Of a stretch of DNA of 64,000 nucleotides, positions 1-64,000 are shown in pieces. A program made the position numbers and the translations under genes. The notes beneath the pieces are model-generated. The model ran no database searches. It was not told the origin of the DNA and saw only the letters and a list, made by a program, of their open reading frames with translations. Source of the DNA: Variovorax paradoxus B4 (GTDB taxonomy: Bacteria; Pseudomonadota; Gammaproteobacteria; Burkholderiales; Burkholderiaceae_C); assembly GCF_000463015.1 (NCBI RefSeq), contig NC_022247.1, positions 3,286,001-3,350,000 of the forward strand. The letters run 5' to 3'. Numbering within the stretch: the first letter of the stretch is position 1; each line of letters begins with the position of its first letter.

Positions 1-566
1 TGTTCGCCGACCGCAACAAGGTCGAGCGCGAAGAGACCTTCGAGCTGGCTTCGGCGGCGCGCGACCGCTTCATGTTCGAGCTGAACATGCCCAAGCCCAG
101 CGACCGCGGCATCCGCCAGTCGCTGGTGTTCGACACCGCGTACCACGATACCGAAGGCCTGATCGACAAGGTGGCGCCGGCCATCCTGCCCTGGGACCGG
201 CTCAACGCCATCGCCGCGCAGGTGCAGCGCAGCGTGCGCGCCAGCGAGACCATCGAACGCTATGTGCTCGACGTGTGGGAGGCCACCGAGGCGCCGCAGA
301 AGTTCGGCATCCGGCTCGATGGCGTGGATATGGACCGCCTGATCCTGGCCGGCGCCAGCCCGCGCGGCATGAGCGCGCTGCTGCGCGCGGCGCGCACGGT
401 GGCCTGGCTCGAAGGCCGCTCGCACCTGGAGCCCGCCGATCTCGCCGCGGTGCTGCCCTCGGTGCTTGGGCACCGCGTCTTCTTCACGCCGGTCTACGAA
501 CTGCGCCGGGCGGAACTCTCGGAGGCGCTGGTGACGCAGATCATGGACAAGATCGCCGCGCCATAA
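1..566 (+). CDS. mxaR: MoxR-family AAA+ ATPase MxaR, 3' part
   Basis: The window opens inside this gene; the frame reads from base 3 and about 187 C-terminal residues are visible. The text around residues 15-25 (ASAARDRFMFEL) is the end of the MoxR AAA+ core with the sensor/arginine block, followed by the helical lid (residues 30-180) with SPRGMSALLRAAR, typical of MoxR proteins. MoxR ATPases act as chaperones for metal or cofactor insertion; MxaR is the member needed for calcium insertion or activation of PQQ methanol dehydrogenase. The identity as MxaR rather than a generic MoxR rests on the mxaS-A-C-K-L genes that follow. The Walker motifs lie outside the window. Confidence 0.9.
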   Translation, partial: FADRNKVEREETFELASAARDRFMFELNMPKPSDRGIRQSLVFDTAYHDTEGLIDKVAPAILPWDRLNAIAAQVQRSVRASETIERYVLDVWEATEAPQKFGIRLDGVDMDRLILAGASPRGMSALLRAARTVAWLEGRSHLEPADLAAVLPSVLGHRVFFTPVYELRRAELSEALVTQIMDKIAAP

Positions 567-572
567 GATGAA

Positions 573-700
573 CGCCCCCCGAAGCGCCTTCGGCGCCTCC
601 CCCCACTGGGGGCGCACCCACGCGGCCCGGCAAAGCCGGTTCCGCGGGTGCACGCGTCTGTGGGGCACGCAGGCCTTCCTCGGGGCGACCCGGCGGAACG
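573..700. repeat. GC-rich intergenic repeat with nested hairpins
   Basis: The gap between mxaR and mxaS is non-coding and built of short palindromes: gcgcc-ttc-ggcgc (585-597), ccccc-act-ggggg (600-612) and ccggcaaagccgg (627-639). From memory, nearly the same string recurs between genes in Variovorax and relatives, so I read it as a dispersed intergenic repeat and not as an mxa-specific signal. It could still form structure in the mxa transcript between mxaR and mxaS. Copy number cannot be judged from one window. Confidence 0.5.
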
Positions 701-718
701 CCAAGGCCTGTTGACACC

Positions 719-1594
719 ATGCAGAGAGTCGACGAATTCCACTACCAGCTGCCGCGCCGCTTCGGCGGCTGGCGCCCGGGTGCGCAGCGCGGGCTGAGCC
801 AGGGCAGCGGGCAGGAATTCGCCGCGCACCGGCGGCTGTTCGATCATCCCGACCCGCGCCGCATCGACCTGCGCGCCAGCGTGCGCGAGGGCCGCGGCGA
901 CTGGCTGGTGCGCATCCACCGGCTGCGCGTGGCGATTCCGGTGCACGTGGTGGTCGACGTGTCGGCCTCGATGCATTTCGGCGCCGAGCGCCGCAAGCTC
1001 GACGTGGTGGCCGACCTGGTCGAGGCGCTGGGCTACAGCGCCTTTCGCGCCGGCGACACGGTCGGCCTGCTGGCCTTCGACCAGCGCGAGCGCCAGGACC
1101 TCTTCGTACCCGCGCGCCACAGCCGCGGCAACGGCAGCCTGATGGCGCGGATGCTGCGCGACTGCCGCGCGGCCACGGGCCCGGCGCCCGCGCATGACAG
1201 CGCGCTGGCGGGCCTGCGGCGCGCCACCGAACGCCTGGTGGGCCGCGGCGGGCTGGTGTTTCTCGCTTCCGACTTTCACTGGCCGATCGCCGCGCTCGGC
1301 GAGCTGCTCGAGCAATTCTCGCCCGCCTGCGTCGTTCCGCTGGTGGTCTGGGATCCGGCCGAGATCGAACCGCCCGACGCCCGCGCGCTGGTCGCTCTGC
1401 GCGACGCCGAAACCGGCGCCCGGCGCAGCCTGTGGATGCGCGAGTCGCTGCGCACACGGTGGCGCGAGTCGGTCGCGGCGCGGCGCGCCGAACTCACCGC
1501 CTTGTTCGACGCGCACGGCATGCCACCCTTTCACCTGCACGGCCGATTCGACGCCGAGGCACTCACGCGCTATTTCCTGGAGACGGCGACATGA
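719..1594 (+). CDS. mxaS: MxaS, DUF58/VWA-like methanol dehydrogenase maturation protein
   Basis: A 291-residue cytoplasmic-looking protein of the DUF58 type. The C-terminal half has a von Willebrand A-like fold with a MIDAS motif DVSAS (Asp80, Ser82, Ser84), after a basic N-terminal part. MxaS is required for active methanol dehydrogenase and probably works with the MxaR ATPase and the VWA proteins MxaC and MxaL to load Ca2+ into the enzyme (known for the family). The stop overlaps the mxaA start as ATGA, so the two are translationally coupled. Gene order R-S-A-C-K-L matches other mxa operons. Confidence 0.9.
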   Translation: MQRVDEFHYQLPRRFGGWRPGAQRGLSQGSGQEFAAHRRLFDHPDPRRIDLRASVREGRGDWLVRIHRLRVAIPVHVVVDVSASMHFGAERRKLDVVADLVEALGYSAFRAGDTVGLLAFDQRERQDLFVPARHSRGNGSLMARMLRDCRAATGPAPAHDSALAGLRRATERLVGRGGLVFLASDFHWPIAALGELLEQFSPACVVPLVVWDPAEIEPPDARALVALRDAETGARRSLWMRESLRTRWRESVAARRAELTALFDAHGMPPFHLHGRFDAEALTRYFLETAT

Positions 1595-2511
1595 GAGCGC
1601 AGCGCCGGGTCCACACCGCGGTGCTGATGCTGGCGCTGGCCGCAGCGCCCGCCGGGCTCGCGCTCGCCGCCGAGCCCGCGAATCCCGCGGCAGCCGCTGC
1701 GGTCGCCATCGAGCAGCCGCGCAGCTTCGGCCACGTGCTCGGCGATGTGCTCACGCAGCGCGTGCTGCTCGAGCAGCAAGGCCGGCCGCTCGAGCCCGGC
1801 GCACTGCCCGCAGCGGCGCGCATCGATCTCTGGCTCGAACGCAGGCCATCGCGCATCGAGATCGATGCAGAGGGAAGGCGCTGGCTCGCCATCGAATACC
1901 AGCTCATCAATGCGCCGCGCGCACTGACTGCCATCTCGCTGCCGGCCCTGACGATCGCGACCACGCCGGGCCCGGCGATCGCGCTGCCCGCATGGCCGGT
2001 CAGCATCGGGCCGCTGACGCCGCCGGAGGTGCTCGGCCAGGGTGATCTGCAGCCCCTGCGGCCGGACAGGCCGGTCGCAGCGCTCCCGACGTACGCCGTC
2101 GAGCAGCATCTGAAGTTCTCGCTCCTGGCGCTGTTCGCGGTGCTCCTGGCCTGGTTCGCATGGTGGGCGTGGCGCAACATGCGCGAAGCGCAGCAGCTAC
2201 CGTTCGCGCATGCCTGGCGCGAGCTGAAGCGCATCGATGACCCGGCAAGCCCGGAAGCATGGCGCGTGATGCACCGCGCGCTCAACAGGAGCGCCGGCCG
2301 CGTCGTGCACGGCGCCAGCCTGCCGCAACTGCTGGCCGACGCGCCCAACCTGCGTCCGCTGCAACCGCGCCTGGAGGATTTCTACCGCGAATCGACCCGG
2401 CGCTTCTTCTTCGCCGAGAGCACCGCCGCATCGGCGCAACCCCAGGCCACCTACCCGCTCAAGCCGCTGTGCCGGGCCCTGCGCAACGCGGAAAAGCGCC
2501 ACCGGCATTGA
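1591..2511 (+). CDS. mxaA: MxaA, membrane-anchored calcium-insertion protein
   Basis: 306 residues. An N-terminal signal or anchor (about residues 8-27, rich in Ala/Leu) precedes a periplasmic domain. A single transmembrane helix (SLLALFAVLLAWFAWWAW, about residues 180-197) and a basic cytoplasmic tail of about 100 residues follow. Family members are needed to place Ca2+ in the MxaF active site. The start is the ATG that overlaps the mxaS stop; an in-frame ATG 159 bases upstream lies inside mxaS and was rejected. mxaC starts 15 bases after the stop. Confidence 0.85.
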   Translation: MRAQRRVHTAVLMLALAAAPAGLALAAEPANPAAAAAVAIEQPRSFGHVLGDVLTQRVLLEQQGRPLEPGALPAAARIDLWLERRPSRIEIDAEGRRWLAIEYQLINAPRALTAISLPALTIATTPGPAIALPAWPVSIGPLTPPEVLGQGDLQPLRPDRPVAALPTYAVEQHLKFSLLALFAVLLAWFAWWAWRNMREAQQLPFAHAWRELKRIDDPASPEAWRVMHRALNRSAGRVVHGASLPQLLADAPNLRPLQPRLEDFYRESTRRFFFAESTAASAQPQATYPLKPLCRALRNAEKRHRH

Positions 2512-2526
2512 CCGGCGGACACAGCC

Positions 2527-3531
2527 ATGCGCTTCGACCTCGCCCAACCCTGGATGCTCGTCCTGCTGCCGCTCGCGCTGCTGCCGCTGCTGCGCAAGCG
2601 AAGCGACACGCTGGGCTTCTCGCATGTGGCCTGGCTGCCGGCCGATCGCGTCGGCCGCCTGGTCGGCTTTCTGTGGCGTGCGTTCGCGGTCGGCGCCATG
2701 GCTTTCACGGTGCTCGGACTCGCGGGGCCGGGACAATCGGGCGCCGTGGTCGAGCGCGCAGGGCGCGGCGCCGAGGTGTTGATCCTGATGGACCGCAGCA
2801 GCAGCATGGACGCGACGGTGCACACCAACGGCCTGCAGACCGCGGGCCGCATGTCGCAGGAGCCCAAGGCCAAGGTCGTGCGCGACCTGCTGAGCGAATT
2901 CGTCGCCAAGCGGCCCGACAACCGCTTTGCCTTCATGACTTTCAGCACGGTGCCGATCGCGGTGGTGCCTTTCACGCAGAAGACCGACACGGTGCAGGCC
3001 GCGCTCGCCGCCACCGCCATCGGGCGCGGCCTGCCCGAAACCCGCATGGGCGTTGCGCTGCTCGCCGCCATCGAGGAATTCGAAGGCCGCAGCTATTCGG
3101 GAAGCCGCGTGATCCTGATCGTTTCGGATGGCGGCGCCCAGCTCGACGAGGCGACGCGCCAGCGCGTCCACGCCGGCCTCGCGCGCGAAAAGATCGGCCT
3201 GTACTGGATCTACGTGCGCAGCGGCCCCAACTCGCCCAACCTCAACACCGAGACGGTCTCGGCCTACGGCCTCGGCGAGGAACTGGCGCTGCACCAGTTC
3301 TTCAAGACGCTGAGCACGCCCTACCGGCTCTACCAGGTCGACGACTCCACGGCAATGGCCGCCGCCATGGCCGAGATCGACCGGCAGCAGAATTTCCCGC
3401 TCACGATCCACGAGCGCGTGCCGCGGCGCGACCACGGCGCGGCGTTCTACCTTGCAGCGATGCTGTGCTGCGCGGGCCTGCTCGCCTGCCGCGCGGTGCA
3501 GCTGCAGAGCTGGCGGAAAGAAACCCCATGA
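2527..3531 (+). CDS. mxaC: MxaC, VWA-domain membrane protein
   Basis: 334 residues. Two hydrophobic segments near the N-terminus (residues 8-23 and 50-68) precede a von Willebrand factor A domain with a complete MIDAS motif DRSSS (Asp89, Ser91, Ser93). A last hydrophobic helix lies near residues 308-325. This BatA-like topology (two helices, extracytoplasmic VWA domain, one helix) is that of MxaC, a calcium-handling maturation factor of methanol dehydrogenase. The stop shares ATGA with mxaK, indicating coupling. Confidence 0.87.
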   Translation: MRFDLAQPWMLVLLPLALLPLLRKRSDTLGFSHVAWLPADRVGRLVGFLWRAFAVGAMAFTVLGLAGPGQSGAVVERAGRGAEVLILMDRSSSMDATVHTNGLQTAGRMSQEPKAKVVRDLLSEFVAKRPDNRFAFMTFSTVPIAVVPFTQKTDTVQAALAATAIGRGLPETRMGVALLAAIEEFEGRSYSGSRVILIVSDGGAQLDEATRQRVHAGLAREKIGLYWIYVRSGPNSPNLNTETVSAYGLGEELALHQFFKTLSTPYRLYQVDDSTAMAAAMAEIDRQQNFPLTIHERVPRRDHGAAFYLAAMLCCAGLLACRAVQLQSWRKETP

Positions 3532-4079
3532 AGCGACGCACGGTTCACCTGGTCTTCGGCGTGCTGAGCCTGTGCTGCATCGGCGTGGCACTGGAGCGTG
3601 GGCTGCGGCTGCGCCACACCACGGGCCTGAACGCCGAGATCGCCCGCATCGCCGCCGCGCCGGTCGGCAAGGACGCGGCGGCGGCGCCGCTTTCGGCGCC
3701 GCGCGAACTGCAGCTGGCGCAGGCGGTGGCCCTCTCGAAGGCCGGCGCGCACGACGCCGCGCTCAAGGGCTACGCGAGCCTGATCCAGGCCGGCGAACGC
3801 GATCCCGTCGCACAGCAAGCACTGTTCAACCTGGGCAACATGTACCTGCGCCAGGGCATGGCGCAGGACGCCGGCGCGCTGCCGCTGTTCGAACTCGGCA
3901 AGCAGCGGCTGCGCGACCTGCTGCGCGCCGCGCCGCAGGACTGGGACGCGCGCTACAACCTGGAGCGCGCGCTGCGGCTGGCGCCCGAAGACCAGGAAGC
4001 TTTCTCCGCCGAGCAGCAGCCGGCGCACGAGCAGCGCCGGGTCCGGGTTCCGGGCTTCGTAGCCGGAGACCTGCCGTGA
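3528..4079 (+). CDS. mxaK: MxaK, methanol dehydrogenase maturation protein
   Basis: 183 residues. An uncleaved N-terminal signal anchor (residues 7-25) is followed by a helical TPR-like region (about 60-145), with spaced repeats around AALKGYASLIQ and ALFNLGNMYLRQGMAQDAG. MxaK homologues sit between mxaC and mxaL in methylotrophs; their biochemical role is unproven but mutants affect methanol oxidation. Start and stop both overlap their neighbours (ATGA with mxaC, GTGA with mxaL). I assign the name mainly by position and topology. Confidence 0.8.
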   Translation: MKRRTVHLVFGVLSLCCIGVALERGLRLRHTTGLNAEIARIAAAPVGKDAAAAPLSAPRELQLAQAVALSKAGAHDAALKGYASLIQAGERDPVAQQALFNLGNMYLRQGMAQDAGALPLFELGKQRLRDLLRAAPQDWDARYNLERALRLAPEDQEAFSAEQQPAHEQRRVRVPGFVAGDLP

Positions 4080-5083
4080 CGCCGCCGGCGCCGCTGTCGC
4101 AGCACTGGCGCACCGCGTGGCGGCGCATCGGCGGCAGCACCGGCAGCTGGCCGCTGGTGCTGGCCCTGCTGCTGCTGGCGCTCGCCGTCTGGCCGCCGCG
4201 CGTGCAGCTGCAGCGCCCGGTGTTCAACTGGCAGGTCAGCTTCGACATCACGCAGAGCATGAACGTCGAGGACGTCGAGCTGGACCACGCGGCCGTCAGC
4301 CGGCTCACGCTCGCGCGTGCCGCCATGCGCGATGTGCTCGGTGCGCTGCCCTGCGGCTCCAGGGTGGGCTGGAGCGTCTTCGCGGACTACCGCTCGCTGG
4401 TGATCCTGGCGCCGGTCGAGGTCTGCAGCCACTACGAGGAACTGCTGGCCTCGCTCGAGCGCATCGACGGCCGCATGCGCTGGGCCAATGCCAGCAACGT
4501 CAGCAAGGGCGTGACCTGGGCCGTGCGCGGGGCCCGAAGCGTGGGGCCCGACACCCACTTCGTCTTCATCAGCGACGGGCAGGAATCGCCGCCGCTGCGC
4601 ATCAACGAGACGCCGCCGATGACGGACATCAAGCCCGGCGAGGTCCAGGGCTGGCTGATCGGCGTGGGCGGCGACGTGCCGATGCCGATTCCCAAGACCG
4701 GCAGCAACGGCGAGCCCGCCGGCTACTGGCGAGCCGACGAGGTGGTGCAGGGCTCGGCGATCGGCAGCGCGCTGAACCACGAACACCTTTCCGAACTGCG
4801 GCAGGACCATCTGCGTGCGCTGGCCGAACTGGTCGGCGTGAACTACCGGCGCTTGAACACGCCCGAGGCCCTGAAGACGGCCATGCTGGACCGCCGCTTC
4901 GCGCAGCATCTGCTGGCGGATACGGACCTGCGGTGGATTCCCGCGCTGCTCGCGCTGCTGCTGCTGGCGTGGCGGTTCGCACCGGATTTCGGCTGGCTGC
5001 GCGAGCGGCGGCCGGCGAAGCGGGAGAAGAAAAAGGCGATCGATCGCGGCGTGCCGCCGCGCAGCCTCACGCGTGCGGCGTGA
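4076..5083 (+). CDS. mxaL: MxaL, VWA-domain membrane protein
   Basis: 335 residues, starting at a GTG that overlaps the mxaK stop. An N-terminal helix (residues 25-40) is followed by a VWA-like domain whose metal site reads DITQS (Asp57, Thr59, Ser61), a variant of DxSxS. A C-terminal hydrophobic helix (IPALLALLLLAWRF) and a basic tail close the protein. It is the last mxa gene here and probably acts with MxaC and MxaA in Ca2+ insertion. The 3' end overlaps the convergent pqqE gene by 17 bases, leaving no room for an intergenic terminator. No mxaD follows. Confidence 0.87.
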   Translation: MTPPAPLSQHWRTAWRRIGGSTGSWPLVLALLLLALAVWPPRVQLQRPVFNWQVSFDITQSMNVEDVELDHAAVSRLTLARAAMRDVLGALPCGSRVGWSVFADYRSLVILAPVEVCSHYEELLASLERIDGRMRWANASNVSKGVTWAVRGARSVGPDTHFVFISDGQESPPLRINETPPMTDIKPGEVQGWLIGVGGDVPMPIPKTGSNGEPAGYWRADEVVQGSAIGSALNHEHLSELRQDHLRALAELVGVNYRRLNTPEALKTAMLDRRFAQHLLADTDLRWIPALLALLLLAWRFAPDFGWLRERRPAKREKKKAIDRGVPPRSLTRAA

Positions 5084-6218
5084 CGAGAGCCGCGGAGAGA
5101 CGCCGCGAATTGGCGGGATCGCGAAACACCAGCGGATGCTCCGTCAGCGCCGCCGGATCGCGCGCGGCCGCATGCGCCACCGCCTCGACCACGCGGTGGT
5201 GGTCCGGGCTCTTCGCGCACACCGGATCGGCAGCAGCCGCATCCTGCGCCAGCAGGTAGGCTTGGCAGCGGCAGCCGCCCAGGTCCTGCTCGCGCTGGTC
5301 GCAGCTCGCGCAGGGCTCCTTCATCCAGCCCGTGCCGCGGTAGCGGTTGAAGCCTTCGGAATCGAACCAGATCTCGCGCAGGCTGTGCGCGTTCACGTTC
5401 GGGAATTCGAGGCCCGGCAGCATCTTGGCCGTGTGGCAAGGCAGCGCAGCGCCGTCGGGTGCTACGGTGAGGAACATGCTGCCCCAGCCGTTGACGCATT
5501 TCTTGGCCTTGCCCTCGTGGTAGTCGGGCGCGACGAAGAAGATGCGCATGCGCTCGCCGAGCCGCTTGCGCCAGGCATCGGTCACCTCTTCGGCATGGCG
5601 CAGCTGCTCGTGCGTGGGCAGCAGCTGGTCGCGGTTGACGAAGGCCCACGAGTAGTACTGGGTGTTGGCAAGCTCGAGGTACTCGGCCCCCATCTCGTGC
5701 GCCATCTCGATGATGCGGTCGATGTGGTCGATGTTCATGCGGTGGATCACCACGTTCAGCACCATCGGCCAGCCCTGGTCCTTGATGATCTTCGCCACCC
5801 GGTTCTTCAGCTCGAAGGTCTTGGTGTGCGAGAGAAAATCGTTCATCTCGCGCGTGGAGTCCTGGAACGACAGCTGCACGTGGTCCAGGCCCGCGGCCTT
5901 CAGCGCGGCGGCGCGCTGCGCCGTGAGGCCGACGCCCGAAGTCAGCAGGTTGGTGTAGTAGCCCAGGCGTGCGGCCTCGGCAATGATGATCTCGAGATCG
6001 TCGCGCAAGAGCGGCTCGCCGCCCGAGAGGCCGCACTGCACCGCGCCGAGCTCGCGGCCTTCGCGCAGCACGCGCAGCCAGTCCTCGGTGCCAAGTTCGT
6101 TCTCCTGCTGCGCGAAGTCGACCGGGTTGAAACAGAACACGCAATGCAGCGGGCAGCGGTAGGTCAGCTCGGCCAGCAGCCACAGTGGCGGTCCGGGGCG
6201 CGGTGCTGCGGTGGTCAT
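5067..6218 (-). CDS. pqqE: PqqA peptide cyclase (radical SAM, SPASM)
   Basis: 383 residues. It joins the Glu and Tyr side chains of PqqA by a C-C bond, the first committed step of PQQ synthesis. The radical-SAM cluster motif CPLHCVFC places the three Cys at 22, 26 and 29. The C-terminal SPASM region holds the auxiliary-cluster cysteines, including those in CASCDQREQDLGGCRC. The start at 6218 overlaps the pqqD stop (ATGA); longer in-frame readings would run through pqqD. The product works with the PqqD chaperone encoded just upstream. Confidence 0.97.
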   Translation of the reverse strand: MTTAAPRPGPPLWLLAELTYRCPLHCVFCFNPVDFAQQENELGTEDWLRVLREGRELGAVQCGLSGGEPLLRDDLEIIIAEAARLGYYTNLLTSGVGLTAQRAAALKAAGLDHVQLSFQDSTREMNDFLSHTKTFELKNRVAKIIKDQGWPMVLNVVIHRMNIDHIDRIIEMAHEMGAEYLELANTQYYSWAFVNRDQLLPTHEQLRHAEEVTDAWRKRLGERMRIFFVAPDYHEGKAKKCVNGWGSMFLTVAPDGAALPCHTAKMLPGLEFPNVNAHSLREIWFDSEGFNRYRGTGWMKEPCASCDQREQDLGGCRCQAYLLAQDAAAADPVCAKSPDHHRVVEAVAHAAARDPAALTEHPLVFRDPANSRRLSAALVTPHA

Positions 6219-6511
6219 TGGGGATCCCAGCGCAGCCAGTTCTGCTGCGCCGCCATTTCGATGAAGCCGCGCACCTCGGGTTCGAGACCGGTGGTGTCGA
6301 AAGCCTGCTCCAGATCGGCCACGATGGCCGCGACGCTGCGCTCGCCGTCGCAGCGCTTCATGATCTCGCCCGCGCTGCCGTTGAGCCGCACCATACCCTC
6401 GGGGTAGAGCAGCACGTGGCAGTCCTGCGCCGGCTCCCATTGCAGGCGGAAGCCGGGGCCGACGCGGGGTTTGCTTTCGAGGGTCAACATGGTCTTCGTC
6501 TGCTCGTTCAT
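6215..6511 (-). CDS. pqqD: PqqD, PqqA-binding peptide chaperone
   Basis: 98 residues, the usual PqqD size. It binds the PqqA precursor and presents it to PqqE. Typical features are the opening block [20 protein letters not shown] and the Pro-Glu-Gly/Leu-Asn turn ([16 protein letters not shown]). It overlaps both neighbours by four bases: the pqqC stop with its start and its own stop with the pqqE start. It is a separate gene here and not fused to pqqC as in Methylorubrum. Confidence 0.95.
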
Positions 6512-7272
6512 GCGCCGTTCACGCCGTAGCGCGTCGCCATCGCATCGTTCATGGCCCAGAGGATGTCGAGCTTGAACTGCAGTATCTCGAGTGCGCGCTC
6601 CTGCAGCGCGCGGGTGTCGAAGTGGTCGAGCGTGATGGCCAAGCCCTGCTCCACGTCGCGCCGCGCCTGGCTCACGCGGTTGCGGAAATAGTCGAGGCCC
6701 GCCGATTCGATCCACGCATAGTGCTGGGGCCAAGTGGCCAGGCGCTGCTTGTGGATCTCGGGCGCGAAGAGCTCGGTGAGCGAGGAGCACACGGCCTCCT
6801 GCCACGGCGCGCGGCGCGCGAAGTTCACGTAGGCATCGACCGCGAAGCGCACCGCCGGCACCACGTGGCGCAGGTCGCGCACTTCTTCGCGCGTCAGCCC
6901 CACGGCCTCGGCCAGGCGCAGCCAGGCCTCGACGCCGCCTTCGTCCTTGATTCCGCCGAGCTCGAAGCCGTCGTGGTCGAGGATGCGCTGCACCCAGCCG
7001 CGGCGCACTTGCTGGTCGGGGCAGTTCGAGAGCACGGCCGCGTCCTTGATCGGGATCGCGATCTGGTAGTAGAAGCGGTTCGCCACCCAGCCGCGGATCT
7101 GCTCGGGCGTGGCCCGGCCGCTGTTGAGCATGACGTTGAACGGATGGTGGATGTGATAGCTGCGGCCGCGCTCGCGCAGCTTGGCTTCGAACTCCTCGCG
7201 GTTCCATGCCGGGCCGGCTTTCTCGCTGTCAGCGGCCGGGCGAAACGGGTCCTGGATCCTGTCGGCATGCAT
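6508..7272 (-). CDS. pqqC: PQQ synthase PqqC
   Basis: 254 residues, all-helical cofactor-free oxidase that performs the final ring closure and eight-electron oxidation to PQQ. Diagnostic blocks include [34 protein letters not shown] and RILDHDG, followed by the helix with [10 protein letters not shown]. The gene starts 17 bases after pqqB ends and overlaps pqqD by four bases. Confidence 0.97.
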
Positions 7273-7289
7273 GGCGGGGCTCGGTACTT

Positions 7290-8213
7290 TCAGAGTTGGA
7301 TGGTCATCCCGTCCTCGCAGGGCTCGATGCCTGCGCGCCGCAGCGCCGCATGCTCATCGGAATCTTCGTCGAGGATGGGATTGGTGTTGTTGATGTGGAT
7401 CAGCATGCGCCGCGCGGTGGTGGCGGGCAGCTTCGACAGCCACTCGATCATGCCGCCCTCGCCCGACTGCGGCAGGTGGCCGATCTCGCGCGCGCGCTTG
7501 CTGCCCACGCCCAGGCGAATCATTTCGTCGTCGGTCCAGAAGGTGCCGTCGACCATGACAGCGTCGGCGCTGGCCATGGCGTCGAACACGGGCGGCGTGA
7601 TGGCGCCCAGGCCCGGCGCGTAGAACAGGCTCTTGCCGCTCCTGCGGTCGAGGATGGTCACGCCGATGTTGTCGCCCGCCACCTGCTGCTCGCGGTGCGG
7701 CGAATACGGCGCGGCCTTGCCGGTCAGCGCCAGCGAACGAAAGCTCAGGCCGGGCACGCCGGGCACCTCGAAGGCATTGCCGTCGAGCGCGATCGGGTGG
7801 CGCGCCACGCCGCAGTAGTGCGACAGTACGCGCAGCACGGGATTACCCTGACTCAGGTCTTCGGCAACCGGGTCGGTGCACCACAGCGGCAGCGGCGTGC
7901 CGCGCTCGCGCAGCATGAAAAGTCCGGTGGCATGGTCGATCTGTCCGTCGATCAGCACCACGCCCGCGATCGCAGTGTCGCGCATCGCGCGTGCGGGCTG
8001 CAATATGGGGCTGCTGCGGATCTGCTCCAGGATGTCGGGCGATGCGTTGAACAGCACGCCGTCGTCGCCCTCGTCGGGGCGCACGAAGATCGACGACTGC
8101 GTGCGCGGCTTGGCGCGCACCGTGCCGTTGCGCACGCCGGCGCAATTGGGGCAGTTGCAATTCCATTGCGGAAAGCCGCCGCCAGCGGCCGAGCCCAGGA
8201 CAGTGATGCGCAT
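7290..8213 (-). CDS. pqqB: PqqB, metallo-beta-lactamase-fold hydroxylase
   Basis: 307 residues. The N-terminus [19 protein letters not shown] with the following CNCPNC zinc-binding cluster is diagnostic. PqqB is a non-haem iron protein that hydroxylates the tyrosine of the cross-linked PqqA-derived intermediate. The core has the metallo-beta-lactamase fold, with metal ligands around [11 protein letters not shown]. It is separated from pqqA by about 80 bases containing a strong hairpin (see 8252). Confidence 0.96.
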
Positions 8214-8251
8214 CGGGAGATGAAAAAAAGGAAGACGGAGAGGCTCTAAAC

Positions 8252-8280
8252 AACCCGCCCCGGGAGTGCCGGGGCGGGTT
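8252..8280 (-). terminator. Hairpin between pqqA and pqqB, probable attenuating terminator
   Basis: A perfect 12-bp inverted repeat (aacccgccccgg, 8252-8263, against 8269-8280) with a 5-base loop lies 16 bases after the pqqA stop. On the minus strand the stem is followed by GTTGTTTAG, only a weak U tract. This fits partial termination or 3' stabilisation. It would leave pqqA mRNA, which encodes the stoichiometric substrate peptide, more abundant than pqqB-E mRNA. Confidence 0.7.
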
Positions 8281-8295
8281 GCGGCGAGGCGCAGC

Positions 8296-8370
8296 TCAAC
8301 GAGCGCTGACGTACATCGTGATCTCGAAGCCGAAGCGAAGATCGGTGGCCGTCGGGGTTTCCCACTTCAT
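8296..8370 (-). CDS. pqqA: PQQ precursor peptide PqqA
   Basis: A 24-residue peptide beginning MKWETPTATDLRFGFEITMY. Glu16 and Tyr20 in the ExxxY motif are the residues cross-linked by PqqE and become the PQQ skeleton. A good ribosome site (AGGAGA, 7 bases before the ATG) is visible on the minus strand. It heads the pqqABCDE operon and is followed by a hairpin. No pqqF-type protease gene is in the window. Confidence 0.97.
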   Translation of the reverse strand: MKWETPTATDLRFGFEITMYVSAR

Positions 8371-8469
8371 AGGGTGTCTCCTGCAAGGTTGCACAGCGCC
8401 ATGTGGCGGCTGCGGGAACTTCGTGTGCTCCGGTACCCATCTTGAACCCATGCACCGACCAGACCCAGC

Positions 8470-8504
8470 CATGAAATCATGATTCGCACTTCATGATTTT
8501 CATG
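8470..8504. promoter_or_regulatory. Inverted repeat upstream of pqqA (possible operator)
   Basis: An AT-rich inverted repeat, catgaaatcatga (8470-8482) and tcatgattttcatg (8491-8504, one extra T), with an 8-base spacer. It lies in the 171-bp divergent gap between pqqA (minus) and the iminopeptidase gene (plus), about 100 bases upstream of pqqA. It stands out from the GC-rich surroundings and could be a regulator site for either gene; the nearby MoxY/MoxX-like pair is an obvious candidate. No confident -10/-35 pair was found in the gap. Confidence 0.4.
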
Positions 8505-8541
8505 AATAGCGGCAACAGGGCCACCGCGTACCATCGCCCTC

Positions 8542-9549
8542 GTGCTTCCCACCGGCCTGTACCCCGAATCTCCTCCCTGGCGCACCCACGCATTGGAGGT
8601 GCCGCATGGCCACGTGCTGCATGTAGAAGAAAGTGGTGACCCCGCCGGCATCTGCGCCGTGGTCCTGCACGGCGGGCCCGGCTCGGGCACTTCGCCGCTG
8701 CTGCGGCGCTTCTTCGATCCGGCGCGATACCGCGTGATCGGCATCGACCAGCGTGGCGCCGGCCGAAGCCGACCGCGCGGCGCGACGGTACACAACCGCA
8801 CGATCGACCTGCTCGAAGACCTGCAGCGCGTGCGCGAACAACTCGGGGTGCCGCGCTGGCTGGTGGTCGGCGGCTCGTGGGGCGCCACGCTGGCGCTGGC
8901 CCATGCGGCGTTCGAGCCGCAAGCGGTGGCGGCGCTGCTGCTGCGCGCGGTGTTCCTGCCGAGCGCCGAAGAGATCGGCGCCTTCTTCCAGGACAGCGCC
9001 GGCCGCGCACCCGCCGCGTGGGCGCGGTTCGCGTCCGTGGCGCCGGCCGGCGAGCGCGGCGACATGCTGGGCTTCCTGGCCCGCGGCCTGCAGCAGGTGC
9101 CGGCCGATGGCGACACAGAGCTGCCCCGCCAACTCGCGCTGGCCTGGTGGCGCTGGGAGCAAACCCTGGGGCGCGGCGCCGGCGCACCAGCCGGCGAGCC
9201 GCCGGCCGCCCAAGCCGAACCCGACCGCAACACGCTCGACGCACTGGTCGACCGCTACCGCGTGCAGAGCCACTACCTGCTGCACCGCTGCTGGCTAGAT
9301 TCGCCCCCGCTGCTGGACCGCCTGGCCGCACTGCCCCGCGTGCCCACCCTGCTGCTGCATTCCCGCGACGACCGCATCTGCGCGCCACATGGCGCACAGG
9401 CCGTGCACGACCGCATTGCGCACTGCCAGCTGCAATGGGTCGACGGCGCAGGCCACGACCCCGCGCACCCGGCCATGGCCTCTGCGATGGTCGCCGCGCT
9501 CGACGGCTACGCGCGGCATGGCCACTTCGGCAACGCGCCCGCGCCATGA
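8542..9549 (+). CDS. Proline iminopeptidase-like alpha/beta hydrolase
   Basis: 335 residues, GTG start, S33-type alpha/beta hydrolase. The oxyanion block HGGPGSG (about residues 44-50), the nucleophile elbow GGSWG (Ser near 114), an acid in SRDDRICAP and the final His in GAGHD give a full catalytic triad. Family members remove N-terminal proline from peptides. It sits divergently from pqqA and its stop overlaps the histidine kinase start (ATGA), so it belongs to one operon with the regulators. A role in trimming PqqA-derived peptide is possible but unproven. Confidence 0.85.
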   Translation: MLPTGLYPESPPWRTHALEVPHGHVLHVEESGDPAGICAVVLHGGPGSGTSPLLRRFFDPARYRVIGIDQRGAGRSRPRGATVHNRTIDLLEDLQRVREQLGVPRWLVVGGSWGATLALAHAAFEPQAVAALLLRAVFLPSAEEIGAFFQDSAGRAPAAWARFASVAPAGERGDMLGFLARGLQQVPADGDTELPRQLALAWWRWEQTLGRGAGAPAGEPPAAQAEPDRNTLDALVDRYRVQSHYLLHRCWLDSPPLLDRLAALPRVPTLLLHSRDDRICAPHGAQAVHDRIAHCQLQWVDGAGHDPAHPAMASAMVAALDGYARHGHFGNAPAP

Positions 9550-10925
9550 CGCTGCGCCTGAAGATCAACCTCATCGTCAGCCTGCTGACGCTGCTGTTCG
9601 TCGCGGCCATGCTCGCGCTGCAGATGCGCGCCATGCGCGAATCGGTGCACGAGGAAGTCGTGGCCGCCAATCGCGTGGCCGCGCAGTTGCTGAACCGCAC
9701 CGCCTGGCTCTATGCGGCCCAAGGCACGCCGGCCATGCTGTCGTTCCTGCAGGGCGTCGGGCGCGTGCGCTCCAACGACATCACGCTGCTCGACAACGAG
9801 GATCGCGTGCTGTACAGCTCGCCCAACTCGGTCTACAAGGCCGGCCGCGACGCGCCCGACTGGTTCGACCGCCTCGTCTCGCCACCGCCGTCGCAAATGT
9901 CGATTGCCTTTCCCGGTGGCAAGCTGATGGTGAGTTCCAACGCGTCGCGCGCCGTGCTCGACGCGTGGGACGACTTCGTGCTGCTGATGCTCAGCGCGCT
10001 GGGCCTGCTGGCGGTCGTCAATGCGGGCGTGTTCTGGCTCGTGGGCCGCGCGACGCGCCCGTTCGCGGACATCGTGCACGCGCTGAACCAGCTCGAGAGC
10101 GGGCGCTTCGACGTTTCGCTGCGCGCCCTGCCCGGCACCGAGGCGGCGGCCATCGGCGCCGCCTTCAACCGCATGGTCGGCATGCTGCAGCAGCACATCG
10201 AGACCGAGCGGCGCGCCGTGCGGGCCGAAAACCGACTGTCCGAAAGCCGCGAGCTGGGCCGCTGGGTCGATCAGAAGATCGAGAAGGAACGCCGCCTCAT
10301 CGCGCGCGAGCTGCACGACGAGCTGGGCCAGTCGGTCACCGCGATGCGCAGCATGGCCCTGTCGATCGCGCAGCGCGTGCAGACGCTCGATCCGCAGGCC
10401 GAGCAGGCGGCGCGGCTGATCGCCGAGGAATCGGGACGGCTCTACACGGCCATGCACGGCATGATCCCGCGCCTGACGCCGCTGGTGCTCGACAAGTTCG
10501 GGCTGGTGGCCGCGCTCGAAGACCTGGTCGAGCGAACCCGCAACAGCCATGGCGGCGTGGAGCTCGAGTGGCATCTGGACATCGAGCTCGATCGCCTGCG
10601 GCTCGACACCGACACCGCGCTGGTGCTGTACCGCGCCGCGCAGGAAGGCATCACCAACGCCCTGCGGCACGGCGAGGCACACCGGATCGTGCTGGCCCTG
10701 CAGGGCGACGAACAGACGGTGAAGCTCACGCTGACCGACGACGGGCGCGGCCTGCCCGGCCCTGACGCCGCCAGGGAAACCAGCACAGGGCACTATGGCC
10801 TGCGTTGGCTTGCCGAGCGCATCGACAGCCTGGGCGGCGACCTGCGCCTCGAACCCGCCGCGCCCAGCGGCGCCCAACTGACGGTGCGCCTGCCCTTGCC
10901 GGCGGCCGTCGCGGAGAACACATGA
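9546..10925 (+). CDS. NarL-type sensor histidine kinase, MoxY-like
   Basis: 459 residues. Two transmembrane helices (about 7-27 and 144-167) bracket a periplasmic sensor region of roughly 115 residues. A HAMP linker (170-225), a HisKA_3 dimerisation domain with phospho-acceptor His257 in ARELHDELGQS, and an HATPase domain with N-box QEGITNALRH (Asn371) and G-box DDGRGLPGP follow. It overlaps the response regulator start. Placed beside mxa and pqq genes it resembles MoxY, which controls methanol dehydrogenase expression in Paracoccus; that function is inferred from position. Confidence 0.85.
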   Translation: MTLRLKINLIVSLLTLLFVAAMLALQMRAMRESVHEEVVAANRVAAQLLNRTAWLYAAQGTPAMLSFLQGVGRVRSNDITLLDNEDRVLYSSPNSVYKAGRDAPDWFDRLVSPPPSQMSIAFPGGKLMVSSNASRAVLDAWDDFVLLMLSALGLLAVVNAGVFWLVGRATRPFADIVHALNQLESGRFDVSLRALPGTEAAAIGAAFNRMVGMLQQHIETERRAVRAENRLSESRELGRWVDQKIEKERRLIARELHDELGQSVTAMRSMALSIAQRVQTLDPQAEQAARLIAEESGRLYTAMHGMIPRLTPLVLDKFGLVAALEDLVERTRNSHGGVELEWHLDIELDRLRLDTDTALVLYRAAQEGITNALRHGEAHRIVLALQGDEQTVKLTLTDDGRGLPGPDAARETSTGHYGLRWLAERIDSLGGDLRLEPAAPSGAQLTVRLPLPAAVAENT

Positions 10926-11569
10926 CCCAGGCGATTCAGCCGATTCGAGTGATGCTGGTGGACGACCATGCGCTGGTGCGCATGGGCTTTCGCATGCTGC
11001 TGGCCGACGCGCAGATCGAGGTGGCGGCCGAGGCCGACACCGGCGAACAAGCCTGCCAGGACTACCCGCAAGTGCGGCCCGACGTGGTGGTGATGGACCT
11101 GTCGATGCCCGGCATGGGCGGGCTGGAAGCGCTGCGCCGCCTGCTGGCCCACGACCCCAAGGCGCGCGTGCTGGCGCTGTCGGCGCACGAGGACACGATC
11201 CATCCGCGCCGCGTGCTGCGCGCCGGCGCGCTCGGCTACCTGGCCAAGCGCAGTGCGCCCGATGCGCTGATTGCCGCGGTGAAGGCCGTGGCGCGCGGCG
11301 ACCGCTACATCGACGCCAACACCGCGCAGGCGCTGGCCACGGCGCAGATCGAGGGCGAGGCCAACCCGGCCGACCTGCTCAGCGAGCGCGAGTTCTCGGT
11401 CTTCATCCAGCTCGCGCGCGGCATGACGGTGGCGCAGATTGCCAGCACGCTGAACCTCTCGCTCAGCACGGTGGGCTCGCACCTGTACCGCGTCAAGCAG
11501 AAGCTGGGCGCCACCAACCAGGCGGAGCTCACGTGGGTGGCGCTGCGCTGGGGGCTGATCCAGGTCTAG
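10922..11569 (+). CDS. LuxR/NarL-family response regulator, MoxX-like
   Basis: 215 residues. The receiver domain (residues 8-125) has the acidic pair Asp14/Asp15, phospho-acceptor Asp59 in VVMDLSMPGMGG and Lys109. The C-terminal helix-turn-helix (about 150-212) contains ARGMTVAQIASTLNLSLSTV. It is the partner of the kinase encoded just upstream (ATGA overlap) and probably regulates mxa and/or pqq transcription. The gene ends 25 bases before a convergent HAD gene; a short GC hairpin (ccgcg/cgcgg near 11576-11594) lies in the gap. Confidence 0.85.
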   Translation: MTQAIQPIRVMLVDDHALVRMGFRMLLADAQIEVAAEADTGEQACQDYPQVRPDVVVMDLSMPGMGGLEALRRLLAHDPKARVLALSAHEDTIHPRRVLRAGALGYLAKRSAPDALIAAVKAVARGDRYIDANTAQALATAQIEGEANPADLLSEREFSVFIQLARGMTVAQIASTLNLSLSTVGSHLYRVKQKLGATNQAELTWVALRWGLIQV

Positions 11570-11594
11570 CGCGACCGCGCACCGGCTTCGCGGT

Positions 11595-12251
11595 TCAGCT
11601 GCGTTCCAGGATCGGCCAGCCGGCTTCCAGGGCCCGGGCGCGCAGGCGCTCGTCCGGCGCCACCGCCACCGGATCGGACACGGCGCACAGCAGCGGCAGG
11701 TCGCTGGCCGAATCGGAATAGAACCACGACTGCTCGAGCGCTTCGAGCCGCGTGCCGCGCGTGGCGAGCCACTGGTTCACGTGCATCAGCTTGTGGACGC
11801 CGAAGCACGGATCACCGTCGATGCCGCCGTCGAGCGTGTCGCCGATCACCAGGGACCGCGTCGCCAGCACGTCGGCCACGCCGAACACTCGGCCGAAGGG
11901 CTCGGCGATGAAGCGGGTGGTGGCGGTCACGATGGCGCAGAGGTGGCCCGCGTCCTGGTGCCGTCGCACCAGCGCGCGCATCGGCTCGGGCACCTGCGGC
12001 GCCATCTGGGCTTCGAATTCCGCTGCCCATTGCCGCAGCGCGGCCATGCCGAAGCTCGCGAGCGGCGCGACGCTCGCGCGATGCAACTCGTGGATGTCCA
12101 GCGTGCCGTCCACGTACTGCTGGCAATATCCCAGGTAGACCGTCTCGGCATCGGCCGGCAGCACGCCGCGTGCCACCAGGAAGCGCGTCCAGGCCATGCC
12201 GCTGTCGAACGGAATCAGCGTGTGGTCGAGATCGAACAGCGCCAGCTTCAT
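11595..12251 (-). CDS. HAD-superfamily IB phosphatase (SerB-like)
   Basis: 218 residues. Motif I is FDLDHT (nucleophile Asp7, general acid Asp9), motif II is IVTATTRFI, and the conserved acidic motif is YSDSASDLPLL. This pattern is the HAD-IB/phosphoserine-phosphatase-like family that dephosphorylates small metabolites; the substrate is unknown. It is the last gene of the fhcBADC-fae-pabBC run on the minus strand, 34 bases after pabBC, so a link to cofactor synthesis is possible. Upstream in-frame codons overlap pabBC and lack support. Confidence 0.8.
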   Translation of the reverse strand: MKLALFDLDHTLIPFDSGMAWTRFLVARGVLPADAETVYLGYCQQYVDGTLDIHELHRASVAPLASFGMAALRQWAAEFEAQMAPQVPEPMRALVRRHQDAGHLCAIVTATTRFIAEPFGRVFGVADVLATRSLVIGDTLDGGIDGDPCFGVHKLMHVNQWLATRGTRLEALEQSWFYSDSASDLPLLCAVSDPVAVAPDERLRARALEAGWPILERS

Positions 12252-12285
12252 TGCAAAACTGCACCGAACGAAACGGGCGCCCCGA

Positions 12286-14190
12286 TCACGCGGCCGAAGC
12301 CTCGTGCGGCTGCAGTTGCTGCTGCGCTTGCGGCAGCAACTGCGCCGGCAGCACGCCGCGCAGCGCATTGCACACCACGAGTTTCTGCGCGGCCTGCAGG
12401 TCTTCCAGGGACAGGCTGCGTTCGGTGGCTTCCCATATCGAATCTTCGATCAGCACGCCGCGCATCACGCCCGGCAGTGCGCCATCGGCAACGGGCGGCG
12501 TCCACCAGCGTCCATCGATGCGTGCGAATACCGTGCTGCGCCCGCCTTCGACGAGCCGGCCGTCTTCGGTGAAGAACAGGCTGTCGAAAGCCCCGGCGCG
12601 TTCGGCGGCGCGCACGCCGGCATCGTAGTGCTGGCGCACGGTGGTCTTGTAGGCCCCCAGCGGGTTTGCATTGGGCAGCCGCTGGTCGGCAATCAGCAGC
12701 TTCACTGCGCCCGGAGGCAAGGGCGGCAGCGGCGAATGCGTGATGCCGATGCGCCCGCCGTGCGCAAGCGCCAGCCGCAGGCGCGACGGCTGGCCTGGCG
12801 CGAGCGCGGGCAAGGCCTCCCGCAGCGCCTGCATCGCGGCATCGCGGTCGAACTGGAAGCCCAGCGCACGCGCGCTGTGCGCCAGCCGCGCCAGGTGCCG
12901 GTCCAGGTGGCGGATGCCTTCGCCGGGCGTGGCCAGCATGGTTTCGAAGAGCTCGAAGCCGGGGTCGAGCGCGGTGAGAAAGCGCGCCTTGAGCAGGCAC
13001 TCCCCGAACTCGTCGGCGGCGTTGCTGTCCTGCACGATGCCGGCGCCAATGCCCAGCCGCAACGGCCGCAGGCCCTGTGCCTGCGCGCCCAGCGTGAGGG
13101 TGCGAATGGCCACCGACAGGCAGAAGTCGCCGATGGCCGCGCCGGCCGCCGGCGCATCGATCCAGCCGATCGCGCCGCAGTAGAGGCCGCGCGGCGTACT
13201 TTCGAGTTCGCCGATCCATTCCATGGTGCGATGCTTGGGCGCACCCGTGATGGAGCCGCAGGGAAACACCGCGCGCAGCAGTTCCGGCATGCCGACGCCG
13301 GCGCGCAGCCTGGCCTGCACGGTCGAGGTCATCTGAAACACCGTGGCATAGGGCTCGATGGCAAAGAGCGTCGGCACCTTCACCGAGCCGATGCACGCCA
13401 CGCGGCCGATGTCGTTGCGCAGCAGGTCGACGATCATCACGTTCTCGGCGCGGTTCTTGGTGTCGACCGAGAGCAGGCGCGCCATCTCGCTGTCGCCCTC
13501 GGGCGCATCGGCGCGGGCCGCAGTGCCTTTCATCGGGCGCGCCGTGAGCACGCCCGCGTCGTGGCGCAGGAAGAGTTCGGGCGAGCACGAGAGCACGTGG
13601 GTGACGTCGCCCTCGCCCGCTTTCTGGCTGCCTTCCGGCAGGGCGATCAGCGCGCCATAGGCCACCGGCTGCCGCTCGCGCAGGCGCCGGTACAGCGCCA
13701 CGGGCGAGCCATAGCTTCGGCCGTGCAGCCGGTAGGTGAAGTTGACCTGGTAGGTTTCGCCCGCGGCGATGGCTTCGTGGATGCGCGCAATGGCTTCGGT
13801 GAAGGCCGGCTCGTCGATGCTGGGCTGCAGGTCCATCACGCCGACGGGCTGCGGCGGGCTGGCCTCGCGCGGTTCGAGCCCTGCCAGCCAGTTGGCGACC
13901 TCGTCCGACGAGAGCATGGCGCATTCGCGGAACATCAGCACGCGCAGTGCCGAGGCATCGTTCGCGGCAAGCCGCGCCTGCCCCGCCCGCTGCAGCCTGG
14001 CGCCCCATTCGTAGTCGGCCAGCAGCACCGCGTGCAGGCCCTGCCGCAGGTCGGCATCGATCCGCGCCCAGGTCGCATCGAGGTCGCGCGCGTCGACACA
14101 CAGGTGCTCGCGCACGAACCCGGTGTGCAGCCGGCTGGTGGGCCGCGCGGGCGTCGAGCCGCAGTCGTCGAGGAGCGCGAAGGAAGGCAA
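12286..14190 (-). CDS. pabB: Aminodeoxychorismate synthase I / ADC lyase fusion (PabB-PabC)
   Basis: 634 residues from a TTG start preceded by GGAG six bases away; longer in-frame readings run into the fae-like gene. The first part (to about residue 370) is a chorismate-binding domain with the PabB-type Lys motif PMKGTAAR and FPCGSITGAPKHRTMEWI. The second part (about 390-634) is a class IV PLP lyase domain with candidate Schiff-base Lys in GAYKTTVR. Together they turn chorismate (with a glutaminase partner) into p-aminobenzoate. pABA feeds folate and is also the arylamine used by beta-RFAP synthase (mptG at 35087) for H4MPT, which explains the location. Confidence 0.9.
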   Translation of the reverse strand: MPSFALLDDCGSTPARPTSRLHTGFVREHLCVDARDLDATWARIDADLRQGLHAVLLADYEWGARLQRAGQARLAANDASALRVLMFRECAMLSSDEVANWLAGLEPREASPPQPVGVMDLQPSIDEPAFTEAIARIHEAIAAGETYQVNFTYRLHGRSYGSPVALYRRLRERQPVAYGALIALPEGSQKAGEGDVTHVLSCSPELFLRHDAGVLTARPMKGTAARADAPEGDSEMARLLSVDTKNRAENVMIVDLLRNDIGRVACIGSVKVPTLFAIEPYATVFQMTSTVQARLRAGVGMPELLRAVFPCGSITGAPKHRTMEWIGELESTPRGLYCGAIGWIDAPAAGAAIGDFCLSVAIRTLTLGAQAQGLRPLRLGIGAGIVQDSNAADEFGECLLKARFLTALDPGFELFETMLATPGEGIRHLDRHLARLAHSARALGFQFDRDAAMQALREALPALAPGQPSRLRLALAHGGRIGITHSPLPPLPPGAVKLLIADQRLPNANPLGAYKTTVRQHYDAGVRAAERAGAFDSLFFTEDGRLVEGGRSTVFARIDGRWWTPPVADGALPGVMRGVLIEDSIWEATERSLSLEDLQAAQKLVVCNALRGVLPAQLLPQAQQQLQPHEASAA

Positions 14191-14192
14191 GG

Positions 14193-14726
14193 TCAGCTCC
14201 AGTCGTCCATGTCGTGCTTGATGCGGTGCCGGTTGGCGATCAGCTCGTCCACCGACGGCTCGTTGTTCAGCGCGCGCCGGATCGCGAGCTTGGTGGCCTC
14301 GTAGTTGGTGCGGTACATGTCTTTCTTGTCGAGGTCCTGGTCCTTGGCGCAGCGCGGATCGATCCACACCAGGCTGATGATGCACAGCGTGTTGGCGTGT
14401 TCCCTGGGAATGATGCCCTCGATCAGGCAATCGACCACCGCATCGGCCGTTGCGCTTTGCACCACGCCGCCGAACAGGTCGATGTTGGCCACGTCCTTCA
14501 GCGTGACCTTGGGCACCATGATGGTCGCGGGCCGCACGAGCTGGTTGCAGGCGCGAATGGCGAACATCGCGGTGTGGCCCTTGCTCTGCGCCATCATGTT
14601 GGCGAAGGCCTGGCCCACGGGGCCATCGGTTGCGCCGATCAGGATCTCCGGCATGGCGTCGGTGAACTGGCCTTCCTTGGCAAGAACCGTGGCTTCGCCT
14701 GCATGAAAAAGATAGGGATGCGTCAT
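14193..14726 (-). CDS. Divergent formaldehyde-activating enzyme paralogue (Fae2/Fae3-like)
   Basis: 177 residues, clearly related to Fae: shared blocks are GE-x-V near the start, AFANMMAQSKGHTAMFAI, RPATIMVPKVTLKD and a C-terminal NYEATKLAIRRALNNEPS. However, the block aligned with [11 protein letters not shown] of true Fae reads TDAMPEILIG, so the conserved His implicated in catalysis is Met. The N- and C-termini also differ from the canonical copy at 29439. Such paralogues accompany H4MPT genes in other methylotrophs; function is unknown and may not be formaldehyde condensation. It lies 42 bases after fhcC and two bases before pabBC. Confidence 0.85.
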   Translation of the reverse strand: MTHPYLFHAGEATVLAKEGQFTDAMPEILIGATDGPVGQAFANMMAQSKGHTAMFAIRACNQLVRPATIMVPKVTLKDVANIDLFGGVVQSATADAVVDCLIEGIIPREHANTLCIISLVWIDPRCAKDQDLDKKDMYRTNYEATKLAIRRALNNEPSVDELIANRHRIKHDMDDWS

Positions 14727-14768
14727 GGAAAGGAATTCAGGAGTGGTTTGAAGAAAGGCCGAGACGGG

Positions 14769-15599
14769 TCACAAGCACACGATGAGTTCGCCCTTGCCTT
14801 CAGCCGAAAGATCGCCCCGGTGGCGTTCGATGCGGCGCGCGGGCAAGGTCGCAAAAGGTCCGCCGTGGCGCGCGAGATCCCGCGACAGCAGGGCCCAGAA
14901 CACCGGCGTTGCAGTCCGGTTCGGCACGAAGGTCAATGCTGCCTCGATCCCCGCCGGCAGCGCCGCGTCCGGCCCTGCGAAGACGATGCTGCCGCGGCGC
15001 ATGCCGTAGCCTGCATGCGCGCCGACCTTGCCACCGACAGCGATCGTACCCGCCACCATGCGCGAACCCAGGAACGCGCCCGCATCGCCATGGACCAGCG
15101 CGGATCCGCGGCGCATGCGGTCGCCGAAGCGCTCGCCCGCATGGCCATGGACCACGAAGGTGCCGCCGCGCATGCCGTCCATGCTGCCGGGCAAGGTGCT
15201 GGCCGCGAAGTCGCCGACATCGCCCTTCACGTCGATGAAGCCGCCGACCATTTCGCAGGCGGCCAGCAAGCCGGCCCGGCCATCGATCTGCAGCGCGCCG
15301 CCGCGCATGCAGCCGCCCGCATAGTGGCCCGCATCGCCCTCGACGCGGATGCGCCCGCCGTCCATCTGCCAGCCGATGCGGTCGAAGCGCCCGAGATCGC
15401 CTTCGAAGCGAAGCGTGCCCTCCTCCTTGCCCGACGCGACGTCGAACAGTTCGGCCAGCGCCAGCATCGCGTTGCCGTGGCCCACGGGCAGCTGCCCGAC
15501 CTGCGCAGCCGAGAGTTCCGCCAGCGCGGCCGGCGTGACGCCGCGCAGATCGACACGCAAGGCGGGCGCCTGCCGCAGCCTGAAATGCCATCCGCTCAT
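14769..15599 (-). CDS. fhcC: Formyltransferase/hydrolase complex subunit C
   Basis: 276 residues. The protein is built of repeated Gly-rich turns (for example YAGGCMRGGALQIDG, FGDRMRRGSALVHG, HAGYGMRRGSIVF) forming the right-handed beta-helix shared with formylmethanofuran dehydrogenase subunit C and the GltB C-domain. In the bacterial Fhc complex it supports hydrolysis of formyl-methylofuran to formate. Start and fhcD stop overlap (ATGA). It is the fourth gene in the order B-A-D-C. Confidence 0.94.
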   Translation of the reverse strand: MSGWHFRLRQAPALRVDLRGVTPAALAELSAAQVGQLPVGHGNAMLALAELFDVASGKEEGTLRFEGDLGRFDRIGWQMDGGRIRVEGDAGHYAGGCMRGGALQIDGRAGLLAACEMVGGFIDVKGDVGDFAASTLPGSMDGMRGGTFVVHGHAGERFGDRMRRGSALVHGDAGAFLGSRMVAGTIAVGGKVGAHAGYGMRRGSIVFAGPDAALPAGIEAALTFVPNRTATPVFWALLSRDLARHGGPFATLPARRIERHRGDLSAEGKGELIVCL

Positions 15600-16558
15600 G
15601 GCGCATCTCCCGCCGAGCCCAGCAGCCTGTGCAGATGAAAATGGAACGGACCCAGCTTGCCGCCATAGTTGCCGGCCGAGATGCGCAGCAGCCCGCCCGC
15701 CGGTCCGATCGCAATGGCGGCTTCCATGCCCACGCGCATGGCGGCGCCCACGTCGGCCTCGGTCAGGCCATCGATCACGATTTCCATCACGCAGCCGATC
15801 TCCTGTGCGGACGCTCCGCCCGCCAATTCGCTGTGCGCCACCAGCCCCACGAGGCTCGGGCAGAAGGCGTCGTTGGTCGAGGCATTGAGGTTCGCATAGC
15901 GGCTGCCGACCTTCGAGCCCGAGCGCACCACGCCGCCCGGGAACGGCATCACCACATTGGGCAGCCGCTTCATCGCCGCCACCGCGGCCTCGGCGGCGGC
16001 CAGCGCCGCATCGGTGTCGCGCGCCAGCAGCAGCAGGTTGCCGCCGCCCACGGCCTTCACCACGGGCGTGTCTTCCTGTGCCACGAACTCGCCGTCCATC
16101 ACCGGCACGCGCCAGTAGCGCACGCCGTCGATCACCTTCGAGATCTGCCAGCCGTCGCCGAAGAAGCGCAGGTTCTTGCCGAGCGCGGCCACGTCGCTGC
16201 CGGGCGCGCCTCGCGGCAGGCCCGCGAACACCGCCGTGGTCGGGCAGGTCAGCACGCACTGGCCGACGCGGCGTTCGAGCTGCTTGCCGAGCTCCTTGCC
16301 CGACATCGAGAACATCAGCACGCTCACGCCAGGCCGGCCATCGGGCGATTCGTCCGGCGCGATCTCGCGCTCGATGCCGGCCTCGCAGCCGCAGGCGATC
16401 ACCGAGGTCGCGAAGCCGGTGGCCGACACCGCCGCATGGCGCGCCCACGCCATGTTGTGCGCCGTGATGAGGATGCGCGTGGCCTTCATCGGAAAGGCCT
16501 CGGCGAAGGTTTCGTCGATGACGACGCCGTTGCGCTGCAGGGATGATTGTGCCGTCAT
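15596..16558 (-). CDS. fhcD: Formylmethylofuran:H4MPT formyltransferase
   Basis: 320 residues with the two-lobed Ftr fold. Recognisable blocks are VIDETFAEAFPMKATRILIT, ATSVIACGCEAGIE, QCVLTCPTTAVFAGL and VGSRYANLNASTNDAFCP. It transfers the formyl group from formyl-H4MPT to methylofuran as a subunit of the Fhc complex. The chosen ATG is 14 bases past the fhcA stop with a G-rich ribosome site. It overlaps fhcC by four bases. Confidence 0.95.
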   Translation of the reverse strand: MTAQSSLQRNGVVIDETFAEAFPMKATRILITAHNMAWARHAAVSATGFATSVIACGCEAGIEREIAPDESPDGRPGVSVLMFSMSGKELGKQLERRVGQCVLTCPTTAVFAGLPRGAPGSDVAALGKNLRFFGDGWQISKVIDGVRYWRVPVMDGEFVAQEDTPVVKAVGGGNLLLLARDTDAALAAAEAAVAAMKRLPNVVMPFPGGVVRSGSKVGSRYANLNASTNDAFCPSLVGLVAHSELAGGASAQEIGCVMEIVIDGLTEADVGAAMRVGMEAAIAIGPAGGLLRISAGNYGGKLGPFHFHLHRLLGSAGDAP

Positions 16559-16572
16559 GCCGCCCCCCGCCT

Positions 16573-18258
16573 TCACGACGACGCCTCCTTGAAGCACTCC
16601 GCCGGCAGCAGGCGCCCGCCGTTGCAGCACTGGCACAGCTCGTCGTGGCCGATGGCGATGTGGTCGAAGTTGACCGACCCCTGCGCCGCAAGATGCCGGC
16701 GCAGCCGCTTCTCGATGCCGCGGTCGTAGTCCGGCGCGACGAAGTGCGTGCCGCCCACCGGCGCCGCCGTGACGCGGCCGGCGCGCGAGACCAGCACGCC
16801 GTCCTTGAACACGTATTCGGGCGTCGCGAACATGGCCTCGCGGTCGGCGTTCTCGCGGTACACCGCGATGTCGGCCGCGGCGCCCGCGCCCAGGTGGCCG
16901 CGGTCGCGCAGGCCCAGCAGCCGCGCGGGGCCGGCGCGGGTCATGATCGCGATCTCGTAGAGCGAGAGCTCGCGCGTGATCGAACGCAGCGCAGCCTGCG
17001 CCGCCACTTCGGGATGCAGCTTGGCGAGCTGTTCCTCGCGGAAGCTGCGGTCCATCAGCAGGCGGATCAGGTGCGGATAGCTCGTGAACGGGCCGCCGTT
17101 GGGATGGTCGGTGGTCAGCACCACGCGCCACGGATCGTCGACCAGCAGGAAGATCTCCAGCCCGATGACCCACTGCAGCGCATTCACGTAGCTCTGTTCG
17201 CGGTAGCGGAACGGCACCACGCCGCAGCCGGCCTCGCATTCGATGTCGGCGCCGATCCACTTGCGCGGATCGGCCAGGCCCGACTGTGCATGCTGGCGCA
17301 TGGTGTCGCCCGAGGCCGTGACGGTCTGGCCGAACATGATCTGGCCCACGTCGATGCTCACGTTCTTGTTCGCGTTCACCACCTCCGCGAGCTGCAGCGC
17401 GGCCGAGGAGAACTTCTTCGGCCCCTCGGTGCCATAGGCGTGGAACTGGATGTGCGTCAGGTGCCCGGGCAGTCCGTCGAGCGCGGCGATGGTGTCGAGC
17501 GTGGACTGGATGTTGCCGGCCACGCCCAGGTTGCTGCCGTGGATGTGCAGCGGATGCGGCACGCCGAGCTCGCGCAGCGCGCGCGCCAGCGCGTGCACCA
17601 CCTGCCGCGGCGTGACCTGCCAGTGCACGTGGTTCTCGTCGACGTCGAGCTTGCGCTGGTTGAACTTGAAGGCCGAGATGCCGCCGGGGTTCACCACCTT
17701 CACGCCCATCGCCTTGCTGGCGTTGATGGTCCAGCCCGCATAGTCGCGGATGCGCTCGAAATCCCAGCCCTCGGCCAGCATGCGCAGGAACAGCTCGTCG
17801 TTGCCGAGCATCACGTAGGCGCCGTGGTCGAGGATCGGCGTGTCGCCCATCTCCATGTGCGCATGGCGCGCGTTGCAGGCCATCATGGCCGGCTCGAAGG
17901 CCGCCGTGTAGCCCATCTCGACATAGCGGTAGCCGGTGGCCAGCGTGCCCGGCGTGCAGGTGCCGCATGAGGCGAGCTCGAGCACGTTGTCGGGCAGTGC
18001 AATGGGGTTCGCATTGGCGCGGTGGTCTTCGGGCAGCAGCATGCGCGCGAGATTCACCTTGCCGCCGCCGATGTGGGTGTGCATGTCGATGCCGCCGGCC
18101 ATCACGATGCAGCCGCGGATGTCGATCTCCTCGGTGGCGGCTTCGTTCGGCGCGAGGTCCACCATGCGGCCGTCGCGCAGGTACAGGTCGCGCAACTCGT
18201 CGCGGCCGTTCGCGGGATCGATGACGCGGCCGCCGCGCAAGCGTAGCGTCGTCGTCAT
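16573..18258 (-). CDS. fhcA: Formyltransferase/hydrolase complex subunit A (hydrolase)
   Basis: 561 residues, amidohydrolase-superfamily subunit that hydrolyses formyl-methylofuran to formate. The zinc-binding HxH is in MAGGIDMHTHIGGGKVNLAR, and further metal ligands lie in PLHIHGSNLG, THIQFHAYG and VVLTTDHPNGGPF. Length matches the FwdA/FhcA family. The C-terminal tail has a Cys-rich segment (ELCQCCNGGRLLPAEC). The start overlaps the fhcB stop by four bases. Confidence 0.96.
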   Translation of the reverse strand: MTTTLRLRGGRVIDPANGRDELRDLYLRDGRMVDLAPNEAATEEIDIRGCIVMAGGIDMHTHIGGGKVNLARMLLPEDHRANANPIALPDNVLELASCGTCTPGTLATGYRYVEMGYTAAFEPAMMACNARHAHMEMGDTPILDHGAYVMLGNDELFLRMLAEGWDFERIRDYAGWTINASKAMGVKVVNPGGISAFKFNQRKLDVDENHVHWQVTPRQVVHALARALRELGVPHPLHIHGSNLGVAGNIQSTLDTIAALDGLPGHLTHIQFHAYGTEGPKKFSSAALQLAEVVNANKNVSIDVGQIMFGQTVTASGDTMRQHAQSGLADPRKWIGADIECEAGCGVVPFRYREQSYVNALQWVIGLEIFLLVDDPWRVVLTTDHPNGGPFTSYPHLIRLLMDRSFREEQLAKLHPEVAAQAALRSITRELSLYEIAIMTRAGPARLLGLRDRGHLGAGAAADIAVYRENADREAMFATPEYVFKDGVLVSRAGRVTAAPVGGTHFVAPDYDRGIEKRLRRHLAAQGSVNFDHIAIGHDELCQCCNGGRLLPAECFKEASS

Positions 18259-19487
18259 TGCACGTGCCCCTTCTTCAGCGCCTGCACCGCCTGCGTCAGG
18301 CGCCGGACCACCTCGCCCACGCTCGGCAGCCCGTCTTCGTACACGGGCCGCAGCGGCAGCAGCACCGAACCGTCGGTGCGGAACAGATGGCCCGCGGAAC
18401 CGATGCCGGGAGTGGAGACGGGAATGAACACCAGCCCGTGCGCATCCTGCGGCAGCTGCATACCGGGATGGCCGAGCACGATGCGCGGTATGCCGGCCGG
18501 CGGCGGCGCGGGCTCGGGGCCATAGCTCGATACCCACAGCAGCGTGTCGACCGCGCCATCAACCAGCAGGCGCTGCGCATCGAAGCACAGCGGCTCATGC
18601 TCGAGGCCCAACGGCCCTGCGCGCGAACGCAGCGGCAGGCCCGAAAGCCAGGCGAACACCTGGTTCACGGTGGAAGCCCCGTCGCCACCGCCCAGCGGCA
18701 GCGAGGCCGCGCGCGTGCTGCGGTTGAGCGTGGCGACAATGCGCTGGATGGCCTCGACGATCAGCGCGCCCTGGGCCGGCAGCCGGCCCGATTCATACAC
18801 CAGCACCGCATAGCGGGCCGCCTTCAGGCGCGCCGAGAGCGCCGCCAGATCGGCCGGCACGCGGGCATCGTCTTTCGAGATGCGGCCCGCGACGAGTGCC
18901 GCGAGCAGGGCCACGGTGTCGAACAGGTCACCGTGCGGGGGCAGCGTCTCCACGGCCACGTCCTCCCGCTCGCCCACGCCGAAGCGGCGCAAGAGCTCCG
19001 GGTAATGCGCCGCCGGTTCCTCGGTCATGCAGACGATCAGGTCGGCCCGCGTCCTCACTTCCGCCAGCGTGGTGCTGAAGCCGCCACGGTCCTGCAATGC
19101 GCGCAGGCCATGCATCAGCGCCTGCCCCTGGGCCGGGTCGCAGATGGCGCCGGTTTCGCAAGCCAGCGCATAGAGGGCCCTCGCGCCAGCGACGTCGGTG
19201 CCGAGGCCGCCGAACAGGGGCTGCCGGCTGGCCGCGAGCAGCGAGGCCGCCGTGCCGAGCGCCGTGTCCAGGTCGCAGTCCTGGCCGTCGACCCGGGGCC
19301 GCCCCGCGCTGGCTGCGGCATCGAAGTTGGCCAGCGCATTGCGCGCGCGCGGGCAGTCGCTGCCCACGAGCTTCAGCGGCGTGCCGGGCGTCCCGAGCTC
19401 GACGCCGAAGGTGTCGCACAGCAAGGGGCAGAACGGACAGGTCCAGGGCGCATTGCCGGGAAGCGCGGCAGTGTCGGGTTCATTCAT
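18255..19487 (-). CDS. fhcB: Formyltransferase/hydrolase complex subunit B
   Basis: 410 residues, related to the molybdopterin-domain subunit B of archaeal formylmethanofuran dehydrogenase. In bacteria it is a structural subunit of Fhc without redox activity (known). The N-terminal CPFCPLLCD motif is retained. An ATG 30 bases upstream (19517) is also in frame, but a sigma-54-like sequence overlaps that segment, so I chose 19487. First gene of fhcBADC-fae-like-pabBC-HAD. Confidence 0.9.
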   Translation of the reverse strand: MNEPDTAALPGNAPWTCPFCPLLCDTFGVELGTPGTPLKLVGSDCPRARNALANFDAAASAGRPRVDGQDCDLDTALGTAASLLAASRQPLFGGLGTDVAGARALYALACETGAICDPAQGQALMHGLRALQDRGGFSTTLAEVRTRADLIVCMTEEPAAHYPELLRRFGVGEREDVAVETLPPHGDLFDTVALLAALVAGRISKDDARVPADLAALSARLKAARYAVLVYESGRLPAQGALIVEAIQRIVATLNRSTRAASLPLGGGDGASTVNQVFAWLSGLPLRSRAGPLGLEHEPLCFDAQRLLVDGAVDTLLWVSSYGPEPAPPPAGIPRIVLGHPGMQLPQDAHGLVFIPVSTPGIGSAGHLFRTDGSVLLPLRPVYEDGLPSVGEVVRRLTQAVQALKKGHVQ

Positions 19488-19501
19488 GGGCAGGCCACCA
19501 C

Positions 19502-19516
19502 GCAAGCCATGTGCCA
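19502..19516 (-). promoter_or_regulatory. Candidate sigma-54 (-24/-12) promoter of fhcBADC
   Basis: On the minus strand the sequence reads TGGCACATGGCTTGC, against the consensus TGGCACG-N4-TTGC: one mismatch among the 11 defined positions, with GG and GC exactly 10 bases apart. The predicted transcription start is near 19490, only about three bases before the chosen fhcB ATG, so either the message is nearly leaderless or the match is fortuitous. The AcoR-type activator at 26580 is the natural candidate regulator. Half-sites TGTCTC and TGTCCC occur upstream on the same strand (19576-19571 and 19546-19541). Confidence 0.5.
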
Positions 19517-19718
19517 TTCACCCCGAGGCCGTCGCGCCTTGGGACAGGGCCTGGATGACACACACGATGTGAGACAGAGTGTTGCGCTTTTGGCGGTCAA
19601 TGCGTGCCGGCAGCGGCCGGCGGCAGTGCAAGCGAGCCCGCCGGTGGATGGCACGGTTCGTGTGTACAGCGGGCTGATGGCACGCCTCACCCACCCTCGT
19701 CGCACCGGCTTCGGCAGA

Positions 19719-20459
19719 TCAGCGGCGCACGCGCGGCAGTTGCAGGTCGTGCAGGGCGCTGGCCACCAGCCAGGCGTCGGCGCCGGCCGCGCTCGCGCAC
19801 GCCAGGTCGTCCTCGCTGCGGATTCCGCCGGCGCCGATGACCGTGGCGCCCGGCGCCAGGCGTCTCACCTCCTGCAGGGTTTCCAGGTCGGGGCCGGCGC
19901 CGGAACCGACGCGCTCGAGCGTCATCACGATCAGCCGCTTCGGCCACAGGTCCACCGCGTCCCAGCAGCCGGCGGCATCGAGCCGCTGGCCGTCGCGCCG
20001 GTCCAGCGACAGCGCCGCCCCGGGGTCATTCGCATCGGTGCCATTGCCGCCCGTGGCCTCGAAACAGCGTTCCAGTGCCTCGCGCGACCGCAGCGATTCG
20101 CTGCCGAACACCAGCACGATGCGCGAGGCATATGGCGCCAGTTGTTCGCGCAGCGCCTGGCCGGCCGATGCGTCCGCGAGGCCGGCATCCAGCCAGAGCT
20201 CGATATCCGGCAGCGCCTGCAGCAGATCGGCCAGCACGCCGATCTGCACCGCCCCGCCCTGCAAGGCGTCGAGGTCGGCCACGTACAGCTGCCGGGCCGC
20301 GCAATGCTCGCACAGGATGCGCGCCACCGTCACCGGATCGCTGCTGGCGCACAGCGCAGACACGATCGGCCGGTAGGCCTTGCGGTCGCCGCGCACGGCC
20401 CGCACCACCTGGCCCTTCAGCAGATCGACGACAGGGATCAGGTTCAGTTCGGAAGTCAT
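19719..20459 (-). CDS. HisA/HisF-like TIM-barrel protein of H4MPT clusters
   Basis: 246 residues. The N-terminus LIPVVDLLKGQVVRA keeps the catalytic-type Asp of HisA, and a phosphate-binding end GAGGIRSEDDLA is present. The middle is unlike true HisA. Relatives (uncharacterised HisA-like proteins) occur in methanogens and H4MPT-containing bacteria and are thought to serve C1 cofactor synthesis; the substrate is not known. It is divergent from the ATP-grasp gene at 20489 with only 29 bases between starts, so promoters must overlap coding sequence. Confidence 0.75.
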   Translation of the reverse strand: MTSELNLIPVVDLLKGQVVRAVRGDRKAYRPIVSALCASSDPVTVARILCEHCAARQLYVADLDALQGGAVQIGVLADLLQALPDIELWLDAGLADASAGQALREQLAPYASRIVLVFGSESLRSREALERCFEATGGNGTDANDPGAALSLDRRDGQRLDAAGCWDAVDLWPKRLIVMTLERVGSGAGPDLETLQEVRRLAPGATVIGAGGIRSEDDLACASAAGADAWLVASALHDLQLPRVRR

Positions 20460-20488
20460 GGGGAAGAGCCCGGAAAGTGGATGATGAA

Positions 20489-21478
20489 ATGACGAAACGC
20501 GTTTTTGTTTACGAGTATCTCAGCGGCGGCGGCTGGAGCGACTATGGCGACGACGCCGCGGCCGACGAGCTGCTGCCGCTGGGCCTGTCGATGCGCGATG
20601 CCATGGTGGCAGACCTGGTGCGCGCCGCCGATTGTTCGGTCTCCGCGGCAGTCTGCGAACCGGGGAACACCCTGCCTGCAGGTGCCGTGCCATTGCGAGC
20701 CCGTGCCAACGAATCGGCCTTCGACTTCGTCGCGCGGCAGAGCGCGCTGCACGACCTGGTGTGGCTGGTGGCACCCGAGACGGACGGCCTGCTCGCGCGC
20801 TTCCAGCGCACGGTGGGCAATGCGCGCTGGCTGGGCTGCAGCGCCGAAGCCATCGAGCTCACGGCCGGCAAGAAGGCTACGCTCGCACACCTGGCCGCCC
20901 ACGGCGTGCAGACACCGCTGGGCTTCGCCGATGCTCCGGACATCGCGCGCTGGGTGGTCAAGCCCGACGACGGCGCCGGCGGCGTGGCCACCCACGTGCA
21001 CAACCGCCACGCCGATGCGCTCGAAGACCAGGCCACGCGCACGCAGGCCGGCGCCACCTTGACGCTCGAGCCGTGGATCGAGGGCGAAGCCCTGAGCCTC
21101 TCGCTGCTGTGCACGGAGCAGAATGCCGAAATGCTGAGCATCAACCGCCAATGCATATCTATCGATGCGCACGGCAGGCTGTCTTTCGATGGCGTGAAGG
21201 TCGACGCGGTGGGCCGCGGCGATCCGCGCCGGCATGACCTGGCCGCGCTGGCCTTGCAGGTAGCGCGCGCCATCCCCGGGCTGCGCGGCTTCGCAGGCAT
21301 CGACCTGGTCTGGCATCCGCAGCACGGGTCGGTGGTGATCGAGGTCAATCCGCGTGTCACCTGCGCCTACGTCGGGCTCTCTGCGGCGCTCGGCCGCAAC
21401 CTGGCGGCGGAACTGCTGGCAGACCGCCTGCACGGCGGCAGCACTCAAGAACGGGAACTTGCGCGTGCCGACGCCTGA
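20489..21478 (+). CDS. ATP-grasp ligase, MfnD-like (methylofuran synthesis)
   Basis: 329 residues. It has an ATP-grasp fold: WVVKPDDGAGG (ATP-binding lysine and Gly loop), LEPWIEGEALSLSLLC, and the metal site VVIEVNPRVTCAY. The closest functional parallel is archaeal tyramine-glutamate ligase MfnD (COG1821 type) of methanofuran synthesis. The next two genes are mfnF- and mfnE-like, and mfnB lies just beyond, supporting that role. It starts at an ATG within atgatgaaatg; the following gene overlaps its 3' end. Confidence 0.75.
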   Translation: MTKRVFVYEYLSGGGWSDYGDDAAADELLPLGLSMRDAMVADLVRAADCSVSAAVCEPGNTLPAGAVPLRARANESAFDFVARQSALHDLVWLVAPETDGLLARFQRTVGNARWLGCSAEAIELTAGKKATLAHLAAHGVQTPLGFADAPDIARWVVKPDDGAGGVATHVHNRHADALEDQATRTQAGATLTLEPWIEGEALSLSLLCTEQNAEMLSINRQCISIDAHGRLSFDGVKVDAVGRGDPRRHDLAALALQVARAIPGLRGFAGIDLVWHPQHGSVVIEVNPRVTCAYVGLSAALGRNLAAELLADRLHGGSTQERELARADA

Positions 21479-22565
21479 ACGCACCACCATCGGCTGGGAC
21501 ATCGGCGGCGCCCACGTCAAGGCCTGCCTGCTGCACGGCGGCGAGGTGGTCGACGTGGCGCAGTGGGGCTGCCCGCTCTGGCAGGGCCTCGACCATCTGG
21601 CGCGTGCATTGCAGGCCGCCGGCGCGCGCTGGCCCAGCCTTGCGGCCGCGCAGCATGCCGTCACCATGACGGGCGAGATGGTCGATCTGTTTCCCGACCG
21701 CGAAGCCGGCGTGCGCGGCATTGCCGCCGCGCTGGCGGCCTCGCTTCCTGCCCAGTCGGGCGCGCTGCATTTCTTTGCCGGCGATGCAGGCTGGTGCGCT
21801 GCCGCGGACGTCGCACGGCACTGGGAACACATCGCCTCGGCCAACTGGCTCGCCACCGCGCGGCATGCCGCGCTGGTGTTCCCCGAAGGCGTGCTGGTCG
21901 ACATCGGCAGCACGACCACCGACCTGATCGCCTTCGGCAACAGGGGCGTACTGACCACCAGCCGCACCGACGCCGAACGCCTGGTGAGCGGCGAACTCGC
22001 CTACCACGGCGTGGTGCGCACGCCGGTGTGCGCGTTGACCCAGCGCATCGAATGGCGCGGTCAGGCAAGGCACGTGATGAACGAGTTCTTCGCCACCACG
22101 GCCGACGTCTACCGGCTGTGCGGCGAACTCGACCCGGCGCACGACCTGTACCCCAGCGCCGACAACGCGGCCAAGAGCCTGCCGGCCACGCGCCAGCGTC
22201 TTGCGCGCATGGTGGGACTGGACGAACGCGATGCATCCGCTGAAGAATGGCTGGACCTGGCGCGCGCCTGGCGCGCGGCACAAGTGGAAGCCATCGGTGC
22301 CCAGCTGCGCCGCGTGCTGGCGGCGCATGCGCTCTCGCGCGAGGCCGTCGTCGTCAGCGCGGGTTGCGGTGCCTTCCTGGTGCCCGACCTGGCGGCCGTT
22401 GCCACGGAAGCCGACGGCGCGGGCTCCGTGCCGCGCCGCTTTGCCGCCTATGGCGCCGACGTGGCGAACGTGGCCCGGCATGCGCCCGCGGGCACCGCCG
22501 CCTGGGCGCAGGTGTGCGCGCCGAGCGTGGCGGTGGCCGCGCTGTTCGAAAGGGAGCACGACTGA
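21465..22565 (+). CDS. MfnF-like ASKHA-fold protein (H4MPT-linked C1 transfer protein)
   Basis: 366 residues from a GTG (an in-frame TTG lies two codons upstream). ASKHA/hydantoinase-like ATPase motifs are present: phosphate-1 loop GWDIGGAHVK near the start and phosphate-2 loop LVDIGSTTTDLIAF. The family is COG1548; its archaeal member MfnF joins the aminomethylfuran unit to gamma-glutamyltyramine. Start overlaps the upstream ligase by 14 bases and the stop overlaps the kinase start by one base, a tight three-gene operon. Confidence 0.78.
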   Translation: MPTPERTTIGWDIGGAHVKACLLHGGEVVDVAQWGCPLWQGLDHLARALQAAGARWPSLAAAQHAVTMTGEMVDLFPDREAGVRGIAAALAASLPAQSGALHFFAGDAGWCAAADVARHWEHIASANWLATARHAALVFPEGVLVDIGSTTTDLIAFGNRGVLTTSRTDAERLVSGELAYHGVVRTPVCALTQRIEWRGQARHVMNEFFATTADVYRLCGELDPAHDLYPSADNAAKSLPATRQRLARMVGLDERDASAEEWLDLARAWRAAQVEAIGAQLRRVLAAHALSREAVVVSAGCGAFLVPDLAAVATEADGAGSVPRRFAAYGADVANVARHAPAGTAAWAQVCAPSVAVAALFEREHD

Positions 22566-23164
22566 TGTGGGTGGTCAAGATTGGCGGCAGCCTCTGTGCC
22601 GATCCGGTGCTGCCGCAGTGGCTCGATCTGCTGACGCAGATCGGCGGCGGCCGCGTGACGGTGGTCTGCGGCGGCGGCACCTTCGCGGACGAAGTGCGGC
22701 GCGTCCAGGCGCACTGGCAGTTCAACGACCTCGCTGCCCACAACATGGCGGTGCTGGCCATGGCGCAGACGGCGTACCAGCTGCATGCGCTGAACCCGGC
22801 GCTGCAGCTGACCGCGCGCAAGACCGAAATTCCGGACCTGCTGAGGCGCGGAAAAACCGCGCTGTGGCTGCCGCTCGAATTGCGGCGCGACAAGCCGGAC
22901 GCCCGCACCGGCTGGGACGCCACGTCGGACACGATCGCGCTCGACCTCGCCAAGCATCTCAATGCCGAGCAGCTGGTGCTGGTCAAGTCGTGCGCCATCG
23001 ATCCTCAGATGACGCTGGGGGAGCTGGGCGACGCCGGCGTGGTCGACCAGCAGTTTGCCGAGCGCTCCGGCGATGCGGCGTTTCCGATCACCCTGCTTCA
23101 CAAGAACCAGCTGGCGACCATGCGTGCGCTGCTGCTGGGCGAGACCACCTTCGCCCCGCGCTGA
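22565..23164 (+). CDS. MfnE-like amino-acid-kinase-family phosphate kinase
   Basis: 199 residues. It shows amino acid kinase motifs WVVKIGGSLC (residues 2-11) and VVCGGGTFADEVR. Archaeal MfnE phosphorylates (5-(aminomethyl)furan-3-yl)methyl phosphate to the diphosphate for methanofuran assembly; this short COG2054-type kinase fits that role in bacterial methylofuran synthesis. It ends three bases before the convergent mfnB gene, with no terminator visible between them. Confidence 0.78.
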   Translation: MWVVKIGGSLCADPVLPQWLDLLTQIGGGRVTVVCGGGTFADEVRRVQAHWQFNDLAAHNMAVLAMAQTAYQLHALNPALQLTARKTEIPDLLRRGKTALWLPLELRRDKPDARTGWDATSDTIALDLAKHLNAEQLVLVKSCAIDPQMTLGELGDAGVVDQQFAERSGDAAFPITLLHKNQLATMRALLLGETTFAPR

Positions 23165-23167
23165 AGT

Positions 23168-23872
23168 TCAGGCCGACGCGGGCTCCACGGCCTCGCCATG
23201 CAGCAGCACGGCCAGTGCCGCCAGGCGCTCCGGGCTAAGAGCCGCCTTGCGGTCGCCCACGCAGACGGCGCTGCGAAAGCCCGCGAAGTCCGGCGCCAGC
23301 GACTGCAGCAGCGGGACGTGCGCCGTGCGCAGCGCACCCGCCACGCCGGCCATCCGCCCCGCGGCACGCACCTGGGCGAGGAAGGCGCGCAGCTCCACCA
23401 TCGGCACGGCATCGAACAGGCTGCCGGCCTGCTTGTCCGCGGTGTCGACCATGAGCCCCGGAAACCCGAGCGTGCAGGCATGCGCAGTCAGTGCGGCATC
23501 GAGCCCGTGGTCGGCAATGAAGACCGGCACCACCGGCCAGTTGCAGGCCGCTAGCGCATCGAGCACCGCAAAGGCCTCGGGCCCGCGCTCGATGCCGACC
23601 TTCACGTAGTCGACGCCGCAGGCGCCCACCGCGTCCACCTGCGCCAGGATGCCGTCCAGCGCATGCATGGGCAGATCGCCGATCGTTGCGCTCACGGGCA
23701 GGCTGATCCCGTGCGCACGCAGCGCGCCCACGACGGTGCCGATGGTTGCCACCGGCAAGCCGCCCAGTGCGCCTTCGTTGGGTTCCTTCAGGTCGATGAA
23801 GTCGGCGCCGCCGCGGGCCGCGAGCAGGGCCTCGTCCACGCTGCGCACGCTCACCAGCATGCGCATCGTCAT
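23168..23872 (-). CDS. mfnB: (5-formylfuran-3-yl)methyl phosphate synthase, MfnB-like
   Basis: 234 residues. The N-terminal block LVSVRSVDEALLAARGGADF followed by DLKEPNEGALGG contains the catalytic-type Lys of archaeal MfnB (COG1891), which condenses two glyceraldehyde 3-phosphates into the furan precursor of methanofuran. The start at 23872 overlaps the DUF447 stop (ATGA); a longer reading would enter that gene. Last of the operon dmrB - DHPS-like - DUF447 - mfnB on the minus strand. Confidence 0.85.
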   Translation of the reverse strand: MTMRMLVSVRSVDEALLAARGGADFIDLKEPNEGALGGLPVATIGTVVGALRAHGISLPVSATIGDLPMHALDGILAQVDAVGACGVDYVKVGIERGPEAFAVLDALAACNWPVVPVFIADHGLDAALTAHACTLGFPGLMVDTADKQAGSLFDAVPMVELRAFLAQVRAAGRMAGVAGALRTAHVPLLQSLAPDFAGFRSAVCVGDRKAALSPERLAALAVLLHGEAVEPASA

Positions 23873-24453
23873 GATGTGCGCTCCCGGGCGGCGCCAGCAC
23901 GGTGCTGCGCGACCGCGGCGCGCAGCCACTCCCAGGCCTCGCGTTCCTCAGGGCCGGCGGTCTTGTCGATCGCGATCTGCAGATAGGTCATTTCGGTTTC
24001 CACTTTCTCGGGAGGGAGCATGTGCAGCCGGCTCACCAGCACGGCGCCTTCGATCACCGCGGCCTGCGCGCGGTTGAAGCCGGCAAACGGCGCATGCGTG
24101 GCCTCGTGCACGGCCACCATGCGCAGCACCGGCCGCTGCACGTCGTCGCGCTGCTCGGCCAGTTCGAGTTCGACGTGGCGCAGCGCAGCGGCGAGCCGCA
24201 CGCCTTCGATGCGCTCGGCCGGCAGCGTGGGCCACACCTTGCGGCCGGTCACACAGCCCGCGAACACGCGGGTGTCGCAGACGATGTTCAGCACCGCATG
24301 GCCGGTGGCCACGATGTTGTCGTGCGTCGTCGAGGGCTTGAACGGCATCAGCAGGATGCCGCCCTCCTGGTAGCGGATACCCATCGGCGCCACGTGCGGT
24401 TTGCCGCCGGGGGCCACGGTGGTGACCACGGCTTCGAAGATCTGGTCGTTCAT
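23869..24453 (-). CDS. DUF447 family protein
   Basis: 194 residues. The fold is probably an FMN-binding split barrel: MNDQIFEAVVTTVAP, VAPMGIRYQEGGILLMPF and VLNIVCDTRVFAG. DUF447 proteins are frequent companions of methanopterin genes in archaea and methylotrophs, but I know of no assigned reaction. The gene overlaps both neighbours by four bases (DHPS-like upstream, mfnB downstream). A flavin-linked step in cofactor synthesis is a guess. Confidence 0.8.
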   Translation of the reverse strand: MNDQIFEAVVTTVAPGGKPHVAPMGIRYQEGGILLMPFKPSTTHDNIVATGHAVLNIVCDTRVFAGCVTGRKVWPTLPAERIEGVRLAAALRHVELELAEQRDDVQRPVLRMVAVHEATHAPFAGFNRAQAAVIEGAVLVSRLHMLPPEKVETEMTYLQIAIDKTAGPEEREAWEWLRAAVAQHRAGAARERTS

Positions 24454-25928
24454 GAGGATGATGGCGCGGTGGTGGTGCTCGTGGCGCCGGTCTCGGCCGC
24501 GCTGTTCTTCTTCGATGTCTTCATGGTGGTTCCCGGTGCGCACCAGCGGGCGAGGTCTTCGGTGGGCCGCGGAGCGGCGCAGCCCCAGTCGAGCGGCTGG
24601 TCCTGCACGTAGCGCTTGCCGAGCTGCCAGGCGATCTCGGCGCGCGCCAGCTCCACGCCCATGTAGAACGCATGGTCGGCGTCGTCCTGCAGCTTGAGCT
24701 GCGGCCAGAGTTCGAAGGCGCCCTGCGCGAGCCGCATGCCGTCGCGGTTGTATACGTGCAGGCCCAGCGGCGAGATCTGCACGCGGAAGTTGGGGTCGCG
24801 CACCTGCGAGGCGATCTCGCCGATTTCTTCGGGCGTGTCGGGGAACGGATGCTTGGCGTGCACCGTCATCAGCGCATCGCTCATGCCCTTGGGCAGCGTG
24901 GCGTTGCGCGCTGCGGCATGCATGATGCGGCGCGCCCAGTCGGCTTCGCTCACCGCGCGGCGCGCATGCTGGCTCACCTGCGTGGTCAGCACGGCCGCCA
25001 CGTTCAGCTCGGCGGCAATGCCGAACAGCAACGCGTTGATGCCGCTTGTGTCGGCCTCGGTGAGCTCGGTGAGGTTGCCCACGCCCAGCATGATCGGCGC
25101 ATCGGGAAAGCGCTCGCGCAGCCGGTGGTAGCGCACGATGGATGCGGTCAGGCCGAACGGTATCGGGTCAAGGATCGAATCGGCCAGGAAGGCGCGGCCG
25201 CTGCGCTGCATCTGCGCCACCGCTTCGTACAGCGATTCCTCATCGACCGGAACGCGCGGTATCAGCACCGGCGTGGCCGCAACCTCGTCGGCAATCCAGA
25301 GGCTGTCGAGCGTGAGGCTCAGCAGGTAGTCGGCGCCGGCCTTGCCGCCGAGCAGCAGTTCCTGCGTGTCGCTCGAATCGACGCTGACCTGGAAGCCCGC
25401 GGCCTTCAGCGCCTGCACGCTCTCGGCCAGATGGTCGAAGCGTGTCTCGGGCAGGCAGCCCAGGTCGATGACGTTGGCGCCATCGGCCGCGAGCTGCTGC
25501 GCGCGCTCGATGATCTGCGCCACCGAGAGCCGCGGCGCGTCGACGATCTCGGCAAAGATGGCGACCTCGTAGTCGCTCAGGTCGACCGCGCGCGCGCTGC
25601 GGTTGAAGTGGCGCGGCAGGTCTTTCAGTTCCTGCGGGCCGCGTTCCACCGGAACGCCGAAGTGAAGGCTCAGGGCCTCGACGTCGCCGCGGCAGCGGCC
25701 CGGCACCATGATGCGGTCGGCGCGCCGCGGTGCAGCGCCCTCGCCTTCACCCTCGCTGAACACCGGGGCCGCAACGCGGCGGCGGATCATGTCGGCCGTC
25801 ATCAGCGCCGCCACCTGCAGTCCGATCTCCCGTACCTCCCATGTGAACGGTGCCGCCTCGATCCCGGCCAGCACCCGCGTGAGGCTGGCTTGGGCGAGGC
25901 GCCCGGTCAGGAAGACGATGTGTTCCAT
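24450..25928 (-). CDS. Dihydropteroate synthase-related protein (H4MPT synthesis)
   Basis: 492 residues. An N-terminal domain (1-150, starting MEHIVFLTGRLAQASLTRVL) found only in this group precedes a pterin-binding TIM barrel with GANVIDLGCLPETRF, VSVDSSDTQELLLGG and ILDPIPFG. The C-terminal 30 residues are Thr/Ser/Lys-rich. Relatives are the dihydropteroate synthase-related proteins of methanogens and methylotrophs, presumed to act where a pterin meets the arylamine in H4MPT synthesis; the exact reaction is not settled. It overlaps dmrB by 22 bases and DUF447 by four. Confidence 0.8.
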   Translation of the reverse strand: MEHIVFLTGRLAQASLTRVLAGIEAAPFTWEVREIGLQVAALMTADMIRRRVAAPVFSEGEGEGAAPRRADRIMVPGRCRGDVEALSLHFGVPVERGPQELKDLPRHFNRSARAVDLSDYEVAIFAEIVDAPRLSVAQIIERAQQLAADGANVIDLGCLPETRFDHLAESVQALKAAGFQVSVDSSDTQELLLGGKAGADYLLSLTLDSLWIADEVAATPVLIPRVPVDEESLYEAVAQMQRSGRAFLADSILDPIPFGLTASIVRYHRLRERFPDAPIMLGVGNLTELTEADTSGINALLFGIAAELNVAAVLTTQVSQHARRAVSEADWARRIMHAAARNATLPKGMSDALMTVHAKHPFPDTPEEIGEIASQVRDPNFRVQISPLGLHVYNRDGMRLAQGAFELWPQLKLQDDADHAFYMGVELARAEIAWQLGKRYVQDQPLDWGCAAPRPTEDLARWCAPGTTMKTSKKNSAAETGATSTTTAPSSS

Positions 25929-26560
25929 GCGAGAGAAAGTTCCTTCAGGCGCGTGTCGAGCGCAGTCTCCAGTTCGGCCGGTGAACAGACCACCTGGCAA
26001 AAGTCGATGCCGCGCAGCCGCTCCACGTTGTCCAGTTCGATGCGCCGCGGACGCAGCGTGACCCAGTCATGCGGCGACTTGGTCACCACCACCGGTTCCG
26101 TATCGCATGCAAACACGATGCCAGGAATGCCGAGCTTGCCGGCCTGCGCAAACATGTTGGTCGGCAGCGAGTCACTGATGCCGAACGCGCACTTGGCCAC
26201 CGTGTTGCTGGTGGCCGGCGCCACCACCACCGTGTGATAGACGTCGTCGTAGAGCATGCCCACCGGCACGCCGCTGGCCGTCTTGTCGCGAAAGACACGG
26301 AAGCGCGGTTTCAGCGCCTCGATCTGCAGCTTGTAGATGGGCAGCACCTCCTCGGCAGCGGCCGAGAGGAACAGATCGACCGACGGCAGCCGCGCCGCGA
26401 TCGCGAGCGATTCTTCGAGGAAATGGCCCGAACCGGTGATGCACCAGGCCAGCCGCGAGCGCGGCGGCGAGGCCGCCAGCGGCCCTTCCCCGTCTTCGGA
26501 AGCCAGCGCGGCGCCGCGTGGATCGATCTTGCCCGTGCCCGTCGGCTCCCCGTGCGTCAT
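25907..26560 (-). CDS. dmrB: Dihydromethanopterin reductase (flavoprotein, DmrB type)
   Basis: 217 residues. After about 37 poorly conserved residues the flavoprotein core begins RLAWCITGSGHFLEESL, with VVVAPATSNTVAKCAFG and PGIVFACDTEP, the HFCD-like fold of archaeal flavoprotein/DmrB. DmrB from a Burkholderia reduces dihydromethanopterin to H4MPT, the final step of the cofactor pathway. The start ATG lies 20 bases after the sigma-54 activator stop, so both may share a transcript. The N-terminal extension makes the exact start uncertain. Confidence 0.82.
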   Translation of the reverse strand: MTHGEPTGTGKIDPRGAALASEDGEGPLAASPPRSRLAWCITGSGHFLEESLAIAARLPSVDLFLSAAAEEVLPIYKLQIEALKPRFRVFRDKTASGVPVGMLYDDVYHTVVVAPATSNTVAKCAFGISDSLPTNMFAQAGKLGIPGIVFACDTEPVVVTKSPHDWVTLRPRRIELDNVERLRGIDFCQVVCSPAELETALDTRLKELSLAWNTSSS

Positions 26561-26579
26561 GTCTGGCGAGCCCTTCGGC

Positions 26580-28625
26580 TCAATCGGGTGGAGAGATTTC
26601 GATGTGAAGCTTGTGGAGTTTTCGGTACAAGGTGTTGCGGCTGACATCGAGCGCCTTGGCGACGTTGCTCACGTTCCAGCGATGCTGCTCGAGCATCTGC
26701 AGCAGCACCTGCCGCTCGTTGGCCTGGATCGGGTTGAGTTGCTTGATGGCGGGCGCGGCATTGGACGGCGCCGTGTCCGCCGCCGCATCGGCCGGATCGG
26801 ACACTGCAGCATGGGCCAGCGCGGGCAATGGCGATGACGCGGGCCGCGCGGCCAGCGAAGGCAAGTGCTCCCGCGTGATGGTCTTGCCGTCGGCCAGCGC
26901 GGCAGCGCTGCGCAGCACGTGGCGCAACTGCCTCAGGTTGCCAGGCCATGAATAAGCCATGAGCAGGCGCTCGGCCTCTTCGCCGAGCCGGCTGTCGCTG
27001 CCGCCTTCGTCCTTCAGCACGTCGTGGATGAGCTCGCGCTTGTCGCTGCGGTCGCGCAAGGGCGGTAGGTCCAGCTCGATGCCGGCGAGGCGGTAGTAGA
27101 GGTCTTCGCGGAAGCGTCCCTCGCGCACCAGGCTCGGCAGATGCTGGTGGCTCGCGCTCACGAGCTGGAAGTCCACCGGATGGGTTTCCTCGGTGCCCAG
27201 CGGCGTGACCTGGCGCTCGTCGAGCACGCGCAGCAGCCGGGCCTGCAGTTCCAGCGGCATGTCGGCGATTTCGTCGAGGAACAGCGTGCCGCCATCGGCC
27301 TGCAGGATCTTGCCGCGCCGCCCGCTACGCTGTGCACCGGTGAACGCGCCGGCCTTGTAGCCGAAGAGTTCGGATTCGATCAGCGTCTCGGGCAGGCTCG
27401 CGCAATTGACCGCGACGAAGGCGCCCTCTGCATGCGGACTGCTCTCGTGGATGGCGCGCGCGAACACTTCCTTGCCCGAGCCCGTCTCGCCGCACAGCAG
27501 CACCGGGGTTCGGCGCGCGACCACGCGCCGCGCGGTGTCCAGGTGCGCCACCAGCCGCGCGTCCTTGAAGGTGCGAACGCTGGGCGCACGCGCGGCCGCT
27601 GGCCGCAGCGGCGCACGGAAGGACTCGACACCCGCCTCTGCCGCCATCGAAGCCGTGCCTGCGCCGGCCACGCGCGCACGCGCCGGCGTGGCGGCATCGG
27701 AGGCCGGCCGCCGCGCCACCGCGAAGAAGCGCAGCGCCGCGTTGGCCCGGTAGGCCACCACTGGATGGAATGAAGAAGAAAGGCTGCGCTGGACGATGTC
27801 TTCGAGCGACGTCTGGAACAGGTCGTCGATGCGCTGCGTGCGGATCTCGTCCATCGACTGCAGGCCCAGCTGGAACAAAGCGCTGCGATTGGCCGCGAGA
27901 ATGCGCCCGTCGTCGCCGACCGCGAGCTTGCCCTCGTGCAGCGTGTAGACGAATTCGGGCCGGCTGTGGAAGTGCAGCGGATGCGCATTCGAGAAGCGCT
28001 TGTCGATGAGCCGGTTCTCGATCATGCGCGCCGTCATGCCCAGCAGCACCAGCACGTGCTGCTGCATGAGGCTGGAGCGGCTGGTCACGTCGAGCACGGC
28101 GATGATCTCGCCGGACGGATCGAACACCGGCACCGCCGAACACGTGAGCTGCGTGAAGTGGCTGAAGAAATGCTCTTCGCGCCGAACGGAGATCGGGTGC
28201 GCGGCGGCCAGGCAGGTGCCCATGCCGTTGGTGCCGGCTTCGGCCTCGCCCCACATGCCGCCGGCGCGCAGGCCCATGGGCTCGGCTTCGGCGGCGAACT
28301 CGGGCGAGGACACCATGTGCACGATCACGCCGTCGGTATCGGTCAGCACCACGGCGGACTCGGCATCCGCGAGCTGCTGGTAGAGCGTGGTCATCTCGTA
28401 GCGTGCGCACTCGATGACGTCGGCATGCTGGTTGCGGCGGCTCTGCAGCGCCGACGATGCAATGACCACCGGTTCGCGCGGTCGGCCGGGATCGAGCTGG
28501 TACTGGTTCAGGCAGCGGCTCCACGAGCGCGTGACCAGGTCGTTGCCCTCTTCGTGAAAGCCCCGTCTCACCACGTCGAGCACCCGGTCAGCGTGTCGAT
28601 CGCCTTGTCTCAGCGTCAATGTCAT
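26580..28625 (-). CDS. Sigma-54-dependent activator, AcoR type (GAF-PAS-AAA-Fis)
   Basis: 681 residues. An N-terminal GAF-like sensor (about 60-205, [17 protein letters not shown]) and a PAS-like segment (225-300) precede a sigma-54 AAA+ domain with Walker A GETGSGKE, the sigma-54 contact loop GAFTGA and [11 protein letters not shown] Fis-type helix-turn-helix ends the protein ([20 protein letters not shown]). AcoR-like activators respond to small alcohols, aldehydes or ketones. It is divergent from folB, whose upstream region has a -24/-12 promoter, and cotranscribed with dmrB, so it probably controls these C1 genes. The effector is unknown. Confidence 0.88.
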
Positions 28626-28740
28626 TGAAGTTCTCCGGCGCGTTCCATCATGTCTCGATCAGCCCATTGTTGTGCCTGCGGGCCTGCCGCGCACCGGGTG
28701 AAACACCAAGCACTGGCAATGCCGGAGCGGGTCTGTTCTC

Positions 28741-28755
28741 TGGCCTGCATTTTGC
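28741..28755 (+). promoter_or_regulatory. Candidate sigma-54 promoter of folB
   Basis: TGGCCTGCATTTTGC matches TGGCACG-N4-TTGC at nine of the 11 defined positions, with GG (28742-28743) and GC (28754-28755) exactly 10 bases apart. The predicted start of transcription is near 28767, leaving a leader of about 67 bases before folB. It lies in the 208-base divergent gap whose other side is the sigma-54 activator gene. A TGTCTC half-site is found about 90 bases upstream (28651). Confidence 0.6.
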
Positions 28756-28833
28756 GTTGATGAATCCTGCTGGGGTGGACTTGCATGCCGCCAGACACAC
28801 TTTCAAACACATTCGAATCACTGGAGACACCAC

Positions 28834-29361
28834 TTGAACACCAGCCCGCGTCCTTCCATCGCTCGCCTTTCCTCGAATGTCTCGCCGGCCTCGAACGCAT
28901 CGCCCGACGCGGCCGAGGCATCTGCGCCCATGGACCTGATCTTCATCGAGGGCTTCAGCGGCCAGACGGTGATCGGCATCCACGACTCCGAGCTGCATCA
29001 TCCGCAGCCACTGCTGATCAACGTGCACGCCGGAGTGCCCCGCGCACGCGCCTGCGACACCGACCGCATCGGCGACACCATCGACTACGGCATGGTGCGC
29101 GAACGGCTGGTGCGGCTCATGGCCGAGCACCGGCTGCAACTGCTCGAGGCCTTTGCAGAGGCCATTGCCGACATCCTCATCGACGAGTTCGGCGCCAGCT
29201 GGGTCCGCGTGAAGGTCGTGAAGCCGCGCAAGTTCGACGACGTGCAGGCCGTGGGCGTGCAGATCGAGCGCCACGCGCCCACGCATCGCGCTTCGAAGCT
29301 CGTGCACGGCGCCACCGTGCTGAACTTCCTTGCCAGTGGCATGGTCCCCGCCAAGCACTGA
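28834..29361 (+). CDS. folB: Dihydroneopterin aldolase-like protein (FolB/MptD role)
   Basis: 175 residues from a TTG with GGAG seven bases before it; an internal ATG at 28930 would remove a Ser/Ala-rich 32-residue extension. The FolB core runs from MDLIFIEGFSGQTVIGIHD through DTIDYGMVRERL (active-site Tyr) to VRVKVVKPRKFDDVQAVGV (catalytic-type Lys). It would cleave dihydroneopterin to 6-hydroxymethyldihydropterin, the pterin precursor of H4MPT and folate. The context (C1 cluster, sigma-54 promoter) suggests a dedicated methanopterin copy. Confidence 0.85.
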   Translation: MNTSPRPSIARLSSNVSPASNASPDAAEASAPMDLIFIEGFSGQTVIGIHDSELHHPQPLLINVHAGVPRARACDTDRIGDTIDYGMVRERLVRLMAEHRLQLLEAFAEAIADILIDEFGASWVRVKVVKPRKFDDVQAVGVQIERHAPTHRASKLVHGATVLNFLASGMVPAKH

Positions 29362-29395
29362 ACACTCGACACGGCCGCGCCATGCGGCAGCAAGA

Positions 29396-29428
29396 AAAAA
29401 ACCGACGCGGTTCACGCGTCGGTTTTTT
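29396..29428. terminator. Bidirectional rho-independent terminator, folB/fae
   Basis: A perfect 14-base inverted repeat (aaaaaaccgacgcg / cgcgtcggtttttt) with loop gttca has A- and T-runs on both sides. It ends folB on the plus strand and fae on the minus strand. Confidence 0.92.
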
Positions 29429-29438
29429 GTTTTGCGGC

Positions 29439-29951
29439 TCAGAGGTGGGCTGCGAACGGGTGTGCCGTCGTACCCTTCTTGTCCACCACTTCCGCTGCCG
29501 TCGGCGAGCCGGCCACGGCACGCTGGATGGCCTCGCGCGTGGCCTGGTAGTTGTAGTCCTGGATCTTCTTGTCGTCGTCGGCAAGCCAGTGGATGAACAC
29601 GCCGACGCAGATGAACAGGTTGTCCGCCTCCGCCATGGGGATGGTGCCATCCTCGACGCTGTCGGCCACCGCCAGCGCCACGGCGCGCTGCGCCGGCCCG
29701 AACATCTGCACCGCCTGCTTGGCGCCCTTGATGGTCACTTTGTTGAACATCACGGTGGCCGGCTTGGTCAGCAGGTTGGGAGCCACGACCGCGAGCAGCG
29801 AAGTGAAGCCGTCCTTGTTGTTCGTCAACGCGTTGGCGAAGGCGGTCTCGGCAGCGCTGCCGCGCGGTCCGATGATCAGGTCGATATGGGCTACTTCGTT
29901 GCCGTCGCCAACGAGCGATTCGCCCACCATCAGTCGATCGATTTTTGCCAT
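29439..29951 (-). CDS. fae: Formaldehyde-activating enzyme Fae
   Basis: 170 residues, canonical length. Fae condenses formaldehyde with H4MPT to methylene-H4MPT in the cytoplasm. The signature [18 protein letters not shown] (conserved His22), [17 protein letters not shown] and [20 protein letters not shown] are intact, unlike the paralogue at 14193. A strong ribosome site (GAGGAGA) precedes the ATG and directly follows a 28-codon reading frame. A terminator ends the gene. It lies last in the mptG-mtdB-ligase-mch-ligase-citG-like series but may also have its own promoter. Confidence 0.97.
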
Positions 29952-29967
29952 GGTTTCGAGTCTCCTC

Positions 29968-30054
29968 TCAGAGGTCCAAGGTGATTAGGGTCAATACGAC
30001 ACCGGTCAGGAAGACCAGCGCAAAGCCATGGGTATCACGATCCGTGCCATCCAT
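29968..30054 (-). CDS. Putative 28-residue membrane peptide upstream of fae
   Basis: A small frame, [10 protein letters not shown] followed by a hydrophobic stretch [16 protein letters not shown], ending LDL. It has its own ribosome site (GAGG six bases before the ATG), overlaps the 3' end of the citG-like gene by 20 bases, and its stop lies immediately before the fae ribosome site. A single transmembrane helix is predicted by eye. I know of no named family; it could be a real small protein, a translational coupling leader for fae, or chance. Confidence 0.4.
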
Positions 30055-30976
30055 TCGCCGCCTCGCGCGCGGGCGCCGCGCACGAGCGGATCCAGCCCGA
30101 AAGCAGCAGCGCCGCCACGGTGAAATCGGCGCTGGTCCCGGGGTTGACGCCTGCGGCCTTGAGAGAAAGGTCCCAGGCGGCAAAGCCGGGGTCGGCGTCG
30201 AGTGCCACGCCCGCGCCGGCGCGCTCCCGCCAGGCCTGCGCCGCCGTCATGACAGTCTGTGCCACGCGCTCGCCGTGTTTTCGAACAATGTGTGAATCAG
30301 GAAAGGCGCTCAGACAAGCCAGGTAAAGCCGTTGGACGAAAGCCACAGTGGCGGCGTCGGGCGGCGCATCGACATCGGCCGGCGCGCTGCCGCAGCCCGC
30401 CGGATGGATCGGTTCCTGGAACGCCAGCGCGAACAGGTCCGCGAATCCGTCGCGGTACTGGCGTGCGATGAGGTCGCGGTCTGCGGCCAGCGCCATGGCG
30501 GCACGCAGATCGACGCTGGGTGCATCGCGCACGTCTTCGGCCGGCGCTGTCCCCAGTCCGCCGGGATGCGCATGCGCAATGGCGCGATAGGCGGCGCGGG
30601 CATCGTCGATGTCGAGCGTGGCCAGCACGGACTCCACCGCCGTGCGCAAGGCCGCAGGGGTTCCGGCGCGGGGGTGCTGCTCCACCGCGAGCGCAATCGG
30701 CGCGCACAGCAGCAGGATGCCGAGGTTGGTGTTGCACCCGGCCACCGCCCAGGTGGCCTCCACCGCGGCCTCGATGCGCTCGCCCACGCGCAGGCCCGGC
30801 TCGAACAGCGCGCCGGCCGCAGCCTGTGCACTGGCAATGAACATCGAGGCCTGCATGCCGTGGCCGGGCGAGGCCTGGCTCACGTTGCCAGGCTTGCGCA
30901 CGGCAACGTCGAGCCAGCAGGCCCGCAGGAAGCAGGCCCGCGCGCGCTCCATGGCCGCCTGCCGCGCGTTCATCAT
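30035..30976 (-). CDS. CitG-like (triphosphoribosyl-dephospho-CoA synthase family) protein
   Basis: 313 residues, all-helical CitG/MdcB family. Family blocks are AVRKPGNVSQASPGHGM, GCNTNLGILLLCAPIAL and a C-terminal NPGTSADFTVAALLL. True CitG makes the prosthetic group of citrate lyase from ATP and dephospho-CoA; no citrate lyase genes are here. Homologues are common in H4MPT clusters, where a role in cofactor synthesis is suspected but unknown. The start shares one base with the stop of the upstream ligase gene. Confidence 0.8.
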   Translation of the reverse strand: MMNARQAAMERARACFLRACWLDVAVRKPGNVSQASPGHGMQASMFIASAQAAAGALFEPGLRVGERIEAAVEATWAVAGCNTNLGILLLCAPIALAVEQHPRAGTPAALRTAVESVLATLDIDDARAAYRAIAHAHPGGLGTAPAEDVRDAPSVDLRAAMALAADRDLIARQYRDGFADLFALAFQEPIHPAGCGSAPADVDAPPDAATVAFVQRLYLACLSAFPDSHIVRKHGERVAQTVMTAAQAWRERAGAGVALDADPGFAAWDLSLKAAGVNPGTSADFTVAALLLSGWIRSCAAPAREAANGWHGS

Positions 30977-31926
30977 CAGGCGCGGCGCTCCGGCGGCAGG
31001 CTCTGCTGCGTGAAGCGGCGCGCTTGCGCGAGCTTGCGGTCGAGCAGGTCATCGACGATGGCGCGCGCGATGTTGAACCCCGTGACGCGCTGCAGCCCCT
31101 GCCAGGCAGCCACGCCATTGACCTCGAGCACCTGGATCTTCGGCCCGCTGGCCGCGGCGATGAGGTCCACGCCCGCGTAGTCCATGTCGAGCGCCTGCGC
31201 TGCGCCTTCGGCCAATTGCGCGAGCGCGGGTGCCAGCTCGGCCGGTTCGCAGCGTGCGCCCTGGGCCACGTTGTGGATCCAGTGCGCGCTGACGCGCCGC
31301 ATCGCCGTGACGGCGCGCCTGCCCACCACCATCACGCGCCAGTCGAAACCCGGCGAGGCCATGGGTGGCACGAAGCGCTGCAGATAGGCCAGGCCCGCGT
31401 AGCGGGCATCGATGTCGGGCATCGGATGATGAACGCCGTCGACCTCGCCCACCAGTTGCAGATTCTTGCCCTGCGAGCCGAACAAGGGCTTGAGCACCAG
31501 CGCGTGGCCCGCGGCCGTTTCGCGCATGGCGATGCGCCGCGCCTGCGCCGCCGATTCGGTGGCCCAGGTGGCGGGTGCGGGAATGCGCGCGGCATGCAGC
31601 AGCAGGCTGGTCATCGACTTGTCGACCGAACGCTCGATCGCGCGTGCATCGTTGTAGACCGGCACGCCGAGTTCGCGCAGGGCATGCAGCACGCCCAGGC
31701 GCTTGGTGACTTGCTCGAAGCTTCCGCCGGCGATGCCGCGCACCAGCACCGCATCGGGCAGCTCGCGGCCATAGCCGGGAATGACCAGGCCATGCCACGC
31801 CGCGGTGGTGTCGATGTTGCAGTCGGCCAGGTCGACGCAGCGCCCCACCGCGCCACGTGCGCGCAGTGCGGCCTGCAGCTGGCGCGTGTGCCAGCCGATC
31901 TCGTCGCTCATGATGACTACACGCAT
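30976..31926 (-). CDS. RimK/MptN-like ATP-grasp ligase
   Basis: 316 residues. It is an ATP-grasp enzyme of the RimK type: N-terminal domain starting MRVVIMSDEIGWHTRQL, ATP-binding LVLKPLFGSQGKNLQLV, and metal site VLEVNGVAAWQGLQRVTG. Archaeal MptN adds glutamate to H4MPT; this homologue may add a similar tail to the bacterial cofactor. GGAGG lies nine bases before the ATG. It follows mch by two bases. Confidence 0.8.
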   Translation of the reverse strand: MRVVIMSDEIGWHTRQLQAALRARGAVGRCVDLADCNIDTTAAWHGLVIPGYGRELPDAVLVRGIAGGSFEQVTKRLGVLHALRELGVPVYNDARAIERSVDKSMTSLLLHAARIPAPATWATESAAQARRIAMRETAAGHALVLKPLFGSQGKNLQLVGEVDGVHHPMPDIDARYAGLAYLQRFVPPMASPGFDWRVMVVGRRAVTAMRRVSAHWIHNVAQGARCEPAELAPALAQLAEGAAQALDMDYAGVDLIAAASGPKIQVLEVNGVAAWQGLQRVTGFNIARAIVDDLLDRKLAQARRFTQQSLPPERRA

Positions 31927-31928
31927 GG

Positions 31929-32936
31929 TCAGGCCTCCTGCAGCCACAGGCGCTGCAGCAGCGCCATGTCGGGCGCGCCGCCGTGCCAGGTGTTGCCGCT
32001 GTCGACGTTGCTGACCCACACCTCGGCCGGCGCGAACAAGGCGCCGTCGATCTTGTAGAAGTCGTATTCGACCTCCTTGAAGATCTCGGCGAACGAGCGC
32101 CCGTGGTCGCGCGAATTGCGCGACGGCAGCGCGCGGGCCAAACCGCGTGCCGCATCGTCGTCGCCGCGGACCGTCAGATGCACGCGGCCGCCGTAGAGAA
32201 TGGCATCGTTGGTGCGGCCCATGGCCTCGACGCCATCGGCGCTCGGCGACGGCAGCGGTGCGATGCCGGCGCCATCGACGATGTTGCCCAGCGCAAAGCC
32301 CAGCTCGTGCGCCTTGTGCAGCGCGACCTCGAGCACGCGCGCCACCACCTGGGTGGTGCCCGCCAGGCTGGTGGTAGGCGTGAGGATCAGGGTCAGCGCT
32401 TCGGCGGCCAGGCCGCAATCGCGCAGCAGCTTGTCGATCACGATCTTCGGCGGAGCGCGATCGACTTCCAGCACCAGCACGCCGCATTGCGCATGGTCGC
32501 GATAGCCCAGTTCGGCAAAGAGTTTTTCCTTGACCGCCAGCGCGCGCGCCGGCCCCGAGCCGAGCGAGAAGAACTTCTTGCCGCCGGTCTCTTCCTTGGT
32601 TGCCGACAGGCTCCAGCCTGCGTACTGGCTGCCGAGGCAGGCCAGCACCGGCTGCGAGCTGCGCACGTCGAGCCACGTGGGCCAGCCCTCGGCGCTGCCG
32701 CCGCTGCGCAGGTTCACATGGCCCAGCCCGCCCATGCAGATCTCGCCGATCTGCAAGCCGGCCGCCACGCTGCCGCGCGCCTCGATGCCGGCATCGACGA
32801 TGTGCGCGCCGGTGTCGTCACGGCGCACCTGCAGCCCGAGCGCATCGGCATCGGCCAGCAGGCGCTCGACCATCGGCCGGGCCAGCAGGTTGACGCTCAG
32901 GCCCGAAGCGGCCGCTGGCGGGGATGTGTTGCTCAT
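31929..32936 (-). CDS. mch: Methenyl-H4MPT cyclohydrolase
   Basis: 335 residues. It hydrolyses methenyl-H4MPT to N5-formyl-H4MPT, between MtdB and Fhc. Typical blocks are LSVNLLARPMVERLL, EICMGGLGHVNL, SSQPVLACLGSQYAGWSL and SLGSGPARALA. The start overlaps the stop of the upstream ATP-grasp gene by four bases. Confidence 0.96.
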   Translation of the reverse strand: MSNTSPPAAASGLSVNLLARPMVERLLADADALGLQVRRDDTGAHIVDAGIEARGSVAAGLQIGEICMGGLGHVNLRSGGSAEGWPTWLDVRSSQPVLACLGSQYAGWSLSATKEETGGKKFFSLGSGPARALAVKEKLFAELGYRDHAQCGVLVLEVDRAPPKIVIDKLLRDCGLAAEALTLILTPTTSLAGTTQVVARVLEVALHKAHELGFALGNIVDGAGIAPLPSPSADGVEAMGRTNDAILYGGRVHLTVRGDDDAARGLARALPSRNSRDHGRSFAEIFKEVEYDFYKIDGALFAPAEVWVSNVDSGNTWHGGAPDMALLQRLWLQEA

Positions 32937-34084
32937 GCCTTTGTCTCCAGTGATTGCAGCAGCCGCTCGCGGCCTTCGTTCAAGCGGGCGCGCACCTGCT
33001 GCGCGTTGCTGCCACTCGCGGTCAGGGTGCACAGGGGGTCGTCGATGTCGAAGCGCTGGCCGGCTTCGGGCAAGTCGCGGATGCCGGGCCATGCGGCGAG
33101 GCGCTGCGCCGCGGCCGCGTCGAGCTGCAACGGCTGCTGCGCGAAGACAATCTCGATGCCTTCGACCTCTTGCGCATGCGATGGCACCGGCGGCGGCAGT
33201 TCGCCATCCAGGCAGGCGCGCAGATGCGCCTGCATCACGCCCGGCGAACCGGCAGGCATTCTGTAGAGGCTCATGCTGGCCGGCGGCCTGGGATTGACTT
33301 CCAGCACGCCGATGGCATCGCCGTCGCGCATGAAGTCGAGGCTGCACAGGCCGCGCAGCTCGAACTCCGCAGTCAGCGTGCGCGCGATGGCCGTCACGCG
33401 GCGTGCCATGTCCTCTGCCACGGGCACCGGCCCGACGGCACCGCAGAACACGAAAGGCCGCGTGCCGAAGCGGCGCACAGTCTGTTCGTTGAAGCCGAGC
33501 ACATGAACGTCTCGGCCGTTGGCGATGAAGGTGGCCGACATCGGCAGCCCCGGCATTTCGCGCTGGAAATAGTGGTGCGAAGATGGCGGCTCGTCCATCG
33601 ACCAGGGCGCATGGCGGACATGCCAGCCGCCGCAGCCGTGCGCGTCCTTCATCAGCCATCCTGCGGGATCCTCGGGCGGCTGCAGCATCACTTGCGGAAA
33701 GGGTATGACGTGCGCCGCAAGAAAGCCGAAGAAAGCCGCCGGATCGCGCAGGCGCCGCACGGCGGCGGGCGCGGTGCCGATCAGCGGCAGCACGGCCGCG
33801 CCCTCTTCCAGCAATTCGGGCTCGCCTTCGAAGCCGCTGCCTGCGATCCAGCCCAGCACCGGCTCGCCTCCTTCGCCCTCCCGCGCAAGCGTGTGCAACG
33901 CGGCCAGGACGCTTTCGGACTCGATGTGCAAACTGCCCGGCGCCCCGATGGGCAACCAGCGCGACGCAGCACGGCGCGTGTCGACATCGCCGAACAGATC
34001 GAGCGCAATGACCTTGAAGCCGTCGCTTGCCGCCGCCTCGGCCATGGCGCGCGCAGAGATGGCGGCAACGGCAATCGCCTGCAT
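32933..34084 (-). CDS. ATP-grasp protein of unknown substrate in H4MPT clusters
   Basis: 383 residues. Features are an N-terminal Rossmann-like part (AIAVAAISARAMAEAAASDG), the ATP-grasp segment WLMKDAHGCGGWHV, and metal-binding VLEVNPRPPASMSLYR. It resembles the COG2232 family of predicted carboligases found beside methanopterin genes in archaea and methylotrophs. The substrate is unknown. It begins 14 bases after the mtdB stop and overlaps mch by four bases. Confidence 0.78.
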   Translation of the reverse strand: MQAIAVAAISARAMAEAAASDGFKVIALDLFGDVDTRRAASRWLPIGAPGSLHIESESVLAALHTLAREGEGGEPVLGWIAGSGFEGEPELLEEGAAVLPLIGTAPAAVRRLRDPAAFFGFLAAHVIPFPQVMLQPPEDPAGWLMKDAHGCGGWHVRHAPWSMDEPPSSHHYFQREMPGLPMSATFIANGRDVHVLGFNEQTVRRFGTRPFVFCGAVGPVPVAEDMARRVTAIARTLTAEFELRGLCSLDFMRDGDAIGVLEVNPRPPASMSLYRMPAGSPGVMQAHLRACLDGELPPPVPSHAQEVEGIEIVFAQQPLQLDAAAAQRLAAWPGIRDLPEAGQRFDIDDPLCTLTASGSNAQQVRARLNEGRERLLQSLETKA

Positions 34085-34098
34085 TGCGCCGGCCTGCT

Positions 34099-35016
34099 TC
34101 AAGCCGTCTTTCCGGCCTGCTCGACCAGGAACGCGCGGGCCACCGCAAAGGCTTCGGGAAAGCTCAGCACCTGCGCTTTTTCGGCCTCGCACATCTGCAC
34201 CAGCAGCCGATGCTGCGTCTGGTACTTGACGTTGCCCACCGCCAGCGCGCCGATGGCCACGGCCTGCGTGCCGGCCAATGGCTTGGCGTCGTCCATCACG
34301 CCCACGCCGGCAATGCCTTCGGGCGGCACGGCGTTCACGTCGGCCGCCACCTTGAGCCGCGTCGCGGCGCCGAGCGCCTCGCTCGATACGACCTGCACGC
34401 CCGCAGCCGCACAGGCCAGCAGCACGTCGGCATCGGCGATGGAGCGGCGCACGGCGTCGGGGTCGCCGCCCGAGAGGCCGTGCAGCTTCACGCCGAAGCG
34501 CTGCCCGGTTTCATCGGCCGCTTCCTGCGCCGCATCGATGCCGTTGCGGCTGGACAGGTACACCTCGGCACCGGCCTGCGCCGCGATCACGCCCGCCACG
34601 CGGCCCACCGGCCCCGTGCCGCCGAGGATCACCACGCGCTGGCCTTCCAGGCCCTGGGCGTGGTGACGCTTCAACGCGGCCTCGACGCAGGCCACCATGG
34701 CCGCGGCCGTGGTGTAGGCGCCGCTCGGGTCGGCCATCAGCGAGACGACGAAGGGCTTGACCATCGAGGTTCGTGCGCGCTCGAGCATGTCGGCTGCCAG
34801 TTGCGCATCGCGCCCGCCGATGAAGATGCCGGTGCGCGCCACGCCTTTCGGCCCGCGCGAGAAGATGGTGTCCTGCGTCAGCCCGGTGATGCGGTCCAGG
34901 CCCACTTCGCAGTAGGGCACGATGATCTGGTAGCCGGCGTCCGCTGCCATGTTGATGTCGAACGGACTCATCTGTCGGCCGGGGGTGAACATGTGGAGGA
35001 TGCGGGGACGTTCCAT
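34099..35016 (-). CDS. mtdB: NAD(P)-dependent methylene-H4MPT dehydrogenase
   Basis: 305 residues. MtdB oxidises methylene-H4MPT to methenyl-H4MPT. The N-terminal block ILHMFTPGRQMSPFDINMAA and the dinucleotide loop VVILGGTGPVGRVAGVIA followed by YLSSRNG are characteristic; MtdB rather than MtdA is favoured by the context. The start at 35016 is chosen because the conserved N-terminus begins there; longer frames run into mptG. Confidence 0.94.
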   Translation of the reverse strand: MERPRILHMFTPGRQMSPFDINMAADAGYQIIVPYCEVGLDRITGLTQDTIFSRGPKGVARTGIFIGGRDAQLAADMLERARTSMVKPFVVSLMADPSGAYTTAAAMVACVEAALKRHHAQGLEGQRVVILGGTGPVGRVAGVIAAQAGAEVYLSSRNGIDAAQEAADETGQRFGVKLHGLSGGDPDAVRRSIADADVLLACAAAGVQVVSSEALGAATRLKVAADVNAVPPEGIAGVGVMDDAKPLAGTQAVAIGALAVGNVKYQTQHRLLVQMCEAEKAQVLSFPEAFAVARAFLVEQAGKTA

Positions 35017-35086
35017 GAGGGCCTGCGTTGGTGTGGGTTTGCGTGTGGAAGGATTGGCGATGGGTAAACGATGCGCGGCAGCGGAT

Positions 35087-36130
35087 TCAGCGCTTGCGCG
35101 GCTCGGCAGTACGGTCGCGCACCACCGCCCCGCGGTTGCGGCCCGAGACGATGCGCAGCTCGAGCCGCGGGTCGAGCTGCCCGGCGGCACGCGCAGCATC
35201 GACGAGCATTTCGGCCCGCACGTGCGAAGGCATGATCACGAAACTCGTGGGGCCCCATGAGCTCTGGCCGACGGCCGCATCATGCCCGCGGCTCGCATCC
35301 GCGAACCAGTGCATCAGCCGCCCGACTGCAGCGCTCGTGTAGATGCCGCCCTGCGCCGACGCGAAGTGCTCGCCGAGCAGCTGCTGCATGCGGTTGATGC
35401 CCGCGGCAAACGGTGCGAACTCCGCACGCGCGGCGCCGGGCAGAACCCGCATCAGAACCTGATGGCAGATCTCGGCCGCGCCCGCCTGCGGCAAGGGCGG
35501 CAAGGCCGCAATGGCCTTCTTCTCCGCGCCGCCCGACAGGCCCTTGTGCGCGGGGTCCTGGACCACGATGACGCGCCATTCCCCGGGAAACTCGATGCGC
35601 GACAGCAGCGGCGCAGGCAGCCCGTCCGGGCCCGGGCCGCCATCGAGGAGCAGGCCGCCGCTGTCGAAGCCCGCGATCCCGACCCCCGAGCGCAGGCCGC
35701 GGCCGAGCCAGTGCGCCAGCGTGCCCGTGTCCAGATCGAGCCCGTGCCATTCGGCAAAGGCCCGCCCGATCGCCGACGCCAGCTGCGTGCCCGAGCCGAA
35801 GCCCGCATGCGTCGGCAGCGCATGGCGCAGCCGCAGCGACAGCGGCGCATGGCGGCCGCTGCGCTGCTTCAGCACCGCCAGATAGTCCGCAGCGCGGGCC
35901 AGTTCCGCTTCGCCGGCCGGCGTATCGGCCGCCAGGTGGTCCGACGCGGACGCCGACAGCTCCACGTCGGTGGTGAAGCCGTCGATCACCAGCCCCAGGC
36001 TGCCGAACGCACGCCCGAGCGAGCCCGAGGGGTCCAGAAAGCCCAGGTGCAGGCGCCCGGGCGCGCTCACGCTCACCGTGCGAACGCTCTGGTCGAGCCT
36101 GGAAGCAAAGGCGAGGTCGGTGGAGCTCAT
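35087..36130 (-). CDS. mptG: Beta-ribofuranosylaminobenzene 5'-phosphate synthase
   Basis: 347 residues, GHMP-kinase-like fold. It condenses pABA with PRPP, the first committed step of H4MPT synthesis. Blocks are SVSAPGRLHLGFLDPSGSLG, LPTHAGFGSGTQLASAIGRA, GRGLRSGVGIAGFDSGG and VGQSSWGPTSFVI. In-frame ATGs also occur at 36160, 36175 and 36196; the sigma-54-like promoter at 36176-36191 predicts transcription from about 36165, which supports 36130 as the start. First gene of the run to fae. Confidence 0.93.
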   Translation of the reverse strand: MSSTDLAFASRLDQSVRTVSVSAPGRLHLGFLDPSGSLGRAFGSLGLVIDGFTTDVELSASASDHLAADTPAGEAELARAADYLAVLKQRSGRHAPLSLRLRHALPTHAGFGSGTQLASAIGRAFAEWHGLDLDTGTLAHWLGRGLRSGVGIAGFDSGGLLLDGGPGPDGLPAPLLSRIEFPGEWRVIVVQDPAHKGLSGGAEKKAIAALPPLPQAGAAEICHQVLMRVLPGAARAEFAPFAAGINRMQQLLGEHFASAQGGIYTSAAVGRLMHWFADASRGHDAAVGQSSWGPTSFVIMPSHVRAEMLVDAARAAGQLDPRLELRIVSGRNRGAVVRDRTAEPRKR

Positions 36131-36175
36131 GGGCGGCGGTGGGCGATGAGGCGAGGTCATGGACTCGCTTGTCAT

Positions 36176-36191
36176 AGCAAGGGCCGTTCCG
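36176..36191 (-). promoter_or_regulatory. Candidate sigma-54 promoter of mptG
   Basis: The minus strand reads CGGAACGGCCCTTGCT, against TGGCACG-N4-TTGCT: only the first T and the C after GG differ, and GG and GC are exactly 10 bases apart. The predicted start is near 36165, giving a leader of about 35 bases to the chosen mptG ATG. A perfect palindrome about 55 bases further upstream (36245) could bind the activator. Confidence 0.55.
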
Positions 36192-36244
36192 TCCATGCGC
36201 CCAGAGGGGGCGCCGGGGCTTGGGCGCATTCAGGGGGCTGGCGA

Positions 36245-36262
36245 TGTCCCAGGAGCGGGACA
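36245..36262. promoter_or_regulatory. Palindrome TGTCCC-N6-GGGACA upstream of mptG
   Basis: A perfect 18-base inverted repeat, tgtcccaggagcgggaca, lies 55-72 bases upstream of the -24 element of the mptG promoter candidate. That is the usual place for an enhancer-type site of a sigma-54 activator. Related half-sites (TGTCYC) occur upstream of the folB and fhcB promoter candidates, but not as full palindromes. Confidence 0.4.
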
Positions 36263-36318
36263 ATGTGTCACGGCGTGCGGGGGCCGCGGCAGGGGTGGCT
36301 GCGCGGCGCAGCGCCCCA

Positions 36319-36770
36319 ATCGGGATAGGGGCCGGTCAGCGAAGACCGGTCCCCTCCCACACCACCCGGCATGCGGGTCCGCACCGAGCGGTTCGAGAAG
36401 TTGAGGTCAGCACAGGCAGGGAACTCCGAGCGCATCGAAGTACGCGATGGTGAGCACGCGGTTCAGCGCCATCGCGCTGTTGTGCCACCAGCGCCGAGCA
36501 TTGGCCGCAATCCGGGCCGCCACGTCGCGACTGGCACCCAGGGCGCGCAGTTCGCGGTACATGGTCGGGCCCCGACACCAGAACTTCAACTGGATGGCTC
36601 GCAAGCGGTGCCGCAACCATTCGTCCAGTCGCCGCCAGACCGAGGGCGTCTGTGCCAGTTGGAAGTACGCCTTCCACCCCGGCAGGAACGCTTGCAGGTC
36701 CTGTGCGATCTGGTTCATGCTGCGCCGGTGCGCCGCGTGGGCATCCCCAAGCCGGCGGCGCGCGTCAAGG
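36319..36770 (-). mobile_element. Group II intron remnant, 3' end with truncated maturase
   Basis: On the minus strand the maturase tail (36407-36770) is followed by GAACCGCTCGGTGCGGACCC, a GTGGTGTGGGAGGGG segment and a GACCGGTC...GACCGGCC hairpin ending CCTATCCCGAT. I read this as domains V and VI and the 3' splice end of a bacterial group II intron. Everything upstream (5' RNA domains, reverse-transcriptase domain) is missing, replaced by the IS element. The element is therefore dead. Confidence 0.7.
36407..36770 (-). pseudogene. Group II intron reverse transcriptase/maturase, C-terminal fragment
   Basis: About 120 residues of the maturase (X) domain remain: LPGWKAYFQLAQTPSVWRRL and LDEWLRHRLRAIQLKFW, then a helical tail ending VPCLC. 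The whole reverse-transcriptase domain is absent. Translation continues back into the IS end at 36771, so the frame that starts with an ATG at 36844 is a chimera and not a gene. Confidence 0.8.
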
Positions 36771-36785
36771 TAGTTGTCGCCTCTT

Positions 36786-37877
36786 TCATGCAGCCAGCGG
36801 CTGTATGTTGGGGTTCCTCGCATGTGCCTGAACGATGCAGTCACGTTCGGGGTTGAGAGTCACTGCGCCGATGGGCGACCAGTTGCGTGTAGGCCCTGAC
36901 CATCGTGCTGGGTTGAGCGCGCGGGCACGGGTGTACAGCGCGTGGCGAGCAGCGAGGATGGCTTGATCGTCGCCGTTGTGGCGTTGCGCAGGGCTGACGT
37001 AGCGAATGCCGCTGTGTCGATGGTCATGGTTGTACCAACGCACGAAGCCGGCCGCCCAGGAGCGCGCGTGGTCCAGGTCGGCGAAGCCCCTGGCGGGGAA
37101 CTCCGGGCGGTACTTGGCCGTTCTGAACAATGCTTCCGCATAGGCGTTGTCGTCGCTCACGCGAGGCCTGGAGTACGACGGCTTCACGCCCAGCCAGTTG
37201 AGCATCGCCAGCACTGTCGTGGCCTTCAATGTGGAGCCGTTGTCGCCATGCAGCACCGGCTTGGTGTCCAGGGTGGCGATGCCCTCGGCCAGCGCCGTGC
37301 GGCGCACCAGGTGCACGGCATGGTCGGAGTCGTCCGTGTCGTGAACCTCCCAGCCCACGATCTTGCGGCTGTACAGGTCCAGGATCAGGTAGAGATGGAA
37401 CCAGCGCCCGAGCACCTGCGCGGGCAGGTACGTCATGTCCCAGCACCAGACTTGTCGCGGTGTCTCGGCGATGTGCGTCGTGGGAGGGCGCACGACCCTG
37501 GGCGCCTTGGCACGACCGCGATGGGCGCTCTGCCCGTGCGCGCGCAGGACGCGACTGAAGCTGGACTCGCTGGCCAAGTACACACCCTCATCGGCCAGCA
37601 TGGGCACGATGCGCGCCGGCGGCACGGCAGCGAACCGCGGCTCATTGGCCACCGCCAGCAGCTGTGCGCGCTCTTCCTGGCTCAGGGCATGGCCGGGTAT
37701 GGGGCGCACGGCCTGCGGCCTGCCATCGCCCGCGGTGAGGCCTTCATGAGCCTGCCAACGCTGCAGGGTGCGCACGTCGATGCCGGCGCTCTCGCAGGCC
37801 AGGCGCAGCCGCGCGCCGGCGGTGTGAGCCTTGGAGATGTTCTGGGCCACGATCCGGCGATCTTCGAGGCCGATCAT
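36786..37877 (-). CDS. IS3-family transposase OrfB (DDE integrase)
   Basis: 363 residues. A helix-turn-helix-like N-terminus (IDVRTLQRWQAHEG) precedes an rve integrase core with the catalytic triad: Asp in WCWDMTYLP, Asp in LHGDNGS and Glu in DDNAYAEALFRTAKY. It looks intact. The ATG overlaps the orfA stop (ATGA), suggesting coupled translation instead of the -1 frameshift common in IS3 elements, although a fusion product cannot be excluded. Confidence 0.9.
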   Translation of the reverse strand: MIGLEDRRIVAQNISKAHTAGARLRLACESAGIDVRTLQRWQAHEGLTAGDGRPQAVRPIPGHALSQEERAQLLAVANEPRFAAVPPARIVPMLADEGVYLASESSFSRVLRAHGQSAHRGRAKAPRVVRPPTTHIAETPRQVWCWDMTYLPAQVLGRWFHLYLILDLYSRKIVGWEVHDTDDSDHAVHLVRRTALAEGIATLDTKPVLHGDNGSTLKATTVLAMLNWLGVKPSYSRPRVSDDNAYAEALFRTAKYRPEFPARGFADLDHARSWAAGFVRWYNHDHRHSGIRYVSPAQRHNGDDQAILAARHALYTRARALNPARWSGPTRNWSPIGAVTLNPERDCIVQAHARNPNIQPLAA

Positions 37878-38353
37878 TCGTCCCCTCCCTTGTGGAAGAT
37901 CGCCTCGAGATTTTTTGAGAGTACCAACAGGGCTGCGGTCTCGGCCAGCGCCCGGTCCTTGCGCAGCAGGTCGCGCTCGAGCTCCTTGATGCGTTTGCGG
38001 TCGGCCCGCGTGGCCTGCGGGCTGGCACGGGCCTCTTCAGGCTGTGCCAGCGCGGCAGTGGCGCTCGATCGCCACTTGTCCAGATCGGCTGGGTATACCC
38101 CGTGCTCGCGGCACCAGGCGCTCTTGGCCGCCTCGGGCATCGCCGCCGTCGTGATCACCGCCTCAAGCCGCGCGCGCGCAGTCCATGCCCGCCCTCGGGC
38201 GGGCATGGACTGCGCATCCTCGCGCCAACGCTCCAGTGTCTGCACTCCAATGCCAACCTCGCGCGCCACTACCTCCAGCGCCGAACTCTCCGGCGGCAGC
38301 AACCTTGCTACCGCCCGGTCCTTGAATGCTTGTCCGTATCGAGCCACTCTCAT
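37874..38353 (-). CDS. IS3-family transposase OrfA
   Basis: 159 residues. A helix-turn-helix domain (ALEVVAREVGIGVQTLERWR) and a C-terminal coiled coil/leucine-zipper region (RIKELERDLLRKDRALAETA) are as expected for the DNA-binding OrfA of IS3 elements. It lies 47 bases inside the right inverted repeat. Confidence 0.88.
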   Translation of the reverse strand: MRVARYGQAFKDRAVARLLPPESSALEVVAREVGIGVQTLERWREDAQSMPARGRAWTARARLEAVITTAAMPEAAKSAWCREHGVYPADLDKWRSSATAALAQPEEARASPQATRADRKRIKELERDLLRKDRALAETAALLVLSKNLEAIFHKGGDE

Positions 38354-38415
38354 CCTTCATCGCCGCCCCCGGGTTCTTGGGTCTAAGGAGGCGACAACTA
38401 TTGTGACGCGGGGGG

Positions 38416-38493
38416 CCGGGCGGAGGGACACGGGAATTGGGGATTCCCACCGTGGTGGACAGGCTGATCCAGCAGGCCCTGTTGCAGGTGCTG
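38416..38493 (+). pseudogene. Group II intron reverse transcriptase fragment, opposite strand
   Basis: Twenty-six residues, PGGGTRELGIPTVVDRLIQQ plus ALLQVL, are an unmistakable reverse-transcriptase block of group II introns. It begins 16 bases after the IS right end, with an in-frame stop (TGA) just upstream, and similarity ends after LLQVL. The remaining stretch to the tRNA (38494-38717) shows no recognisable gene, only the terminator at 38683. Its plus orientation is opposite to the maturase fragment at 36407. Confidence 0.75.
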
Positions 38494-38682
38494 CATCGTG
38501 CCCACTCGCCCTGCTTGGCAGCGCCTCAGATGCGGTTTGTGTACCTCGACTCACGGTTTACGCTCCACGCTTCCTTCCCACGCTCGGTCACCCTCACGCA
38601 GTTGCGCTTCACTTCGCTCGCTGTGGCCAGCTCGCGGGAGGACTTTCACCTCCAAGATCGCGCCCATGCTGGGCACACATGA

Positions 38683-38706
38683 AAAACGCCCCGTGAGGGG
38701 CGTTTT
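38683..38706. terminator. Rho-independent terminator after tRNA-Ser
   Basis: A perfect 10-base stem (aaaacgcccc / ggggcgtttt) with loop gtga lies 12 bases beyond the 3' end of tRNA-Ser on the minus strand, with T-rich sequence on either side. It ends the tRNA transcript. Confidence 0.9.
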
Positions 38707-38717
38707 CGTTTGCTATC

Positions 38718-38810
38718 TGGCGGAACCGGAGGGATTCGAACCCTCGATGAGGCTCTACACCCCATACTCCCTTAGCAGGGGAGCACCTTCGGCCACTCGG
38801 TCACAGTTCC
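38718..38810 (-). tRNA. tRNA-Ser (anticodon GCU)
   Basis: A 90-nt type II tRNA plus encoded CCA. The acceptor stem GGAACTG pairs with CGGTTCC (with G-U pairs). The anticodon loop is CTGCTAA, giving GCU for AGC/AGU codons. A long variable arm and the T-arm GGGTTCGAATCCC are present. The gene lies between the IS/intron debris and lysC, a typical island-insertion position. Confidence 0.96.
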
Positions 38811-38836
38811 TGAAAGAAGCCGAGATTATGCCACCA

Positions 38837-40105
38837 TCAGGCGGCCGGTTGGTCCAGGTCGAAGGCTTTGTGCAGGGCGCGCACGGCCAATTCCATGTAT
38901 TTTTCGTCGATCACGACCGAGGTCTTGATCTCGCTGGTGGAAATCATCTGGATGTTGATGCCCTCTTCGCTCAGCACGCGGAACATCTTGCTGGCAACGC
39001 CCACGTGGCTGCGCATGCCGATGCCCACGATGCTGACCTTGCAGATCTTGGTGTCGCCCACGATCTCGGTCGCGCCCAGCGAGGGCATGACCTTCGACTG
39101 CAGCAGGTCGACCGTCTTCGCATACTCGTTGCGATGCACGGTGAAGCTGAAGTCGGTTCGGCCGTCCTTGCTGAGGTTCTGGATGATCACGTCGACTTCG
39201 ATGTTGGCGTCCGCCACCGCACCGAGGATGTGATACGCGATGCCCGGCTTGTCGGGCACGCCGAGCACCGAGATCTTGGCTTCGTCGCGGTTGAAAGCGA
39301 TGCCGGATACGACGGCTTGTTCCATGTTTTCGTCTTCCTCGAAAGTGATCAGCGTGCCGGACTTGGCCTCTTCATTGATGTCGATGTCCCACGGCGTGAA
39401 GCTCGAGAGCACACGCAGCGGCACCTTGTACTTGCCGGCGAATTCCACCGAGCGGATCTGCAGCACCTTGGAGCCCAGGCTCGCCATTTCGAGCATCTCT
39501 TCGAAGCTCACGGTCGAGAGGCGGCGCGCATCGGGCTCCACGCGCGGATCGGTGGTGTAGACACCGTCGACATCGGTGTAGATCAGGCACTCGTGCGCCT
39601 TCATCGCGGCCGCAATGGCCACGGCCGAGGTGTCGCTGCCGCCGCGGCCCAGCGTGGTGATGTTGCCGCTGTCGTCCACGCCCTGGAAGCCGGTGATGAC
39701 CACCACCTTGCCGGCATCCAGGTCGGCACGCACGCGTTCGTCGTCGATGCTCTCGATGCGCGCCTTGGTGTAGGAGTTGTCGGTGCGCACCGACACCTGC
39801 CAGCCCGCGTAGCTCACGGCTTCCATGCCCTCGGCCTGCAGCGCAATGGCCAGCAGCGCAGAGGAAGCCTGTTCGCCGGTCGAGGCGAGCATGTCGAGTT
39901 CGCGCCCGTGGGCGTCGCTCGGTTTGCTGGGCGCCAGTTCCTTGGCCAGGCCGAGCAGGCGATTGGTTTCGCCGCTCATGGCACTCGGGACCACGATCAT
40001 CTGGTGGCCGGCGCGCGCCCACTTGGCAACGCGCTTGGCGACATTCTTGATGCGCTCGGTCGAGCCCATCGACGTACCGCCGTATTTGTGAACGATCAAT
40101 GCCAT
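38837..40105 (-). CDS. lysC: Aspartate kinase
   Basis: 422 residues. It catalyses the first step of the Lys/Thr/Met pathway. The N-terminal KYGGTSMGS nucleotide site, the amino acid kinase domain (to about 260) with FQGVDDSGNITTLGRGGSDT, and two C-terminal ACT domains with DVIIQNLSKDGRTDFSF are all present. The length matches single-function type II aspartokinases of betaproteobacteria. Upstream in-frame codons extend into the tilS spacer and lack support. Confidence 0.97.
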   Translation of the reverse strand: MALIVHKYGGTSMGSTERIKNVAKRVAKWARAGHQMIVVPSAMSGETNRLLGLAKELAPSKPSDAHGRELDMLASTGEQASSALLAIALQAEGMEAVSYAGWQVSVRTDNSYTKARIESIDDERVRADLDAGKVVVITGFQGVDDSGNITTLGRGGSDTSAVAIAAAMKAHECLIYTDVDGVYTTDPRVEPDARRLSTVSFEEMLEMASLGSKVLQIRSVEFAGKYKVPLRVLSSFTPWDIDINEEAKSGTLITFEEDENMEQAVVSGIAFNRDEAKISVLGVPDKPGIAYHILGAVADANIEVDVIIQNLSKDGRTDFSFTVHRNEYAKTVDLLQSKVMPSLGATEIVGDTKICKVSIVGIGMRSHVGVASKMFRVLSEEGINIQMISTSEIKTSVVIDEKYMELAVRALHKAFDLDQPAA

Positions 40106-40175
40106 GGGTGATTTCAGAGAAATAGAAAGGGCCGCCGCTGCACTCCCGAGTGCCAGCGCGGCGCCCTGCAAGCCG

Positions 40176-41153
40176 TCAGCGCGAAGCCTTGGGCGAGGGC
40201 CCGGAATTGTACCAATGCAGCAGGTCGCCCCTGCGCTGGGCAAATCCATTGGCCACCTTGAGGTGGATCCGATGGCCGCGGGTGGTGCAGGCGCGAACCT
40301 GGTCCAGCAGCTGGTCGAGCTGCGCCGCGCTGGGCGCGCAGCCGTGCGCCTGCATCAGCCAGTGCCGCAGCACATTGGCCTGCCGCGCGCGCGAAAGCGC
40401 CTGCAGCGCGGCGATGCGGGGCGGATTGCCCACCACGGCCAGGTCCTGCGCCGCGAGTTCGCCCAGCAGCTCCTGTGCCTGCGCGGCATGCCCGATGCTG
40501 CGGGCGAAGGTGGCGCGGAACTGGGGGAAAGTGCGCGCCAGCGCCGGCAACAGCACGGCGCGAATCCGGTTGCGGGTGTAGCGCTCGTCCTCGTTGGTCG
40601 GGTCTTCGATCCAGGGCAGATCGAGGCCTTTCAGCCACGCCCGGATGTCGGCGCCGGGCACCGCCAGGAGCGGACGGTGGACGTCCAGGCCATTGCGCTG
40701 CGCATGCGCGGGCATGGCAGCGAGCCCCGGCAGACCCGCGCCCCTGGAGAGGGCCAGCAGAAGGGTCTCGACCTGGTCGTCGGCATGGTGCCCGAGGACT
40801 ATCGATTTGATAGCGCCAGCCGTTGTGTCCGTGCGCGCCATCGCGGCAAAGGCCTCGTAGCGGGCGCGGCGTGCCGCATCTTCGGGGCTGTCGCCCTGCG
40901 CATGCCGTGCGTCCACGCGGTGCACCACCAGCGGCACGCCGAGGCGCTCGCACACGGCCGCGCAATGGCGCTCGAAATCGTCGGCCGCGGCCTGCAGGCC
41001 ATGGTGCACATGAAAGGCAACCACCCGGCCCGGCCAGGCCGATGCGCAAGCGGCCAGCAGGGCCGTGGAATCCGCACCGCCGCTGAAGCCCACCGCCAGC
41101 GGCAAATGCGCCGGCTCGAACGCGGCCATGGCGCGTTCGAAGGCTTCGTTCAT
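40176..41153 (-). CDS. tilS: tRNA(Ile)-lysidine synthetase
   Basis: 325 residues. TilS modifies C34 of tRNA-Ile2 to lysidine so that it reads AUA. The PP-loop motif is SGGADS (about 24-29), followed by FHVHHGLQ, LGHHADDQVETLLL and PWIEDPTNEDERYTRNRIR. The C-terminal region is shorter than in E. coli TilS, which is common in this group. It lies 20 bases after accA. Confidence 0.95.
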   Translation of the reverse strand: MNEAFERAMAAFEPAHLPLAVGFSGGADSTALLAACASAWPGRVVAFHVHHGLQAAADDFERHCAAVCERLGVPLVVHRVDARHAQGDSPEDAARRARYEAFAAMARTDTTAGAIKSIVLGHHADDQVETLLLALSRGAGLPGLAAMPAHAQRNGLDVHRPLLAVPGADIRAWLKGLDLPWIEDPTNEDERYTRNRIRAVLLPALARTFPQFRATFARSIGHAAQAQELLGELAAQDLAVVGNPPRIAALQALSRARQANVLRHWLMQAHGCAPSAAQLDQLLDQVRACTTRGHRIHLKVANGFAQRRGDLLHWYNSGPSPKASR

Positions 41154-41173
41154 GGAGCAGCGCGCTTGCTTTT

Positions 41174-42154
41174 TTATCTGCCGGTGTCGGCCTTGGTGTC
41201 GTTGAAGCGCCCGTAGCTCTGCAGGCGTTCGTAGCGGCGCTCGAGCAGCTCCTTCGGCTTCAGGTCGCTGACCTGGCGGAAGGCGTCGTTGAGCGCGCGC
41301 TTGAGGAAAGCGGCCATCTGGCGATGGTCGCGGTGCGCGCCGCCGACCGGTTCGTTCACGATCTTGTCGACCAGGCCCAGTGCCTTCAGGCGGTGCGCGG
41401 TGATGCCGAGGGCATCGGCCGCTTCCTGCGCCTTGTCGCTGGTCTTCCAGAGAATGGAGGCGCAGCCTTCCGGGCTGATGACCGAATAGATCGAATATTG
41501 CAGCATCACGAGCTGGTCGCCCACCGAAATGGCCAGCGCGCCGCCGGAGCCGCCTTCGCCGATGATGGTGACGATGATCGGCACTTCGAGCTGCGCCATT
41601 TCGTAGATGTTGCGGCCGATGGCTTCGGACTGGCCGCGCTCCTCGGCGTCGATGCCCGGATAGGCGCCGGGCGTATCGACGAAGGTGAAGACCGGCAGCT
41701 TGAATTTCTCGGCCGTCTTCATGAGGCGCAGGGCCTTGCGGTAGCCCTCGGGCTTGCTCATGCCGAAGTTGCGCGCGGTGCGCTCCTTGGTGTCGCGCCC
41801 CTTCTGGTGGCCGAGCACCATGCACGGCGTGCCGTTGAAGCGCGCCAGGCCGCCCACGATGGAGAGGTCGTCGGAAAAGTGCCGGTCGCCGTGCAGTTCG
41901 ACGAAGTCGGTGAAGATCTCGTTGACGTAGTCGAGCGTGTAGGGCCGCTCCGGATGCCGCGCGATCTTGGTGATCTGCCAGGGCGTCAGGTCGCTGTAGA
42001 TGTCTTTGGTGAGCTGCTGGCTTTTCTTGCCGAGCTGGTCGATTTCCTCCGAGATGTCGACCGCCGATTCGGTCTGTACATAGCGCAGTTCTTCGATCTT
42101 TGTTTCGAGTTCAGCAATGGGCTGCTCGAAGTCGAGGAAGGTTCGTTTCGCCAA
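41174..42154 (-). CDS. accA: Acetyl-CoA carboxylase carboxyltransferase subunit alpha
   Basis: 326 residues from a TTG preceded by GGAGAA five bases away (no nearby ATG fits the conserved N-terminus [18 protein letters not shown]). Carboxyltransferase blocks include [29 protein letters not shown] and [12 protein letters not shown]. With AccD it transfers carboxyl from biotin to acetyl-CoA in fatty acid synthesis. It is followed by tilS and preceded by the glycosylase gene. Confidence 0.96.
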
Positions 42155-42170
42155 CGTCTTCTCCTGTTGT

Positions 42171-42821
42171 TCAGTATGCGACCGGTACCGGGTCGAGCGA
42201 TCGCCAAATATACCAAGTCGCCACGCTGCAATACGGCGCCCAGGCCACGGCGACGTCGCGGGCATCGCTGCGGCTCACCGGATCGCCCGAAAAATAGTTC
42301 ACGCTGATGCCGTTGAGCAGGCCGAGGTCGTCGACCGGCAGCACGTTGGGGCGCATCAGGTGGAAGATGAGGAACATCTCGGCCGTCCAGCGGCCGATGC
42401 CGCGGATGGCCACGAGTTCATCGATGATGAGCTCGTCGGCCATGTCCTTCCAGGCGTCGACGTGCACGGCGCCCGAATCGAAGTGAATGGCCAGGTCGAC
42501 CAGGTACTCGACCTTGCGCGCCGACAGCCCCGCCCCGCGCATGTCGTCGACCTTGAGCTTGAGCACGTTGGCCGGCGTCAGCTTGCGCGGCAACAGCGCG
42601 AACTTGTCCCACACCGTCTGCGCAGCCTTCACCGAAATCTGCTGGCCCACGATGCTGCGCGCGAGCGTGGTGAATGCGTCGCCGCGCGACTCGAGGCAGG
42701 CATCGCCGAACTTCGGGATCAACCGCTTCATCACGCGGTCCTTCTTGGACAGGTGCTTGCAGGCCTCTTCCCAATAGTCCGGCGTGAAGATCTGAACCGC
42801 CGGGTTTTTCGAAGCAGGCAT
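42171..42821 (-). CDS. DNA-3-methyladenine glycosylase II (AlkA-like, HhH-GPD)
   Basis: 216 residues. The HhH-GPD fold is seen in [20 protein letters not shown], the hairpin-helix [17 protein letters not shown] and the catalytic-type Asp in [12 protein letters not shown]. It removes alkylated bases in base-excision repair. The ATG at 42821 follows the cysS stop by 17 bases; a GTG seven codons earlier is possible. Compact compared with E. coli AlkA (no N-terminal domain). Confidence 0.9.
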
Positions 42822-42838
42822 GGGGTTGGTGGTTCCGT

Positions 42839-44215
42839 TCACTGCGCTGCGGCCCAGGTTGTACCGGTGGGCGAATCCTTCAGCACGATGCCCTGCGCCA
42901 GGAGGTCGTTGCGGATGCGATCGGCCTCGGCAAAATTCTTCGCGGCCTTGGCGGCCGCGCGCGCGTCGATCTGCGCCTGGATAGTGGCTTCGTCCAGCGT
43001 GGTGCCCGCGCGCAGGAAGCGCGTCGGATCGTCCTGCAGGATGTTCAGGCATCCGCCGAGCGCCTTCAGCAGCCCAGCCTGCGCGGGCGACTGCGTGCGG
43101 TTCACTTCGCCCGCCAGGTCGAACAGCACGGCCACGGCCTCGGGCGTTGCAAAGTCCTCGTCCATCGCGGCCTTGAAGCGCGCCGCATACGGGTCGCTCC
43201 AGTCGATGGCCACCGCTTGCGGTGCGACCAGGTCGAGCGCCGTGTAGAGCCGCTTGAGCGAAGCGCGGGCATCGTCGAGATGCACGTCGCTGTAGTTGAG
43301 CGGGCGGCGATAGTGCGCCCGCACGACGAAGAAGCGGATGGTTTCGGCGTCGTACTTCTTGAGCACGTCGCGGATCAGGAAGAAGTTGCCCAGGCTCTTG
43401 GACATCTTCTCGTTGTCGGTCACGATGAAGCCGTTGTGCATCCAGTAGTTGGCCAGCGGCTTGCCGGTTGCGCCTTCGCTCTGCGCAATTTCGTTCTCGT
43501 GGTGCGGAAACTGCAGGTCTTCGCCGCCGCCATGGATGTCGAGTGTTTCGCCCAGCAGCTCGCAGGCCATGGCCGAGCACTCGATATGCCAGCCGGGACG
43601 GCCCGGGCCGAACTCGCTGGCCCACTTCACTTCCTCGGGTTCGCTCGCCTTGGCACTCTTCCAGAGCACCGGATCGAGCGGATCGTCCTTGCCGTCAAGC
43701 ACGGCCACGCGCTCGCCCGCGTGCAGTTCGTCGATGGACTTGCCGCTGAGCTTGCCATAGCCCGGGAACTTGCGCACCGCGTAGTTCACGTCGCCGTTGT
43801 CCGAGCGATAGGCCAGGCCCTTCTTCTCGAGCGTGCCGATCATCGACAGCATCTGCGGGATGTAGTCGGTGGCGCGGGGTTCATGGGTGGGCCGCTCGAT
43901 GCCGAGCGCATCGGCATCTTCGTGCAGCGCGTCGATCATGCGGTCGGTGAGCGAGCGGATCGTCTCGCCGTTCTCGACGGCACGGCGAATGATCTTGTCG
44001 TCGATGTCGGTGATGTTGCGCACGTAGGTCACGGCATAGCCGCTCGCCTTGAGCCAGCGCTGCACGACGTCGAACGCGATCATCGAGCGGGCGTGGCCCA
44101 GGTGGCACAGGTCATAGACCGTCATGCCGCACACGTACATGCGCACCCGGCCCGGTTGCAATGGGGAGAACTCCTCCAGTTCACGCGAAAGCGTGTTGTA
44201 GATGCGCAGACTCAT
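42839..44215 (-). CDS. cysS: Cysteinyl-tRNA synthetase
   Basis: 458 residues, class I synthetase. The HIGH-type motif is CHLGHARS after the zinc Cys in YVCGMTVYD. The KMSKS motif is intact (EKMSKSLGN), and [19 protein letters not shown] is the CysS signature. It is divergent from the TPR gene with a gap of about 190 bases. Confidence 0.97.
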
Positions 44216-44321
44216 GAGGTTCGGAAAGCGTCGCTTCGCGCTCGTGCGGTACGGGCGAACGACGGTGTATTTCAGGGGTGACGGGACAGTGGCTACGAGG
44301 GGTTGGACATGGCCCCTCGGC

Positions 44322-44327
44322 TACAAT
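44322..44327 (+). promoter_or_regulatory. Likely -10 box for the TPR/cyclophilin run
   Basis: GGCTACAATG, with TACAAT at 44322-44327, is a common -10 form in Burkholderiales and lies 80 bases upstream of the TPR gene start. The -35 region (ggggtt, 17 bases upstream) is poor, so only the -10 is supported. Confidence 0.4.
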
Positions 44328-44406
44328 GCACCGCAGTATAAACGGCTGCTGCCGTCGCATTCCGGGTGTTTTCGAAGCCCGCATTTCCCACTCCTGCCGA
44401 GGCTTC

Positions 44407-44997
44407 ATGAAGCACGTCGCGTTCTCCAAACTCTCCATCGCCTTCGCACTGCTGTTCAGCCTGTGGGGTTCCGCTGCCTACGCCAACGACTACGACGACG
44501 TCAACCAGCTGCTGCGCCAGGGCAAGTCGAACGAGGCGCTCGCCAAGGCCGATGCCTACATTGCCGGCAAGCCACGCGACCCACAGATGCGCTTTCTGCG
44601 CGGCGTGATCCTCACCGAGCAAAAAAAGCAGAACGAGGCCATTGCCGCGTTCACGCAGATGACGCAGGACTTTCCCGAACTGCCCGAGCCCTACAACAAC
44701 CTGGCTGCGCTCTACGCATCGCAGAGCAAGTTCGACCAGGCGCGCGCCGCGCTGGAGCAGGCGCTCAAGCTGAACCCCAACTACGCCACCGCGCACGAGA
44801 ACCTCGGCGACGTCTATGCCCGCCTGGCGGCCCAGGAATATGTGCGGGCGCAGCAATTCGCCAGCACCACCGCCAGCGTGGCGCCCAAGCTCTCGCTGAT
44901 CCGCCAGATCTTCACGCCCAAGGCCGAAGCCGATGCCGCGGCCCTGCCGGCTGCACCGCCCGAAGTTCGCAAGCCGGTCGGCCGCTCCAGCAAGTAA
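44407..44997 (+). CDS. Exported TPR-repeat protein
   Basis: 196 residues. A cleavable signal peptide (residues 1-25, ending SAAYAND) is followed by tetratricopeptide repeats covering about 30-145 (for example PYNNLAALYASQSKFDQARA and ATAHENLGDVYARLAAQEYV). Family members are annotated as TPR proteins in the same position beside cysS and cyclophilin genes in related bacteria; the function is unknown. It may be cotranscribed with the two cyclophilins downstream. Confidence 0.8.
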   Translation: MKHVAFSKLSIAFALLFSLWGSAAYANDYDDVNQLLRQGKSNEALAKADAYIAGKPRDPQMRFLRGVILTEQKKQNEAIAAFTQMTQDFPELPEPYNNLAALYASQSKFDQARAALEQALKLNPNYATAHENLGDVYARLAAQEYVRAQQFASTTASVAPKLSLIRQIFTPKAEADAAALPAAPPEVRKPVGRSSK

Positions 44998-45076
44998 CAA
45001 CTGCCGGCAGTGCCTTGGCCGCGGCAGCTTGCATTGCCCGGCCCGCGCCCCACATCATTCGCACACGGAGCCTTCC

Positions 45077-45676
45077 TTGACGATCCAAGCCCCTTCCCTG
45101 CCCATCCGTTTCAGCCGCCGCGGCGCACTCATGCTGGCGGCCTCGCTCGCCCTTTCAGGCGTCGTCCATGCACAGCAGCCCGGGCCGCGCGTGAGGCTTG
45201 CCACCTCGGCCGGAGACATCCTGGTCGAACTCGACCAGGCCAAGGCGCCCCAGACGGTCGAGAACTTTCTGCAGTACGTCAAGGACAAGCACTACGACGG
45301 CACCGTGTTCCACCGCGTGATCGACGGCTTCATGATCCAGGGCGGCGGCTTCACGGCCGACATGCAACAAAAGCCCACGCGCGCGCCCATCCCGCTCGAA
45401 GCCAGCAACGGCCTGAAGAACGATCGGTACACAATTGCAATGGCCCGCACGGGCAATCCGAATTCGGCCACCTCGCAGTTTTTTTTCAACGTGAAGAACA
45501 ACGATTCACTCAACGCGCCCAACCCCGACGGCTACGGCTACACGGTGTTCGGCCGGATCGTGTCGGGCACCGACGTGGTCGACAAGATCCGTGCCGTGCA
45601 AACCGGTAACAAGGGCGGCATGCAGAACGTGCCGCTCGAACCCATCATCATCAAGTCCGCCACACTGGCGAAATAA
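45077..45676 (+). CDS. Periplasmic peptidyl-prolyl cis-trans isomerase (cyclophilin)
   Basis: 199 residues from a TTG with GGAG six bases before it. The N-terminus has SRRGALMLAASLALSGVVHA, a signal peptide with a twin arginine, cleaved near residue 32. The cyclophilin core has FHRVIDGFMIQGGGF and NSATSQFFFNV. It helps fold exported proteins. A cytoplasmic paralogue follows 30 bases later, so the pair probably arose by duplication. Confidence 0.9.
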   Translation: MTIQAPSLPIRFSRRGALMLAASLALSGVVHAQQPGPRVRLATSAGDILVELDQAKAPQTVENFLQYVKDKHYDGTVFHRVIDGFMIQGGGFTADMQQKPTRAPIPLEASNGLKNDRYTIAMARTGNPNSATSQFFFNVKNNDSLNAPNPDGYGYTVFGRIVSGTDVVDKIRAVQTGNKGGMQNVPLEPIIIKSATLAK

Positions 45677-45706
45677 TCTCCGAACATCCGAAGGAAGGAC
45701 TCCCTC

Positions 45707-46219
45707 ATGAGCAACCCCAAAGTCGAACTGCACATCAAGAACTACGGCGTGATCACGCTCGAACTCGACAGCGCCAAGGCGCCGAAGTCGGCCGAGAATT
45801 TCGTCAACTATGTGAAGAACGGTCACTACGACAACACGGTGTTCCATCGCGTGATCCCGGGCTTCATGGTGCAAGGCGGCGGCTTCGAGCCCGGCATGAA
45901 GCAAAAGCCCACCGGCGCCGAAATCGAGAACGAAGCCAACAACGGCCTCAAGAACGACAACTACACCGTGGCCATGGCCCGCACCAGCGCGCCGCATTCG
46001 GCCACCGCCCAGTTCTTCATCAACGTGGCCGACAACGGCTTCCTGAACCACACCGCCCCCTCGGCCCAGGGCTGGGGCTACGCGGTGTTCGGCAAGGTCA
46101 CCGGCGGCACCGACGTGGTGGACAAGATCAAGGCCGTGAAGACGGGCCGCAAGGGCTTCCACGACGACGTGCCGCTCGAGGACGTCGTGATCGAAAAGGC
46201 CGTTCTCGTCGCGGAATAA
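45707..46219 (+). CDS. ppiB: Cytoplasmic peptidyl-prolyl cis-trans isomerase B
   Basis: 170 residues without a signal peptide. Cyclophilin signatures [19 protein letters not shown] and [14 protein letters not shown] are complete. The ribosome site AAGGAAGGA is strong. It follows the exported cyclophilin gene and precedes lpxH, an arrangement seen in related bacteria. Confidence 0.94.
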
Positions 46220-46244
46220 CGAACGGGCACGGCGCGGCACGAGC

Positions 46245-47015
46245 ATGGCGGCACATCCGGCTTTCAAGGAGCTGCTCGCACCGTCCGCGTGGCGTACCGT
46301 CGACCTGATTTCCGACCTGCACCTGCAGGCCGACGAGCCCGCCACCTTCGAGGCCTGGCGCGGCTATCTGCAGACCACGCCGGCCGATGCGCTGATCATT
46401 CTCGGCGACCTGTTCGAAGTGTGGGTGGGCGACGACGCAGCCGCCCTGCCCGGCTTCGAGGCCGAGTGCGCCGAGCTGCTGCGCCGCACGGCCGGACGGC
46501 TGCCCGTGTACTTCATGCACGGCAACCGCGACTTCCTCGTGGGCCCGGCGCTCGCCGCCCAGTGCGGCTTCACGCTGCTCGACGACCCCACGGTGCTGGT
46601 GCTGCACGGCGAACGCTGGCTGCTGAGCCACGGCGACATCCTTTGCCTGGACGACACCGACTACCTCGAGTTCCGCGCCCAGGTGCGCACGCCCGAGTGG
46701 CAGGCCGCTTTTCTGGCCAGGCCGCTGGCCGAGCGCCGCGCGCTCGCGCGCTCCATGCGTGCGCAAAGCGAAGACCGCAAGCGCAATCCATCGGCGCGCT
46801 GGGCCGACGTGGACGGCGGTGCCGCCCGCCAATGGCTTCAGCAGGCGCGCGCAGGCACGCTGGTGCACGGCCACACGCACCGCCCCGCCGATCACGACCT
46901 GGGAGACGGCCTCAAGCGCATGGTGCTGAGCGACTGGGATGCCGCGGCCCATCCGCCGCGCGCGCAGCTGCTGTGCCTTTCCACCGCCGGCGCACAGCGC
47001 GTCGACCTGCGCTAG
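46245..47015 (+). CDS. lpxH: UDP-2,3-diacylglucosamine diphosphatase
   Basis: 256 residues, calcineurin-like phosphoesterase that makes lipid X in lipid A synthesis. Metal motifs are SDLHLQ (about 22-27), GDLFEVWVGDD, HGNRDFLVG, SHGD and HGHTHRP. It starts 25 bases after ppiB and ends eight bases before mtfA. Confidence 0.94.
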   Translation: MAAHPAFKELLAPSAWRTVDLISDLHLQADEPATFEAWRGYLQTTPADALIILGDLFEVWVGDDAAALPGFEAECAELLRRTAGRLPVYFMHGNRDFLVGPALAAQCGFTLLDDPTVLVLHGERWLLSHGDILCLDDTDYLEFRAQVRTPEWQAAFLARPLAERRALARSMRAQSEDRKRNPSARWADVDGGAARQWLQQARAGTLVHGHTHRPADHDLGDGLKRMVLSDWDAAAHPPRAQLLCLSTAGAQRVDLR

Positions 47016-47023
47016 CGCGGGCC

Positions 47024-47815
47024 ATGTTCAAGTGGCTGCGCCGGTTGCGCGCCCTGCCCCCGATTCCCGAAGCCGCCTGGCGCGCCACGCTTGAGCGCTA
47101 TGCCTTCCTTGGCGCATTGCCCGTCGCCGCGCAGCAACGGTTGCGCACCCTGGCAGCCGAATTTCTGCGCGACAAGGAATTCCATGGCACCCAGGGCTTC
47201 GTCATCACCGACGAGGTTGCACTGGCGATCGCCGCTCAAGCGGTGCTGCCGGTGTTGAACCTGAAGGGCGGGCTGGACTGGTACGACGATTTCGTCGGCA
47301 TCGTGGTGCACCCGTCCGAGGTCGTCGCACGCCGAAAGATCATCGATGAAGCACAGGTGGTGCACGAATACGACGAGGTGGTGTCCGGCGAAGCCATGGA
47401 CCGCGGACCGGTGATGTTGAGCTGGCAGGACGTGCTCGCGAGCAGCATCACGAGCGCCGGCGGCTACAACGTGGTGATCCATGAGTTCGCCCACAAGATC
47501 GACATGCGCGCAGGCGATGCCGACGGCTGCCCGCCACTGCCGGCCGGTTTTGCAGGCAAGCGCAGCGCGCGCGAATCCCGCGCCGCCTGGCTCGCCGTGC
47601 TGCAGCCGGCATATGAAGACTTTCGCGAGAAGACGATCCTCGCCGAGCGCTTCGGCGCCGAACCGCCCTGGCTCGACGACTACGGCGCGACATCGATCAG
47701 CGAGTTCTTCGCCGTGGCCTGCGAGGCCTACTTCGTGAACCGTCCGAACTTCGCCCGGGACTTCCCGGCGGTGCTGGTTCTCTTCGATGCGTTCTTTCGG
47801 CCCGAACGGGCCTGA
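47024..47815 (+). CDS. mtfA: Zinc-dependent peptidase MtfA
   Basis: 263 residues, M90 family. The zinc motif HEFAHKID (HExxH) lies near residues 154-161, with a downstream glutamate in the EFFAVACEAYF helix. In E. coli MtfA binds the glucose PTS repressor Mlc and has aminopeptidase activity; whether that role applies here is unknown. It probably shares a transcript with lpxH. The 230 bases after it hold nothing I recognise. Confidence 0.88.
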   Translation: MFKWLRRLRALPPIPEAAWRATLERYAFLGALPVAAQQRLRTLAAEFLRDKEFHGTQGFVITDEVALAIAAQAVLPVLNLKGGLDWYDDFVGIVVHPSEVVARRKIIDEAQVVHEYDEVVSGEAMDRGPVMLSWQDVLASSITSAGGYNVVIHEFAHKIDMRAGDADGCPPLPAGFAGKRSARESRAAWLAVLQPAYEDFREKTILAERFGAEPPWLDDYGATSISEFFAVACEAYFVNRPNFARDFPAVLVLFDAFFRPERA

Positions 47816-48045
47816 TCGTCCATCACGTCTGCGTTTCCTTGCTTACGCGAACGATACCGGCCCGCATACCCTGTCCAGGGTATGCGTTGGTCGTGGCGTC
47901 TTGCCTTTGCAGGCCGCAGGCGTAGCATCGCTGCCGCCATCGCCCACCACAGCAGCGCTGCGCGTGTGATGACGTGAAGCGTCGCCGTCGCGGGCGGCGT
48001 TGCCTCATGTGATTCGTCCCCCCGCGGATAACACAGGAGCGAAAA

Positions 48046-48339
48046 ATGGTGACCTATATCGGTATGCTGAACTTCACGGACAAGGGCATTCAGAGCGTCA
48101 AGGAAACCACCAAGCGCGCCGCTGCCGCCAAGGAAATGGCCCAAAAGCTCGGCGTCACCATGCGCGAGATCTTCTGGACCATGGGCGACTGCGACGTGGT
48201 CTGCGTGCTGGAGGCCGAGGGGGAACAGGCGCTGGCCGCATTCAGTCTAGCTGTCGCCATGCAGGGCAATGTGCGCACGCGCTCCCTGCGCGCCTACACC
48301 GCCGGGGAAATGGACGAGATCCTGGCCAAGCTGCCTTGA
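48046..48339 (+). CDS. GYD-domain protein
   Basis: 97 residues, single GYD domain (MVTYIGMLNFTDKGIQSVKE, WTMGDCDVVCVLEAEGEQAL). The fold is a small ferredoxin-like dimer of unknown function. The ribosome site aggag lies nine bases before the ATG. It stands alone, followed by the terminator at 48416. Confidence 0.87.
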   Translation: MVTYIGMLNFTDKGIQSVKETTKRAAAAKEMAQKLGVTMREIFWTMGDCDVVCVLEAEGEQALAAFSLAVAMQGNVRTRSLRAYTAGEMDEILAKLP

Positions 48340-48415
48340 GCCGGCCTGAAGACGGCCCTGGTCGCTCGTTGAGCCTGGGCTGGCCTTTTTCAGAACGGGT
48401 CGGGTCAGTGAAGTG

Positions 48416-48443
48416 AAAAGGCCCGCACGAGGCGGGCCCTTTC
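48416..48443. terminator. Bidirectional terminator between GYD and DUF349 genes
   Basis: gaaaaggcccgc-acgag-gcgggccctttct forms a GC-rich stem with one bulged C and A/T runs on both flanks. It lies between the convergent GYD (plus) and DUF349 (minus) genes. Confidence 0.8.
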
Positions 48444-48464
48444 TCATGAACGCACGCTGGTGCC

Positions 48465-51323
48465 TTACTTGCGCAGCAAGGCCTTCAACGCGTTCTGCAG
48501 CCGGCGCGCGCTGGCCGCATCGTGCGCGGCAGCCAGCACCTTGCCGGCATCCTGGCCCCAGGTCTGGACCGGCGGCGGATCGCCGCGCTTCGTCAGCAGC
48601 TTGAGCTGCAGCGCGCGGCGTGCGTCGAGCTGCTCGGCAGGCGTCGGCACTTCGGCGGCCATTTCGAGGCGCAGCAGTGCTTCGGCCGCTTCATCGGGCG
48701 CGGCCTTGGGCGCTGAGCCGATGGCCTGAGACCAGCCGCTGCGCACCGCGGGCGTGACCGCGCGTCCGAGTTCCTGGACGCTGGGCAGCCGCGAGGCGTC
48801 GCGCTGTTCCCATGCGCCAAGCACCTGCGTGAGTGCTTCGCCATGGGCCTGGGCCGCCAGCTTGCGCAGCGCGAGGTCGGCGCGCTCGAGCGCTTCGCGC
48901 TGGGCACGGAAAGCGGTGTCGCCGAGACGCGGACCACGGTCCTCGAAGCGCGGCGGACGGTCGCCGAAGCGTCCGGCCGGCGCACCGCGGTCGCCGCGGC
49001 CATCAGGACGAGGCGCTCCGCGATCGCCTGGGCGGCCAGGGCCACCCGGTCCCGGACGGGCACCGTCGCGCCGGTCGCCGAAGCGGCCGCCCGCGCGTCC
49101 CGCAGGCACGGCCTCGGCCTTCTTGTTGCCGGGACGGTCGTCGCCGCGCACGGCAACCACGGGCTTGGGAGCGGGCTTCGGCGGTGCCTTGGCTTCTTCG
49201 GCCGCGGCCGCTTCGCCGGCTTCATGTGCCGCGCCGTCGGAGCGCGCCGATGCGTCGGCGCCGTCGGCCGGCGCAACGAGATCGGGGCTGGCAGCGGCGT
49301 GTGCCGGAGCGGGCGTGCCCGGCAGGGCTTCCGCGTCGCTCGAGCCCGGCGCCTGCTCGGCGCTTTCGCCGAACTCGGCTGCGGCCTGTCCGGGCGCGAC
49401 CACTTCGGTGGCGCCCACGGCGGGGCCGTCGCTGGAGGGCTCAGGCTTTGCGGCAGGTGCCGGCGCAGGCGGAGGCGCCTCGCCACGCAGCGCGGCTTCG
49501 AGCCGCGCGATGGCGGCGCGGATCTTCTGCACATCGCCGCCGGCATTGGCCGCGTCCAGCGCCTTGGAGGCCTCGAGCACATGGCGGTCGTGCTCGCTCA
49601 TTGCAGAGGAGACCTTTTCGCGCTCGGCCGTCTTGCGGTTGAAGGCTTCGTCGATGGGTGCGCGGAACGCGTCCCACAGCTTTTGCTCATGGCGGCGGTC
49701 GAGCGGCACGCTCTGGGCCTCGGCCTGCCAGCGCTGCTGCAGCGCCTTGACGGCATCGATGCGCAGCATGGGCTGGGCGCCGAGCTCGGCCGCCTCAGCG
49801 ATCATGGCCTGGCGCCGTTCGATGCTGGCCTTCTGCGCTTCCTCGAAGGGCGCGCGCGCGGCACCGAAGGCCTCGTTCCATTGCGGCTGCAGTTCGGCGA
49901 AGACCTTCTCGCCCACGTGGCCGGCATCGCGCCAGCGGTCGGCGAACTGGTGCAGCGCGCGGTTGTGCGCCTTCAGGTCGGAGGCGCTGGCGTGCTCGGC
50001 CGCCCAGGCCCTGACCTCTTCGATCAGTGCCACGCGGTGGGCGCGATGCTCTGCCGCATCGGCGCGAACCTTCTCGAGCCAGGCCTCCACCACCTTGTGG
50101 GCTTCGTTGCAGGCTTCGTCGAAGCGCTTCCAGAGCGCATGGTTGGGCACGCCGCCCTGGTCGGCCTGCTTCCACTGATCTCGCAGCGAACGCAGCGTTT
50201 CCTGCATCTTGCGGCCGCCGAGCGCCTGGCCTTCGGGGCGCTTGAGCAGGCCTTCGGCCTTGGCGACGAGGTCCTCGCGCACCTTGTCGGCGCTCCAGCG
50301 CTGCCAGCCTTCGAGCTCGCCGGCCGCGACCAGCGCCGCATGCACGCGCCCTTCGAGCGGTGCCTCGACCAGCTTGCCGTGTTCCTTCAGCACCGCACGC
50401 AGCGCGGCGGCCGCGCCGGCGCTGGCCTTGCCGTGGCCTTCGGCGGTTTCCTGTTCGAGCTTGGCCAGGGCCGCCTGCACGGCGTCCTGCGCCGCTGCGC
50501 GCACGGCCGGATCGACCTTGGGTGCGGCGGGCTTGGCTGGCGCCGCCTTGGGGGCGATCACTTCGCCGCGCGCAGCCCGCAGTTCGTCGGCCCACACCGG
50601 CACCGGAGGCAAGGCAGCCGCAGGGTCGGCGGCCGCGGCCTGCGCCTGGGCCAGCGCCGCATGGAACGCATCGGACACGACCAGCAACTGCGCCTTCGAC
50701 GACTCGAGCTGCGGGGCAAACCTGGCGTCCAGGCTGTTCCAGTTGGCATCGGCCGTGATGTCGGCCGCCTGCTGCTGCCAGTGGGTCACATCGGCACGCA
50801 GCGATTCCTCGGCGGCCTGGGCGTCCTGCCAGCCCTTGGTCGACAGCACTTCGAAGCGCTGGGCCAGCAGCACGGCGGCCTCGCGGTGCACCTGGGCACG
50901 GTGCTGGAGGTCTTCGATGCCCTTGACCCGGTCGGCCAATTGCACCTTGAAACCTGCCAGCGGTTCGCGCGAGAGGGGCGCGCCGGCCTTGGCGGCATCG
51001 CGCTGCCAGGCGAGCGCATCGGCGATGTTGAGCTTGGACTGGGCCAGCAGCGCCTCGGCCTTTTGCGCCCATTCGGCGGCAATGGCCTCCTGGCCCTTGG
51101 CGCGCTTGAGTTCGTCGAGCTTTTCGCGCAGCAGGCGCGCGGCGCCCTTGTCGCGGCCGCTCAGCTCCTTGAAGACTTCCTGCATCTGCTCGGGCGCGGG
51201 GTTGCCCGCGAGCCAGTCGCGGATGCGCGCGGCGCGCTCGCCCGAAGTTGGCGCGGTGAAGGCGCCGCCGGTGAGCGTGTCGAGGGCCTGGAGGTCGTGT
51301 GGCTTGGAAGAAGTAGAGGTCAC
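48465..51323 (-). CDS. Long DUF349 coiled-coil protein
   Basis: 952 residues from a GTG (VTSTSSKPHD); no ATG fits and the ribosome site is weak, so the start is uncertain. The N-terminal two-thirds is mostly helical with repeated DUF349 units (for example SLRDQWKQADQGGVPNHALW and ALQQRWQAEAQSVPLDRRHE). Then comes an Ala/Pro-rich linker and a Gly/Arg/Asp-rich low-complexity tract (about 48930-49110, RPGDRGAPRPDGRGDRGAP). A helical C-terminus ends the protein. DUF349 proteins have no settled function here. A GC hairpin lies in its leader (51360). Confidence 0.8.
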   Translation of the reverse strand: MTSTSSKPHDLQALDTLTGGAFTAPTSGERAARIRDWLAGNPAPEQMQEVFKELSGRDKGAARLLREKLDELKRAKGQEAIAAEWAQKAEALLAQSKLNIADALAWQRDAAKAGAPLSREPLAGFKVQLADRVKGIEDLQHRAQVHREAAVLLAQRFEVLSTKGWQDAQAAEESLRADVTHWQQQAADITADANWNSLDARFAPQLESSKAQLLVVSDAFHAALAQAQAAAADPAAALPPVPVWADELRAARGEVIAPKAAPAKPAAPKVDPAVRAAAQDAVQAALAKLEQETAEGHGKASAGAAAALRAVLKEHGKLVEAPLEGRVHAALVAAGELEGWQRWSADKVREDLVAKAEGLLKRPEGQALGGRKMQETLRSLRDQWKQADQGGVPNHALWKRFDEACNEAHKVVEAWLEKVRADAAEHRAHRVALIEEVRAWAAEHASASDLKAHNRALHQFADRWRDAGHVGEKVFAELQPQWNEAFGAARAPFEEAQKASIERRQAMIAEAAELGAQPMLRIDAVKALQQRWQAEAQSVPLDRRHEQKLWDAFRAPIDEAFNRKTAEREKVSSAMSEHDRHVLEASKALDAANAGGDVQKIRAAIARLEAALRGEAPPPAPAPAAKPEPSSDGPAVGATEVVAPGQAAAEFGESAEQAPGSSDAEALPGTPAPAHAAASPDLVAPADGADASARSDGAAHEAGEAAAAEEAKAPPKPAPKPVVAVRGDDRPGNKKAEAVPAGRAGGRFGDRRDGARPGPGGPGRPGDRGAPRPDGRGDRGAPAGRFGDRPPRFEDRGPRLGDTAFRAQREALERADLALRKLAAQAHGEALTQVLGAWEQRDASRLPSVQELGRAVTPAVRSGWSQAIGSAPKAAPDEAAEALLRLEMAAEVPTPAEQLDARRALQLKLLTKRGDPPPVQTWGQDAGKVLAAAHDAASARRLQNALKALLRK

Positions 51324-51359
51324 TTGCGCGAAATCGTTGTCTGAAGAGAGAAAGCGAAG

Positions 51360-51379
51360 GCGCCGGCAAAGGCCGGCGC
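51360..51379 (-). other. Hairpin in the DUF349 leader
   Basis: An 8-base perfect stem (gcgccggc, 51360-51367, against gccggcgc, 51372-51379) with loop aaag lies 36 bases upstream of the GTG start. No T-run follows, so it is more likely RNA structure than a terminator. Confidence 0.45.
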
Positions 51380-51512
51380 ACATCGACATTTTCACCCAGT
51401 TGTGGCGGGCGGTTGAATTCCATGCCGCAACAGCAGCCAAATGACTGCCGGAAGCGGGCACGGATTGGCTACATATATAGCGAAGCGGTGCGAAAAACCA
51501 AGCGACCGTTCG

Positions 51513-54500
51513 TCACTTCATGCCCAGGTTGAGTTCGGCGCCGGGCTTCCAGTCGGCATCGCCCGCCTTGGTCTTCACGGCGCCGAGGAACAGGCGCTCG
51601 CTCGGCAGCTTCTGCGCCAGGAGGTAGTCGCGCACCACGGCGCCGCGCTCCACGGCCAGCTGCCGCATCGACTCCTCGTCGACCGGAATGCTCGCGAGCA
51701 GCAGGTTTTCCATTTCCTTCACCGGCAGGTCCTTGGCCAGTCCGACCATGTTGCGCGGCTTGGTGATGTCCGCGCGCTTGTACACGGCGGTCAGCAGCTC
51801 GGGGTATTCGGCATCGGTCACCGGCGGCACATTGGTGCCCTCCTGGCCGCCGCGCACCGCCACGCGCCGCTTCTCGGCCTGGGCGAGTTGGCGCAGGCGC
51901 TGGCGCTGGTAGGCGTCGCGCTCCCGCTCGAGGCTGGCCGTGCCGACCACCGTCATCTGCAGGGTCGGACGGTCGGTCAGGGCCTTGACGACCTTGTCCA
52001 GGCTCTCCTTGGCGGCACCACTGAGCACTGAACTTCCGGGCTCGAAGGTGATGGTGCTCGACTCGCCGCTGCCCCCGCCGAGTCCGCCGGTCAGCAGGCT
52101 GAACGGCGAGGTCACGGCCTTGACGATCAGGTTGACCACCGCCTTGAAGATCAGCGGGCCGATGCTGAACTGCGGATCGTTGAGCGAGCCCCTGAGCGGC
52201 AGGTCCACGTCGATCACGCCGTTGCGGTCGGCCAGCAGGGCCACCGCGAGCCGCACCGGCAGGCTGTTGGGAGCGCCCTGCACTTCATCGCCGAACTGCA
52301 GTTGATTGAGCACCAGCTTGTTGGTGGCCGTGAGCTGGCCATCGGGCGCGATCTTGTAGTTGACGTCCATGCTCATCTTGCCGCGCTCGATGCCGTGGCC
52401 GGCATAGCGCACCGAGTACGGCGACAGCGGAGCCAGGTCGAGATCGCGCATCTTGGCGGTGATGTCGAGTTCGAGCGGCTTGACCAGCGGGTTGAGCTTG
52501 CCGGTGATTTCCAGCGCGGCGGTCTGCTGCGCCTTGCCGCGCAGTTCCAGGTCGGCCAGCGCGGGGCGGCCGCCCTCGCCCTTGGGCGGGTTCGACGAGA
52601 AGGAACTGAGCTTGCCGGTCAGCTCGCTCAGGTCGGCCGAATAGTTGGGCTTCACGAACAGGTCGGTGAAATCGACCCTGCCGTTGACCAGGCTCATCGG
52701 GCCGAAATTGATGACCGGCTTGGGTCCTGAATCGGCCTCGGCCTGCGCGGTTGCGACGGGCGCCGCGGCCGGCTTTGCCGGCTCGGGACCGCCGCCGACC
52801 ATGGCCTCGGCCGACACCGGCGCGCCGCCCTGCTGCTGCCCGCCCCGTGTCGTGGTGGTGGTTCCGCCGAGGCTCCGGCGGGACTTGACCTCCGCGCTTG
52901 CCGCGGCGGCGGCGTTGGCATCCGCCTCGCCCTTCTTGGTGAGGTTCACCAGGTTGAGCCGGCCGGTGGGGTCGACGATCACGCGGGCGAAGAAATCGGT
53001 CAGCGTGGTTTCCCGCACGTCCACCGCCGGCGCCGCATTGGGCGCCATGCTCACCTGCAGGCCGCGCAGGCTCAGGGTCTTCCAGCTCAGCAGCTGGTTG
53101 GTATTGCGGTCGAAGCCCGGCGACTGGGTCAGCGAGATGCTGTTGGCGCGGAAGTCGTCCAGCGCCGTGTCCCCGGCCAGCTTGATCGTCATGCCGGCCG
53201 GCGCGCTCGCGTAGCGCACGGTCCCTTTGTAGCTGGCAAAGGCGCGGCGAATGTCGACGTTGAGCGCGTCGGCATAGTAGGCCTTGAAGGCATGGGCCGG
53301 GAACGAGGCCACTTCGAGCCGGCCCTCGGCCGAGAGCGGCTTGAGCACCACGTTGCCCTTGTAGTCGAAACGGCCCGGCTCCGAACGCCGGGAACCGATG
53401 CGCCCCGAGACCTGCAAAGGCGAGACCGTGCTGGTTTCGGGCGCGATCTTCTGGGCCTTCAGGCTGAGCGCCGTGATCTCGACGGCCACCGGCGTGGCGC
53501 TGGCCTTGTCGGCATAGGAAAGCGTGCCGTTGTCGACCGCCAGGGTGCCGATGGTCAATGCCCAAGGCGTGGTGTTGGCGCCGGGCGGCGCCGCTTCGGG
53601 GCCCGAGCCTGCGGGCTTGGGCGCGGCCGCCTTGGCCTGCGCCGTTGCGCCGCCGCCGGCCGGTGTCTTGAGCCAGCGCTCGAACATCCAGCGCTTTTCG
53701 CTGTCGCGCTCGACCTGCACCTTCGGATTGGTGGCGGTGAACGAGGCCACGTTCAGCGTGTGCTTGGTCATGTCGACCTCGGCATCGACCAGCTCGAAGC
53801 GCCCGACGCTTGCCAGCGCGGTCTTCGCCTGGGTGAGCGCCAGGCCGTCGATGGCCACGCGCCGCGCCTTGAAGCGCAGATCGGGCTGGGCCCAGGCGAC
53901 CTCGACCTGGCCGCTGAGCTTGCCGTCGAGCGTGGGCTCCAGGCTCTGCGCCAGGTAGGGTGCCGCCAGCGACAGCGGCAGCGCGTCGACCTCGGTCTGC
54001 ACCTCGGCCGCCTTGTCGGTGGCGTTGCCCTGGAACTTGAGCGTGGCGCCGGCAATGGCGGTGCTGCCGCTGAACCGGGCCGGCTTCTCCATGGGCCAGG
54101 TGAGCTCGGTCAGATCGAGGCCGAGCGCGGTTGTCTCGATGGCCGCGGCCGGCTGAACGGTTTCGTCGCGCCATCCGATGCGCCCGCCGCTCAGGGCCAC
54201 CTTGTCGACCCGAACCTTCAGCTTCGGCTTTTCCGGGGCCTTGCCATCCGGCGCGCTTGCGGCGGCGGCAGGGGCTTGCGCCACCTTCTCTGCCGCTCCG
54301 GTGGCCGGATCGGTGGCCAGCAAGTTCAGCTGGCCCTTGGCATCGCGCGCGACCGCAAGCTGCGGATTGGCCAGCGCCACCTCGCTCATGTGAAACACCG
54401 ACTCCAGCGGCCGCACGTCGGCCAGCGCCAGCTTGAGCGAATCGAAGCCCAGCAGGTCCCGGCCCCTGGCGTCGCCGAGCTTGGCCTTGTGCGCCTCGAC

Positions 54501-55325
54501 GGTGCCGGTGATCTTGAGGCCGGCGGTGGCGGCTCGCTCGAAATCGATCTTCAGGTCGGCATCCAGGCTGCCCGCCTGCAGCTTCACCGGCAGGCCGCCC
54601 GGGATATAGCCCAGGTAGGGCACCAGGTCGAGCCCCTTGAACTGCACGTGGGCGTCGGTCTTGCGGCTTTCGGCGAACGGCGTGGTGAGCGCCGCCGAAT
54701 CGAACTTGCTGCCGTTGAGCGCGAAAGCCAGCTTGGGCTCGGTGTTGATGTCGCGCTTGGAGGCCAGATTGCTCAGGAATGGCACGCTGAGCACGAAGTC
54801 GCGCAGTTCGTGCTTGCGCTTGACGGTCTGGTCGTCGAAATCGACGGCGCCGTCCTTGATCGAGATGTTGTAGATCGCAAAACGCGCCGGCTCGGCCTTG
54901 GGATCGGGCGGCGGGCCGGCGGCGAGCTTGGCCAGGATGTCGTCGATGTCGTACTTGCCATCCGCGAGGTGCGTGAGCAGGATGGCCGGCGCCTCGACCG
55001 TCACCGCATCGATCACCGGCGCCAGGCGCAGGATCGATTGAAGTTCGGCATCGGCATAGATGCGCTTGACCGCCACCTGGGGCCCGCTGCCGTCGGCCGT
55101 GGCAATGCGCAGGTCGTTCAGCGCGAGCTCGAGGGTCCAGGGCTTGAAGTCGATCTTGCCGACGGTGACCTGCCGGCCAAGCTTCTCGCTCGCAATCTTC
55201 TGGATCTGGCTCTTGGCAATGGGCGGTACCGCCAGCCAGGCAAGGGCCCAGAGCCCCAGAAGAACAAGCACGGCGACGATCCCGCGTCGCACCCATCTAT
55301 TTTGTTTGAGGGAAGCTACATCCAT
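51513..55325 (-). CDS. AsmA-like DUF748 envelope protein
   Basis: 1270 residues. A single N-terminal membrane anchor (residues 14-33, VAVLVLLGLWALAWLAVPPI) is followed by a very long periplasmic region of AsmA/DUF748 type. Examples are LGRQVTVGKIDFKPWTLELA near the start and GHGIERGKMSMDVNYKI late. The C-terminal 200 residues contain an OmpA-like segment (SSTITFEPGSSVLSGAAKES). Such bridge-like proteins are thought to help lipid transport between membranes. The start is the ATG just before the hydrophobic anchor. An attenuator-like hairpin lies in its leader. Confidence 0.86.
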   Translation of the reverse strand: MDVASLKQNRWVRRGIVAVLVLLGLWALAWLAVPPIAKSQIQKIASEKLGRQVTVGKIDFKPWTLELALNDLRIATADGSGPQVAVKRIYADAELQSILRLAPVIDAVTVEAPAILLTHLADGKYDIDDILAKLAAGPPPDPKAEPARFAIYNISIKDGAVDFDDQTVKRKHELRDFVLSVPFLSNLASKRDINTEPKLAFALNGSKFDSAALTTPFAESRKTDAHVQFKGLDLVPYLGYIPGGLPVKLQAGSLDADLKIDFERAATAGLKITGTVEAHKAKLGDARGRDLLGFDSLKLALADVRPLESVFHMSEVALANPQLAVARDAKGQLNLLATDPATGAAEKVAQAPAAAASAPDGKAPEKPKLKVRVDKVALSGGRIGWRDETVQPAAAIETTALGLDLTELTWPMEKPARFSGSTAIAGATLKFQGNATDKAAEVQTEVDALPLSLAAPYLAQSLEPTLDGKLSGQVEVAWAQPDLRFKARRVAIDGLALTQAKTALASVGRFELVDAEVDMTKHTLNVASFTATNPKVQVERDSEKRWMFERWLKTPAGGGATAQAKAAAPKPAGSGPEAAPPGANTTPWALTIGTLAVDNGTLSYADKASATPVAVEITALSLKAQKIAPETSTVSPLQVSGRIGSRRSEPGRFDYKGNVVLKPLSAEGRLEVASFPAHAFKAYYADALNVDIRRAFASYKGTVRYASAPAGMTIKLAGDTALDDFRANSISLTQSPGFDRNTNQLLSWKTLSLRGLQVSMAPNAAPAVDVRETTLTDFFARVIVDPTGRLNLVNLTKKGEADANAAAAASAEVKSRRSLGGTTTTTRGGQQQGGAPVSAEAMVGGGPEPAKPAAAPVATAQAEADSGPKPVINFGPMSLVNGRVDFTDLFVKPNYSADLSELTGKLSSFSSNPPKGEGGRPALADLELRGKAQQTAALEITGKLNPLVKPLELDITAKMRDLDLAPLSPYSVRYAGHGIERGKMSMDVNYKIAPDGQLTATNKLVLNQLQFGDEVQGAPNSLPVRLAVALLADRNGVIDVDLPLRGSLNDPQFSIGPLIFKAVVNLIVKAVTSPFSLLTGGLGGGSGESSTITFEPGSSVLSGAAKESLDKVVKALTDRPTLQMTVVGTASLERERDAYQRQRLRQLAQAEKRRVAVRGGQEGTNVPPVTDAEYPELLTAVYKRADITKPRNMVGLAKDLPVKEMENLLLASIPVDEESMRQLAVERGAVVRDYLLAQKLPSERLFLGAVKTKAGDADWKPGAELNLGMK

Positions 55326-55367
55326 CGCGGGAGTGTGCCGCAAAGAAGCACGGAGCCGGAAACAAGA

Positions 55368-55406
55368 AAGCCCGGCAATTCGACGAAAAGTCTCATTGCC
55401 GGGCTT
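55368..55406 (-). terminator. Intrinsic terminator in the leader of the DUF748 gene
   Basis: A perfect 12-base stem (aagcccggcaat / attgccgggctt) with a 15-base loop. On the minus strand the stem is followed by TCTTGTTTCC, a moderate U tract. It lies 43 bases upstream of the DUF748 start, where no minus-strand gene ends, so it would act as a leader attenuator or end a short RNA. Confidence 0.55.
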
Positions 55407-55675
55407 GATGGCGGGCACAAAACCCATGCCATCGCTTCGCGCGACCGGAAGTCAATGGTTCCTGCCGTGCTGGCAGCAAGAGATTGCCACCATGGATCCT
55501 CCATCGTTCCAGCCCTTGACTTGCACCTCGGGCTGCCGGATTTCGGAAAACCGCCTGAGAACTCAGGCGTGTTCAGATTAGGCGCCCCACCCCGGCATTG
55601 CAATGCCCTCTCCCAAGGGATTTCCCTGAGACTTTGTTTAAATATGTAATGGAATAAGGAAATAGCTTCTTATAC

Positions 55676-55703
55676 TTGACCGAGTATTTAGCCGCGCTAG
55701 AAT
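55676..55703 (+). promoter_or_regulatory. Sigma-70 promoter of the transglycosylase gene
   Basis: TTGACC (55676-55681), a 16-base spacer and TAGAAT (55698-55703) form a good housekeeping promoter in an AT-rich island; transcription would begin near 55710. The leader to the gene at 55902 is about 190 bases and shows no riboswitch I recognise. The rest of the gap (55407-55670) shows no gene. Confidence 0.65.
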
Positions 55704-55901
55704 CCCGCCTGCCCCTGGCTGCCCCAGACCCAGCAGGGGCCACCTGAATCCGCTGCCGAGTTCCCCCGGCTTGATCAGGCCACCGCGCTCCCACCCTACC
55801 CCTCCATGCGCGGAGCCTGATTCGTACCAATCCAAGCGCCGCTGCCTTCATCCATCGCCTCACCGGCGCTGCGACCAGGTGCCGCACAGAAAGGAAGAGC
55901 G

Positions 55902-56759
55902 ATGAACAAGGCGTTTGATGCCACGGCCCGCGGGCTGAGGACCTTTGTGTCCGATGTGGCAGACGGCTTTTTTGAAATCACCCACAACGGGTTTGCGCTG
56001 GTTGGCCTGGCCATCGTGTTCGCGGCCCTCGCCCTGGTGGCGCGGCCCGACCTGCGCAAGACCGGCGAGGAACAGCTCATGGGCTGGCTGCAGTCGCGCA
56101 AGCCCGCGCCCGAAGCCACCGACCTGGAGCCGACCGCCATCGTGCGCACCACGGCCGCGAGCCCCGGCGACCTGCCCAAGCAGCAGGCTGCCGTGGCCTA
56201 TTGGCTCAGCAAGAAGTACCGCGTGGCGGCCGAACCGCTGAGCGTTCTGGTTGCAGAAGCGTACCACCTGGGCAAGCGAACCAAGCTCGACCCGACGCTG
56301 ATCCTTGCCATCATGGCCGTCGAATCGAGCTTCAATCCGTTCGCCCAGAGCCATGTGGGTGCACAAGGCCTGATGCAGGTCATGACGCGCGTGCACGGCG
56401 ACAAGTACGAAAGCGCGGGCGGCACGCTCACCGCCTTCGACCCCGTGACCAACATGCGCGTTGGCGTGAAGGTGCTGCAGGAATGCATCGCCCGCGCCGG
56501 ATCGCTCGAAGGCGGCCTGCGCTACTACGTGGGCGCTGCCAACCTCGAGGACGACGGGGGCTATGCGGGCAAGGTCCTGGCCGAGCACGAACGGCTGGTG
56601 CAGGTGGCCAACGGCCGCAATCCCCCGACGATGATGGTGCCACCGGCACCGGTCGTGCGCGCACAGCCTATTCCCGTCGCGACGCCGCCCAAGCCGCAAC
56701 AGGCTGCCGAACCGGCAGCCGACCCGCAGAAAGTGGCCCTGCTTTCGGAAGTTTCCTGA
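55902..56759 (+). CDS. Membrane-anchored lytic transglycosylase (SLT domain)
   Basis: 285 residues. An N-terminal transmembrane helix (about 30-48, GLAIVFAALALVARP) is followed by a linker and a goose-lysozyme-like SLT domain (about 105-235). That domain has the catalytic Glu in MAVESSFNP, plus GAQGLMQVM and a GLRYYVGAAN motif. A Pro/Ala-rich tail ends it. It cleaves peptidoglycan glycan strands. Preceded by the promoter at 55676. Confidence 0.88.
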   Translation: MNKAFDATARGLRTFVSDVADGFFEITHNGFALVGLAIVFAALALVARPDLRKTGEEQLMGWLQSRKPAPEATDLEPTAIVRTTAASPGDLPKQQAAVAYWLSKKYRVAAEPLSVLVAEAYHLGKRTKLDPTLILAIMAVESSFNPFAQSHVGAQGLMQVMTRVHGDKYESAGGTLTAFDPVTNMRVGVKVLQECIARAGSLEGGLRYYVGAANLEDDGGYAGKVLAEHERLVQVANGRNPPTMMVPPAPVVRAQPIPVATPPKPQQAAEPAADPQKVALLSEVS

Positions 56760-56782
56760 GGCCCTGCGCTACACTTCACCCC

Positions 56783-56898
56783 GTACGCGACTGGCGATAG
56801 GCGCAGCACCCCCCACGGTGCCACGCGCTGACGTGGAATACCACTGGGAAGCGTACCGCCTGGCATCCATACAGGCGTTCAGCCGTTCGCCTGGGCAG
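56783..56898 (+). ncRNA. ZTP riboswitch (pfl motif) upstream of glyA
   Basis: The leader has the pfl/ZTP pattern. gtacgc (56783-56788) pairs with gcgtac (56851-56856), with GACTGGCG just inside the first strand. An internal GTGG-AATA-CCAC hairpin (56833-56844) is followed by CTGGGAAGCG. The 3' domain ends in the diagnostic CGCCTGGGCA (56889-56898). A short hairpin CCTTGTT...AACAAGG (56900-56922) sits between it and the glyA ribosome site. ZTP/ZMP signals low 10-formyl-folate; glyA is a known target of this class. Confidence 0.85.
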
Positions 56899-56944
56899 CC
56901 CTTGTTTGGTTGAAGAACAAGGACCTCGTCTTCAAAGGACTGCC

Positions 56945-58189
56945 ATGTACAACCGCAATATCCTGGTCGAACAGACCGATCCCGAAATCTGGGCTGCCAT
57001 CCAGGCCGAAAACGCGCGCCAGGAACACCACATCGAACTGATCGCGAGCGAAAACTACGCTTCGCCGGCCGTCATGGCCGCCCAGGGTTCGCAGCTCACC
57101 AACAAATACGCCGAAGGTTACCCGGGCAAGCGCTACTACGGCGGCTGCGAGTACGTCGACGTGGCCGAGCAACTGGCCATCGACCGCGTCAAGCAGATCT
57201 TCGGCGCCGACGCCGCCAACGTGCAGCCGCACTGCGGCGCCTCGGCCAACGAGGCCGTGATGCTGGCCTTCCTGAAGCCCGGCGACACCATCATGGGCAT
57301 GAGCCTGGCCGAAGGCGGCCACCTGACTCACGGCATGCCCCTCAACATGAGCGGCAAGTGGTTCAACGTGGTGAGCTACGGCCTGGACGCCAACGAAGCC
57401 ATCGACTACGACGCGATGGAACGCAAGGCGCACGAGCACATGCCCAAGCTGATCATCGCGGGCGCCTCGGCCTACTCGCTGCGCATCGACTTCGAGCGCT
57501 TTGCCAAGGTGGCCAAGGACGTGGGCGCGATCTTCATGGTCGACATCGCCCACTACGCCGGCCTGGTGGCCGCGGGCGTGTACCCCAACCCGGTGCCGCA
57601 TGCCGACGTGGTCACATCCACCACCCACAAGAGCCTGCGCGGCCCGCGCGGCGGCATCATTTTGATGAAGTCGCAGCATGAGAAAGCCATCAACAGTGCG
57701 ATCTTCCCGGGCCTGCAAGGCGGCCCGCTGATGCACGTGATCGCCGCCAAGGCCGTCGCGTTCAAGGAAGCCATGGCGCCCGAGTTCAAGGCCTACCAGC
57801 AGCAGGTGGTCAAGAACGCCCAGATCGTGGCCGACACCCTCACCGAGCGCGGCCTGCGCATCGTGAGCGGACGCACCGAAAGCCACGTGATGCTGGTCGA
57901 TTTGCGCGCCAAGGGCATCACCGGCAAGGAAGCCGAAGCCGTGCTGGGCAGCGCCCACATGACGATCAACAAGAACGCGATCCCGAACGACCCTGAAAAG
58001 CCGATGGTGACCAGCGGCGTGCGCATCGGCACCCCCGCCATGACCACGCGCGGCTTCAAGGACGAAGAGGCGCGCATCACCGCGAACCTGATCGCCGACG
58101 TGCTAGAGAACCCGCGCGACGCCGCCAACATCGATGCGGTCCGCGCCAAGGTCCACGCGCTGACAAGCCGGTTCCCGGTCTACCGCTGA
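56945..58189 (+). CDS. glyA: Serine hydroxymethyltransferase
   Basis: 414 residues. It interconverts serine and glycine with tetrahydrofolate, the main folate C1 supply. The PLP-lysine motif is [34 protein letters not shown] and [15 protein letters not shown] are conserved. The ATG has AAAGGAC four bases upstream and lies 47 bases past the riboswitch. nrdR follows 21 bases after the stop. Confidence 0.97.
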
Positions 58190-58210
58190 TTCCGAAGAAA
58201 ACGCGGCCGC

Positions 58211-58654
58211 ATGAAATGCCCTTTTTGCGGTCATCTCGAAACGCAGGTTGTCGAGACCCGCGTTTCGGAAGACGCCGACTTCGTGCGCAGGCGCCGCCAG
58301 TGCAGCGCCTGCGACAAGCGCTTCACCACCTATGAGCGGCCGGACGTCAACTTTCCGGTGGTCGTCAAGAAGGACGGCAGCCGCGCCGACTTCGAATCGG
58401 GCAAGGTCCGCGCCTCGATGATGCTGGCGCTGCGCAAGCGGCCGGTCAGCATCGAGCAGATCGACAACGCCCTGCTGCGCATCGAGCAGAAGCTTTTGGC
58501 CAGCGGCCTGCGCGAAATCGATTCGACCAAGGTGGGCGAACTCGTGATGCGCGAACTGAAAAAGCTCGACAAGGTGGCGTACGTGCGCTTTGCCTCGGTG
58601 TACCGCAGCTTCGAGGACGTGGACGAGTTCCGGCAGCTGCTGCGCGACATCTGA
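58211..58654 (+). CDS. nrdR: Ribonucleotide reductase transcriptional repressor
   Basis: 147 residues. A zinc ribbon with MKCPFCG (Cys3, Cys6) and [12 protein letters not shown] is followed by an ATP-cone (residues 49-139). It represses nrd genes according to dATP/ATP. Located directly after glyA, as in many betaproteobacteria. Confidence 0.97.
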
Positions 58655-58669
58655 AGAGGAAGCCCGCGC

Positions 58670-59095
58670 TCAGCGGTTCCAGCAGGCCTGCACCAGCGCA
58701 TTCGACGCGCTGGTCAGGCCGGCCGCCAGCTTGACGCCCTGCTGGTTCACCGTGAGTATTCCGCACTCGTCGGCGGCCGAGGCGCCCTTCGGCTCGGCCC
58801 GCAGCGTGTAGGTGGTCGCGGTTCTTGCCGCATAGCTGATGGCGTAGCTGGCCGTGCCGGACGATGGCGACTGGTTCGGCCCGGCCGGCAGCGCAACGGT
58901 CGACGGCGGATACTGGCCGTTGGCCGTCAGGTAGCGCTCGGTCCATTGGGCCGCCTGCAGCAGTTGCTGCTTGGCATCGGCCCGCTTGGCCCGCAACACG
59001 TAGCGCATGTAGCTCGGATAGGCGATCGCGGCCAGGATGGCGATCACCGCCGTCACGATCATGAGTTCGACCAGCGTGAAGCCGCGCGAACGCAT
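58670..59095 (-). CDS. pilE: Type IV pilin-like protein PilE
   Basis: 141 residues. The short leader MRSRG is cleaved before FTLVELMIVTAVIAILAAIA, the class III prepilin signal with Glu5, followed by a 50-residue helix and a C-terminal domain with a Cys pair (DECGILTV and QACWNR). I chose the ATG at 59095, which has AAAGG four bases upstream; ATGs at 59134 and 59158 would give an unusually long leader. It follows pilY1 in the minor pilin operon. Confidence 0.87.
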   Translation of the reverse strand: MRSRGFTLVELMIVTAVIAILAAIAYPSYMRYVLRAKRADAKQQLLQAAQWTERYLTANGQYPPSTVALPAGPNQSPSSGTASYAISYAARTATTYTLRAEPKGASAADECGILTVNQQGVKLAAGLTSASNALVQACWNR

Positions 59096-59157
59096 CTGGC
59101 CTTTGTGGGTCTGCGCGTCGGGATATTTGTTCATGGCTTGGGCGCGCTGCGCGGTCA

Positions 59158-62100
59158 TCAATTCGACGAGATCAGGTTGCGCCAGCCGAAACGGCGCACG
59201 GCTTGCGGCAGCTCGGTCTCGTTGCAGCCGCCGGCCGCATTGCAGATCACGTGCTTGCCTTTTTCCGCGGCGTTCTGCGGCCGAAAGACGATGTCGTCCC
59301 GGCCTGAATGGTTCCGGAAGCCGAGGTAGCTGCCCAGCACGCTGGTGGACCCGTTGTAGGCGATGCCGTCGGGGACGACGCCGCTGAAGAAGTCGATCAC
59401 CATCGACCAACCGTCGTCACTGGTGCCCGGCGCGCAGTCGAGCGAATTGCTCGCCGAGCCGGGAATGGTGGACGAGAACAGCCCTGCGCTGCCGCTCAGC
59501 GCATCGCCCGGATAAACGATGCGCTCCCGGGCGGTTCCCAGTTCCAGGTACCAGCCGCGCTTGCCGCCCGAGCCGCTGTAGCTCACGCCGTGGCTCGACG
59601 CAGTGCGGAATTCCACGTCGCCTTCTTTCACCGTGCCGGTCCCGATGGTCTGCGCCACCAGGTCGGCCAGCGGCGCGGTGCCGGTGCTGCCGTTGGCGCG
59701 GTCCCAGACGCCGTACAGGTACTGCTTGGCGCTGCTGCTTTCGTCGCCGGAGGCAAACAGCCGGCCGGTGCCGAACATCACCATGTAGCCGCCGCGCGGA
59801 TGGTCGACGACCAGCGGTGCGGCCGTGATCGGCTGCGTGGCGCCAGCGGCGAACAGCGGCGCGCCGTCCAGGCTCGATGCGGTGGCGCCGGAGCCCAGGG
59901 TGGCCTTCCAGTCGCTGCTCTTGCCGCTGCTCAGGTCGAACTTCCAGAGGTTGCCGAGCAGGTCGCCGGCATAGACGTAGTCGACCTTGCCGTCGCCGTT
60001 GCGGTCCACGACCTGCGGCGCCGACAGCCCGTTGCCGGTGCCGGCCGACTGCGTGGCGGGCGCGGGAATCTTCAGCACGGACTTGTCGCCGTCGAGGTAC
60101 TGGATCCACAGCATCGCCTTCTCGCTCGTGCTGTTGTAGCCGTTGCCCAGGATCACGGCCCTGCGGCCGTTGTTGAGCGGTGCCACCTGCAGCGCGCGCC
60201 TGGAAAAGGAATCGAGCACGGGTTGCTGGAACTGATGGCCGAGGTCGTCGTCGGCGAGCGCGGTCGTATCGATCACGGCCACGTCGGCGGCGTTGGTCTC
60301 GCCGATATTCTCGGGCTTGGTGACGTCGAGCACGAAGTAGCCCTTGCCGCCCGCCCCCAGCGTGCCCACGAGGAAGGACCTCCACAGCGCCGCCTTCTCG
60401 GTATTGGTGGCCGTAGCGTTGGCGGCCGAACCCATGTAGATGTCGGCCACGAACGGGCTGCCGTCGACGTAGTACCTGTGCGAGTAGGTGCTTTCGCTGA
60501 GCTTCTTGAGTTGGGGCGCCGCCGCCGTGCCATAGACGCCTGCGGGCACATAGGCGAACGCCTCCTGGCCGGTGCCCGCGTTGAAGGCATGCAGCATGCC
60601 GTCGTTGGCACCGACATAGACCATCGGCGTGCGGTCGATGGTCGAGGCGAATGCGGCGTAGCCTTCATGGGTGAAACCGCTGCTGGGCCGCCCCACGTAC
60701 CGGACGCTGGAGCCCACGATGTCGCCCAGCACATGGCCGCGCTTGCGCAGGCCGAGGCCGGCGCCCTCGTTGCTGCGATCGCCGCGCAGGAAGTCGAGCA
60801 CGCCCTGGCCCAGCGCAGTGCTCGCGGTGTCGGTACCGGTGCTGCCCCTGAGCGCCGCCTTCTGCGCATCGCTCAGGCTGGCCCATCGGAACGGCACCCC
60901 GGCACCTGCGGCCGCGGCGCTGGTGGCCGTTGCTGCGGTGGAGCCCGAAAAGCTCAGCACCTTGCGATCGCTGTCGCGCGCGCCGGCCACCGCCATCCGC
61001 ATATCGAGCAGCTCGCGCGCCGACCATGCGGGCGTGGCGGCCAGCTTGCCCTTACTGCCGAACAGCGTGGCGATCACCTTGCCCGACCAATCGGCCGTGT
61101 CGTAGCCACCCTGGTAGGCCGAGGTGGCGCTCGACGCCCTGGAGCCGCTGCCCGAGATCGAGGTCAGCGGGGTGCTGGTGTTGAAAAGGATCTGCGAGAG
61201 GATGGATCGGAAGGCATCGCCGAGCGCCTGCGCGTTCGCGGCCGGCGTGAAGGTGCCTCGGCTGTTGAGCGCGGCGTGCCAGAGGTCCATGCGAACGGCG
61301 GAGGCGTTGGCGGTGAGCTCGTGGTAATAACCGTAGGCGCCGCTTGCGGAATGCCATCTCCCCGTTGCCGCCAAGGTGCTCGCCAGCGGATCCTTCCAGG
61401 GCGATCGAGCCATCGACCAAGCGCGCATAGTCCCCGCTGTAGGTCGGTTGCGACGCGTCCGCCGAAACGGCCGGCACGCCCGTCCACGACGAGGCAGCGC
61501 CAAAGCCGATGGTGTAGGTGTTCAGGTGTTGCCAGGTGGCGGGATCGTTCCTGGGGTTCCAGTACTCGGGGACCGTCGCCGTTCCCACGGTCACGTCGCC
61601 GGGCTCGGCAACGACCTTCTTGAGGTTGTTCGACACGGCGGGTTGCAGGTCGCTGGCCCAGTAATGAAAGGCCATGTCGGCGAGTGTGGGCCAGTATTCC
61701 GCCTTCGGCCACCAGCCAGAGGCGTCTTTCTCCCAGCTGTTGTTGGCCGCACCTGCGTCGTCCTTGTAGGGAGCGCGCGGCACGTAGGCCACGGCATCGG
61801 GCAAGGCGCGACTCGCTCCATCCGCATTGCCGATGGCCGGCATGCCGAGTGCCGCGGGTTCCGGCTTGAATCCAAACAGGTTGTAGTCGCCGTCGGTCAT
61901 GAAGATATGGAAGGACTTGCGGCAACTCGATTGAGTGGCGCCCTCTACGCCCGGGTCGTCCGAATAGGGATTGAACTGGCCTGTCGTCTTCATGTATTCG
62001 CCGGCGCGGGTCATCATGGCGTGCAAGGGTGTTCCACCTTCCGCGGCCAGGGCATCGACCCAGCTCATGAAATTGGCGCGGTGCGTGTCATCCAGCGAGC

Positions 62101-62527
62101 GCATCAGGTTCGCATTGGCTCGGCCGTTGACGAGGCAACGGCCGGCCTGGTAGGTCCCAGCTGCGCTGTCGCCGAAAAAGCCGACACAGTTGCCGTTCTT
62201 GCCGTTCTTGTTGTTGTTCATCGCCTGCCAGGAAAGGCGAATCCGATCGTTGGAAATATTGGCCGCCGAGAAGTTGTCCCTGAGCGCGGTCTTCAACGCT
62301 TCCAGCCGCGTGGGTGTTCCGGCTGACGGGTCCTTTCCTTCCGACGCCCGCGACGACCACGCCATGCTGCCCGAGTTGTCGACCGACACGATCACATTCG
62401 GCGCCGGCTCCTTGACCGCGGTGTTGCGCGGCGCCTGAGCCAGCGGATATTGCGCAGCGTGCCCGGCGGTCTGCGCCAGCACCAGGCCGCACAGCACGGC
62501 GTTCCTCGAAAACCTGTGGATGTTCAT
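59158..62527 (-). pseudogene. pilY1: PilY1, frameshifted by one base
   Basis: Two overlapping frames together make a PilY1. The N-terminal part (from 62527) has a signal peptide and a VWA domain with SVDNSGSM. The C-terminal part (reaching 59158) has MDLWHAALNSRGTF, the beta-propeller and a calcium loop DRNGDGKVDYVYAGD. The reading passes from one frame to the other best at a run of four C/G at 61360-61363. Removing one base there gives a continuous 1122-residue protein. Either the gene is broken or phase-variable, or the run is a sequencing error. PilY1 acts as pilus tip adhesin and assembly factor. Confidence 0.82.
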
Positions 62528-62547
62528 ATCTATTCTTCCCGCCATGC

Positions 62548-63234
62548 TCAATTCACTTTCCTGACCGCGGCCGGGTCGAAGGACATCTGCAACAGGACCC
62601 GCGTGCCGCCACCCGTGCTTGCGGTGCGCGCGCCGGTGGACAGCGCGGTGATCCGGTACAAGGGCTCGTCGCTGCGCGCGCGGTCGATCACCTCGATCCA
62701 GTACATGGCGCTGGCCAGGGCTGGATTGCCGGCCGTCGGCGCGCCCGTGAATTCGCCGTACCTGGCGTACTGGTCCACGTACGCGGCGCGGGTCCAGAAC
62801 CGGTAGGCCTCGCTGCCCGAAGCGGCACTCACGGAGTCGGTCCCGGCGAAGTAGCAGATGCCACGCTCGCAGCTGTTGGCGCCCTTGCCCACGTAGGCGG
62901 TCACCCAGCCGGTATCCCGGTCGGGAAACACGCGGGTGTCCGCGGCCTTGCGGCAAGGTGAGCTCACGAGCGCGGAGCACGCCACGTAGGTCTGGGTCGC
63001 GGCATCGAAGGCCTGCTGCCGAATGTCGCGCTCGGCATCCAGCAGTGCGGCTTCGGCGGCTTCGAATGCGCGCTGGTAATCACGCTGATTGCCCGCCATC
63101 GATTCGAGCAGTTGGGCCGTCCGCGCACCGCCCACCGCGAGCAGCGCCGAGAGCAGCAGCATGATGAGCACGATGAACAGCGAGAACCCTCGGTGCTGCG
63201 CCGAGCATCTGCTGGGAATCTGAATGTGCTTCAT
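62548..63234 (-). CDS. pilX: Minor pilin assembly protein PilX
   Basis: 228 residues. The leader ends with QHRG before FSLFIVLIMLLLSALLAVGG; the motif lacks the usual Glu5, as is common in PilX. The rest contains the typical AFEAAEAALLDAERDI helix of PilX N-terminal domains, followed by a variable region. The ATG overlaps the pilW stop by four bases, and pilY1 begins 20 bases later. Confidence 0.82.
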   Translation of the reverse strand: MKHIQIPSRCSAQHRGFSLFIVLIMLLLSALLAVGGARTAQLLESMAGNQRDYQRAFEAAEAALLDAERDIRQQAFDAATQTYVACSALVSSPCRKAADTRVFPDRDTGWVTAYVGKGANSCERGICYFAGTDSVSAASGSEAYRFWTRAAYVDQYARYGEFTGAPTAGNPALASAMYWIEVIDRARSDEPLYRITALSTGARTASTGGGTRVLLQMSFDPAAVRKVN

Positions 63235-64000
63235 AGATTGCGCAGTGCGAACACCGCCGTGTAGACACGGCGCAGCCTGCCGTCGCTGCTGGTCTGCGAC
63301 GAGCCATCGCAGTCGACGTAGCTGCCGCCCGGGTTGCTCCTGGAAATACCCGCAAGCTGCAGGCACACGCGCACCGTGCGAACCTGATCGAAGCTCGCCA
63401 CGTTCGTGGCCGTCACGTAGCGCACCACCCGTTCAGTTCCGGCATCGCCGATGCCGTACATGACATCGAAGCGCTCGACGCCGTCGATGATCGGCTGCGG
63501 CGTGGTATGACCGCTGCCCTTGCACCGCAAGGCGCCGTTGACCACGTAGAACTCGCTGGTGATCAGGCGCACGTTCGCGGGGTCCGCGGGATTGCCGGGG
63601 GAGTACGCTGCGCCCGCCGAGTTCTTGGCCACCTGGCCGAGGCAGTCGTGGAAATAATCCGGGTTCGGCGCAAAGCCGACCTTCAGCGTGTCGTTCACTG
63701 AACCGGCGGCCGCCTCCTGCCCCTTGATCGCGAAGAAGGCCGGCTCGTTCGCGAGCTTGGGGTTCGCATTGACGTCGAAGTAGTACAGCGGCCCGGTGGC
63801 ATCGATCGGGAAGTAGCCGGCCTGCCGGATCTGCTGGCCCAGCAGCCTGAATGCCAGCGCCGACGACTGGTGCAGCGCATTGACGTCGTCGCCCGTCATG
63901 GCGGTGCTGCGCGTGCCGAGCATGCTGGCCATGGCGGCCAGCGCCACCAGCATGCCGATGATCAGCGCGACGAGGACTTCGACCAGCGTGAAGCCGGCCT
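63231..64000 (-). CDS. pilW: Minor pilin PilW, 5' end beyond the window
   Basis: About 256 residues visible. The prepilin segment GFTLVEVLVALIIGMLVALA lies at the window edge, so only the leader and perhaps a few residues are missing. The body (GDDVNALHQSSALAFRLLGQ, QQIRQAGYFPIDATG) is PilW-like. It works with PilX, PilY1 and PilE in initiating type IV pili. pilV and fimT would be expected just outside the window. Confidence 0.82.
   Translation of the reverse strand, partial: AGFTLVEVLVALIIGMLVALAAMASMLGTRSTAMTGDDVNALHQSSALAFRLLGQQIRQAGYFPIDATGPLYYFDVNANPKLANEPAFFAIKGQEAAAGSVNDTLKVGFAPNPDYFHDCLGQVAKNSAGAAYSPGNPADPANVRLITSEFYVVNGALRCKGSGHTTPQPIIDGVERFDVMYGIGDAGTERVVRYVTATNVASFDQVRTVRVCLQLAGISRSNPGGSYVDCDGSSQTSSDGRLRRVYTAVFALRNL

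Follow-up and report, generated by a model that had tools for sequence, protein, structure and literature searches.

In the window analysed here, a 64,000-nt stretch of the Variovorax paradoxus B4 genome, a gene for a putative sigma-54 activator lies among methanopterin genes, raising the question of whether the formaldehyde pathway has a regulator of its own. Among the matches listed in a search of the open-licence literature (titles and beginnings of abstracts), we found no description of sigma-54 control of methanopterin genes, nor of how methanopterin-linked formaldehyde oxidation is switched on outside model methylotrophs. The accessible part of a report on Variovorax paradoxus 351 describes a methylofuran producer that harbours a lanthanide-dependent methanol dehydrogenase (PMC8141765). 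From sequence comparison, a single dedicated activator working via sigma-54 appears to turn on the formaldehyde-disposal genes of Variovorax and its relatives. We put the probability that the protein encoded here is the dedicated sigma-54 activator of the methanopterin/methylofuran formaldehyde pathway at about 0.8. Such an activator would be a concrete handle that predicts when rhizosphere Comamonadaceae oxidise formaldehyde, and it could seed a C1 biosensor.

Table 1 Genes and predicted control elements of the proposed regulon, in window coordinates.
Feature	Position	Strand	Remarks
fhcB	18255..19487	-	Start at 19487, predicted to be leaderless or nearly so
fhcB -24/-12 promoter TGGCACATGGCTTGC	19502..19516	-	14 nt from -12 C to fhcB ATG
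Two fhcB upstream ACA-N3-TGT sites	19582-19574 and 19570-19562	-	Pattern match
Sigma-54 enhancer-binding activator (predicted)	26580..28625	-	681 aa; GAF, AAA+ with GAFTGA, Fis-type HTH
folB -24/-12 promoter TGGCCTGCATTTTGC	28741..28755	+	59/59 activator-bearing loci at score of at least 7.5
folB (dihydroneopterin aldolase family), N-terminal extension	28834..29361	+	FolB domain; core from about 28931
fae (formaldehyde-activating enzyme)	29439..29951	-	
Candidate fae -24/-12 element TGGCACGGATCGTGA	30035..30049	-	Full -24 box; non-canonical -12 (GTGAT)
citG-like gene (PF01874), host of both intragenic sites	30035..30976	-	
ACA-N3-TGT site 2 in citG coding sequence ACAGACTGT	30252..30260	-	211 nt before fae -24
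ACA-N3-TGT site 1 in citG coding sequence ACACATTGT	30285..30293	-	33 nt upstream of site 2
mptG (beta-RFAP synthase family)	35087..36130	-	First gene of block reaching fae
mptG -24/-12 promoter CGGAACGGCCCTTGC	36177..36191	-	52/52 activator-bearing loci at score of at least 7.5
mptG upstream ACA-N3-TGT site ACACATTGT	36260..36268	-	Pattern match

The activator matches the Sigma54_activat, GAF, AAA lid and Fis HTH_8 models in a domain profile search, with PF00158 scoring 214 bits on the AAA+ domain and HTH_8 covering residues 637–672, the C-terminal DNA-binding helix-turn-helix (HTH). The catalytic motifs are in place (GETGSGKE, Walker A, at residue 379; GAFTGA at 426; GGTLFLDEI at 445), and GAFTGA is present in 39/39 aligned homologues. 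These matches and motifs confirm the GAF, AAA+ (GAFTGA) and Fis HTH architecture described in the first-pass annotation. By its sequence, the protein is a sigma-54 enhancer-binding protein, for which DNA binding and activation are predicted; rpoN is present in the genome.

The domain order, GAFTGA, the LTCSA motif of the GAF domain and the Fis-type HTH are shared with AcoR-type activators (GAF–AAA+–Fis), a name that we assume for the type and that has no model match behind it. In contrast to six paralogues read here, which have GTA at the corresponding position, the activator orthologues have GTNGMGTC (Cys138). The predicted targets are methanopterin genes, unlike those of AcoR-type activators. 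The AAA+ and HTH regions are also common to DhaR, PrdR, NifA, NorR and PrpR, whose NCBIfam models score the activator at 237–285 bits, all five below their curated cut-offs (DhaR, 281 of 551; PrdR, 285 of 795). Every match to the activator among sequences of solved structures (35 sequences) lies in the AAA+/HTH part, and none covers the sensory half. The accessible part of a report on BmoR, to which the activator can be likened by description, not by sequence, presents a protein that responds to a small molecule, as predicted here, and that combines a -24/-12 promoter, that of butane monooxygenase, with a site 193 bp upstream; activity without the putative site is also reported there (PMC8899819).

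The gap between the activator gene and the divergent folB contains TGGCCTGCATTTTGC, with GG-N10-GC as claimed in the first-pass annotation and with complete TGGC and TTGC boxes. Two further such sequences had been said, with no coordinates given, to head the fhcB and mptG units; we take these to be TGGCACATGGCTTGC and CGGAACGGCCCTTGC, which are indeed so placed. TGGCACATGGCTTGC has GG-N10-GC and complete TGGC and TTGC boxes. CGGAACGGCCCTTGC has GG-N10-GC and TTGC with a -24 box of CGGAAC, not TGGCAC; the mptG box is TGGAAY in genera g53 and g59, and the first T of the folB and fhcB -24 boxes is G in some relatives. Such letters alone mean little, because the 7.15-Mb genome has 627 matches to TGGC-N7-TTGC and similar scores, including strong matches, turn up in coding DNA; the genome-wide count was dropped as evidence for these reasons. 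Regions upstream of dhps score at least 9 in 35/57 loci, and the other strand does so in 51/57. Motif scores by themselves are thus not diagnostic, and the weight lies in conservation.

At a score of at least 7.5, the -24/-12 site is found in 59/59 folB, 52/52 mptG and 37/37 fhcB regions of activator-bearing loci (20, 16 and 10 genera), against 13, 10 and 11 on the opposite strand; 58, 51 and 36 regions score at least 9. The sites recur also at loci where the flanks no longer align, and the folB site is retained in 27/27 Variovorax loci, six of these with non-aligning flanks. In a distant cluster (L282, 54% activator), the folB site was not found (4.6, p=0.56). Methylosinus sporium 5 has the same methanopterin pathway, and an RpoN motif, YGGCR-N6-TTGC, is reported for its genome; the accessible part of that report links the RpoN sites of this genome with nitrogen metabolism and not with methanopterin genes (PMC12403871).

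A palindrome, ACA-N3-TGT, is the independent top dyad upstream of both fhcB (15/15 representatives, 0.9 expected) and mptG (22/25, 0.5 expected). It is present in 37/37 fhcB and 48/52 mptG loci, the exact form being absent at mptG in L045, L105, L110 and L112. The site-to-promoter distances at the two genes are in helical phase (10.8 bp; n=23, R=0.66; one locus per genus, two for Variovorax), a degree of phasing that two nulls reached in 3 and 7 cases out of 20000. In pattern scans covering 15 genomes, 23 of the 35 matches belong to fhcB or mptG; each of these 23 lies in a genome with the activator, and unlinked fhcB/mptG copies keep their sites. The wider-gap scan covered the ACAC form only; a scan for the ACAG variant gave 2 matches versus 8 in the control. 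At a second activator copy (L118), ACA-N3-TGT at a score of at least 10 was not found.

The activator and the pathway occur together. In a family sample of 299 genomes, the methanopterin marker gene is present in 35, and 33/33 activator-positive genomes have it. Marker-positive G203 has a truncated activator orthologue at a contig end. The complete, marker-positive genome G104, the single case of clean loss, has no activator but AcoR-type paralogues only. In G104, neither the -24/-12 nor the upstream sites were found at mptG and fhcB, and the conserved fae sites are likewise absent. At folB, a weak GG-N10-GC match persists in G104 (9.7, p=0.06); a further match (11.2, p=0.02) lies 205 nt before fae, elsewhere than the conserved element. 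In an order sample, the activator was found beside the marker in only 11/32 marker-positive genomes.

The candidate fae element has a -24-like box in 56/56 loci (loose pattern); its -12 is GTGAT or GTGTT, without GC, in most representatives and TGCA in genera g75 and g133. Upstream of it, the two ACA-N3-TGT sites within citG are maintained by AT-ending codons (21 representatives, 19 genera). Four of 4131 codon columns in 14 genes are 100% AT-ending, and all four are in citG. Among columns that are at least 80% AT-ending, 0/6 in citG stay so in G104, where all six end in G or C; 8/8 in other cluster genes stay so. The view of the citG site as a plain coding motif was abandoned after these counts, made on the correct strand. 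Released in the activator-less G104, the codon-embedded sites provide a natural experiment on regulatory constraint in coding sequence.

An in-frame fhcB ATG is positioned 13–15 nt past the -12 C in 39/41 loci, which predicts a leaderless or near-leaderless fhcB mRNA and makes sigma-54-driven leaderless translation testable. That the element is coding sequence was ruled out by in-frame stops before the ATG in three loci (L052, L053 and L055). This promoter-to-ATG distance, the fae element with the citG sites, and the upstream sites at fhcB and mptG go beyond the first-pass annotation. The regulon proposed there, methanopterin genes under sigma-54 and a dedicated activator, gains support from site conservation, activator–pathway co-occurrence, the joint absences in G104, the unlinked fhcB/mptG copies and the phased sites at two of three promoters.

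We infer the transcription starts, the binding and the inducer. A C1-related signal would be received in the N-terminal GAF half of the activator. The activator would bind the ACA-N3-TGT palindromes, hexamerise and remodel the sigma-54 polymerase waiting at the -24/-12 promoters. Its target promoters would be those of fhcB (for fhcBADC) and mptG (for the block from mptG to fae), and probably also that of fae, whose control sites are placed within the citG coding sequence. For the folB promoter, conserved without ACA-N3-TGT, activation probably proceeds from a different site or needs no strong one.

The situation at folB also fits a reading in which the promoters are sigma-54 promoters but ACA-N3-TGT is the target of another AcoR-type activator whose gene lies elsewhere, and the resident protein serves folB only, via another site. 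ACA-N3-TGT is rare at folB (3/59 loci); no general upstream site was found between -500 and +350 in 30 representatives, four of which have a similar sequence scoring at least 11 (L106, L113 and L115 upstream; L117 downstream, 11.4). Further, folB has its own GGGTGAAACACCC-like palindrome in 12/22 representatives (null mean 0.9), a separate lead. A second AcoR-type gene lies divergently to mptG in L106–L108 and has a -24/-12 of its own near the shared ACA-N3-TGT. Where the mptG block is inverted and follows folB, as in five clusters (gaps 20–93 nt), the mptG site is missing and the folB site kept, a pattern that also counts in favour of the dedicated activator. However, G104 has AcoR-type paralogues, yet the resident gene and the mptG, fhcB and fae sites are gone together. 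Moreover, the genome that encodes L238, a 48%-identical homologue, has no marker-gene match, and the -24/-12 element directly upstream of the L238 gene is preceded by ACA-N3-TGT at a distance of 73 nt. We regard a different activator as unlikely. It is less probable still that sigma-54 is uninvolved and that coding constraint, sigma-70 or a repressor conserves the sites. The in-frame stops at fhcB, the helical phasing upstream of fhcB and mptG, and a citG column that retains T while the amino acid varies (T/S/A/I/N) all argue against it, as does G104 citG, which keeps DSHI with altered third bases. In its favour, the fhcB element is readable in the fhcB frame in many species, the stretch encoded at the citG sites is conserved, and motif scores rise in coding DNA too.

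For the dedicated activator, formaldehyde or a C1 precursor as the inducer is a guess, as is the sensing of aldehydes or alcohols suggested in the first-pass annotation. The boldest version, in which a sigma-54 activator senses formaldehyde (reactive Cys138/Cys162 in GAF) and runs the whole methanopterin pathway from four promoters, with fae driven by tandem enhancers in synonymous citG codons and a leaderless fhcB message that has its start codon at a set distance from the promoter, is speculative and on balance doubtful. The same regulon might answer another inducer, such as a longer alcohol or a redox or nutrient signal. This is compatible with the dedicated activator, so that its odds stand outside the same sum, and we consider it a substantial possibility, if below even odds. 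According to the accessible part of its report, the alcohol-responsive sigma-54 activator BmoR responds to butanol (PMC8899819). However, the targets found here are formaldehyde-pathway genes, and a second activator copy in G343 adjoins type III glutamine synthetase and glutamate-synthase-like genes. These neighbours resemble what we take to be the N-methylglutamate (methylamine) set, the mgs assignment being our assumption.

The window covers bases 3286001-3350000 of contig 2 in a two-contig Variovorax genome of 7.15 Mb. The methanopterin/methylofuran cluster occupies 14.8–36.2 kb of the window. It is composed of fhcCDAB, HisA-like, MfnB-like, dhps (dihydropteroate-synthase-like; serving as pathway marker), flavoprotein, activator, divergent folB, fae (formaldehyde-activating enzyme), citG-like, mptN-like, ATP-grasp, and mptG genes. 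The activator contains a GAF domain (residues 72–206), a sigma-54 AAA+ domain (residues 355–518), and a Fis HTH (residues 637–672), and reaches the cut-off of none of the NCBIfam equivalogs shown. The genome encodes rpoN.

Positions of features in the window
Feature	Position	Strand	Sequence or remark
fhcB promoter	19516-19502	minus	TGGCACATGGCTTGC
folB promoter	28741-28755	plus	TGGCCTGCATTTTGC
mptG promoter	36191-36177	minus	CGGAACGGCCCTTGC
Palindrome upstream of folB promoter	~28694-28707		CCGGGTGAAACACC
citG-embedded ACA-N3-TGT site 1	30293-30285	minus	inside citG coding sequence, upstream of fae
citG-embedded ACA-N3-TGT site 2	30260-30252	minus	33 nt from site 1
Stem-loop between citG and fae	~29998-30021	minus	GCGCTGG...CCAGTGT type
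Group II intron maturase fragment and IS3 transposase genes	36407-38353 and 38718-38810	minus	upstream of mptG block
tRNA-Ala call (ARAGORN)	19121-19219	plus	within fhcB
ZMP/ZTP riboswitch match	56777-56903	plus	directly before ORF at 56906

The first-pass annotation placed -24/-12 sequences at folB, fhcB, and mptG and proposed a regulon of sigma-54 and the activator. The sequences are present in the window, and the regulon is supported by site conservation, activator–pathway co-occurrence, loss in one activator-less genome, unlinked copies, and a phased upstream site. We compared 26 Variovorax orthologues among 99 other genomes sampled (paralogues are separated by a bit-score gap between 1034 and 440) and another 33 loci of the family. 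Among these 33, L118 is a second activator copy, situated away from the cluster. The folB site is kept in 27/27 Variovorax loci, including six distant loci with non-aligning flanks. In activator-bearing loci, the best site scores at least 7.5 in 59/59 folB, 52/52 mptG, and 37/37 fhcB regions (20, 16, and 10 genera, respectively). The opposite strand of the same regions reaches 7.5 in 13, 10, and 11 cases. Upstream regions of other cluster genes reach 9 as well (dhps, 35/57; mfnB, 13/57; citG, 6/56; hisA, 5/38; mptN, 6/28; fae, 54/56), as does the strand opposite dhps (51/57), and mfnB reaches 7.5 in 44/57. The site score alone is non-diagnostic.

The activator accompanies the pathway. Among 299 family genomes, 33 carry the activator (E 1e-160 or better) and 35 carry dhps; all 33 are within the 35. 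Dhps-positive G203 has a 75%-identical activator fragment at a contig end, adjoining dhps. The complete, dhps-positive genome G104 has paralogues only (best 385 bits) and no activator orthologue. In the order sample, dhps is found in 32/300 genomes; the activator adjoins it by position in 10, and L268 makes an eleventh. Thirteen of the 21 remaining dhps-positive order genomes were inspected: L270 has a 37%-identical relative next to folB on the other strand, and 12 have no activator within the 12–20 kb examined. Activator homologues (43–50% identity) also adjoin flavoprotein and dhps genes in L125, L127, and L138, contigs titled Gammaproteobacteria, Thiogranum, and Rhodanobacteraceae, titles that may be wrong for such assembled genomes.

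The G104 cluster is syntenic apart from the missing activator. Its mptG site is absent (1.3, p=0.89), its fhcB has lost both the promoter next to the ATG and the upstream site, and its fae lacks the conserved element; a weak match remains at folB (9.7, p=0.06). Activator-less clusters of other families (L273, L278, and L279; seven folB, mptG, or fhcB regions) score 0.7–7.3 (p 0.08–0.86). L273 has ACA-N3-TGT copies at mptG and fhcB, yet no -24/-12 site. Among distant clusters that do have an activator, sites precede folB (12.3) and fhcB (13.3) in L268, and none was found at folB in L282 (4.6).

Sites are kept where the genes are unlinked: in G281, 195 kb separate fhcB from the activator; in G343, fhcB is on a different contig; and in G065 the activator and folB are ~47 kb away from mptG and ~72 kb away from fhcB. 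The mptG block is inverted and sits 20–93 nt behind folB in five loci (L103, L104, L114, L116, and L117). There the folB promoter is retained and mptG lacks a separate site (best 1.7–8.8; the top score falls within folB, 186 nt upstream).

Dyad counts per promoter rank ACA-N3-TGT top at mptG (22/25 representatives, 0.5 expected) and at fhcB (15/15, 0.9 expected). Over all loci, this candidate activator site is found at 48/52 mptG, 37/37 fhcB, and 3/59 folB regions. Its distances to the -24 element group at ~54, 65, 76, 87, and 98 nt, with a period of 10.8 bp (R=0.70, 44 distances <130 nt, 28 representatives; 0/5000 in each of two nulls); distances of at least 130 nt (171 and 151 at mptG, 171 and 138 at fhcB) were dropped. 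Phasing persists when each genus contributes a single locus (Variovorax two) and only the nearest site is counted (n=23, R=0.66; 3 and 7 of 20000 draws under two nulls). Helical phasing is expected from looped activator contact and is established for enhancer-binding proteins; the phasing at mptG and fhcB is of the sort that such contact would give. We scanned 15 whole genomes for ACA[C/G]NNTGT plus GGNAY-N5-TTGC, with the pattern read backward as a control. The scan yields 35 matches. Of these, 23 (with one fhcB entered twice) fall at fhcB or mptG, every one in the 12 activator-positive genomes; the control yields 15 (6, 8, and 1). The home genome contributes four matches: fhcB, mptG, and two more, of which one falls within a long ORF.

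In L106, L107, and L108, mptG is divergent from the gene of another AcoR-type activator with its own -24/-12-like site (13.5–15.0), and ACA-N3-TGT lies between. In L054, whose genome has the activator and folB away from the cluster, a strong ACA-N3-TGT (21.2; region 10916-11119) follows folB and precedes genes of molybdenum aldehyde-oxidase type, with no -24/-12 partner of at least 9 within reach.

Upstream of fae, two further ACA-N3-TGT sites are embedded in citG codons. In 4131 codon columns from 14 cluster genes, compared over as many as 21 representatives (19 genera), only citG has columns ending in A/T in every representative. There are four (GAT; TCA/GCA; ATT; ACT/AGT/GCT/ATT/AAT), and in the last T is constant while the amino acid varies. 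A separate count gives the same four (mean 0.14). All six citG columns that are at least 80% A/T-ending end in G or C in G104, whereas the eight such columns of other cluster genes present there all remain A/T (Fisher p=0.0003, columns treated as independent). Site 1 is found in 55/56 loci and site 2 in 52/56 (absent in L104, L115, L116, and L117). A [TC]GGCAYR box lies within 135 nt of fae in 56/56 loci (77–112 nt in representatives). Its -12 half is mostly GTGAT or GTGTT (TGCA in two genera), so it is a likely rather than a certain sigma-54 promoter. Distances from the citG sites to the fae -24 are phased too (n=20, R=0.62, 36/20000), although some of the variation comes in codon-sized steps of three. 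In other families, two loci (50–54% activators) retain the -24 box, and one, L282, also site 1. Separately, a short stem-loop is conserved before fae; its six pairs form in 44–47 of 49 distinct sequences, using several types of base pair. It might serve in RNA processing or attenuation.

The distance from the -12 box C to an in-frame fhcB ATG is 13–15 nt in 39/41 loci (37 with an fhcB region and four extra); L115 has 18 nt and L116 no such ATG. In most loci no other start codon precedes the conserved CPFC motif. Since sigma-54 transcription usually starts 12 nt after the C of -12, the fhcB 5' leader would be ~2–4 nt, a predicted near-leaderless mRNA. At folB, sequences related to the palindrome CCGGGTGAAACACC lie within 110 nt of -24 in 12/22 representatives (null mean 0.9, maximum 5), and it could be a folB-specific activator site. 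Activators are also reported to be active without their site (PMC8899819), which may apply to folB.

In 39 aligned homologues, Cys38, Cys138, and Cys162 are kept with at most one exception each. LTCSA/LTCSS with Cys162 is found also in six paralogues, namely L028, L029, L030, L319, L320, and, in L106, the gene that diverges from mptG; in these six, Cys138 (GTNGMGTC) is replaced by Ala. The second copy L118 (G343 contig 204; 59% identical by tblastn alignment) neighbours AmtB, type III glutamine synthetase, and glutamate-synthase-like genes, which we take to be the methylamine N-methylglutamate set. The gene adjoining L233, a distant activator homologue, has a PQQ-catabolism-associated propeller as its best named match, below cut-off. 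From the cysteines and these neighbours we therefore guess, at about even odds, that the inducer is formaldehyde or a C1 precursor.

Sigma-54 activators that work from phased upstream sites form an established class, and among the listed titles and abstract openings from an open-licence library none concerns one acting on methanopterin genes; the regulon looks new, the mechanism known. Its unusual features, as read from the sequence, are the putative codon-embedded sites and a predicted promoter fixed to the start codon. In Methylosinus sporium, RpoN sites are tied to nitrogen genes in the text available from PMC12403871. Excerpts describe Variovorax paradoxus 351 as producing methylofuran and harbouring a lanthanide-dependent methanol dehydrogenase (PMC8141765), and xoxF as present in 28/34 Comamonadaceae genera (PMC7065363).

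Upstream of the mptG block, the maturase fragment (below cut-off) and transposase genes adjoin a tRNA-Ser gene, and the sequence farther upstream of mptG is unlike that of close relatives. The tRNA-Ala call has no Rfam match at gathering score and is probably false. The riboswitch match scores 54.8 bits, above the Rfam gathering score.
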